From the IMG/VR virus record IMGVR_UViG_3300045051_000625, positions 1 through 28,288 of that record: DNA of 28,288 bases; one strand, written 5' to 3'. The notes below the pieces were generated by a model. It searched no databases and was not told the origin of the DNA. It saw only the letters and a list, made by a program, of their open reading frames with translations. The position numbers were made by a program, and so were the translations under genes. The stretch comes from a virus. Below are positions 1 to 28,288 of the stretch, one piece after another; the first letter of the stretch is position 1, and each line of letters begins with the position of its first letter.

Positions 1-960
1 CATACGGGTTTGCCGCAGCCGGTCGCGCATGTTCGTCTGCTCTTCCAGGCTGGAGGTGCGCACGATGCCGTAGGACGACGGGCAGCCGGTTGTGGCGTAG
101 ATGCACGGCCAGATGCTCGTCAAGACTTGCCACGCACCGTAGCGAATGGTCAAGACCCACTTAACTTCCATGCCAAGCTGCTCACTCAGTCGCTCCAGAT
201 TGTTGACGATGTTCGCCAGGATCGCGTAAACGGTACCGCCGCTGGTATTGATCGATGTGCCATTCAGGTCAATCACGATGCTGTCAACGGCGGCGCAGGC
301 GACACCCGTGATAGCGTCGCGTTTGTTCTGCTGAATTTGGCGATCAAGCCCATTGAACTGGATATAGCCCTGGCTTCCCGCCGTCGTACCCGCGTTGCCG
401 GTGTAGGTGTTCCTGGCATAGTCGCGCGCGTAGCCGTTGAACAGTTCGGCGATCTTGTACTCGTACTCGCTCTGGAAAGCGCGCTGCCAGTTGACCGGCC
501 CCGGCGTGGGTATGTCACCCCCCGGCTGACCCAGCAGCACGTTGTCACGAAACTCGCCCCGGTTGATCAACTGACCAGCATATTTGACGTTCAGGACTTG
601 GCTCATGCGCCCCTGCTGCCCGAACGGGAAGGTTTGTCGGCAGAGCTTGAACGAACCGACCGTGGGCCAATCAGCGCAAGCGCCAGTCGGCTCGCTGCCA
701 CTTGAGGCCAGTTGCCCGGTGAAGATCGGGTAGATCTCATTGGTGTCAACCGACTTGACAACAGGAATGCGCCCGGCGATCCCCTTCGGCATGATCATCG
801 CATTGATGATCTGCTTATTCATGCCAAGCGTGCCCAAAAGTCCGCCAGGGCCGTGAAGCGGACTGCCGGCCGTCGTACCGGCGTCCTTCGTGGTCATTGA
901 CGCCATAGCATTCATCAAACGAATGGCGTCAGGCGATAGCTGTGGCGTCGCGAGTTGCAT
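1..960 (-). CDS. Major capsid protein, 3' end cut off by the window edge
   Basis: An open frame of 320 codons with no stop runs leftward off the window. It starts at an ATG (960-958) preceded by AGGAGT seven bases upstream. I read it as the major capsid protein. The N-terminus (residues 25-49) carries a GPGGLLGT motif, followed by a segment on the pattern GRIPVV..(V/S)DTNEIYP..TG and SGSEPTGAC, which I recall from capsid proteins of this type, then a body rich in aromatic residues and a NRGEF segment near residue 135. It lies 26 bases after the protease-scaffold gene, the usual place for the capsid gene. The capsid call rests on pattern memory and gene order, not on a search. The C-terminus is outside the window. 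The same N-terminal motif occurs in the protease-scaffold protein. Confidence 0.68.
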   Translation of the reverse strand, partial: MQLATPQLSPDAIRLMNAMASMTTKDAGTTAGSPLHGPGGLLGTLGMNKQIINAMIMPKGIAGRIPVVKSVDTNEIYPIFTGQLASSGSEPTGACADWPTVGSFKLCRQTFPFGQQGRMSQVLNVKYAGQLINRGEFRDNVLLGQPGGDIPTPGPVNWQRAFQSEYEYKIAELFNGYARDYARNTYTGNAGTTAGSQGYIQFNGLDRQIQQNKRDAITGVACAAVDSIVIDLNGTSINTSGGTVYAILANIVNNLERLSEQLGMEVKWVLTIRYGAWQVLTSIWPCIYATTGCPSSYGIVRTSSLEEQTNMRDRLRQTRM

Positions 961-986
961 AGCGTTACTCCTGTGTATAAACCGTT

Positions 987-3881
987 TTAACTATTCGACT
1001 GCGGCGGAGCGAACGGGAATGGCTGCCAGCCGCCGAATGTGCCGTCGGGATTTTGGGTGTAGAGCTGCGGGAAAGTCGCAGCGGCGGCGGCGGCGAACGG
1101 CCGCGCAGGATCGTTCGGCACTTGCGGCTTCGTCAGATCAGGCGGCGCAGCAGGAGCGCCCTTGAGCGCGGCTTCTACGTCGTCAGGATTAACCACGGCC
1201 GGCTTGTTCCCTTCCAGCTCCGCAAGCCGGGCTTTCAGCGCCGTGATCTCTGCCTGCTGTGCATTCTCCGCTTTGGTGCGCGCATAGCCCATGCCCTTGA
1301 CCGCCTCATCCATCGCAGCCATTCGCGTCGAAATGTCACTGCCGAACGACTGAATAGCCGCCTGAAGCGCCTGGGTCAGCAGCGTCTCAAAATCAGACAC
1401 GCTCATATCACCGATGTATTCGGTTTCTTCGGCGGCCTCGTCGTCCGTGCCCGCCTCCATCTCAGGCGGTGCATTCGGGTCAGGAGCGCCAGCGTCCATC
1501 GGAGGGGGCGGCGCTTTCTCCATGACCGGCATCATGGCCGCCTTGATCGCTGTCGCCACAGCCGCCCACGGATCGGCGTCCTCACTCTTGAACGCGATCC
1601 GCTGTTCGCTGGCGCTCTTGTCGGCTTGCTCCATTTGCGCCAACTGTGCAGCGGCGGCCTCAGGCGGTACGCCTTTGTCATGCATATCTGTCAAGTACGC
1701 CTTGACCCGCGCATCGTAGGTTTGCTGATCCATCTTGTGATCCTTTACTGTCAGACCAGTAAACAGATTGCTGGCCCGGCCATACTTAATCGGCACAACT
1801 GACCGCTCGAAACGTCGAATATTCTCGTATTCCCCCGCCGCGTTCGGTTCGAATGGCGGGTGAAAGAAGCCCGGCGAAAGCTCGTAATCCCCGGCGCTCT
1901 CAGCAAACGCCCTGCCCAGTTCAGCGCTCTTGAACGTACCGCTTTCAATGCTCGTGCGCCCGATGACTGTGGAGTAGTCGCACTGCCCAATGTCAACGCC
2001 CGGCCCCCACGGTTGCACGATGTCAAACGGATCGGGGTTGCCAAGATGCCAATAGCGCAGCGGCCCATACTGTTTCGTAGCAGTCATGCGCGCCGCGTCC
2101 TGGTCTAATGCTTTGGTGGTAATGATCTCGCCGTCGCGATCGCGGTACGCTGTAGTGGAGCGCGCTATCCAGCGGTAGGAGCCGTCGGCGCTCTTGAACA
2201 CTGTGAAAGATTGCGGTATACTTGCGCTAAGAGGTGAAGCTATGCCATCAATCAAAACCGCCGCTCGGGCTGCTGCGGCATTCTTCGGCACAACTGCATG
2301 GGAGTACGCATGTCCTGCGTGTGGATATGTCTGGGTGCTTTGGGCCGCGCCGCGCGAAAACCGATCGGCGCGCTGCCTCAATTGCAGATCAGTATTTGAC
2401 ATCACCGTGACTGGCGATACAGTTGCGGTCGCGCCAGGAACTTCCACGCCCGCGACGAACTGGATATGGGGCGACGGCTGATACGCCTTCTCGCTCGGCA
2501 GCGGCATCTTCTCGCGCTTGTAGAGCGCCCGCAGTTTGCTGATCGCTTCGGCCTTGTTCGGCCCGCTGTACACGTTCCCCCTGAATCCCGAATGCAAAGC
2601 GGCCCATGCGCTGCCCATAAGCCCATGATCCGGCGTACCACTGCGCTTAACCTGGAGATGCCAGGTGGTAGGTTTCGTGCGATCCTCCACGATCAGATAA
2701 TCGTCGGGATTGCCAGCTTTGTAGGACTTCGCCAGCGTGCCGACGTTCGCACGTCCGTGGGCCATGCCCGCGCCTCCGACCCGCTTGCGCCGCTGTCCAA
2801 TGACACTAGGCCGGCTGGTATCGACACGCGACGCCGGCGCTTGACGCGGTGCGGGCGGTTGCCTGCTGGACTGCTGCTGCTGACGTTCGGCTTCGCGCCG
2901 GGCGCGATCCTGTTCATGCTCCGCTAGTCGCCGCGCCCGGTCTTGCGCGTGTTCCTGCTGGCGCTGTTTGCGATCGGCCTCGTGTTCGGCCTGACGTTGC
3001 GCCCTATCCGCCGCGTGCGATGAGGCGCTGCCGCTGCTGGCCTGCTTGCCGCCTCCTGCGGATTGCTTCTTAGCACGAGCTTCAGCAGCCTTCTTGCGGC
3101 GTTCGTCAGCAGCCTGCTTACGCTGTTGTGCGGCTGTTTGGCGCTGTGCCCGCGCACCCGTCCGATCGCGCGCTCCGCTGATCGTGTCGCCGGCCCGCCC
3201 TGCGTCTCCCTGCTTCGCGGCGTTCAGAGTTGCGCGACCTGATCCGGTCAACCGGTAACTCCCATCGGCAGCCTGTTCGACGAGGCCGGCCTTGAGGAAA
3301 CCGCCGCGTGCGATTGCGCCGGCGTCCGCCTGTTTGCCGCTGCGCAGCGCCTCAAGCGCGGCTTGTCCATCGGGAGCGATGCCAAGGCCGCTCAGCACCT
3401 TACTGCTGTTCTCTGCTTGCTTCTTAGCGCGATCTTGTGCGCGCTGCTCAGGCGTAACCGCCGCTTTCTTGGGTTTCGCCGGTTTGCGGCCCCTCGCGCC
3501 TGCTTTCTTGCCTTTGGGCTTCTTCCCTGACTGCGATGCATCGCACGGCCCATAGCGCCCGTGTACGTTGCACAGGTTGCCCCTGATCCGTGTGATGCCA
3601 GGAGCGATCTGTTCTTTGGTCGCAACACCGCAGGTGCAATCTTTGTTCTTCGTCGGGTTGCCCCACTTGCGGCCCTTGCGCTTGCTCATTCCAGGCGTGC
3701 CAAGCAAGCCCCCCGGCCCATTCAGCATTGGCCCTACGACTGTGCCAGCGTCCTTGCGTTCAGGCAGCGCGGCGAAGTTCGTCTGTTTGGCCCAGCGCTT
3801 TGCGAACGGCAACTTGCGCGCAAAGGCCATTCTCTGTTGCGCTCTGGAGGCAAATGGTTTAGTTGTAATCGTTTCTGACAT
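987..3881 (-). CDS. Prohead protease fused to a probable scaffold, 964 aa
   Basis: Order from the N-terminus: a basic stretch; the capsid-like motif at residues 43-67; a cysteine cluster (CTCG, then CNVHGRYGPC) near 76-110; a long K/A/R/Q-rich disordered or coiled-coil stretch (about 115-350); a compact domain with YLIVED, WHLQVKR, GLMGSAWAALH and NKAEAI (about 390-460); a linker; then an HK97-type prohead protease domain (about 550-690) with YRDRDGEI, YWHLG (candidate catalytic His) and LSPGFF (candidate catalytic Ser). The C-terminal part is acidic and Ala/Pro-rich with a coiled coil near 875-905, as expected of a scaffold cleaved during head maturation. Catalytic residues are inferred from family layout. 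Start: the ATG at 3881 has no Shine-Dalgarno and directly follows a terminator-like hairpin. An in-frame TTG at 3887 or ATG at 3830 is possible, but the conserved KDAGT segment argues for a start upstream of 3755. Confidence 0.75.
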   Translation of the reverse strand: MSETITTKPFASRAQQRMAFARKLPFAKRWAKQTNFAALPERKDAGTVVGPMLNGPGGLLGTPGMSKRKGRKWGNPTKNKDCTCGVATKEQIAPGITRIRGNLCNVHGRYGPCDASQSGKKPKGKKAGARGRKPAKPKKAAVTPEQRAQDRAKKQAENSSKVLSGLGIAPDGQAALEALRSGKQADAGAIARGGFLKAGLVEQAADGSYRLTGSGRATLNAAKQGDAGRAGDTISGARDRTGARAQRQTAAQQRKQAADERRKKAAEARAKKQSAGGGKQASSGSASSHAADRAQRQAEHEADRKQRQQEHAQDRARRLAEHEQDRARREAERQQQQSSRQPPAPRQAPASRVDTSRPSVIGQRRKRVGGAGMAHGRANVGTLAKSYKAGNPDDYLIVEDRTKPTTWHLQVKRSGTPDHGLMGSAWAALHSGFRGNVYSGPNKAEAISKLRALYKREKMPLPSEKAYQPSPHIQFVAGVEVPGATATVSPVTVMSNTDLQLRQRADRFSRGAAQSTQTYPHAGHAYSHAVVPKNAAAARAAVLIDGIASPLSASIPQSFTVFKSADGSYRWIARSTTAYRDRDGEIITTKALDQDAARMTATKQYGPLRYWHLGNPDPFDIVQPWGPGVDIGQCDYSTVIGRTSIESGTFKSAELGRAFAESAGDYELSPGFFHPPFEPNAAGEYENIRRFERSVVPIKYGRASNLFTGLTVKDHKMDQQTYDARVKAYLTDMHDKGVPPEAAAAQLAQMEQADKSASEQRIAFKSEDADPWAAVATAIKAAMMPVMEKAPPPPMDAGAPDPNAPPEMEAGTDDEAAEETEYIGDMSVSDFETLLTQALQAAIQSFGSDISTRMAAMDEAVKGMGYARTKAENAQQAEITALKARLAELEGNKPAVVNPDDVEAALKGAPAAPPDLTKPQVPNDPARPFAAAAAATFPQLYTQNPDGTFGGWQPFPFAPPQSNS
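2194..2222 (+). promoter_or_regulatory. Sigma70-like promoter for the nested zinc-ribbon ORF
   Basis: TTGAAC (2194-2199), a 17-base spacer and TATACT (2217-2222) lie 20 bases before the ATG of the nested plus-strand ORF, inside the minus-strand protease-scaffold gene. The -10 box matches consensus at 5 of 6 positions, the -35 at 4 of 6, and the spacing is ideal. Activity is inferred. Confidence 0.5.
2242..2481 (+). CDS. Nested antisense zinc-ribbon protein, 79 aa
   Basis: This plus-strand ORF lies wholly inside the minus-strand protease-scaffold gene. It has a CPACGYVW knuckle near residues 24-31 and a CLNCRSVF knuckle near 45-52, giving C-x2-C, about 17 residues, C-x2-C: a typical zinc-ribbon layout. 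A promoter-like sequence (2194-2222) and an AGAGG site seven bases before the ATG support expression. On the other strand it faces residues of about 467-547 of the protease-scaffold protein, a stretch with no domain signature between two recognisable domains. Most long plus-strand ORFs across the late genes are antisense shadows; this one stands apart because motif, ribosome binding site and promoter coincide. A chance ORF cannot be excluded. Role unknown; small zinc ribbons in phages often bind nucleic acid or host proteins. Confidence 0.5.
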   Translation: MPSIKTAARAAAAFFGTTAWEYACPACGYVWVLWAAPRENRSARCLNCRSVFDITVTGDTVAVAPGTSTPATNWIWGDG

Positions 3882-3885
3882 AAAC

Positions 3886-3920
3886 AAAAACGCCGCAACA
3901 GATGGTTAGTCTGTTCGGCG
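3886..3920 (-). terminator. Rho-independent-type terminator after the HNH-Lar-Com cassette
   Basis: Read on the minus strand, CGCCGAACAGA, a 7-base loop and TCTGTTGCGGCG form an 11-bp stem with one bulged G (3920-3910 with 3902-3891), followed by TTTTT (3890-3886). This is a canonical intrinsic terminator. It ends four bases before the ATG at 3881, so it leaves no room for a Shine-Dalgarno site. It could instead act as an attenuator or translational control hairpin for the protease-scaffold gene. Confidence 0.68.
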
Positions 3921-4123
3921 CTAATCTCGAACGTGCCAGCGGCTTTCACTACTGGCGCTCAGTTGTTTGGGCGGCTCGCGTGTTTGGAGTAGCTAACAAT
4001 CAGTTTGTCGCGTACCGGGCGGCAATATGCGCCTTTCGGCCATACGCTCATCGCTCTCACGATGCGATACTCTTCCCCGACCTTCGCCCACACGAGCCTT
4101 AATATTGAGTATCAATGTAAATG

Positions 4124-4137
4124 CCTGCCTAGGCAGG
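4124..4137. repeat. 14-bp perfect palindrome at the end of the Com-like gene
   Basis: CCTGCCTAGGCAGG is perfectly self-complementary and contains the TAG stop codon of the minus-strand Com-like gene. It is followed on the minus strand by an AT-rich stretch and then about 200 bases without a recognisable gene up to the terminator. A protein-binding site or a weak RNA hairpin is possible. Confidence 0.45.
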
Positions 4138-4335
4138 TTGAAACCTAGTATACGCTTCCGTGTCCACCTTGTCAAGACCGATCGGCTTCCAGGTTTGCCG
4201 CAACCCGCACCCCGCACATCTGAGCGTAATCGGCTCATCAGTGTAGGCTTCGCCGATCAGCAGCCGGGCGCCATTCGTAATCGCCAGCGATCTGCGGCAA
4301 CAGCGACAATGGAATGGTTTGTAGTCATTTTGCAT
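4129..4335 (-). CDS. Com-like zinc-ribbon protein, 68 aa
   Basis: A small protein with two cysteine pairs, CRCC near residue 10 and CAGC near residue 41, in the pattern FHCRCCRRSLA..ITLRCAGCG. This resembles the Mu Com family of zinc proteins, which in phage Mu bind mRNA to activate translation of the mom DNA-modification gene. The family call is from motif layout only. The ATG (4335) lies inside the end of the Lar-like gene (11-base overlap), so the two are probably co-translated. It is the last gene of a cassette that begins at its own promoter near 5190 and ends at the terminator at 3886-3920. The residues after about 50 look unstructured. Confidence 0.55.
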   Translation of the reverse strand: MQNDYKPFHCRCCRRSLAITNGARLLIGEAYTDEPITLRCAGCGLRQTWKPIGLDKVDTEAYTRFQPA

Positions 4336-4525
4336 TGACGCTCTTTACTGACGCGGCGCGACGGTTCCACCGTTCAAGCGCCTGATCAATGCCATACGCA
4401 ACCGGGCCTTCGGCTTGACATGTCATGCACACAACCCAATGCTTAATGCTCCCACTATGTATCCTCATACGAGTAGCGCCACAGAATGGACACGGCGAGT
4501 ACTCTTTTAACTCAATCTTATTCAA
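4325..4525 (-). CDS. Lar-like restriction alleviation protein, 66 aa
   Basis: The protein has the Lar family pattern: a short lead, CPFCG (residues 12-16), then VVCMTCQAEGP and a C-terminal ALERWNRR. Lar of the Rac prophage eases type I restriction by favouring modification of incoming DNA; a similar counter-restriction role is inferred here. The likely start is TTG (4525), whose last two bases and the next A form the TGA stop of the HNH gene (TTGA overlap), with AGAGG seven bases upstream. No better start lies further in, because the CPFCG motif follows within 12 residues. Translation is probably coupled to the HNH gene. Confidence 0.68.
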   Translation of the reverse strand: MNKIELKEYSPCPFCGATRMRIHSGSIKHWVVCMTCQAEGPVAYGIDQALERWNRRAASVKSVNAK

Positions 4526-5121
4526 CGACTGGCCTCTGCGTCCAAAGCGCGATAGTCGATTATCTGTATGCCTTTACGAATGTTACACACAGCACATAAA
4601 GGCTGGAGGTTCTCAATGTTGTTCGATCCCCCGCCTACGACCGGAATAACATGGTCAACAGTCAGCGGCTTTTGTTCACCGCAACAGAGACAACGATAAT
4701 CGTACCTAGCACACAATGCACGCCATTCGGCAATCGTATAACTTCCGCCGTTCGCACGGCGAAGCACGCGCCGCTGATGTGAACGGCGAACATTGAATTC
4801 AGGGTGTGCCTTTGACCATTCGCGCTTGGCGGCATTCATTTGCACACGATTGGCCTTCCTGTACTCACGCTGATACGAGCTATACTTTTCACGATTTCTC
4901 GCAGTCCACTCGCGATTGTACGCCAATCTTTGTTCTTTTCTTGCCGCCTTATACTCAGCATCAGCCCGGCGTAGGCGGTCAATGTTTTCTTGACGATATT
5001 CGTGAGCACATGGCTTGCAATAGGCCGCGATGCCCCCCGACCGATTCTTGTTCTTGTAATACTCAGAGAGGGGTTTATCCACGCCGCATTTACTACAGCG
5101 TTTATGGGGTATAATGTCCAT
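4522..5121 (-). CDS. HNH endonuclease with N-terminal zinc motif, 199 aa
   Basis: The N-terminus has CSKCG and CKPC pairs (about residues 9-40), a zinc-binding motif often seen in free-standing phage HNH proteins. A long, very basic helical stretch (about 45-125) follows, then an HNH domain with CLCC, LTVDHVIPVVGGG, NIENLQPLCAVCN. The DH of TVDHVIP and the N of CNIRKG are the expected catalytic and metal-binding residues. The ATG at 5121 is chosen because AGGAG lies seven bases upstream and a promoter sits at 5188-5193; in-frame codons further up would run through that promoter. It looks like a homing-type or cargo endonuclease placed between the gp10-like and protease genes. Its sequence looks more AT-rich than its neighbours. 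Confidence 0.85.
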   Translation of the reverse strand: MDIIPHKRCSKCGVDKPLSEYYKNKNRSGGIAAYCKPCAHEYRQENIDRLRRADAEYKAARKEQRLAYNREWTARNREKYSSYQREYRKANRVQMNAAKREWSKAHPEFNVRRSHQRRVLRRANGGSYTIAEWRALCARYDYRCLCCGEQKPLTVDHVIPVVGGGSNNIENLQPLCAVCNIRKGIQIIDYRALDAEASR

Positions 5122-5187
5122 GTCGCATCTCCTGAACAGTTGCGGCCATGCACTCGGCTGTTGACAGCAGCGCGAGTGCTTTACACT

Positions 5188-5216
5188 ATTATACCACAAA
5201 TACGGCATTACAATCA
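5188..5216 (-). promoter_or_regulatory. Extended -10 promoter for the HNH-Lar-Com cassette
   Basis: On the minus strand TGGTATAAT gives a perfect -10 box (5193-5188) with the TG of an extended -10. The sequence 17 bases further up (TGATTG, 5216-5211) is only a weak -35, as is common for extended -10 promoters. It lies about 67 bases before the HNH start, in the gap after the gp10-like gene. Confidence 0.62.
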
Positions 5217-5687
5217 CTTATTTTCAGCGTCCAAAGCCCTTTGGAAGATTGCCCCCACTTGAGCTTGCCACTTTTGCGCAATCACCTTATTCCAGTTGCG
5301 CGCCGCCGTGCCTGGGTGATGCACCACGCGCGCCACAACCTTGTTTTGTCCTTTACTTCCCGCCCGGCTCATAATCTGATTGGGCAGCGTCTTACTCTGA
5401 AACGGCGTGATGAAACGCAGAATGCCGCGCGCCTTCTTGGGCCTGATCTCATGCGCGCGAGTGCCGACATTCAACATTCCAAACACTTCATCATCGGTTG
5501 CGATCTCGCGCGTGTACTGATCGGGAGATGTGATCTTGAAATCCGGTCTGTGCTGCCAGGTTTGCGTGACAACGCCAAAATCAACCTTAATATCTTTCGC
5601 AACGCCTGTGAGCGTGTTCTGAATGGCGCGCTCCATTTGCTGCGGCTTGAACACGCTGCCTTTAGGCTTAATGATCGATGCTGGCAC
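5214..5687 (-). CDS. HK97 gp10-like head-tail or tail-completion protein, 157 aa
   Basis: The middle and end carry GTRAHEIRPKKARGILRF and HHPGTAARNW, the pattern typical of the HK97 gp10 family of neck or tail-completion proteins, which join head and tail. The length is normal for the family. The start is GTG (5687), whose G overlaps the TAG stop of the preceding gene, with CTGGAG five bases upstream. In many phages this gene lies after the capsid gene; here it precedes the protease and capsid genes. The family call comes from motif memory. Confidence 0.65.
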   Translation of the reverse strand: MPASIIKPKGSVFKPQQMERAIQNTLTGVAKDIKVDFGVVTQTWQHRPDFKITSPDQYTREIATDDEVFGMLNVGTRAHEIRPKKARGILRFITPFQSKTLPNQIMSRAGSKGQNKVVARVVHHPGTAARNWNKVIAQKWQAQVGAIFQRALDAENK

Positions 5688-6055
5688 TACGTCTCCAGTT
5701 GCCGGCTGTGATTGACCGCACGATCAGCCATCTGCCGAACGATGCGCTTACGCTCGTCTCTTGCAATCGGGAGCGGCATGTACCGGTGCGCTATCTTCTC
5801 GACAATCTGACCGATCTGATCGTCTATCTCAACTTGGAGATCGCCGAGATCATAACCGTTGACCATCGGCTGCTGTTCGGCATTGGCTGCTGCTGTGTCA
5901 GGGTCGCAGCCCACTACATCGATATGATCGTAGTGCTGCGTATTGACAAGCGTGTATCCGATCGGTTCAATGCCAAGTCTCTCCAGACTTGCATTCAATC
6001 CACCGAATAATTGCGCTACTTCGTTAATGTCAACGTCGATTACAACCTGTGTCAT
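5687..6055 (-). CDS. Hypothetical structural-module protein, 122 aa
   Basis: I do not recognise this protein. It starts at ATG 6055 in an ATGA overlap with the gp7-like gene and ends in a one-base overlap with the gp10-like start, so it is translated within the head operon. A GGGAGGGAG site precedes the start. The sequence begins MTQVVIDVDINEV, has an acidic middle (VEIDDQIGQIVEKI) and a basic C-terminus. Its place between gp7-like and gp10-like genes suggests a minor head or connector role, but no motif shows it. Confidence 0.72.
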   Translation of the reverse strand: MTQVVIDVDINEVAQLFGGLNASLERLGIEPIGYTLVNTQHYDHIDVVGCDPDTAAANAEQQPMVNGYDLGDLQVEIDDQIGQIVEKIAHRYMPLPIARDERKRIVRQMADRAVNHSRQLET

Positions 6056-6615
6056 ACCAGTACTCCCTCCCGTATTTGCAGCGGGCTCCATTGGGCCTCT
6101 CTTTCCAAACAACTTTGACAGCTATCGTCTTTCGCCCGCCGCCAGTAGGCGTCTGCGTTGCCGTCGCCCTCCAGCTCGTCTATGTCCCACGCGCACCCGC
6201 AGTTCGTCAAGCAGATTGTTGTGCCGTCGCCTGGCATCGCTGGCAACGGATAGCCGCGCGTCCTGCCATTCCAGTAGGCGGCCTTGATCGATTGACCGTA
6301 CATCTGCGCTCGTGGCCCCCACGCCGGCTTCCACTCGTCAGCCGCCTTGATCTCGTCTCTGAATGCCGACAGGTACTCCAGTTGCGCCTTGATCGCACCG
6401 GCTATGAGCTTGTCAGCAGCCGGCGTGGGAGCCGCGCCGCCGTTGCCGGTCATGTAGGCCGCCAGCGTGTAGCGGCGCAACTGGCGTGCAATCTCGTCGT
6501 ACCAGTCGTCAATCAGCGCCGGGTCGCTTTCCAGCGTATCGGTTGCGGCGCTGATAAGTGATGACAGTCGTGCGAGCAGACGATCAAGGCCGGGTTGTCT
6601 CGTCGGATCACTCAC
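6052..6615 (-). CDS. SPP1 gp7-like minor head morphogenesis protein, 187 aa
   Basis: This follows the portal gene, as SPP1 gp7/Mu gpF-type minor head proteins usually do. A helical N-terminus (LIDDWYDEIARQLRRY) is followed near the C-terminus by YPLPAMPGDGTTICLTNCGC and a second CQSC pair, a cysteine-containing ending seen in this family. Start: GTG at 6615 is preferred, with AAGGA six bases upstream, giving an 8-base overlap with the portal stop; a TTG at 6630 is also open but has a poor ribosome site. It ends in an ATGA overlap with the next gene. Confidence 0.72.
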   Translation of the reverse strand: MSDPTRQPGLDRLLARLSSLISAATDTLESDPALIDDWYDEIARQLRRYTLAAYMTGNGGAAPTPAADKLIAGAIKAQLEYLSAFRDEIKAADEWKPAWGPRAQMYGQSIKAAYWNGRTRGYPLPAMPGDGTTICLTNCGCAWDIDELEGDGNADAYWRRAKDDSCQSCLEREAQWSPLQIREGVLV

Positions 6616-8164
6616 TGACGATCCTTGCAAGCTTCCTGGCTATCTCCAGCTCGGCGGCGTACAGCGCATCGTAGCTCTTCACAACCGGCGCTTGACCAGG
6701 AATGTTGCCGCGCTCACTCACGGTCTGTCGCGCGGGAACGCTTGTCGGCTCGCCAGCGATCAGCGCCGTAGCAACCGGCCCGCCCGTTTGCGCTTCGGGT
6801 TTCTCATCATCGCTGATCTGACCGCCCGGCGTTACGTCATGCGCCAGCAGTTCTTGCGGCAAGTCGCCCTCGTCGGCCGCTAGTTGCCGTGCGATGGCCG
6901 GGCTGATCTCACCCGACTGAATGCGCGCCGCACGCTCCTGAGCCCGCGTCAGACGAGCTTGCGCAATCGCCTGCTTATCGCGCGTGTCATGCTCATTGTC
7001 AAATTCTAATTCGGTCGTGGCAGGGAAGATCCGGTCACTGAACGTCTGTTCCCACCACTTGAGGAACGCCGCGATCCCAATGCCTTGCGACTGCTCTTGC
7101 AGAATGATGCTCTGCGTGCCAGTGCCTAAGCCCTGCCCTGATAGCGGCTGTATATCCTGCACCGGAATGCCGATCGCATTCGCGTAGATCATATAGGAAT
7201 CGTCAATGACTTGTTTGGGATCGAAGCCCTGGGGAAGCGATTTGAGGATCACTTCAATCAGGCTGATCGGCGTGTCAGACGGAATGAAGCCCAAGATCGT
7301 GCCAAGATAGTACACGAAGCCCTTTGCTTGGGAGTCCATCTCGCCAGCTTTAATCACGTTCTTGCCGGTTTGGTCGCTAATGCCCTGCAAAAACGCAACC
7401 TTGTTCGCTCCCTTGCCGGCCACGAACTCGTGAAACATTTGGCGCAGCGCGGCCAGCGTGCTGATCGTGTGATAGGCGCGGGCAGCGGCGCACATGCCCA
7501 CGCCGAACAGTTCAGCGCGACTGGAGGGCATATCAGCGTACGTCAGCACTTGATCCCACCTGAGCAACTGCGGAGCGCCCATGACCGGCTGATAACGCAC
7601 CGGGTACGCCAGGTTGCCCGTTCGTGAGCAGCGCAAACTGTCGAGATGATAGAGACCCGTGATCTTCGCAGCCGGACTGCTGCTGGTCAGCACCGCCTCA
7701 TCAAACGTCTGTTCCTGGTAGGTGAACGCGCTCTTGAGCTTGACGCGCTCCGCATGATCGTCAGCGCGGCGAATGCGAATAAAGATGCCGTTGTCACAGA
7801 GCAGCAAATCCTGAACAACCTTCTCAGCGAACGTCACCCATCCCTGGCCGCCGTCTGCCTGTTTCATGAGCGCTTGCGCGTTCTTGACCCGCAGCTGACT
7901 GTCCTTACTGTCCCTGACTGTGAATGAATGCGCCGCAAACTTCGTGGCTGTGCGCGTTACAGCGCTGGCCCACATATCCTCTCTGTGAACCGTCGCACAG
8001 AGCGCCACATCTCTAATCCAGCTCCAGTAGAACGGCAGATCCGTGTAACTGGGGGCGCTCATCATGTAGGGAATAGCAATCTGGAGAGGCACGCCGCCAT
8101 ACGACGGGTAATTGATCGTATCACCCGTTATGGCGCTAGGGGGCGTTTGCGTGCCGTTTGTCAC
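6608..8164 (-). CDS. Portal protein, 518 aa
   Basis: Length and position between the large terminase and the minor head gene fit a portal, the dodecameric ring through which DNA enters the head. Supporting segments are the early IRDVALCATVHREDMWASAV helix, the LLLCDNGIFIRI strand, YHLDSLRCSRTGNLAYPVRY in the wing region, the DVLTYADMPS-like turn and the GIGIAAFLKWWEQTFSDRI helix. The C-terminal 100 residues are acidic and low in complexity. Start is GTG (8164) in a GTGA overlap with the upstream small membrane protein, with a GGGG stretch about nine bases upstream. Confidence 0.9.
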   Translation of the reverse strand: MTNGTQTPPSAITGDTINYPSYGGVPLQIAIPYMMSAPSYTDLPFYWSWIRDVALCATVHREDMWASAVTRTATKFAAHSFTVRDSKDSQLRVKNAQALMKQADGGQGWVTFAEKVVQDLLLCDNGIFIRIRRADDHAERVKLKSAFTYQEQTFDEAVLTSSSPAAKITGLYHLDSLRCSRTGNLAYPVRYQPVMGAPQLLRWDQVLTYADMPSSRAELFGVGMCAAARAYHTISTLAALRQMFHEFVAGKGANKVAFLQGISDQTGKNVIKAGEMDSQAKGFVYYLGTILGFIPSDTPISLIEVILKSLPQGFDPKQVIDDSYMIYANAIGIPVQDIQPLSGQGLGTGTQSIILQEQSQGIGIAAFLKWWEQTFSDRIFPATTELEFDNEHDTRDKQAIAQARLTRAQERAARIQSGEISPAIARQLAADEGDLPQELLAHDVTPGGQISDDEKPEAQTGGPVATALIAGEPTSVPARQTVSERGNIPGQAPVVKSYDALYAAELEIARKLARIVSE

Positions 8165-8373
8165 TGCTCAATACCCCGTGTTATCCGACCAAGAAAGTAT
8201 CCGCAGAGGATTGCGATGGTTATCGGCCATGAAACTGGATCGGTATGGAACACTGAATAAATAAAAGCTAAGATCAACACTGTTCCCACAACATAGACCG
8301 CAAAAGAAAGAGCAAGTCGCGCCTTCCGCTTGTTGTGTTCATCTTCTATCACTGATCTAACCTCTTCGTCCAT
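8161..8373 (-). CDS. Small two-helix membrane protein between terminase and portal, 70 aa
   Basis: A charged N-terminus (about residues 1-19) is followed by a hydrophobic helix (LALSFAVYVVGTVLILAFIY), a short loop and a second shorter hydrophobic segment (WPITIAILCGYFLGRI). The start overlaps the end of the large terminase gene by 25 bases and its stop overlaps the portal GTG, so it is locked into the packaging operon. I do not recognise a family. A membrane protein between terL and portal is unusual; holin-like or assembly roles are possible. Confidence 0.75.
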   Translation of the reverse strand: MDEEVRSVIEDEHNKRKARLALSFAVYVVGTVLILAFIYSVFHTDPVSWPITIAILCGYFLGRITRGIEQ

Positions 8374-9692
8374 GCAAAATAGCGCAGCGCATCAGGGCCA
8401 TGATTGAGCTTGTCAACCGGAACGCCCGTTGCCGGATTGTAGCGATACGAGGCCATCTCCATACGCAGGTGTTTGCAGCGTGGGTGAACGCGAATGCGCC
8501 GCACGCCGTTCACATCGGGCGCGAGCATTCGGCGCGTAGCCTTGATGCTCTCGTCAATGCTGGGCGGTTTCTTGCGCGTGTACAGATTGGCGGACTCCAG
8601 ATGACCCTTCAGCTCAGACGCGGCGCTGTCGTATGCCACATACTCAGGCTCATCATAGGGCAGTGACAACATATCCCGTATATGGTCGTTCGCGAAAACC
8701 CTTACGCGGTAATCCTCGTAGAAGACATTGAGGCTCCCATCAGGGCGCTCCTGAATGAGCAGGATCACACGCGGGGCGCTGTTCTCAGTGAAGTAGCCGC
8801 TTCGCTGATCGAACTCGCCGTTGTAGCCATCGTCAACCGCCCAGTACACCGGGCCGCCACCGTTGACGTACTCCGCTTTCTCTGTGACGTTGCCTGCTAC
8901 AATTCGATCAGGCCCAATCTCTAATCCCTCGTTGTCTAATTGCGGTACAAGGATTTCGTGTTCGCTCCAAACATCGTAGACCAGACCAGCAGCCTGTATC
9001 CACTTGCCGAGTACGAGGCGATCATAATCCACGCCGGTTAAGGTCGCAAGTCGGTCGCTATAGTCGCGCGGGTTGTGAAAGTTATCGACAAAACTGGAGT
9101 AATACACGCTGGCTTCGTTGCCATCGATCAGCCGGCGCTTAATCCAATGAAGCGGTGCGTCAGGGTTGCAGGTCAAGATGATCTGTCGCCATGGAGCCGC
9201 CTTGCCGCGCATACGAACGTCCATCGCATTCAGGTCTTCCTCGTCAAACTGAACGGCTTCTTCCATCCAGGCGATGTCAACCGCACCGTCTTGTCCGATG
9301 GACTTGAGGTTCTCGCGCGCTTCCTCGTCGAGGAGCCCGACGAACTGGAGGATTGATCCGTTGCGGTACTCGAAACGATACTTAGGTGAATCGATCCATC
9401 GGACAGCAGGATCGCCTCCCACAACCTTTCGCCGCAGGAAAAGGATAGTTCCGGCCGCCATGCTTGTCTTAACTTTACGAGCGATGAGTGCAGTGCTGCC
9501 AGGGAACTTGAGGCAGTAGGCATGGAGCTTCTCAGCTGCTAACCGGGACTTGCCGCCGCCCGCCGCGCCAGTCAGCAGCAAGATGGGGGATCTGTCGCGC
9601 CACGGCGCAATCTGCCAAGGCAGCGCGCTAAACGGCGCTATCAGGCGGATTGGACGCTTCGTTGTCGAAATCGTCGGGGCTGATTGATACAT
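8349..9692 (-). CDS. terL: Terminase large subunit, 447 aa
   Basis: The ATPase has Walker A GAAGGGKS (residues 42-49), an adenine-binding lead (LPWQIAPW), Walker B VDIAWMEE (about 138-145) and a coupling segment ILTCNPD. The C-terminal nuclease half has WAVDDGY, VAYDSAA and NHGPDALRY, whose aspartates fit the metal-binding residues of the RNase H-like fold. It cuts and pumps DNA into the prohead through the portal. The start ATG (9692) lies 65 bases inside the small-subunit gene with GAAGG just upstream. Size is normal. Confidence 0.95.
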   Translation of the reverse strand: MYQSAPTISTTKRPIRLIAPFSALPWQIAPWRDRSPILLLTGAAGGGKSRLAAEKLHAYCLKFPGSTALIARKVKTSMAAGTILFLRRKVVGGDPAVRWIDSPKYRFEYRNGSILQFVGLLDEEARENLKSIGQDGAVDIAWMEEAVQFDEEDLNAMDVRMRGKAAPWRQIILTCNPDAPLHWIKRRLIDGNEASVYYSSFVDNFHNPRDYSDRLATLTGVDYDRLVLGKWIQAAGLVYDVWSEHEILVPQLDNEGLEIGPDRIVAGNVTEKAEYVNGGGPVYWAVDDGYNGEFDQRSGYFTENSAPRVILLIQERPDGSLNVFYEDYRVRVFANDHIRDMLSLPYDEPEYVAYDSAASELKGHLESANLYTRKKPPSIDESIKATRRMLAPDVNGVRRIRVHPRCKHLRMEMASYRYNPATGVPVDKLNHGPDALRYFAWTKRLDQ

Positions 9693-10143
9693 AGCCCTTC
9701 ACAGTCAGATCGCCGCTGATTGCAATATTGTCAGTGAGCAAGCCATGATGTTTCGCCAGAAGTTCAAGCGCACTCTGAGCCGAGTACAGTTCTATGCGCT
9801 CACCTTCCTTTGTGACAGCTCGCGTCTTGACAAGATGGAGCTTTCCGCGCTCTCTGGCGCGATTAAGATCAATATCGCCAGCATCATTCAGGAAGTCTTC
9901 CATCGTGCTGCGAGCTTGATCGGCGATGCGCGCCAGCACTTCGTAGGACGGCATGGCGCGTTGTTCCATCGCCTGGCGTATGGCCGCTTTGATGCTAACT
10001 TGTGCTAACAGACGCGGCCCAATAACATTAGCCTTACCAGTGTACTTTGCACGCCGCGCCGCTTCACTGGAATTAAACCCGCAATCGAGATACGCCTCAA
10101 CAAACGCTTCCTGTTTGGCTGTCAATCCACCAGACACGACCAT
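9628..10143 (-). CDS. terS: Terminase small subunit, 171 aa
   Basis: The N-terminus has the helix-turn-helix pattern of Terminase_2-type small subunits: GLTAKQEAFVEAYLDCGFNS, SSEAARRAKY, then VIGPRLLAQVSIKAAIRQAM. A helical middle and a polar C-terminus follow. It recognises packaging sites and feeds the large subunit, whose gene it overlaps. The start is uncertain: ATG 10143 has AAGG too close, while GTG 10137 has AAGG at seven bases, so the true product may lack two residues. A strong promoter lies 155-185 bases upstream. Confidence 0.88.
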   Translation of the reverse strand: MVVSGGLTAKQEAFVEAYLDCGFNSSEAARRAKYTGKANVIGPRLLAQVSIKAAIRQAMEQRAMPSYEVLARIADQARSTMEDFLNDAGDIDLNRARERGKLHLVKTRAVTKEGERIELYSAQSALELLAKHHGLLTDNIAISGDLTVKGYVSISPDDFDNEASNPPDSAV

Positions 10144-10297
10144 ACCTTACTATATCCGTTATCGGGTTGTGAGCGCACGACAGATCGACCCGTACGATCT
10201 TGTACTTCTTCGTCCGTACCGGAACGCCGCCCGAAAGGAGGCGGGGTAATCGCGCGCTCACTCATGTCCGACCGAAACCAGTGTCCCCATCGCGCTC

Positions 10298-10327
10298 ATC
10301 ATATCATGATCGTGCGCGATCTGTCAA
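10298..10327 (-). promoter_or_regulatory. Strong sigma70-like promoter for terminase and head genes
   Basis: On the minus strand TTGACA (10327-10322), an 18-base spacer and TATGAT (10303-10298) precede the small terminase gene. The spacer contains ATCGCGCACGAT, an imperfect palindrome that could be an operator. The leader to the terminase start is about 150 bases and has short GC-rich stem possibilities but no recognised riboswitch. Confidence 0.68.
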
Positions 10328-10332
10328 GAGTT

Positions 10333-10503
10333 TTACGGGAGCTTGATCAATGGCCCGGCGAGCATAACCAGCACGAGAAAGAAGCCGAACAGAAACATGC
10401 CGAACGCCGGCCAGAATGTCGGTTTCCAGTTGCACAGCGCCCACGCCAGGGTCGCCAGCAGCGCGGCCACGATTGCGAGAATGCTTGCAGGCCCGATAGT
10501 CAT
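10333..10503 (-). CDS. Holin-like small membrane protein, 56 aa
   Basis: Two hydrophobic helices (about ASILAIVAALLATLAWAL and FGMFLFGFFLVLVMLAGPL) are separated by a short NWKPTFWP turn. A two-helix protein of this size in a lysis cassette fits a class II holin-like protein, but there is no family signature. The ATG at 10503 is chosen because AAAGGA lies eight bases upstream; the longer start at 10521 has no ribosome site and overlaps the preceding small gene. It is the last gene of the endolysin cluster. Confidence 0.62.
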   Translation of the reverse strand: MTIGPASILAIVAALLATLAWALCNWKPTFWPAFGMFLFGFFLVLVMLAGPLIKLP

Positions 10504-10505
10504 AA

Positions 10506-10595
10506 CTATTGTCCTTTCCATAGTCCGTATGCGAAGCCGGCCAGCGCCAGCAGCAGCACGATAACGATCAGGATTGTCACGAATGCGCCATTCAT
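10506..10595 (-). CDS. 29-aa single-helix membrane peptide
   Basis: A very short ORF starts in an ATGA overlap with the end of the coiled-coil/TM gene and stops two bases before the ATG of the 56-aa membrane protein. After MNGAF it is one hydrophobic helix (about VTILIVIVLLLALAGFAYGL) ending WKGQ. Tight packing on both sides and the clean helix support a real gene. A role in lysis is inferred from neighbours only. Confidence 0.6.
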   Translation of the reverse strand: MNGAFVTILIVIVLLLALAGFAYGLWKGQ

Positions 10596-10945
10596 CTAGA
10601 CAGCCTGCCTATGAGATAGATCAATACAAACAGATTTATCACGATCAATGCCACGATAGCGATCAGGATCGATAGACGAAAGACGTGAGCAATACCGCGC
10701 TCTTTGTCACGACTAACCGTATCAATCTCACGCTCTGACTTACGCTCAGCGATGAACTGATCGAAAATGTGCTGGAGGCGTATCAGTTCGCTGGAGAGCA
10801 GATTGATCGCGGCGTTGACCGTTGATCGATGGATCTGCCAGTTGCTCTCGATTTTCGCCTCATGATCGCGCGCCTGCTGCGAAATATCGGCCAGCGCTTC
10901 CAGCACGCCGGCGTACTGATCGTCGTCACTGTGCGGCGTCGGCAT
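10592..10945 (-). CDS. Coiled-coil protein with C-terminal membrane anchor, 117 aa
   Basis: About 85 residues of charged helix, probably coiled coil, precede a single C-terminal hydrophobic helix (VFRLSILIAIVALIVINLFV) and a short positive tail. The gene starts inside the end of the upstream coiled-coil gene (20-base overlap) and ends in an ATGA overlap. This tail-anchored layout in a lysis cassette could be a holin partner, antiholin or spanin-like protein; no family recognised. Confidence 0.7.
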   Translation of the reverse strand: MPTPHSDDDQYAGVLEALADISQQARDHEAKIESNWQIHRSTVNAAINLLSSELIRLQHIFDQFIAERKSEREIDTVSRDKERGIAHVFRLSILIAIVALIVINLFVLIYLIGRLSR

Positions 10946-11291
10946 CGTCGTTCATCTGTCGCTCTATTTCTTCAACGCGCACCGACAGATTGTAGAGGAC
11001 GCCGATCAGTCGGTCGCGTTCGTCGGGCGGCAGTTGATCCTGTGCGAACATCTCCAGCTCTTTGCGTACATCGTCGGCGCGCTGCTGCTCATAGCGATCA
11101 AGCCGCAAATTAAGATCGTTGATACGCGCCGCGTTACCGTCCGATCGCCGTTCGGCGCGCTGAATCTCGTCAAACGCCTTATTACGATCGCTATTAATGA
11201 CTGCTTGGACGCGAGCCATGAATTTTTGCGCAAGCGCCTTATGATCAGGCGGCAACGTGTCAAGATAGGTCAACCATGCTGCGTTGTTCAT
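10926..11291 (-). CDS. Hypothetical helical protein in the lysis cassette, 121 aa
   Basis: The start ATG (11291) forms an ATGA overlap with the amidase stop. The frame is open further upstream, but that extension is the shadow of the amidase gene. The protein is soluble and helical: a short N-terminal domain (AAWLTYLDTLPPDHKALAQK), then heptad-like charged helices (about 45-115) suggesting a coiled coil. No signal peptide or membrane helix. Function unknown; coupling to the amidase suggests a lysis or lysis-timing role. Confidence 0.7.
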   Translation of the reverse strand: MNNAAWLTYLDTLPPDHKALAQKFMARVQAVINSDRNKAFDEIQRAERRSDGNAARINDLNLRLDRYEQQRADDVRKELEMFAQDQLPPDERDRLIGVLYNLSVRVEEIERQMNDDADAAQ

Positions 11292-12007
11292 AGTTTCGTT
11301 AGCACCCCGATCGGCACGAAGCCCACGCCGTTCGTGAGATGCCCCCAGCCGTTCTTCACTTCGTCTATGTCCACCGTGCGCCCTTCCACGATTTGCGCCG
11401 TATCGCTGATCGCAATCTTCGCGTCGGGAGCGGGAGCCTCGAAGATTGCCTGTGTATGCCGGGCGATGTACTTGCCTGCCAGCGACAGCCGATCGGCGAG
11501 CCGCTGGCGCAAACTGGGCAGCAGCGCGTAGTAGGCGTCCCCAGGACACGTGCGCCCGGCCATGCAATCGCGATGGCCCACGATGTTCGGCCCGCAGCCG
11601 GCCCAGCGGTGCAAGGCGGTCAGCACGTCGATAACGAGCTGCTGTTGCACAAGCGACGGCGGTTTGGTCGCGAAGTCCCCTACCAGCTCAATTCCCCATC
11701 TCGTTGCATTGCACTGACCGGCGTGCGTGCCCCGATCCATGGGAGGCGTCATGACCCACACGCCGTCGTTCGCGGTGAACGGACTGCCCACGGCTAAGTA
11801 GCAGTGCGGGCCGCTTGTCCACCCTTTCGCCTCGTAGGTCGCTTGCATAGACTTCATTGAGGCGAGCCCGGCCCACTGCGATTCCGTCGGACGAAAGGTG
11901 TTATGCAACACGCTGCCGATCGGCCATTCGGGGCGCGGCTGCACGGCAAGCCAGGCCGCGAACTCAGCAGCCGACTTGAACTGGCGATTGATAGCATTGA
12001 ATGCCAT
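11288..12007 (-). CDS. Endolysin: N-acetylmuramoyl-L-alanine amidase, 239 aa
   Basis: An Amidase_2/PGRP-type catalytic domain (about residues 25-165) has candidate zinc ligands His35 (VLHNTF), His145 (VGHRDC) and Cys154 (RTCPG), the arrangement of T7 lysozyme-like amidases. It would cleave the bond between muramic acid and the stem peptide. The last 60 residues (AKIAISDTAQIVEGRTVDID...WGHLTNGVGFV) look like a bacterial SH3-like cell-wall-binding domain. No signal peptide, so release would need a holin. ATG 12007 has CCAGGAG a few bases upstream and is the first gene of the leftward block. Confidence 0.92.
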   Translation of the reverse strand: MAFNAINRQFKSAAEFAAWLAVQPRPEWPIGSVLHNTFRPTESQWAGLASMKSMQATYEAKGWTSGPHCYLAVGSPFTANDGVWVMTPPMDRGTHAGQCNATRWGIELVGDFATKPPSLVQQQLVIDVLTALHRWAGCGPNIVGHRDCMAGRTCPGDAYYALLPSLRQRLADRLSLAGKYIARHTQAIFEAPAPDAKIAISDTAQIVEGRTVDIDEVKNGWGHLTNGVGFVPIGVLTKL

Positions 12008-12039
12008 AGCCGCTCCTGGAGAGCATTTAGCGCACGTCT

Positions 12040-12069
12040 ATCATAGCACATCATGTATCATTGTGTCTA
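12040..12069 (-). promoter_or_regulatory. Leftward promoter for the endolysin and late block
   Basis: On the minus strand TAGACA (12069-12064), an 18-base spacer and TATGAT (12045-12040) stand about 33 bases before the amidase start. Both boxes match consensus at 5 of 6 positions. It diverges from the early promoter at 12114-12141. Confidence 0.58.
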
Positions 12070-12113
12070 GTTATGGTCAAGATGAGTATTCTGTCATATA
12101 GCGAAATTGCCTC

Positions 12114-12141
12114 TTGACAATCGATATAATGGTGATACAAT
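12114..12141 (+). promoter_or_regulatory. Rightward early promoter
   Basis: TTGACA (12114-12119, perfect), a 16-base spacer and TACAAT (12136-12141) precede the first plus-strand gene, an RHH regulator at 12179. A 22-bp tandem repeat (12122-12165) overlaps the -10 box, which suggests repression by the RHH product. Confidence 0.75.
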
Positions 12142-12165
12142 AGCGATATAAGAACAATACAATGA
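12122..12165 (+). repeat. 22-bp tandem direct repeat over the early promoter -10 box
   Basis: Two adjacent 22-bp units (12122-12143 and 12144-12165) share CGATATAA at their start and ATACAAT seven bases before or within their end, 15 of 22 positions in all. The spacing equals two helical turns. A degenerate third unit (CGAAAT...ACAAT, 12102-12121) may precede them. Likely an operator for the RHH protein encoded next. Confidence 0.55.
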
Positions 12166-12178
12166 GAGGGGGTGAGAG

Positions 12179-12367
12179 ATGCCGGTTATTACCGTCGTGC
12201 TAGACCAAGAGCAAGTAGATCGTGCAGAAGAACTAGCCGCCGCCTTGTCGAAAGTGTATGGCGTCAGAGTAAGTCGCGCCTCTATTATCCGCCGCGCTAT
12301 CATGTCCTACCAGCCGCAAGACCTAAAAGACCACGAACAGGAGACGACCGACCATGACACAGAATGA
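12179..12367 (+). CDS. Ribbon-helix-helix transcriptional regulator, 62 aa
   Basis: The N-terminus matches an RHH (CopG/Arc-type) fold: a beta strand VITVVLDQEQ, a first helix VDRAEELAAALSKVYG, and a second helix after VSRASIIRRAIMSY. The strand would insert into the major groove as a dimer. It is the first early gene, directly downstream of tandem 22-bp repeats over the promoter, so autoregulation and control of the divergent late promoter are plausible. Start ATG 12179 follows GAGGGGGTGAG. Confidence 0.78.
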   Translation: MPVITVVLDQEQVDRAEELAAALSKVYGVRVSRASIIRRAIMSYQPQDLKDHEQETTDHDTE

Positions 12368-12542
12368 CCAGCCGACCTATCGTAAGGAAATAGTTTACGA
12401 TAGAACTACGAAGGATTTTGCCGCCTATCTCGACAGTGAGCTTGTCGGCTTCTACCGCACGTATCACGATGCGGAGATTGCGCTTGACGCACTAGTAGTG
12501 GAACTGATCGGCCTGAACCGACCAGTGAAAGAGGCCGAGTAG
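12354..12542 (+). CDS. Hypothetical early protein, 62 aa
   Basis: A small acidic protein with the segment YRKEIVYDRTTKDFAAYLDS and VGFYRTYHDAEIALDALVVE, a strand-turn-strand then helix layout. It overlaps the RHH gene by 14 bases and has AGGAG ten bases before its ATG. I do not recognise a named family. Position suggests early expression. Confidence 0.72.
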   Translation: MTQNDQPTYRKEIVYDRTTKDFAAYLDSELVGFYRTYHDAEIALDALVVELIGLNRPVKEAE

Positions 12543-12757
12543 TGGCTAGTCTCTACTCGTGGAAACTCCCGCCGGCTCCCGCGCCAGCGGCGATTGCGCC
12601 GCTGCTCACTGAGCAGTACGGCATTAGCGCTGGTCTGGCGATCAGGGTCGCATCGGGAGCGCTCAATCACAAGACGGACGCGCTGGCGCTGGCGCGACAA
12701 TACCGACTTATTACAATCGACACGAACGATGCAAGAAAGGCCGGACTGCTCCAATGA
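12542..12757 (+). CDS. Hypothetical early protein, 71 aa
   Basis: Starts at GTG 12542 overlapping the preceding stop by one base, with AGAGG about nine bases upstream. The N-terminus is Pro/Ala-rich (LPPAPAPAAIAPLL), followed by a mixed helical part. No recognisable motif. Confidence 0.62.
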   Translation: MASLYSWKLPPAPAPAAIAPLLTEQYGISAGLAIRVASGALNHKTDALALARQYRLITIDTNDARKAGLLQ

Positions 12758-12816
12758 TGACAGAACCAGGGGGGATTGATTCAGAACCTATTGACCCGCC
12801 GAACCTTATCTACTAG
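12757..12816 (+). CDS. Possible 19-aa micro-ORF
   Basis: ATG 12757 (or 12754) overlaps the stop of the preceding gene and reads MTEPGGIDSEPIDPPNLIY to a TAG ten bases before the next start. It fills the only gap between neighbours, but there is no ribosome site at a good distance and it may be spacer. Confidence 0.2.
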   Translation: MTEPGGIDSEPIDPPNLIY

Positions 12817-12826
12817 GAGAATGACA

Positions 12827-13021
12827 ATGCACCAGAACATCGTAACACCGGAAGAAGACGAAGAGGACGACGGGCCGTGGGACTGGGCGCGCACAAGCGA
12901 ACGCTATGTGGCGCTATCGAGGAAGCCCGGCTATCTGCGCCCGGTTGAGGCGCGTGAGATGGTCGCGATCGAACGGCGCATGGGAGCGCTGATTGCGCAT
13001 TATGCAAGAGGGGGCATATGA
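12827..13021 (+). CDS. Hypothetical acidic early protein, 64 aa
   Basis: The ATG at 12827 is preferred because AGGAG lies seven bases upstream; the ATG at 12821 is too close. The N-terminus is very acidic (TPEEDEEDDGPWDW), followed by a helix ending in ALIAHYARGG. It ends in an ATGA overlap with the next gene. Unknown role. Confidence 0.68.
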   Translation: MHQNIVTPEEDEEDDGPWDWARTSERYVALSRKPGYLRPVEAREMVAIERRMGALIAHYARGGI

Positions 13022-13236
13022 CCGAACTCGACACATCGGCAATTATACGCGCACACGTTGCGATTGTCATCGCCGAATTGACCGAAGAGGAACGGATCGG
13101 CCTGCGGCTGTCACTGGCGCTTGGGTCTGATCTGTACAATCGATCATGGTCATACAAGCTCGCACCGCTCTTTACCCAGGACGGCGGCACGAAGATGCAC
13201 GAGGAAACGATCGCAGCGCTGCGGAGGGTAGCATGA
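13018..13236 (+). CDS. Hypothetical early protein with MTELDT N-terminus, 72 aa
   Basis: Starts in an ATGA overlap and ends in an ATGA overlap with the next gene. Its first eleven residues, MTELDTSAIIR, closely match those of the next gene, suggesting a duplicated or recombined 5' end. The rest is helical with no known motif. Confidence 0.7.
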   Translation: MTELDTSAIIRAHVAIVIAELTEEERIGLRLSLALGSDLYNRSWSYKLAPLFTQDGGTKMHEETIAALRRVA

Positions 13237-13463
13237 CCGAACTTGACACGCCGGCGATCGGGCGCAAGATCGCCTATCTCCACCATCACGATCGACCGGC
13301 GCTGATCAAGCTCTTATCCGCCGCGCCGCGTCATGTGTGGCAACCGCTGGCGCTGGCGTACGTCACGCACATTGGGCAAACGTGCGATGCAGTTGACCGC
13401 GATCTGGCAGTGCCAGGCGTACTCTACATTTGGGAACAACTGGTTAAGGAGGCAAACACGTGA
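13233..13463 (+). CDS. Hypothetical early protein with MTELDT N-terminus, 76 aa
   Basis: Begins MTELDTPAIGR, sharing MTELDTxAIxR with the gene before it, then diverges (HHHDRPALIKLLSAAPRHVW). ATG 13233 overlaps the preceding stop by four bases with GGAGGG upstream; the longer open frame is antisense-free but overlaps the upstream gene and is not used. Ends in a GTGA overlap. Unknown role. Confidence 0.7.
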   Translation: MTELDTPAIGRKIAYLHHHDRPALIKLLSAAPRHVWQPLALAYVTHIGQTCDAVDRDLAVPGVLYIWEQLVKEANT

Positions 13464-13756
13464 AACAAGGCGACGAGGCGATCTACTCCATCATCGTGCC
13501 GGGACTGACGAACGCAGTTGAGATTGAGGCCGCCCGGCGCGCACTCGTAATGAACGGCTGTTCAATCAGCCTTGTCCACATCGGCGCTGATAGCGTGTCT
13601 GTGCCGAGGCTGTACACGCGCTGGCGTGGAGATAGCAGCGAGCAGACATGGCAGGCGCAGGTCAAGGCGATGTTGCCTGGTGCGCTGATCGACGTGCGAC
13701 CATGGAGCTATGCGCCGGGCTATCCGCAGGGAGAGGTAGGGGAGGCGACACTATGA
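13460..13756 (+). CDS. Hypothetical early protein, 98 aa
   Basis: GTG start (13460) with AGGAGG eight bases upstream, in a GTGA overlap with the preceding stop. The first part reads as alternating strands and helices (AIYSIIVPGLTNAVEIEAAR, CSISLVHIGADSVSV), the end is Pro/Tyr-rich. No family recognised. Confidence 0.7.
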   Translation: MKQGDEAIYSIIVPGLTNAVEIEAARRALVMNGCSISLVHIGADSVSVPRLYTRWRGDSSEQTWQAQVKAMLPGALIDVRPWSYAPGYPQGEVGEATL

Positions 13757-13962
13757 CATTCGTATGTTTCGGCAATCGGATTATCAATGTTGATCTGATT
13801 ACGAATATCGTGATATGGTCGGACTGCATAGATGTTTTCGTGGCAGCCAATGGATCAGAGGGTCAGTCGTTTGTGCGGCTGCGCGGCTCGGAGAGCGATA
13901 TGTTTGTCCAGTGGATAGACGGTTTCGTCAGTAATTCTCAGGAGGCAAACGATGCAGAGTAA
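13753..13962 (+). CDS. Hypothetical beta-rich early protein, 69 aa
   Basis: ATG 13753 makes an ATGA overlap with the previous gene. The sequence is beta-strand rich (FVCFGNRIINVDLITNIVIW, DVFVAANGS, QSFVRLRG) and ends acidic. The open frame upstream of 13753 is the shadow of the previous gene. Unknown role. Confidence 0.68.
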   Translation: MTFVCFGNRIINVDLITNIVIWSDCIDVFVAANGSEGQSFVRLRGSESDMFVQWIDGFVSNSQEANDAE

Positions 13963-14416
13963 TCTTAGAGCGCTGCGACTGGCGCTGGTGGACGAGGATC
14001 GGGCGCTCCGCAACGCGCGCGATGATCACGAGAACATGACGGCGCTGCGTACGAAGGCCGGACTGGACAGCGGCGCGGTTGTGGGCAAGAACGCCGAAGA
14101 GCGCAAAGTCACACTCGGCTGCTTTCTGGCAGCCGACGCCGCCTATCAGGGCTCGCTGGCGATCCTGCGCGGCTGCGAATGGCAGAGGGATCGCATGGAA
14201 GCGCTGCTGGAGGCGGCGAAGGACGAACGGCGCAAAGAGGAGTGGCAGATCCGGTGTAGGCTCGCTGATGCGATCATATCGCGCAACGTGCAATCGGACA
14301 CCAGTGATCCGGCTGGGGACAGTGCATACAATGATGCGATGCAGTCTGAACTTGACGATGCGCTCGTGTTCGCTGCTCAGAATGGCGTCGATCTAGACGA
14401 CGATCTGCCCTGGTAA
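13952..14416 (+). CDS. Helical protein upstream of the Erf module, 154 aa
   Basis: Long charged helices (about residues 1-30 and 70-115) with KNAEERKVTLGCFLAADAAY between them suggest a coiled-coil antiparallel hairpin; the tail is acidic and ends DDDLPW. Similar helical proteins occur next to annealing-recombinase genes in other phages, but I cannot name the family. AGGAGG precedes the ATG. Two hairpins follow the stop. Confidence 0.75.
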   Translation: MQSNLRALRLALVDEDRALRNARDDHENMTALRTKAGLDSGAVVGKNAEERKVTLGCFLAADAAYQGSLAILRGCEWQRDRMEALLEAAKDERRKEEWQIRCRLADAIISRNVQSDTSDPAGDSAYNDAMQSELDDALVFAAQNGVDLDDDLPW

Positions 14417-14421
14417 CAAAC

Positions 14422-14457
14422 AGAGAGCCGCCGAATGCCCATGATCAGCGGCTCTCT
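14422..14457 (+). terminator. First hairpin after the 154-aa gene
   Basis: AGAGAGCCGC (14422-14431) pairs perfectly with GCGGCTCTCT (14448-14457) around a 16-base loop, five bases after the stop codon. No T-tract follows, so it may be an RNA-stability or pause element working with the second hairpin. Confidence 0.45.
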
Positions 14458-14472
14458 ATTCGGAGGGAAAAG

Positions 14473-14500
14473 AGAGGCGGTTACATCGTACCGCCTCTTT
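14473..14500 (+). terminator. Second hairpin, terminator-like
   Basis: AGAGGCGGT (14473-14481) pairs with ACCGCCTCT (14490-14498) around an 8-base loop, with TTT at the end of the right arm. The T-tract is short, so termination would be partial. It separates the first early gene cluster from the Erf cluster. Confidence 0.5.
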
Positions 14501-14526
14501 CGTAAATTGTCAAGAGGAGGATTACA

Positions 14527-14718
14527 ATGGACGAACGGCAAGCGCTGATCGATGCGCTCACTCAGATCCAGCACGATTACACTAGTATGGACGCGGCATG
14601 CGCCTGCCTGTCAGTGGTCATCTCGTTTCTGCTTCTTGAGCGCGAGGCTGCACTCATGGAGTACTGCGCGCCGATCATGTGTCAGCTTCAGTGTGCGATC
14701 AATGCGACGCGGAATTAG
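14527..14718 (+). CDS. Hypothetical small helical protein, 63 aa
   Basis: AGGAGG lies six bases before ATG 14527. The middle is moderately hydrophobic and cysteine-bearing (DAACACLSVVISFLLLERE; CQLQC near the end). It is probably helical; a membrane role is doubtful. It precedes the Erf-like gene by ten bases and is probably co-transcribed with it. Confidence 0.65.
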   Translation: MDERQALIDALTQIQHDYTSMDAACACLSVVISFLLLEREAALMEYCAPIMCQLQCAINATRN

Positions 14719-14728
14719 GGAGGATAGT

Positions 14729-15442
14729 ATGACAGAGACGAACGAGCGTGCGACGCTCTACCGGAAGATTGCAGCCGTGGCCGGCGCGATCGGACGTATC
14801 GAGAAAGACGGCTACAATCCGCAGCTCAAATACAAGTACGCGACGCCGGCGACTGTGATGGAAGCGGTCAAGCCGTTGCTGGCCGAACACAGTCTTGCGA
14901 TCGTGCCGACTGTCACGAGCGTGATTAAAGAGCCGACTGGCAGTGTAACGCAGAGCGGCGCGGCGAAAGTGATTACGCGCGTGGAAATGACCTACCTCAT
15001 TCTGGACGGCGAAAGCGGCGAAAGCCTCGCAGTGCCGTGGTGCGGAGAGGGAGAGGACTGGAGTGATAAGGGGATCGCCAAAGCGCAGACGATCGCGCTC
15101 CGCACCTTCCTGATCAACTTCCTCCAGATCCCATCGGGAGATGAAGAGATTGATCCTGATGCGCGCCAGCAGTCGGCTCCGATCAAAGGTGCGAATTATG
15201 AGCCGCGTCAACCGGTCAAGTCCCAAGCGCCCGCCTCAAAACCAGAACGAACGCCAGCGGAATTAGCTGATGCAATCAGGGAGCTATGGTCGCGTGAGAA
15301 GGCGCTTGACACGCACAGCACGCCAGCGGACGAACTGGCAACCGACCTGGAAACCGCGCCAGTTGCGCGCCTCAAAGAGTTAGGCCGCAACGCCCAGGCG
15401 CGACTAGCCGCACTGCGCAAGGCAGAAGGGAGGCCGGCATGA
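14729..15442 (+). CDS. Erf-type single-strand annealing protein, 237 aa
   Basis: The first 150 residues fit the ERF family: LYRKIAAVAGAIGRIEKDGY, NPQLKYKYATPATVMEAVKP, a beta-rich middle (VEMTYLILDGESGE) and DKGIAKAQTIALRTFLINFL followed by IPSGDEEIDPD. Such proteins anneal complementary single strands in phage recombination and replication. A Pro/Ala linker leads to a C-terminal helical part. The ATG at 14729 follows GGGAGG; the longer open frame overlaps the previous gene and is not used. Confidence 0.88.
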   Translation: MTETNERATLYRKIAAVAGAIGRIEKDGYNPQLKYKYATPATVMEAVKPLLAEHSLAIVPTVTSVIKEPTGSVTQSGAAKVITRVEMTYLILDGESGESLAVPWCGEGEDWSDKGIAKAQTIALRTFLINFLQIPSGDEEIDPDARQQSAPIKGANYEPRQPVKSQAPASKPERTPAELADAIRELWSREKALDTHSTPADELATDLETAPVARLKELGRNAQARLAALRKAEGRPA

Positions 15443-15657
15443 AAGACCCCACGCAACGGCTGCTCTACCGGTTGCGTGCAAGCATCGTGCGTGAAGAGGC
15501 CGGCGTACTCACAATCCAGGTGCTGCCTGATATGCCAAGCGCAACGGTTGAAGTTAAGGCCAGCGAACTGCGCTACTGGTGTCTGATGCGGCTGTCAACC
15601 CGCGCCGCTCACAAGAACCGGGGAATAGGCGTGCAACGGCCCAAGAAATATAAGTAG
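15439..15657 (+). CDS. Hypothetical basic protein, 72 aa
   Basis: Starts in an ATGA overlap with the Erf-like gene. Beta-rich first half, positively charged C-terminus (RGIGVQRPKKYK), which could bind nucleic acid. No family recognised. A strong hairpin lies just downstream. Confidence 0.65.
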   Translation: MKDPTQRLLYRLRASIVREEAGVLTIQVLPDMPSATVEVKASELRYWCLMRLSTRAAHKNRGIGVQRPKKYK

Positions 15658-15668
15658 ATCTTATCGAA

Positions 15669-15715
15669 ATACGTTCTAGTCATAACAAAATCTTATGACT
15701 AGAACGTATCTTTTT
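15669..15715 (+). terminator. 17-bp perfect hairpin with T5 tract
   Basis: ATACGTTCTAGTCATAA (15669-15685) pairs perfectly with 15693-15709 around a 7-base loop, and TTTTT follows at 15711-15715. It is AT-rich for a terminator but long and perfect. It ends the Erf transcript or serves as a dimer-binding operator next to the following RHH gene. Confidence 0.62.
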
Positions 15716-15728
15716 GCTTCGTAATATA

Positions 15729-15764
15729 GTATAATCTGGATACTCATTTTATATTATGGAGTAT
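15729..15764 (+). promoter_or_regulatory. -10 box and SD-masking hairpin before an RHH gene
   Basis: A perfect TATAAT (about 15730-15735) with no good -35 stands before the RHH gene. ATACTC (15740-15745) can pair with GAGTAT (15759-15764), which holds part of the GGAG ribosome site for the ATG at 15769, so the leader may control translation. Confidence 0.4.
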
Positions 15765-15768
15765 GACA

Positions 15769-15957
15769 ATGCCACGCGAGAAAGGTTTCTGTTTGCGTCT
15801 ATCTGACGACGAATTAGAGCAAGTGCGCCAGCTTGCACAAGCTCACGATCGGTCGATCAACTCCTACATTCGGAGCCTGATCCGGCAAGCTGCGAACAAG
15901 TCCGTTATCGAATTATCCCCGCGCAAGAAAGCCAAGCAAGAAGCCGAATACGTATAA
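15769..15957 (+). CDS. Ribbon-helix-helix protein, 62 aa
   Basis: The sequence fits an RHH regulator: strand FCLRLSDDEL, first helix EQVRQLAQAHDRS, then INSYIRSLIRQAANKS, and a basic tail with PRKKAKQEA. ATG 15769 is preferred over 15763 since GGAG lies seven bases upstream. The gene stands alone between a hairpin and the primase gene. It could control replication or its own synthesis through the nearby palindromes. Confidence 0.72.
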   Translation: MPREKGFCLRLSDDELEQVRQLAQAHDRSINSYIRSLIRQAANKSVIELSPRKKAKQEAEYV

Positions 15958-15966
15958 GAGGCGACT

Positions 15967-18132
15967 ATGACTACGCTGGTAGATACGGCGATAGGCTATG
16001 CCATGCGTTTTGGCTGGTCAGTTCACCCGGTCAACACCAAGAAACAGCCAATCACGCCGCATGGTCGCAACGACGCTACACGCGACGAACAGGCGATCAG
16101 GAAGCTCTTTCGCAACGGCGCACAGATCGGCGTCGCAACCGGCGTAGAAAGCAACCTGTTCGTACTCGACATTGATCTAGACGAAACCAAAGGCGTCAAC
16201 GGCTATGAGACGCTGGAGTACCTGGAAGGCGTGCATGGAAAACTGCCTGCAACGCCCTGCCAGCGCACCGGGCGCGGCGGATTGCAATACCTCTTTCGCC
16301 ACAAAGCCGGACTCAAAAACAGCAGCGGCAAGATCGGCGCTGGCGTCGATACCAGAGGCGAGGGCGGCTACATCGTCGTCACTCCTAGTCGCAACCAGGC
16401 CGGCCCCTATGAATGGATCGTATCCCCGAACGACTGCCCATTAGCTGACTGCCCCCAGTGGATTATCGACGCGCTGAAGGAAGCTGAGAAGCCCCAGGAG
16501 CCGCAAGTCGGCGCAAACGGCAACGAGCGCACCTATTGCCAGAAAATGTTAGGCCAGGCGGTTGCGCGGGTTGCGACTGCGCCGGACGGCCAAAAGCATG
16601 AGATGCTGCTGAAAATGGCGCGCTGGCTCGGCGGCTTTGTGCCGACGTTGAATGAAGCAGAGATTGAAAGCGCGCTGTTTGCAGCTATCGAGATGCGAGC
16701 AGACGACCATCGCAACGCCCGGCAGACGATCAAAGACGGAATAGCGTACGGCAAGGCGCAACCGCTTGAACCGCCGAAGCAACGCCAGCAGGCAGCGCCA
16801 ATTAATGTCAATCCGCAAACAGGCGAGATATTGGACAAGGATCGTCCGATAATCAAACCGCATATCGAATATGTAGTGGACTGGCGATCGGAGATCATCT
16901 CACTTCGCGATCTCCAGAATAAACACTTCGATCCTGAGAAGTGGATAATCGAGCGCATCTTACCGGAAGGGGCGTGCCTTCTGGCAGCGAAGTACAAGAG
17001 TTATAAGTCGTGGCTCTGTCTTGGGTTAGGACTGGCGATTAGCATGGGCGGCAAGGCACTGGGACAACTGGAAGTGGAAAAAGGCCATGTGCTGTATCTT
17101 GATCTCGAAGGACGCCAGCAGCGCATCAAGAAGCGCACACGGGCAATCTTAGGAGTGCAACAGATCGACTGGCCGGATAACTTTCATGTGACGACGAAAT
17201 GGCCGCGTGGAGAGGAAGGCGTTCGGGAGCTTGAGCAGTGGTTCAGCTCCTACCCTGATACCATCTATGTCTGCATTGATGTGTTAGGCGATTTTCGCCG
17301 TCCAATAGACAAACACGAAATGGGCTATCAGTACGACCGGGATACGGTGCAACCGCTGAATGAGCTGGCCGAACGCTACCACGCTGCGATTCATCTCGTA
17401 CACCATTTCAACAAAATGAAGAACATCGCCGGCGATATTATGGATAGCATCAGCGGCACTACTGGTCTTCCCAGCGCTGTAAATACAATGTGGGGACTAT
17501 CGAAAGATCCGAATGATAGTCACATCACGATCCTGAGCTTGCGCGGCCGCGATCTGGAGAATGACGAACCGATCGCGTTGAAGTGGGATGACTATCTCAA
17601 CCTGCACGTAATCGAAGGCCCGGCGCGCGAAGTGTCTGTGAGCGCCGAACGCAAGTCAATCCTGAACGTACTGTCTGATGACCAGCCGCGCACGCCAAAA
17701 GAGATAGCAGCGGAGATAGGACGCTCTGTACCAAACGTACAGCAGCTCTTACGCAAGCTCTTGAACGATGGGTTGATCGAGAAACCGGTTTATGGCTGCT
17801 ACGCTAGAATACCCACAAAAGCCGATCAGACCGATCAGACCGATCAGAGTGATAATAGCGATCAGAGTGATAACTCTGATCGGCATGTACCGACTCTGAT
17901 CGGTGGTTTTCCTACCGATCAGAGTCGTGTGGGGCATCAGGAAGACCCAAACGCCAACTCTGATCGGTCTGATCGCTATGTAGAGGGGGTATCTATTTTC
18001 AGCGGTTTGTCAAAAAGAGATGCATTCCAGCTTCGCAACTACTTGCGACTGCCGGATTACCAGGATCGCGCGCGGCGATTGTGCAATAAGTATGGGCTTG
18101 ACTATGAGCAAGCTAGGAAGGAAGTGCTATGA
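15967..18132 (+). CDS. Primase-polymerase fused to RepA-like ATPase/helicase, 721 aa
   Basis: Residues of about 1-180 form a bifunctional primase/polymerase (prim-pol) domain: GWSVHPVNTKKQPITPHGR, the metal-binding DID in FVLDIDLD (Asp68, Asp70), GRGGLQYLF and VDTRGEGGYIVVTPSR. Residues of about 315-560 resemble AAA_25/RepA-type hexameric ATPases: a P-loop AKYKSYKS (about 342-349) lacking the usual glycines, VLYLDLEG, TIYVCIDVLGDFR (Walker B) and LVHHFNKM. A winged-helix segment (RTPKEIAAEIGRSVPNVQQL) follows, then a D/S/Q-rich linker coded by iteron-like repeats and a helical C-terminus. It would prime and unwind at the phage origin, possibly the one inside this gene. ATG 15967 follows AGAGG. 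Confidence 0.88.
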   Translation: MTTLVDTAIGYAMRFGWSVHPVNTKKQPITPHGRNDATRDEQAIRKLFRNGAQIGVATGVESNLFVLDIDLDETKGVNGYETLEYLEGVHGKLPATPCQRTGRGGLQYLFRHKAGLKNSSGKIGAGVDTRGEGGYIVVTPSRNQAGPYEWIVSPNDCPLADCPQWIIDALKEAEKPQEPQVGANGNERTYCQKMLGQAVARVATAPDGQKHEMLLKMARWLGGFVPTLNEAEIESALFAAIEMRADDHRNARQTIKDGIAYGKAQPLEPPKQRQQAAPINVNPQTGEILDKDRPIIKPHIEYVVDWRSEIISLRDLQNKHFDPEKWIIERILPEGACLLAAKYKSYKSWLCLGLGLAISMGGKALGQLEVEKGHVLYLDLEGRQQRIKKRTRAILGVQQIDWPDNFHVTTKWPRGEEGVRELEQWFSSYPDTIYVCIDVLGDFRRPIDKHEMGYQYDRDTVQPLNELAERYHAAIHLVHHFNKMKNIAGDIMDSISGTTGLPSAVNTMWGLSKDPNDSHITILSLRGRDLENDEPIALKWDDYLNLHVIEGPAREVSVSAERKSILNVLSDDQPRTPKEIAAEIGRSVPNVQQLLRKLLNDGLIEKPVYGCYARIPTKADQTDQTDQSDNSDQSDNSDRHVPTLIGGFPTDQSRVGHQEDPNANSDRSDRYVEGVSIFSGLSKRDAFQLRNYLRLPDYQDRARRLCNKYGLDYEQARKEVL
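17822..17976. other. Iteron-like repeat cluster, candidate replication origin
   Basis: Nine copies of CCGATCAGA or its complement TCTGATCGG (two with one mismatch) lie in 155 bases: forward at 17822, 17831, 17840, 17858 and 17915; reverse at 17875, 17895, 17959 and 17968. The first three are directly tandem. Two hairpins form: CGATCAGAGT with ACTCTGATCG across 4 bases (17859-17882), and CGACTCTGATCGGT with its exact complement across 9 bases (17891-17927). The repeats code for a D/S/Q-rich linker of the replication protein. Iterons inside an initiator gene mirror the lambda origin inside gene O; origin function is inferred. Confidence 0.65.
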
Positions 18133-18371
18133 CTGATGACCTAGACTTCACGCCGCGTCCGAGCCGCGCGCGAGTGCCAATCTTCTGCCAGCAGTGTAGA
18201 AAGCAGGGCCGGGTCGCGTACCGGCAGGACGACAATCCGCGTTATGGCGGCGGGCGCTACAGCGGGCCGACGATGGCGCTTACAGCGTACCTGGCAGGCG
18301 CTCCGAAGGTGTGCCAGTCGTGCGACATGGCAACGTTAACCGCACTCGATTTATTTAGCGAACAGGAGTAA
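18129..18371 (+). CDS. Small zinc-ribbon protein, 80 aa
   Basis: Cysteine pairs FCQQC (about residues 19-23) and VCQSC (about 61-65) frame a Gly/Tyr-rich loop, a zinc-ribbon layout with a long insert. It starts in an ATGA overlap with the primase-helicase gene, so it is translationally coupled to it and may assist replication. Family not identified. Confidence 0.72.
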   Translation: MTDDLDFTPRPSRARVPIFCQQCRKQGRVAYRQDDNPRYGGGRYSGPTMALTAYLAGAPKVCQSCDMATLTALDLFSEQE

Positions 18372-18376
18372 CGATT

Positions 18377-18568
18377 ATGGCGACAGACAAGCCGGCGTAC
18401 AAAGTGACAATTAAGCTGGAAGGCGTCAATCCGGAATTGATCAGCGAAGCGATGGGAGAATTGCGCGAGCGTGCCAGCGAATACGATCAGATTGTGGCGG
18501 CGCAAGCAACACTGACAATCGAGAGCTGGAAAGAAGCCCCGCTCCGATCGATCATTGACTGGAATTAG
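18377..18568 (+). CDS. Hypothetical small protein, 63 aa
   Basis: AGGAG precedes ATG 18377 by eight bases, five bases after the zinc-ribbon gene. Strand YKVTIKLEG, helix PELISEAMGELRERASEYDQI, strand ATLTIES: a compact alpha/beta protein. Unknown role; the replication context is the only hint. Confidence 0.65.
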   Translation: MATDKPAYKVTIKLEGVNPELISEAMGELRERASEYDQIVAAQATLTIESWKEAPLRSIIDWN

Positions 18569-18572
18569 GGGA

Positions 18573-18600
18573 TTGACTTTGCGCGAGATTGTGGTAGGAT
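18573..18600 (+). promoter_or_regulatory. Promoter for the helicase-methyltransferase group
   Basis: TTGACT (18573-18578), 16 bases and TAGGAT (18595-18600) lie 31 bases before the helicase ATG, in the only real gap of this stretch. Confidence 0.55.
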
Positions 18601-18631
18601 AAGGTTGCAACATTATCACAGAGAGGGAGAT

Positions 18632-20038
18632 ATGACAGACCTGGAAACATTCCTCGAAACCAAGCGGATCACCGCACCGCTGAGCGGCTTCGACATCGAT
18701 CAATCGGCGCTCAATCCCGCTGCATTCGACTGGCAGAAGCTCATCACGCAGTGGGCCATTCGGCGCGGCAAGGCGGCCATCTTCGCCGATTACGGACTAG
18801 GCAAGACGCTGCAAATTCTGATGTACGCTCAGGCGATCATTGAGCGCACGAACAAGCCGTTCCTGATCTTGTCGCCGCTTGGGGCGGCGAAGCAAACCAG
18901 CCATATCGAATCTCCAAAGTTCGGCTATGACGCCATATACTGCAAGTCGCAGGACGACGTACCGGGCAGGGCTGTTATCTGTGTCACGAACTATGAGCGG
19001 TTGCACCTGTTCGATCCGCGCGCATTCGGCGGCATGGCGGCTGACGAGGCCAGCATTATCAAGGACTTCGCCGGCAAGATCCGTAATCAGATTATGGGCA
19101 TGTTTCGCTATATGCCGTACAAACTGCTGGCGACTGCTACGCCTAGTCCGAATGACCATGCCGAGCTGGGCAACTATTGCCAGGCGCTCGACATCATGAG
19201 CTATCAGGAGATGTTGTCAACATTCTTCGAGCGCCGTGAGAAAAGCAGTTCGGCATGGTCGCTGGGGGGCTGGGGGGCGCAAAAGTTTTGGGAATGGCTC
19301 GCATCGTGGGCGATGGTCATTCGTAAGCCGTCCGATCTTGGCTACTCAGATGATGGCTACAACTTGCCGCCGCTCCATATCCACACGATCGACGTGGCAC
19401 GCAACGAACGGCGATATATTCAGGCGCAAGGTGCGCAACTCTATCTCTTCCCGGTCGAGGCGCGCGGCATGTCTGATCAGCGCAATGCGCGCAAGGTGAC
19501 AATGGAGGATCGGGTTGAGGCGATCGCCGAGATGGTCAGCGCCTCGAATGAGCAGTGGGTAATATGGGGCGAAACGAACGCTGAGTGCGACTATGCTGAG
19601 AAGCGCCTCAAGGACGCGGTGCAGGTCGCAGGTCGTCACACGGAAGACCACAAAGAGGATAGCATCATACGGTTTAGGCGGGGATCTATCCGTGTGCTGG
19701 TATCGAAAACCAAAATATTCGGCCACGGACTGAACCTCCAGAACTGTCACATGACCGCCTACCTCGGCTGGTCTAACAGTTTTGAGCAGTTCGATCAGAG
19801 CTTGCACCGCTTCCATCGTTATGGACAGCCGCACGCTGTACACGCGCACATCGCATCGACCGACTTTGACGGCGCGATTGTTCGCAATATCGAGCGCAAG
19901 CGCACCGAACACGAAGAGAGGATCAATAACGTCGTACAACACATGCAGGCGTTCACGCTGGTGAACGTGCAGGGTGCGCGGCGTGAACAAATCGAATATC
20001 AGCCGACAATGCCCATGCGCATTCCCGCATGGCTGTAA
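18632..20038 (+). CDS. SNF2-like superfamily II helicase, 468 aa
   Basis: Motif I ADYGLGKT (residues 52-59) is followed by motif Ia LILSPLGA, Walker B as ADEAS (near 142), motif III TATPSP, and in the second lobe VLVSKTKIFGHGLNLQNCH and QSLHRFHRYGQ (motif VI with its arginines). The Asp-Glu-Ala-Ser box and HRxGQ ending fit SNF2-type translocases found in phage replication modules. It probably remodels DNA or protein-DNA complexes. ATG 18632 follows AGAGGGAGA; the upstream TTG extension is not needed. The methyltransferase gene follows after nine bases. Confidence 0.9.
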   Translation: MTDLETFLETKRITAPLSGFDIDQSALNPAAFDWQKLITQWAIRRGKAAIFADYGLGKTLQILMYAQAIIERTNKPFLILSPLGAAKQTSHIESPKFGYDAIYCKSQDDVPGRAVICVTNYERLHLFDPRAFGGMAADEASIIKDFAGKIRNQIMGMFRYMPYKLLATATPSPNDHAELGNYCQALDIMSYQEMLSTFFERREKSSSAWSLGGWGAQKFWEWLASWAMVIRKPSDLGYSDDGYNLPPLHIHTIDVARNERRYIQAQGAQLYLFPVEARGMSDQRNARKVTMEDRVEAIAEMVSASNEQWVIWGETNAECDYAEKRLKDAVQVAGRHTEDHKEDSIIRFRRGSIRVLVSKTKIFGHGLNLQNCHMTAYLGWSNSFEQFDQSLHRFHRYGQPHAVHAHIASTDFDGAIVRNIERKRTEHEERINNVVQHMQAFTLVNVQGARREQIEYQPTMPMRIPAWL

Positions 20039-20047
20039 GGAGCGACT

Positions 20048-21019
20048 ATGTTTCCTGACAACGTGAAAGTGATCGATCAACTCGTCTCTGACCGTTTCGC
20101 CGCTTATCACGGCGACAGTTGCGAAGTGATGAAGGGACTCCCAGACAACAGTATCCACTTCTCCATCTATTCGCCGCCGTTCGCCGACCTGTTTACGTAC
20201 AGCGCCAGTGAGCGCGATCTTGGCAACAGCAAAGGCGACACAGAATTTATGTTCCACTTCCGCTACATCGTGCGCGAACTGTACCGCGTGCTGATGCCTG
20301 GTCGTCTTATGGCGGTTCACTGTATGCCGCTTGGCTACATGAAGTATAAAGACGGCTATGTCGGAATAAAGGATTTTCCCGGCAAGCTCATCAGGATTTT
20401 CGAGCGCGCCGGATTCATCATGCATCAGCCGAACATCACGATCTGGCGCGATCCGGTTATCGAGCGCGCCAGATCGAACGTTAACCGATTACTGCATTCG
20501 CAGATCATTGCTGATAAGGCGAAGTGCGGCGTAGGCACGCCTGATTACTTGGTCGTGATGCGCAAGCCGGGTGAAAACACCCAGCCGATTGAACACTGTT
20601 TTCAGCGCTATGTCGGAGAAATGCCAGAGCCGCAAGCAACCTACACGACGGACGACGATCCCTACAACCGCTATTCGATCGAGGTATGGCAGCGGTACGC
20701 ATCTCCGGTTTGGTTTGACATTGATCGCGGTGATACGTTGAACGATCAAGGATCGCAAGAGATCGATCGGGAGAAGCACATTTGCCCATTGCAGTTGGGC
20801 GTTATTCGTCGCGCCCTGCACATCTGGACGAATCCCGGCGATATAGTGATCGATCCGTTTAGCGGCATCGGGTCAACTGGCGTTGTGAGCTTGCAGGAAG
20901 GCCGCAGAGCCGTGCTTTGTGAGCTTAAGCGATCATACTATAGTCGAGGTCTTACAAATCTTCTGGACGCTGATCAGGTGCAGGCATCGCCGAACTTCCT
21001 GCATCTCGTGGAGGCGTGA
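20048..21019 (+). CDS. DNA methyltransferase, N4-cytosine/N6-adenine type, 323 aa
   Basis: Catalytic motif IV is SPPF (residues 42-45) and the AdoMet-binding motif I is DPFSGIGSTG (about 268-277), so motif IV precedes motif I as in beta-class enzymes. SPPF/Y is typical of N4-cytosine enzymes but also occurs in some N6-adenine enzymes, so the base is undecided. A central stretch (about 165-260) could recognise the target. No partner restriction gene lies next to it; the likely role is to protect phage DNA from host restriction, or to mark DNA for replication. GGAGCG precedes ATG. Confidence 0.9.
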   Translation: MFPDNVKVIDQLVSDRFAAYHGDSCEVMKGLPDNSIHFSIYSPPFADLFTYSASERDLGNSKGDTEFMFHFRYIVRELYRVLMPGRLMAVHCMPLGYMKYKDGYVGIKDFPGKLIRIFERAGFIMHQPNITIWRDPVIERARSNVNRLLHSQIIADKAKCGVGTPDYLVVMRKPGENTQPIEHCFQRYVGEMPEPQATYTTDDDPYNRYSIEVWQRYASPVWFDIDRGDTLNDQGSQEIDREKHICPLQLGVIRRALHIWTNPGDIVIDPFSGIGSTGVVSLQEGRRAVLCELKRSYYSRGLTNLLDADQVQASPNFLHLVEA

Positions 21020-21020
21020 G

Positions 21021-21221
21021 ATGGATTTGCACTCCAGTCGCCATGCCACTGAACAGCAAATGAGCGACGGCGATTGCCCGCTTGACGGTATACCGATCAG
21101 GAAGCACAAGCGCTGCGACAAGTGCCATATCCTAATCGGGCCGCCGCACTATGAGCATATTGCAATCGAGATTGACGGCCGAACGTATTGCAGCGATTGC
21201 GCTGCAAGGGGGAAGAAGTGA
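21021..21221 (+). CDS. Small zinc-binding protein, 66 aa
   Basis: The C-terminal half has RCDKCHILIG and TYCSDCAARG, giving C-x2-C and C-x2-C spaced by about 22 residues, a zinc-ribbon or LIM-like knuckle, with a further Cys at CPLDG. GGAGG lies six bases before ATG 21021; an internal ATG at 21060 is a weaker choice. Ends in a GTGA overlap with the MazG-like gene. Confidence 0.7.
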   Translation: MDLHSSRHATEQQMSDGDCPLDGIPIRKHKRCDKCHILIGPPHYEHIAIEIDGRTYCSDCAARGKK

Positions 21222-21589
21222 ACGCAAACGAATACCAGACGGCGGCCGCCCGCACGCTGATCGCCGAACCGGATCACGCATTCAGCGGCAATGAGCTGAT
21301 GCTCATGTGGTGCGCTTTGGGCCTCGGCGGGGAAGCTGGAGAAGTGTTAGACCATCTCAAGAAGGGTATCTGTCACCAGCACGGTGTCGATCGGACGAAG
21401 ATCACGGAAGAGTTAGGCGATCTGATGTGGTATGTTGCATCGATCTGCGAGCTATCCGACATATCGCTATCGCTGGTCATGGAACGCAACATCGCAAAGC
21501 TCCTGAAGCGCTACCCCGATGGCTACAACAGCGCTGACAGCAAAGCGCGCGTTGATGAGCTTGACGATGTGCTTATGGAGGATCAATGA
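21218..21589 (+). CDS. MazG-like nucleotide pyrophosphohydrolase, 123 aa
   Basis: The all-alpha NTP-PPase motifs are present: GLGGEAGEVLDHLKK (EAGE giving the E-x2-E metal site) and ITEELGDLMWYVASI (EELGD, E-x3-D). Members hydrolyse nucleoside triphosphates to monophosphates; in phages they may alter host nucleotide or alarmone pools. The GTG start (21218) overlaps the preceding stop and follows a G-rich ribosome site; the earlier in-frame start lies inside the previous gene. Ends in an ATGA overlap. Confidence 0.85.
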   Translation: MNANEYQTAAARTLIAEPDHAFSGNELMLMWCALGLGGEAGEVLDHLKKGICHQHGVDRTKITEELGDLMWYVASICELSDISLSLVMERNIAKLLKRYPDGYNSADSKARVDELDDVLMEDQ

Positions 21590-22014
21590 ACGACGACCCG
21601 CTCTACCGCCCAAACAGACATCATGTCAAGCCGCCCACAGCAGCGCGTAAGCGCAAGGGCAGCACGCCGGAAGCGAAAGTAGCCGCATCGATCGATCGCT
21701 ACCTGAAGAAGATCGGCTGTATATCGCTGCGCACAAGCGCTGGCCTTATCACGGTTGACGATCGCAAGATCAGTTTAGGAGCGACGGGCACCAGCGATCG
21801 GACATGCTGTATATTTGGACGCTTCGTCGCAATCGAGATCAAATCTGCGACGGGTAAGACCACGCCGGCGCAAGAGAAGTACCTGGATCGCGTGCACGCG
21901 AATGGCGGCATAGCCATCGTTGCACGATCGACGCAGGACGTACGCGATCACTTGATTATCCACTTCGGTCTTGCGCTGGTGGATAGGTGGGAGATGGGGG
22001 GCTTGACAGGATAA
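21586..22014 (+). CDS. VRR-NUC-like PD-(D/E)XK nuclease, 142 aa
   Basis: The core motif is present: GTSD (near residue 65), then FVAIEIKSATGKTTPAQEKY, where Asp of GTSD and EIK supply the metal site, and a helix VHANGGIAIVARS. This is the layout of VRR-NUC-type nucleases common in phage replication modules, thought to act on branched or flapped DNA. The N-terminus is basic. ATGA overlap with the MazG-like gene. Confidence 0.82.
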   Translation: MNDDPLYRPNRHHVKPPTAARKRKGSTPEAKVAASIDRYLKKIGCISLRTSAGLITVDDRKISLGATGTSDRTCCIFGRFVAIEIKSATGKTTPAQEKYLDRVHANGGIAIVARSTQDVRDHLIIHFGLALVDRWEMGGLTG

Positions 22015-22031
22015 GATTAATAGATTATCAT
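22003..22031 (+). promoter_or_regulatory. Strong promoter set for a leaderless mRNA
   Basis: TTGACA (22003-22008), exactly 17 bases and TATCAT (22026-22031). The usual start point, about seven bases after the -10 box, falls on the ATG at 22038. Confidence 0.68.
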
Positions 22032-22037
22032 ACGCAT

Positions 22038-22244
22038 ATGAGTAATAAGCCGTATCCATACAAAGACGCGAAGCTGCTTCCCGACGATCATGAATTGTTG
22101 CGCCAATTGGCGTACCTACTCAATGAGCCGCGCACGAAGATCCTGGGCCGGCTGCTTCGTCAGGAGATGGCGCGCGTGAAAGAAAACAATCATGATCACT
22201 CTGACACTGGGAACGCTATTGCTGATCTTCCTGATCGGCTTTAG
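22038..22244 (+). CDS. RHH-like small regulator, probably leaderless, 68 aa
   Basis: A strand-helix-helix plan (DAKLLPDDHELLRQLAYLLN, PRTKILGRLLRQEMARVK) fits a ribbon-helix-helix protein, with a His/Asp-rich tail. ATG 22038 is six bases after a strong -10 box and has no Shine-Dalgarno site, so its mRNA is probably leaderless. The open frame upstream of this ATG lacks a better start. It is the first gene of the rightmost early cluster, and its end overlaps the next membrane protein by 53 bases. Confidence 0.65.
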   Translation: MSNKPYPYKDAKLLPDDHELLRQLAYLLNEPRTKILGRLLRQEMARVKENNHDHSDTGNAIADLPDRL

Positions 22245-22368
22245 CTTAGGAACTGTAACAATCTGGCTAATAACTGGCAATCGCAAGCCGGCCATGTTTA
22301 CAGTGCTTTTTATTCTCCCGGTCATAGTGATTGTCACAATTCGTTTGCTTGGTTTGTTGCCGATCTAA
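22192..22368 (+). CDS. Two-helix membrane protein, 58 aa
   Basis: An ORF in a different frame from the RHH gene it overlaps: hydrophobic helix ITLTLGTLLLIFLIGFSLGT, a short charged loop GNRKPA, then MFTVLFILPVIVIVTIRLLG. Two clean membrane helices and the filled gap up to the next gene support it. The ribosome site (AAAGAAA) is weak, so it may depend on coupling to the RHH gene. Confidence 0.65.
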   Translation: MITLTLGTLLLIFLIGFSLGTVTIWLITGNRKPAMFTVLFILPVIVIVTIRLLGLLPI

Positions 22369-22387
22369 CAAGAAAGGAATCCCCATC

Positions 22388-22612
22388 ATGATCAGTTCGC
22401 ACCGGACGAAGCACCGGCCCACTGCGCTCCGCACGATCAGCATCGTGCTGGCCGTGGTCTGCGGCTGCTCCGCCATTCTGCTGCTGTGCAACGCCTTTCG
22501 CAGGAATGGCAGTCAGAACATCGGCTGGCAGCTCTTGATTATCAACATGCTCGCAGAGCAGTTTTTGGACGTTGTGGCGCGCTGGTTTGACCAGCAGGAA
22601 GGACGCGACTGA
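22388..22612 (+). CDS. Small membrane protein, 74 aa
   Basis: AAAGGA lies nine bases before ATG 22388. A basic lead (SSHRTKHRPTALR) is followed by a hydrophobic helix TISIVLAVVCGCSAILLLCN and a second weaker amphipathic segment. The stop overlaps the next ATG by one base. Function unknown. Confidence 0.65.
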   Translation: MISSHRTKHRPTALRTISIVLAVVCGCSAILLLCNAFRRNGSQNIGWQLLIINMLAEQFLDVVARWFDQQEGRD

Positions 22613-22926
22613 TGCTAGAGAAAAACAGCAACAGCGACGGCAGCGTTACATACCATCGTGGCGGTCAAACGATAAGAGCGTGGCCGCTCATTCATTCCTA
22701 CTGGGAGGAACAACCATGCTACGTCGTGCGACTGCAAGGCGATATTGACTTTTATTTCGGCGCTGGAATGACAATCCTGCACCGTGTTGATCGTGACGGA
22801 GTAGCCTACATCTGGTACATACCCGACGAGTACTTCACGAAGTATGCTGATGATCTCATCAGCTTCGGCGGCTGGGCGAATGATGAAGCTGCGCTGATTG
22901 AGAAGGTGCTGAGTGAACAGAGCTAA
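22612..22926 (+). CDS. Hypothetical soluble protein, 104 aa
   Basis: Starts in a TGATG one-base overlap with the preceding stop. It is rich in aromatic residues and predicted beta strands (PCYVVRLQGDIDFYFGAG, GVAYIWYIPDEYF), acidic at the end. No family recognised. It is one of few soluble proteins in the membrane-protein cluster. Confidence 0.7.
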   Translation: MLEKNSNSDGSVTYHRGGQTIRAWPLIHSYWEEQPCYVVRLQGDIDFYFGAGMTILHRVDRDGVAYIWYIPDEYFTKYADDLISFGGWANDEAALIEKVLSEQS

Positions 22927-23209
22927 CGCGCTGATCCTTGTCATCGCCGGCGCTGCGGCCCCCGGCTCTGTGGCCTACTGGCATCTGCCGGATATGGCGC
23001 GGCTGGCTTCATATCTGTTCGTACTGGCGCTGGCGTATGTCGTATACAACCGACTGCCGATCGACGCTCCGATTGATCAGGAACAGGCGGAGCGGCCACT
23101 AATCGAGCCGACAATCCGTCTGGACTACTTGCCGATGTCAGTCGTGACAACGCGACTGGACACGCCGGAAGAGACGGATGCCTACACAGGCGTTACGAGG
23201 CGATTATAG
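22913..23209 (+). CDS. Membrane protein with long polar tail, 98 aa
   Basis: GTG start (22913) overlaps the preceding gene by 14 bases with AAGG upstream. An N-terminal hydrophobic helix (ALILVIAGAAAPGSVAYW) and a second (LASYLFVLALAYVVY) are followed by about 50 polar residues (DQEQAERPLIEPTIRLD). Unknown role; the tail could face the cytoplasm. Confidence 0.65.
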   Translation: MNRANALILVIAGAAAPGSVAYWHLPDMARLASYLFVLALAYVVYNRLPIDAPIDQEQAERPLIEPTIRLDYLPMSVVTTRLDTPEETDAYTGVTRRL

Positions 23210-23210
23210 T

Positions 23211-23960
23211 ATGCCGCGCAAGAACTTTGTCATTGGAATTTATATGATACGCAACACTGCAACTGACATGCTCTATATCGGCAGCAGTGCTGGTAAGTTT
23301 GGTATCCAAGGCCGATGGGATATGCATCGCATTGATTTACGGTGTGGGAAGCATTCTAATCCGAGATTACAAGCATCGTGGAACAAACATGGAGAGGACG
23401 TATTCGTATTCATGGTGATTGAATCGGCTGATCCTTCTCAGCTCATAGAGCGAGAGCAATACTGGATTGATCGCTATCGAAGTGAAGGAGCGAAATTATA
23501 CAACATGCTGCCAGTCGCCGGTTCTCGTTTGGGTGTTCCCACATCAGATGAGGCAAAGCGCAAGCTGTCAGACAGCCTCAAAGGCCGTCCTATCACAGAT
23601 GAGACGATACGAAAACGATGCATTACACGAAATTCCATCTATTCCTTTGTTGCCCCTGATGGAACAGAGCACCATAATATTGTCAATCTAAGGTCATTTG
23701 CTGACAAACGCGGGTTGAATAGCAATGCACTTCGTCTCGTTTGGAACGGTGAAAATAAGCATCACAAGGGATGGGTCAAACTAGGCAATACCCTGCTTTG
23801 GTATGTCGTAACACACCGTTCAAGCGGTGAGATAGTTCGTTTGCATAAAGGACAATTACGATCCTTTTGTATCGAACACCATATAGACACAAGCAACTTA
23901 CTCAAGATACTAAAGGGAAAGTTAAGATATGCAAACAACTGGACAATCTCAACTGAATGA
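23211..23960 (+). CDS. GIY-YIG homing endonuclease with NUMOD-like domain, 249 aa
   Basis: The N-terminal GIY-YIG nuclease domain shows GIYMI (residues 9-13) and LYIGSS, then an arginine in GRWDMHR and a glutamate in IEREQYW, the expected catalytic set. After it comes SDEAKRKLSDSLKGR, a NUMOD3-like DNA-binding repeat, and a C-terminal part with NLRSFADKRGLNSNALRLVW and a second similar unit near QLRSFCIEHHIDTSNLLKIL, like NUMOD1/HTH repeats of homing enzymes. It looks more AT-rich than its neighbours, a sign of transfer. It stands free, with no intron seen; its end overlaps the next gene by 32 bases. Confidence 0.88.
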   Translation: MPRKNFVIGIYMIRNTATDMLYIGSSAGKFGIQGRWDMHRIDLRCGKHSNPRLQASWNKHGEDVFVFMVIESADPSQLIEREQYWIDRYRSEGAKLYNMLPVAGSRLGVPTSDEAKRKLSDSLKGRPITDETIRKRCITRNSIYSFVAPDGTEHHNIVNLRSFADKRGLNSNALRLVWNGENKHHKGWVKLGNTLLWYVVTHRSSGEIVRLHKGQLRSFCIEHHIDTSNLLKILKGKLRYANNWTISTE

Positions 23961-24585
23961 GGGCCTTGAATCCTGGGAAGTTTGGCCTGTTTGGGCCTTG
24001 GGGTTAAGCAACGGTGCAAATATTGCACTTTGGTATATCCTGTCGTTTGCTCGCATTCAGGCGCCTGAACTGCCCATTCGCGTCCTGGGGTATCTGCAAT
24101 CGGCCTTGCCGCTGATCGTCGTGATCGGCGGAGTGAGCGCGGCCGTGTCACTGGACGGCGTGTTAATCGCGACGATCGCCGGAATGCGACACGGCCGCAA
24201 GGGGATCTGGTCAGTTCTCACGATCGTGGGAGCAGCGCTGTTCTCTGGCGCAATCGCCTATGCGGTGCATAGCGGCTGGTTAGACAAAGCACCCGGTCTG
24301 CATGTGGCGCAAGCCGTGGTGCTGGCGCTGTACAATCTACACTTGTCGCAGACAAAGTCTTTACACTCGTCTGAATTGACGGCGCGAGATGAGAACGAAG
24401 GTGCAAAGACCATCATTCTTGCTGATCCTCTGCATCGATCTGTATCGGGCTTCACATGCCGCAAGTGCGGTGTAGGCGAGTTTGCAACGTTAGCTGACGT
24501 TCGCAGGCATCAACTGTCGGGGTGTCTGACTGTCGTACCGCAGCGCGATTCAGTAGAGACGCAGATGAATGGGAGGGAAGTGTAA
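23929..24585 (+). CDS. Membrane protein with C-terminal zinc-finger-like tail, 218 aa
   Basis: Three to four hydrophobic helices lie in residues of about 18-140 (WALGLSNGANIALWYILSF, ALPLIVVIGGVSAAVSLDGV, WSVLTIVGAALFSGAIAYAV, LHVAQAVVLALYNLHL). The tail has FTCRKCG, then about 13 residues and HQLSGC: C-x2-C...H-x4-C, a C2HC finger-like site. A membrane protein ending in a possible nucleic-acid-binding finger is unusual. The start lies inside the end of the GIY-YIG gene with a poor ribosome site (AAG). Confidence 0.7.
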   Translation: MQTTGQSQLNEGLESWEVWPVWALGLSNGANIALWYILSFARIQAPELPIRVLGYLQSALPLIVVIGGVSAAVSLDGVLIATIAGMRHGRKGIWSVLTIVGAALFSGAIAYAVHSGWLDKAPGLHVAQAVVLALYNLHLSQTKSLHSSELTARDENEGAKTIILADPLHRSVSGFTCRKCGVGEFATLADVRRHQLSGCLTVVPQRDSVETQMNGREV

Positions 24586-24586
24586 A

Positions 24587-24994
24587 ATGGGAATGCCGAT
24601 CCTCTGTTTGGATTTCGACGGCGTACTCCATTCCTACTTCTCCGGCTGGAAGGGCGCTACTATTATTCCTGACCCTCCCGTTCATGGCGCAATCGAATTT
24701 TTGTACGAGGCGATCTTTCATTTCGAGGTGCATATATTTTCTTCCCGCAGTTGTCAGCAGGGCGGCATTGACGCTATGCAAGATTGGCTTGTGCGATGGG
24801 AGAAGGAATGGATACGAGAGCAGCGAGAGATTGGGAGATCCACGCCACGCACATCTCTATTGCCCAATATCCAATGGCCCATTGACAAACCCGCTGCATT
24901 CCTGACAATTGACGATCGCGCGATAACATTTACCGGCGTGTGGCCTACGATGCAAGCTCTGCAATCATTCAAGCCGTGGAATAAGCGATACTAA
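24587..24994 (+). CDS. HAD-like phosphatase, 135 aa
   Basis: HAD motif I is CLDFDGVLHS (Asp nucleophile and Asp+2 acid), motif II a Ser in FSSRS, and motif IV TIDDRAITF (paired Asp). The length fits a capless HAD phosphatase such as those seen as phage polynucleotide or nucleotide phosphatases; the substrate is unknown. GGGAGGGAAG stands before ATG 24587. The stop overlaps the next ATG (TAATG). Confidence 0.82.
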   Translation: MGMPILCLDFDGVLHSYFSGWKGATIIPDPPVHGAIEFLYEAIFHFEVHIFSSRSCQQGGIDAMQDWLVRWEKEWIREQREIGRSTPRTSLLPNIQWPIDKPAAFLTIDDRAITFTGVWPTMQALQSFKPWNKRY

Positions 24995-25704
24995 TGGACT
25001 ATCTAGGCCGCCAAACCACAACCTTCACAGCGCCGGCCAATGCGCCGATTGACCTGAACAGCGCTGGCAAACCAGACTGGAGGGAGCTTGCGCCGCTGTT
25101 CGGCCTGATTGTGCTGTGCGTAGTGATCGCAGGCATTGGGTTTGCGCTTGTAATAGCCGTGTGGCCACGGGCCGAAGGTGATATGAACGGCTGGCGATTG
25201 ATCGGGATAGTTGCAGGTGGCGGTTTACTTTTCACTGGAGGATCGTTTTTCTGGACGCTGCGTACTAATGTGTTATACGGTATAGAGCAATATTATAATC
25301 GGGTTGACGATTGGCATAATGCCGTACTCAAAAAATACAAGGATAGTAATGGGTCTATCCAGGTACAACAGGTCACAGAATGGCATCTCGTGACGACTGA
25401 ACCGCGCCATATGCTGCTGCTGCTGCTGTACGTCTATCTCACAGGCAGCACGCCGTCTATCAGGCAGCTCACTGCCGGCCCGCTGCTAGTCAAGGCCGGT
25501 CATCGGGCGTTCTCACTCGGCGCGATGACCCAGGACGCTGCAAGCGAAGCGCTAGACCTGTTCGCACGCGCTGGCGTTATTATGGAGCGCGGCCCCAAGA
25601 CCGCCGGCAAACTGGCGCTACTGGATTTTAAGCAGGCGGCAAACAAAGTGCTGCTCAGAATGGCGGCTGATCCCAGGATCGTAGATGCAGAGCGAACAGA
25701 GTGA
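24994..25704 (+). CDS. Membrane protein with winged-helix-like C-terminal domain, 236 aa
   Basis: Two hydrophobic helices (about LAPLFGLIVLCVVIAGIGFA and RLIGIVAGGGLLFTGGSFFW) are followed by a soluble part of about 140 residues. From about 140, MLLLLLYVYLTGSTPSIRQL, an arginine-rich turn and SEALDLFARAGVIMERG suggest a winged-helix-like fold, as in small DNA-binding domains; this is a guess from helix pattern. It is translationally coupled to the HAD gene. Confidence 0.65.
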   Translation: MDYLGRQTTTFTAPANAPIDLNSAGKPDWRELAPLFGLIVLCVVIAGIGFALVIAVWPRAEGDMNGWRLIGIVAGGGLLFTGGSFFWTLRTNVLYGIEQYYNRVDDWHNAVLKKYKDSNGSIQVQQVTEWHLVTTEPRHMLLLLLYVYLTGSTPSIRQLTAGPLLVKAGHRAFSLGAMTQDAASEALDLFARAGVIMERGPKTAGKLALLDFKQAANKVLLRMAADPRIVDAERTE

Positions 25705-25744
25705 AGCACTACTATAAAAAAGTAGACAAAGGGAAGCGCGCAAT

Positions 25745-25963
25745 ATGGCTTCGGTGGTTATATCGAGTGGGATTGTTCGTTACCACAGCTCCCATGACCC
25801 ACAATATCCGATGGGTGAATCCAGCGCGCATACCACCTTCAAGGAAAGTATAGCGACAATGGGTGATTTTAGCGATGCGTTTCGGGCGCTCTATGTCGCA
25901 GCCGCTCTGCTCTGCATACTAGTCGCTGTCATCAGTTGCTCTATAGGGCATTGGCTCCTATGA
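25745..25963 (+). CDS. Small membrane protein, 72 aa
   Basis: The hydrophobic helix is near the C-terminus (ALYVAAALLCILVAVISCSI). ATG 25745 has GGGAAG eight bases upstream; a shorter start at ATG 25859 has AAGGAAAG ten bases upstream and would leave only the helix, so either could be used. Ends in an ATGA overlap. Confidence 0.5.
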   Translation: MASVVISSGIVRYHSSHDPQYPMGESSAHTTFKESIATMGDFSDAFRALYVAAALLCILVAVISCSIGHWLL

Positions 25964-26220
25964 TTATTTTTAACTACGTCAAGTGGTGTGTGATCCTCTT
26001 GACGTGCATCTTCCTCTGGTATGTGTGGCCGGCGGTTATCACCTTCCTCGCTTGGTCTGCTCAGTGGCCGGCAGTGCAAGGCGGTTTCGTCGGCTTTATC
26101 GTCGGCTGCTTCTTACCGCTGTCCATCGGCTACAACATGGGCCTGCGACTCAGGCGCGATCAGGCGCGCGATCGGGCTGATGCAGAGTACGAACGTGACA
26201 AGCGATCGATAAGAAAATGA
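25960..26220 (+). CDS. Two-helix membrane protein with basic tail, 86 aa
   Basis: Two hydrophobic segments (YVKWCVILLTCIFLWYVWPA and GGFVGFIVGCFLPLSIGY) and a charged Arg/Asp-rich C-terminal tail (RLRRDQARDRADAEYERDK). ATGA overlaps on both sides place it in a coupled row of three membrane genes. Confidence 0.65.
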   Translation: MIIFNYVKWCVILLTCIFLWYVWPAVITFLAWSAQWPAVQGGFVGFIVGCFLPLSIGYNMGLRLRRDQARDRADAEYERDKRSIRK

Positions 26221-26327
26221 CCGTTCTCTACGCCTACATCTCGATTGCTGTCTGGTTGCTGATCGCCGTCATCCTCGTCGTCGGCACGGCGATCGAGATC
26301 GTGCGCTGGTGGAAGAAACGGCATTAG
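26217..26327 (+). CDS. 36-aa single-helix membrane peptide
   Basis: Starts in an ATGA overlap with the preceding gene and reads MTVLYAYISIAVWLLIAVIL before a basic end WWKKRH. A clean membrane helix with a positive tail. Its stop codon overlaps the stop of the minus-strand fiber gene by four bases (26324-26327). Confidence 0.6.
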   Translation: MTVLYAYISIAVWLLIAVILVVGTAIEIVRWWKKRH

Positions 26328-27598
26328 GACTGTTTCCAGTGAATGAGCGTCATGGCCGCCGTTGACGTGCCACTGCCCACTGACACGAAAAACAGCACTT
26401 TGGTTGCGGTCAAAAAATCCGTCCTCCCGACCGTGTGAATATCAATCCAGTTATAGCCGTCGCGCCCAATCCGGCAGATCCGGTTTGTTCCATCGTCGCT
26501 GATCTGAAACCAGATTACTGGCCCGCTGATCAGGTGCGGCGCGTTCGTATTAGCGAGATACGAGCTATTGTATGAGGTAACGCTATTCCACTTGAAGACC
26601 GCAAGCTGAAACGTGCCTGCGTTGTTTTGTACGGCTGGCGTAACGAGTTTCGTCCCGTCGCACCAGCCGATCCCACAGAAGGGTATATCGCCGATCGACA
26701 AGAGCGGAATGAATCCCGCTTCAATCGTGTAGGGCGTCGCTGGCGCGGCATACTCGCGGCAACGTAGATTAAATCCCGCACCAGAACTGGGAGTGGACAA
26801 GTAAATGCCACCGTTTGTCGTATCGACTGATGCCGATCCCTGGTTGCGCCACGAGAAATTGGCGTCAACCGGGCGCACCATCGGCCAGATCGGCCCCCAC
26901 GACTCCCACGCCGATCCGGTATCACGATCGATGTACAAACCGTTATTCGGCAGGAACAGCCGTCCAGCTTTCGCCGCTGCTTGACGAGACGCATCAGCCG
27001 CCGTCGTAATGCCCGTCGTTCCCACCACGATCGCATTCGTGAGACCAGCATTTGCTGTCTCAATCCAGTAGTCGGCGTCTGCTGGCGCTCCGCCGCCGCC
27101 GCCCCCTCCGCCGCCGCCCCCTCCGCCGCCGCTTGTGAAGTAGATGATCATGCCACGGATAGTGCCGGCGGCTTCTACCGTCAATTCCGTGCCGGCGGCA
27201 TTCGTGGCAGGACTGAATAATTGCGCTACAACTTGATTGCCTTGCAGAATGCCTTGAATGCTGCCATTGGCGAATGTAACATTAACCGTCTCGACAGGAA
27301 AAGCGAAGTTGACGCCCGCCGCGCTGGTGAACGGCAGGCCGCCGATCCTGACGACGCCAGTGCCGGTTGCAGCCGTCCAGACCAGCTCGAATTGCGCAAA
27401 GACGACTGGGCCGATAAGTTTGTAATTGCCACTTTGCGTGGTATAGGTCGTTACGCCCGCCGTCGTTGCGCCAAAATACGTCGGCGTCCATGTGCCGACT
27501 GCGCCTGTTCCTGCGGTTCCGAACGATGACTTGATCTCTGTTCGTGCAAGGCGATGACGAAGATCACGTATTTGGCGTTGCAGGTCGCTATTATCCAT
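26324..27598 (-). CDS. Tail fiber or receptor-binding protein, 424 aa
   Basis: A short N-terminal coiled coil (residues 3-20, RQIRDLRHRLARTEI) is followed by a beta-rich domain (VGTWTPTYFGATTAGVTTYT to about 150), a run of fourteen glycines (about 156-169), and a C-terminal beta-sandwich-like domain rich in W, N, S and G. Such modular proteins at the tail tip bind host surface. The glycine run is coded by a 15-base tandem repeat. It follows the Gp37-like tail gene with an 8-base overlap, as the last late gene. Confidence 0.7.
   Translation of the reverse strand: MDNSDLQRQIRDLRHRLARTEIKSSFGTAGTGAVGTWTPTYFGATTAGVTTYTTQSGNYKLIGPVVFAQFELVWTAATGTGVVRIGGLPFTSAAGVNFAFPVETVNVTFANGSIQGILQGNQVVAQLFSPATNAAGTELTVEAAGTIRGMIIYFTSGGGGGGGGGGGGGGAPADADYWIETANAGLTNAIVVGTTGITTAADASRQAAAKAGRLFLPNNGLYIDRDTGSAWESWGPIWPMVRPVDANFSWRNQGSASVDTTNGGIYLSTPSSGAGFNLRCREYAAPATPYTIEAGFIPLLSIGDIPFCGIGWCDGTKLVTPAVQNNAGTFQLAVFKWNSVTSYNSSYLANTNAPHLISGPVIWFQISDDGTNRICRIGRDGYNWIDIHTVGRTDFLTATKVLFFVSVGSGTSTAAMTLIHWKQS
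27090..27133. repeat. 15-bp tandem repeat coding a polyglycine linker
   Basis: The unit CCGCCGCCGCCCCCT is repeated exactly at 27093-27107 and 27108-27122, with a partial third copy to about 27132. Unit length is a multiple of three, so slippage changes linker length without a frameshift. Confidence 0.8.
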
Positions 27599-28288
27599 TG
27601 TATTGAAAAACCGCTTTTGTTTGCTCTTTGCCTTGAGTCAACGTCACATCAATCTGATCTAGTCGCATATCGTACTGAACGCCCTGAACCTGAACCGTCA
27701 CCAGGTCGCCGTAGTTATAGTGTATGCCGCGCAAACACTGATCAGTTTCTACAAGATGTCCCACAGCGCTAATGCGCGGTCTCCCGGCTCGCAGCGCGCC
27801 CTTCGCGTCATTCGTCAACGTGCCGTCGCCGGGCGCATCGTTGTCATCATAGACGGACTCAATCCGGTTCAACGGACTTTCACTCACGCGATCGTCTCCT
27901 ACGTTGTCTGCAAGCGCAGTACCCGCAAACCGATAAAACGATCCCTCAATGCCGCCCACGCCATCGCTCCCGATTGCTGAGACGAAGGTGATCTCTTCAG
28001 TTGCGTCGTTTGTGAGAATGGAATTTGCCAGATTGCCTCGATTATTCGTGAACAGCAATCCGTTTCCAGACGAAAAGCGCCGGTCAACGCCGCGTATCAC
28101 GGTATACGTGCGCAGCTCCAGCGTGCTTTCAGTCGGCGCGACAATCTCGGCTGTCAGGTAGGTTCCTAGCAGAAAGCTGGAGTTTTCAATCTCAATGATC
28201 ACGTCCATGAGATTGCGCCACGGTATCCATAAGCTGACATTCGGCGCGGCGCTGACGTTCGCCTGTGTCGAGACGTAGGCGCTAATAT
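27591..28288 (-). CDS. ReqiPepy6 Gp37-like tail protein, 5' end cut off by the window edge
   Basis: An open frame enters from the right edge without a start. The visible 231 residues have the layout I associate with siphovirus ReqiPepy6 Gp37-like tail proteins, a base-plate hub or tail-associated family: VIIEIENSSFLLG, TLELRTYTVIRGVDRRF, RNRIESVYD-like middle and the closing GIHYNYGDLVTVQVQG..YDMRLDQIDVTL. An internal ATG at 28208 exists, but the upstream frame (SLWIPWRNL) is continuous with the fold, so the gene is partial. Family call is from motif memory. Confidence 0.65.
   Translation of the reverse strand, partial: ISAYVSTQANVSAAPNVSLWIPWRNLMDVIIEIENSSFLLGTYLTAEIVAPTESTLELRTYTVIRGVDRRFSSGNGLLFTNNRGNLANSILTNDATEEITFVSAIGSDGVGGIEGSFYRFAGTALADNVGDDRVSESPLNRIESVYDDNDAPGDGTLTNDAKGALRAGRPRISAVGHLVETDQCLRGIHYNYGDLVTVQVQGVQYDMRLDQIDVTLTQGKEQTKAVFQYNG

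Follow-up and report, generated by a model that had tools for sequence, protein, structure and literature searches.

The window, by which we mean the whole stretch of DNA that was analysed, comprises 28,288 nucleotides (positions 1 to 28,288) of the viral record IMGVR_UViG_3300045051_000625. Genes for terminase, portal, protease and capsid follow one another in that order, with the smaller of the two proteins considered here adjoining the protease. By eye, an ORF at 4522–5217 (minus strand), between the portal-side genes and the protease, reads like what we take to be an HNH endonuclease, and another at 23178–23960 (plus strand) reads like a protein that is presumably a GIY-YIG homing endonuclease. 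The initial annotation had placed a peptide shared by capsid and protease-scaffold at 814–888 and 3681–3755; these coordinates are correct, but the peptides are encoded on the minus strand and the plus strand reads differently. The features of the two genes are as follows.

1–960, minus strand: capsid protein gene (ORF), truncated by the left end of the window; 320 aa in the window
814–888, minus strand: capsid copy of the shared peptide, residues 25–49, sequence KDAGTTAGSPLHGPGGLLGTLGMNK
820–855, minus strand: capsid core HGPGGLLGTLGM, residues 36–47; kept, with variants, in all 39 capsids listed
886–888, minus strand: Lys25 of the capsid, proposed P1 residue of a putative cut
898–939, minus strand: predicted N-terminal capsid helix, residues 8–21 (secondary structure of a low-confidence model)
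987–3881, minus strand: protease-scaffold gene (ORF), 964 aa from the ATG at 3881 or 966 aa from a TTG at 3887
1212–1400, minus strand: predicted long helices, residues 828–890 (secondary structure of a model), presumed scaffold part
1746–2210, minus strand: S78-like protease domain, about residues 558–712 (profile alignment)
1875–1877 and 2046–2048, minus strand: likely catalytic residues Ser669 and His612, respectively, invariant in 16 of 16 sequences
3198–3464, minus strand: predicted winged-helix domain in the basic extension, residues 140–228; pLDDT about 92–96
3681–3755, minus strand: protease-scaffold copy of the shared peptide, residues 43–67, sequence KDAGTVVGPMLNGPGGLLGTPGMSK
3687–3722, minus strand: protease-scaffold core NGPGGLLGTPGM, residues 54–65
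3753–3755, minus strand: Lys43 of the protease-scaffold, proposed P1 residue of a putative cut
3756–3881, minus strand: N-terminal helical module, residues 1–42; two predicted helices, pLDDT about 80

We treated the smaller protein as the capsid on the strength of its position beside the protease and of fold matches to a low-confidence model: when the modelled capsid of a relative (pLDDT 42.5) was used in a fold search, 50 of the 50 PDB rows listed were HK97-fold shells, with Z-scores of 5.1–6.6. Comparison of the clade's capsid profile with eight HK97-type capsids by hhalign gave 0.3%, in a type of comparison that distant capsids often fail, and neither Pfam nor PHROGs gave a useful match to the clade members scanned. 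The window holds 320 residues of a protein that is about 470 residues long in relatives. From its N-terminus, this protein consists of a short predicted helix, a Lys, a leader of 10–13 residues rich in Gly, Ala, Thr and Pro, the sequence HGPGGLLxxPG and the capsid body. The helix was modelled in a relative, at residues 10–21 of that protein, and the AF2 models of both capsid and protease-scaffold are poor at the motif.

As judged by profile alignment, the larger protein is an S78-like prohead protease. An hhalign comparison of its protease domain with eight HK97-type proteases gave 92% over 152 columns, compared to 0.1% for a reversed control and 27.6% when the window's clade alone was used. 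In the alignment, the Ser of ELSPGF (Ser669) coincides with that of GMSVGF in HK97 and the His with NH, and we take His612 and Ser669 to be the catalytic pair. No protease family was among the Pfam or PHROGs matches of 16 protease-scaffold members at E 0.1. Ahead of the enzyme lies a basic N-terminal extension of more than 500 residues with the predicted winged helix inside it; a fold search of the model gave a best Z of 7.7 against MarR-type regulators and was filled by winged-helix matches, and it thus speaks to the winged helix rather than to the protease fold. The basic extension might act inside the head as a DNA-binding protein. The first 40 residues of four proteases (L184, L013, L194 and L034) resemble PHROGs 1375 or 5320, two families of small phage proteins without an assigned function, and look as if they had once been an independent protein that was joined to the protease. 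The protease-scaffold is also mosaic: the tree of its catalytic domain is at odds with the capsid tree, and its N- and C-terminal parts travel together. Distances for the N-terminus correlated at 0.91 with those of the C-terminus, 0.74 with the portal, 0.57 with the capsid and 0.55 with the catalytic domain. A first reading of the trees, in which the protease N-terminus tracked the capsid, was rejected on these correlations, which indicate that the N-terminus follows the phage backbone and that the catalytic domain is mosaic.

The protease-scaffold shows an order of Lys, leader and motif like that of the capsid, at the start of its long basic extension. As claimed initially, the two 25-residue peptides (protease-scaffold residues 43–67 when numbered from the ATG at 3881, or 45–69 from the TTG at 3887) are the same at 18 of 25 residues. 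They share 46 of 75 bases, and the third base differs at 12 of the 18 identical residues, reproducing the divergence at third codon positions that had been reported. A local alignment of the two copies scored 94, compared to a maximum of 67 in 1000 shuffles, and when the best ungapped 25-mer was found for each of the 276 pairs drawn from 24 window proteins, the capsid/protease-scaffold pair had 18 identities and the runner-up pair had 11. Chance origin of the shared peptide is ruled out by the shuffle scores and by this comparison of window proteins.

To what extent the peptide recurs depends on the breadth of the comparison. Within the window's clade, the core (L)HGPGGLLxxPG was present in both proteins of all 16 related contigs in which both N-termini were readable (14 after removal of near-identical ones), and three protease-only fragments (L030, L034 and L040) carried it as well. 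A pattern scan of 18 whole records found two matches in 15 of them and one in three, with none for a backward-pattern control. The records with single matches were a contig that lacks the start of the protease gene (L031), one whose capsid reads GPGSLL (L194) and an outgroup (L045). No third copy of the motif on other proteins was found in these 18 records.

Among 13 phages, the ten-residue core of the protease had a mean pairwise identity of 0.886, compared to 0.572 in the 60 residues that follow and 0.69 in the catalytic domain, and the corresponding core of the capsid had a value of 0.858, compared to 0.782 for residues 61–320. The core is the most conserved part of the protease-scaffold, above the catalytic domain. 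For the 12-codon core in 14 phages, pS was 0.50 among capsids and 0.58 among proteases, whereas pN was 0.12 in both, which upholds the proposal in the initial annotation that the peptide is kept by selection. The pS between capsid and protease cores was 0.56 within a phage and 0.59 between phages. The similarity of these values indicates that neither the capsid nor the protease copy was recently derived from the other, again as proposed initially, and rules out recent gene conversion between them. Within-phage identity of the two copies was 11.18 of 13 residues, compared to 10.60 for shuffled pairs (p 0.007; 11 distinct pairs), a difference that is confounded by kinship; co-variation was set aside as evidence because related phages confound it and because L010 and L241 go against it.

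None of eight HK97-type (S78) controls had a comparable peptide shared by capsid and protease, and we therefore rejected the idea that such sharing is a general habit of S78 phages. The weak matches seen among the controls were equalled by 9 of 200 shuffles for HK97 and by 5 of 200 for Buldak. In HK97 (L196 1349–3186), residues 9–45 of the protease and 76–118 of the capsid, around the K103 cut, align weakly through DGKQGxF, probably by chance.

A wider pattern search over IMG/VR gave 31 new loci, comprising 25 distant capsids with the motif, one protease (L241) and five other frames. The distant capsids (25 loci within L211–L240) bear an N-terminal HGPGG[LF][LF]xxPG, and from their sequences they and the window's clade look like one large capsid family. 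Where an upstream ORF was available, it was a protease in 22 of 22 cases (E 1e-8 or better). The 20 distant proteases that could be read from the 5' end included 18 without the motif (15 distinct, as judged by identical sequence) and two with it, namely L234 (HGPAGLLSQPGL) and L241 (HGPGGLLSTPGL). The outgroups L045 and RBC095 also carry the motif in the capsid only. The expectation that the motif recurs in both proteins was thus borne out within the clade (16 of 16 contigs) and not outside it, where a total of 17 distinct phages (the 15 distant ones plus L045 and RBC095) have the capsid copy and a protease without one. Homologues with the motif in a single protein, which the initial annotation had regarded as evidence against a common role, accordingly exist outside the clade and not within it. 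Four viral contigs (L221, L225, L228 and L236) share a near-identical 106-codon frame with HGPGGLLPYPGQ, which may be a contaminant common to them or a frame that is not coding.

The presence of the motif in a broad set of distant capsids and its absence from most of the neighboring proteases indicate that the capsid has long had the motif and that the protease acquired it secondarily. In a capsid tree with a midpoint root, protease copies occur in the window's clade, in its sister L241 and in L234. The last of these branches within the same group as L215 and L231, two phages whose proteases lack both an N-terminal extension and a copy, indicating that the copy goes with the extension and not with the catalytic domain. 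From these sequences, the protease copy seems to serve the extension rather than the enzyme. The motif came to the protease together with the basic extension, either by one gain followed by losses or by several gains. At L241 (6516–10365), the protease keeps HGPGGLLSTPGL and the core of the adjoining capsid is degenerate (HGPNALFNTPGL), which speaks against strict co-evolution of the two copies. Thus, the motif is a capsid feature that some proteases took up and not a general shared requirement, and the sharing of this old capsid arm peptide with the maturation protease is real, selected and limited to a clade.

Searches of other collections added few relatives. At the limits used, INPHARED searches with the capsids of L013 and L045 and with the L013 protease found no match; the L045 protease matched 26 INPHARED records over query residues 104–282, mostly ahead of the catalytic domain. 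A capsid-profile scan of genome contigs found no relative, and a pattern scan of genome contigs included, among the 120 matches listed, at least two real capsids (L098 and L153), with 118 being chance frames by eye. L098 and L153 come from MAGs labelled as different phyla and have near-identical phage DNA, with a 100% protease match in both, suggesting that one or both bins are probably contaminated or that the phage is shared. A sequence search of the PDB gave nothing useful. In the open-licence literature, no paper combined GPGGLL with capsid, the terms GPGGL, capsid and phage returned one unrelated vaccine paper, and a search for shared capsid–protease motifs or arm mimicry returned precedents but no such peptide.

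A basic residue precedes the motif in the capsids. In all 39 of them, Lys (37 cases) or Arg (2 cases) lies 11–14 residues before the motif His, with D, H or A directly after it, and the stretch from there to the motif is free of K and R. Of 19 protease copies, ten have a Met start exactly 12 residues ahead of the first motif residue, five have Lys at −11, L234 has it at −13 and L241 at −12; the two odd copies have their last K or R at −7 and −4. This Lys or Arg is a plausible cut point for the S78-like protease. The HK97 capsid is cut after K103, before S104, according to PMC10275583, and the HK97 record does have Lys then Ser at these residues. The authors of PMC8569155 give cuts at R128/L129 in phi12 and K87/Q88 in SaPIbov5 Ccm, describe these sites as sharing little else and are in doubt as to whether the same protease made the second cut. 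D3 does not fit, as the 113-residue scaffold domain counted by its authors would end on Ala rather than on a basic residue (residue 113 of the record); its protease is annotated as ClpP-like, another annotated type. The conserved Lys might be kept for another reason. The simplest reading of these sequences is that a leader of about ten residues and HGPGGLL are meant for a free N-terminus, which cleavage would create in the capsid and the module-bearing proteases; the other proteases would have it directly from their start codon.

The explanation that we favor, although tentatively and at somewhat less than an even chance, combines a cut after this Lys with a common docking site for the arm that capsid and protease-scaffold share. 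The S78-like protease encoded by the phage itself would cut after the Lys and remove 25 residues from the capsid (residues 1–25, including the helix at 8–21) and 43 from the protease-scaffold (the helical module at 1–42 plus Lys43). Both chains would then begin with the same leader, the capsid at Asp26 and the protease-scaffold at Asp44, and the MSDP-type proteases would skip the cut, with translation starting at that place. The exposed HGPGGLL arm of either chain would dock in one site, most likely under the capsid shell, and by copying the capsid's own arm the protease-scaffold would be targeted to the procapsid and held there. A protease cleavage site and an assembly tag, which had been offered as separate possible jobs for the peptide, are compatible on this model, as a Lys cut and an HGPGGLL docking peptide both fit the sequences. 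A fuller version, in which the protease-scaffold enters the procapsid and acts there by presenting a copy of the processed capsid arm, enzyme and shell subunits compete for a single arm-binding site and one enzyme makes both arms by one type of cut, we consider rather unlikely as a whole. The 17 distinct phages that manage without a protease copy count against the arm model.

Several known systems provide precedents. According to PMC10275583, the N-arm of HK97 Prohead II takes about the place held by the scaffold in Prohead I, indicating that arm and scaffold can succeed each other in one site. HK97-type phages resemble the window's clade in having an S78-like protease gene beside the capsid gene, an N-terminal capsid piece before the N-arm and K or R at the cut (here a proposed one). 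In the clade, by contrast, the capsid piece is only some 25 residues long, protease and presumed scaffold form one protein, and capsid and protease have the peptide in common. In phage T4, IPIII bears a capsid targeting sequence that both directs this protein to the inside of the prohead and is a substrate of the prohead protease, and the authors suggest, as speculation, that propeptides of the protease may likewise target the enzyme (PMC9026906). As here, the T4 targeting sequences are a short N-terminal peptide common to several head proteins; they differ in having been shown by experiment, in being on internal proteins and in being cut by gp21 after L/I-x-E (PMC9026906). In the window's clade, by comparison, the peptide is on capsid and protease only, with no other cargo in 18 records, and targeting and cut are proposed from sequence. 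The P2 capsid protein gpN has a helix, a disordered link, a cut at 31/32 and an N-arm, and gpO unites protease and scaffold in one protein; the removed N-terminal capsid piece is short (31 residues), as proposed here (PMC7552001). The P2 protein differs in having an N-terminal protease domain and no long extension, and that paper reports a search of gpO for a motif like the capsid arm, with none found (PMC7552001). The HK97 arm and scaffold, T4 targeting and the P2 proteins together lead us to favor a Lys cut with common docking. Proteins are docked inside the HK97-fold shells of encapsulins by short terminal cargo-loading peptides. Unlike the peptide described here, those are not known to be common to the shell's own arm or to be processed.

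If the motif were a docking tag without processing, both copies would bind the same partner (the shell, the portal or each other), the N-termini would stay intact and the Lys would be a contact. The length of the motif (at least 12 residues), its conservation above that of the catalytic domain, its retention by MSDP-type proteases that have nothing to remove and its association with the extension are all consistent with docking alone, which nevertheless leaves unexplained why translation starts at the place of the Lys in ten proteases and why the leader is free of K and R in 39 of 39 capsids. We regard this alternative as unlikely. A cut within the core itself (for example LL[GA]|xPG), or a core that acts as a pseudosubstrate plugging the protease until the procapsid is complete, would account for the motif in both proteins by making both substrates. 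The residue after LL is small (G, A or S) in the 17 capsids and 17 proteases tabulated, and the region lies roughly at the junction of scaffold domain and N-arm in HK97, with model residue 53 corresponding to HK97 residue 126 in a low-confidence model. Distant capsids, however, have T or N at that place, and the HK97-type sites described so far carry K or R in the P1 position and share little else (PMC8569155), whereas the core contains neither. A core cut would moreover release no more than about 20 residues from MSDP-type proteases and leave the extension joined to the enzyme, and the L215 and L231 proteases do without a plug. Cutting or plugging at the core is slightly less likely still in our judgment. 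Finally, the spacing between KDAGT and the core is identical in capsids and four proteases (a fifth, L034, reads KSAGA), suggesting a common origin, but a neutral relic of duplication or recombination with the capsid gene is very hard to reconcile with strong purifying selection, synonymous sites near saturation and a motif that is the most conserved part of the protein.

The combination of a Lys cut with common docking makes an exact prediction, namely a mature capsid that begins at Asp26 and a protease-scaffold that begins at Asp44, and related phages with and without the protease copy provide a natural contrast. Few phages have a maturation protease whose recruitment and cleavage sites are known. 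A broad capsid family, whose clade members scanned go unrecognized by Pfam and PHROGs, can be identified by this 12-residue peptide in the arm and, if the proposed role is true, HGPGG would serve as the signature of a large capsid superfamily that lacks annotation. Mimicry of the shell arm by the protease, if true, would represent a new mechanism for recruiting a prohead protease and timing its action, and would offer a tool for loading proteins into such shells.

Follow-up and report, generated by a model that had tools for sequence, protein, structure and literature searches.

The cluster of short repeats at positions 17822-17976 of the window (the whole stretch of 28,288 nucleotides that we analysed) is very probably a cis-encoded replication origin of the iteron type, whose reader would be the winged helix (wHTH) that the same gene encodes immediately upstream. 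Comparison of sequences gives good support to a constraint acting on the DNA itself, to a sequence-specific reader, to co-diversification of the repeats with the wHTH, and to a fixed position of the repeats behind the wHTH codons. We infer further that binding to the array would serve replication initiation, that the helicase would load itself, and that two hexamers would be loaded.

The array lies in the gene of a 721-aa replication protein, with the following parts.

15967-18132, plus strand: gene of the replication protein (Prim-Pol, RepA-like helicase, wHTH, disordered linker and C-terminal helices)
15991-16461, plus strand: Prim-Pol (AEP primase-polymerase) domain, residues 9-165 (Pfam PF09250, E=2.2e-35)
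16915-17415, plus strand: RecA-fold helicase (AAA_25), predicted hexameric, residues 317-483 (PF13481, E=6.5e-24)
17644-17808, plus strand: winged helix, residues 560-614 (PF13412/PF01022, HTH match 562-606; AlphaFold pLDDT ~85-90)
17728-17766, plus strand: recognition helix of the wHTH, residues 588-600
17818-17988, plus strand: linker encoded by the array, residues 618-674, predicted disordered (pLDDT <50)
18013-18126, plus strand: C-terminal helical tail, residues 683-720 (pLDDT ~77-90)

The helicase has a RecA-fold core with a Walker A motif, as in an RSF1010-RepA-like helicase, and is predicted to form a hexamer; by sequence profile, RSF1010 RepA (1g8y, E=2e-7) is the closest solved replication helicase, and 1nlf and 1g8y are among its best Foldseek matches. 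Pfam and PHROG scans of the protein report Prim-Pol, AAA_25 and HTH domains and no phage O domain. The Pfam scan reports no RepA_N domain, and the protein has neither a DUF927 nor a D5/Primase_Cterm helicase, AAA_25 being its only Pfam helicase match. The AlphaFold model of the helicase-wHTH part with 50 homologues is good (pLDDT 89.8 overall), and the full-length model is poor outside the wHTH, the helicase core and the tail. The stretch predicted to be disordered, residues 618-674, coincides exactly with the part encoded by the array.

The array itself is composed of nine sites.

17822-17976, candidate origin: whole iteron array, topology >>>> << > <<
17822-17830, plus strand: iteron 1, CCGATCAGA, exact
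17831-17839, plus strand: iteron 2, CCGATCAGA, exact
17840-17848, plus strand: iteron 3, CCGATCAGA, exact
17858-17866, plus strand: iteron 4, GCGATCAGA, one mismatch
17875-17883, minus strand: iteron 5, CCGATCAGA, exact
17895-17903, minus strand: iteron 6, CCGATCAGA, exact, left arm of a 14-bp hairpin, in a frame different from that of the other minus copies
17915-17923, plus strand: iteron 7, CCGATCAGA, exact, right arm of the 14-bp hairpin
17959-17967, minus strand: iteron 8, CCGATCAGA, exact
17968-17976, minus strand: iteron 9, GCGATCAGA, one mismatch

The sequence-only reading had counted nine 9-mers here; the nine sites stand, but only seven are exact copies of CCGATCAGA and the other two carry one mismatch each. 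Its three directly tandem copies (17822, 17831 and 17840, at 9-bp spacing) and its perfect 14-bp hairpin (arms 17891-17904 and 17914-17927) are both there, together with two more perfect inverted pairs, one of 17 bp (17823-17839 and 17959-17975) and one of 10 bp (17859-17868 and 17873-17882). Elsewhere in the virus record of 28,288 bases the exact word is absent. Allowing one mismatch, the whole window has 28 copies against 8.3 +/- 2.9 expected, and a scan of the stretch in 300-bp windows finds nine copies at the array and two to seven elsewhere. The runner-up, at 26.9-27.2 kb with seven, covers a poly-glycine tract of the encoded protein; the gene there (26324-27598, minus strand) encodes a tail-like protein with a long glycine run from a simple repeat.

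One explanation for such an array is that it arose incidentally as a low-complexity D/S/T/Q linker expanded by slippage and was homogenised neutrally, and the tandem copies are in frame at 9-bp (3-codon) spacing, as slippage predicts. When we recoded the linker in 500 trials, keeping the amino acids and drawing codons according to the phage's own usage, no 9-mer reached more than three exact copies, against seven observed, so the encoded amino acids do not explain the repeat density. Aspartate codons in the linker are GAT in a ratio of 10:1, against 119:115 elsewhere. The reverse copy at 17895 reads TLIG and the remaining reverse-orientation copies read SDR; since this copy is translated in another frame, the word persists at the DNA level in more than one frame. 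The codon null, the inverted copies and the copies in another frame all argue against slippage, a reading that we consider highly improbable and that the relatives described below weaken further.

Pattern and alignment scans of IMG/VR identify the same protein in L003, L050 and L052 and its 3' end in L009; they also find related helicase-wHTH genes, those of L103-L106. All eight have an array at the same place, in both orientations, and each has its own word: CCGATCAGA in L003 and L009 as in the window, CCGATCACT in L050, L103 and L106, CCGATCACG and CACA words in L052, TGATCACTC in L105, and a word of the CCTCAGAGT type in L104. A query of IMG/VR with the single Prim-Pol sequence gave no matches, and homologues needed alignment-based queries; a blastn search with the linker had no match among phages or plasmids. 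The pattern matches L001, L002, L004-L008 and L035 were dropped as chance matches or unrelated contexts; L035, for instance, is an MFS-like transporter reading TLIGLIGL and not an array gene.

The most informative comparison is that of L003, L050 and L052, in which the helicases are 99% identical, the winged helices just 69-71% identical, and the words differ, all repeats switching jointly between CAGA, CACT and CACG. At the nucleotide level, identity is mostly 80-97% in the helicase, 65-82% in the wHTH and 42-77% in the array, and it recovers just behind the array. A word that changes along with wHTH divergence while the helicase is still 99% identical is not what slippage would give. Neither is the pattern of substitution in the close pair L003 and L009, whose 189-bp arrays differ at nine positions, all of them outside the 84 core bases (p 0.004). 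L003 also has the word in yet another reading frame, as CGA TCA GAG within DRSEL. Relatives that retain the linker residues and lose the 9-mers had been named earlier as evidence against an origin here, and we see the opposite: the linker residues differ among relatives (DQT becomes DHT or DHS, and S/TDR becomes RDR), and each relative uses a single DNA word consistently, whichever the orientation. Within the recognition helix (helix 3), the three proteins with CAGA-type words have Q at residue 592, and the five with CAC-type words have K. This split tracks the word type, and with eight sequences, some of them closely related, it is suggestive only.

To survey the family, we collected homologues with a profile of 11 helicase + wHTH sequences against IMG/VR, Chloroflexota genomes, plasmids and phages, and reduced them to less than 90% identity with the wHTH covered, leaving 96 loci. 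We call an array dense when at least five copies of one 9-mer (at most one mismatch) occur within 300 bp from the wHTH end. The sequence-only reading had proposed to search for the repeat cluster in relatives, and that search finds a dense array right after the wHTH codons in 66 of the 96 nonredundant loci, against 65 of 1418 control windows (4.6%) from the same loci (Fisher p ~1e-54). The other 30 loci have no dense array by this copy-number statistic, and L111, counted among the 66, has a TA microsatellite in place of iterons. Both orientations are present in 63 of the 66, and the order > < > < in 26 of the 44 larger arrays. Counting L111, 36 arrays are in the gene, 8 run across the stop codon, and 22 begin at or beyond it and hence cannot be protein linkers. 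In those 22 loci, where the spacing is 9-11 bp, the slippage by-product reading is already contradicted by arrays that are not coding. The spacing of same-strand neighbours is a multiple of three in 132 of 151 in-gene cases against 46 of 93 otherwise (Fisher p 1.6e-10), and outside genes 9, 10 and 11 bp all occur. From these sequences, the DNA spacing appears to be about 9-11 bp, narrowed to 9 by the reading frame where the array is in a gene. Across the family, similarity of the wHTH and similarity of the word are correlated weakly but significantly when the helicase is controlled for (partial r 0.14, p 0.0005).

The mean A+T gain over the arrays is about 6-7 percentage points, no obvious AT-rich unwinding element is found in the window, and GC skew over 44 arrays has no step across them. 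The skew of the window does not mark the array either, its cumulative minimum being at ~12 kb; the turn at ~12000 is the point of divergent transcription between minus-strand structural genes and plus-strand early genes. The array strand folds much better than shuffled sequences (z -9.4), with a long outer stem and two hairpins. Because the skew is unsupportive, the A+T gain small and the strand able to fold into stems, structural or regulatory roles are possible.

In a structural role, the inverted repeats would act through a cruciform or a single-strand fold, as a single-strand origin, in recombination or in mRNA structure. The folding score speaks for it, and relatives with the > < > < topology would form comparable stems. 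Pairing needs no common word, yet the stems and the surplus direct copies share one word per genome, and the array of L085 consists almost solely of direct copies, all of which makes a purely structural role very unlikely. In a regulatory role, the array would be truly bound, by the encoded wHTH or by some other protein, but for autoregulation, for control of copy number or incompatibility, or as a partition-like site. parS sites, too, can be arrays of short repeats: the RedRock parS loci have eight direct 8-bp repeats, and Miko and Rachaly have a five-repeat parS just downstream of repA (PMC7157519). The missing skew support for an origin also fits this explanation. Against it, the position of the arrays in phages, plasmids and genomes is tied to the 3' side of the wHTH codons of the helicase-primase and not to promoters or par genes, and the sites co-vary with the helicase's own wHTH. 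We regard it as improbable, though less so than slippage or structure.

The plasmid pATHE01 of Caldicellulosiruptor bescii presents the arrangement in a compact form. In this complete 8.3-kb plasmid, the sole recognisable replication gene is a Prim-Pol/AAA_25/wHTH homologue, and right after its wHTH comes an array of TTCACTC repeats in a forward block and a reverse block; the GC-skew extremes of the plasmid are not at the array. An N-terminal Prim-Pol is found in the window, L103, pATHE01 and L090, and elsewhere the N-terminal primase is represented by a weak TOPRIM match (L112) or a weak RepB-primase match (L106). Prim-Pol is absent from all tested records of the window's phage group (terminase relatives), yet one contig of this group has a helicase-wHTH gene, L104, with its own array. 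The primase is thus exchangeable, and helicase, wHTH and array stay together. We abandoned a GC-skew analysis of a Tsukamurella plasmid since its record, NZ_LR134447.1 (L206-L210, labelled plasmid 5), looks chromosomal: it contains pheST, uvrAB, rpsA, polA and other housekeeping genes, and is therefore probably a piece of chromosome. Its helicase-wHTH gene sits in what looks like an integrated element.

The comparative data favour the earlier proposal that the iterons in the linker are read by the protein's own winged helix. In an iteron-type origin of this kind, the winged helix (residues 560-614) would bind the CCGATCAGA sites within its own gene and so position the RepA-like hexameric helicase fused to it; two such assemblies may form, one on the forward and one on the reverse block, facing in opposite directions. 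The positioned helicase would open the DNA, and the fused Prim-Pol would prime synthesis. The linker encoded by the array would serve as a disordered spacer in which any residues imposed by the DNA words are tolerated.

Several known systems resemble this arrangement in part. RSF1010, with RepA, RepB', RepC and oriV, likewise brings together primase, helicase and initiator functions, but as separate proteins with oriV outside them, and the window has all three in one polypeptide. The parallel with lambda gene O drawn by the sequence-only reading holds for the layout and fails for the enzyme and the domain order: O binds through its N-terminal domain and lambda requires P and host DnaB. In lambda, the iterons lie midway within the initiator gene, O (PMC7466680). 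Unlike the window protein, O is not a helicase. The SaPI rep and RepA_N (pSK41) systems are parallels equally close. SaPI Rep reads, through its C-terminal domain, iterons directly downstream of its gene, and SaPI rep-ori and SCCmec Cch2 share with the window a helicase-initiator, a C-terminal iteron reader and a primase fused or adjacent (PMC7581432). The SaPI and SCC helicases are of the DUF927 or D5/Primase_Cterm groups (PMC7581432), whereas the one here is of the RecA-fold RSF1010-RepA type, and the window array is inside the gene rather than downstream. In pSK41, the RepA_N origin sites are located centrally in the rep gene, are read by the protein's own winged helix and encode a dispensable linker, and in pPR9 the DNA-binding domain and origin have been swapped as a module, the rest being >97% identical (PMC5703833). 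RepA_N plasmids are thus alike in their in-gene, linker-coding sites, their reader and the module swap, and differ in that RepA_N, a small initiator, lacks both helicase and primase and has its DNA-binding domain at the N-terminus.

An iteron origin inside or adjacent to the initiator gene is therefore known as a kind (lambda O, RepA_N, SaPI rep). Searches that paired iterons with Prim-Pol or with a RepA-type helicase turned up no account of this helicase-wHTH family in the searchable literature, subscription papers being mostly outside it. Nor did we find it described that RepA-like helicase-wHTH proteins in general share this architecture, in which the primase can be exchanged and the specificity cassette changes as one unit. 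The loci likely represent a widespread one-gene replicon class, present in phages, in plasmids and in the genomes of bacteria from several phyla, in which a RepA-like helicase with a C-terminal wHTH has its iteron-cassette origin fixed right behind the wHTH codons, in or just outside the gene, wHTH and array co-changing as a specificity cassette whatever the N-terminal primase (Prim-Pol, TOPRIM or RepB-type). Such a class would be ordinary in principle and unusual in extent, and it offers an unusually clear natural experiment of a reader and its sites changing together. If it is real, origin and reader could be found straight from sequence in uncultured phages and plasmids with this helicase family, and compact replicons could be had for hosts such as Caldicellulosiruptor or Chloroflexota. 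The matched series of DNA-binding domains and sites (near-identical helicases with three words) bears on the wHTH recognition code and on the evolution of replicon compatibility.

Some other features were seen along the way. On the contig of L042, L212:1519-3063 encodes an unrelated ATPase (weak AAA_16 match only) with an apparent C-terminal helix-turn-helix, and CGATCAGA repeats follow, in the gene and past its stop; this is possibly another reader-plus-sites gene. In the window, adjacent SNF2-like helicase and N6/N4 DNA methylase genes occupy 18605-21019, and their shared match to phrog_16 suggests that in other phages the two are fused. Two endonuclease genes are probably mobile, one HNH (4522-5217, minus strand) and one GIY-YIG with a weak NUMOD3 match (23178-23960, plus strand). 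Finally, two near-identical 26-bp stretches (ATGACCGAACT...GACAC) are at 13018-13043 and 13233-13258, and the second of them overlaps a short reading frame on that frame's start side.
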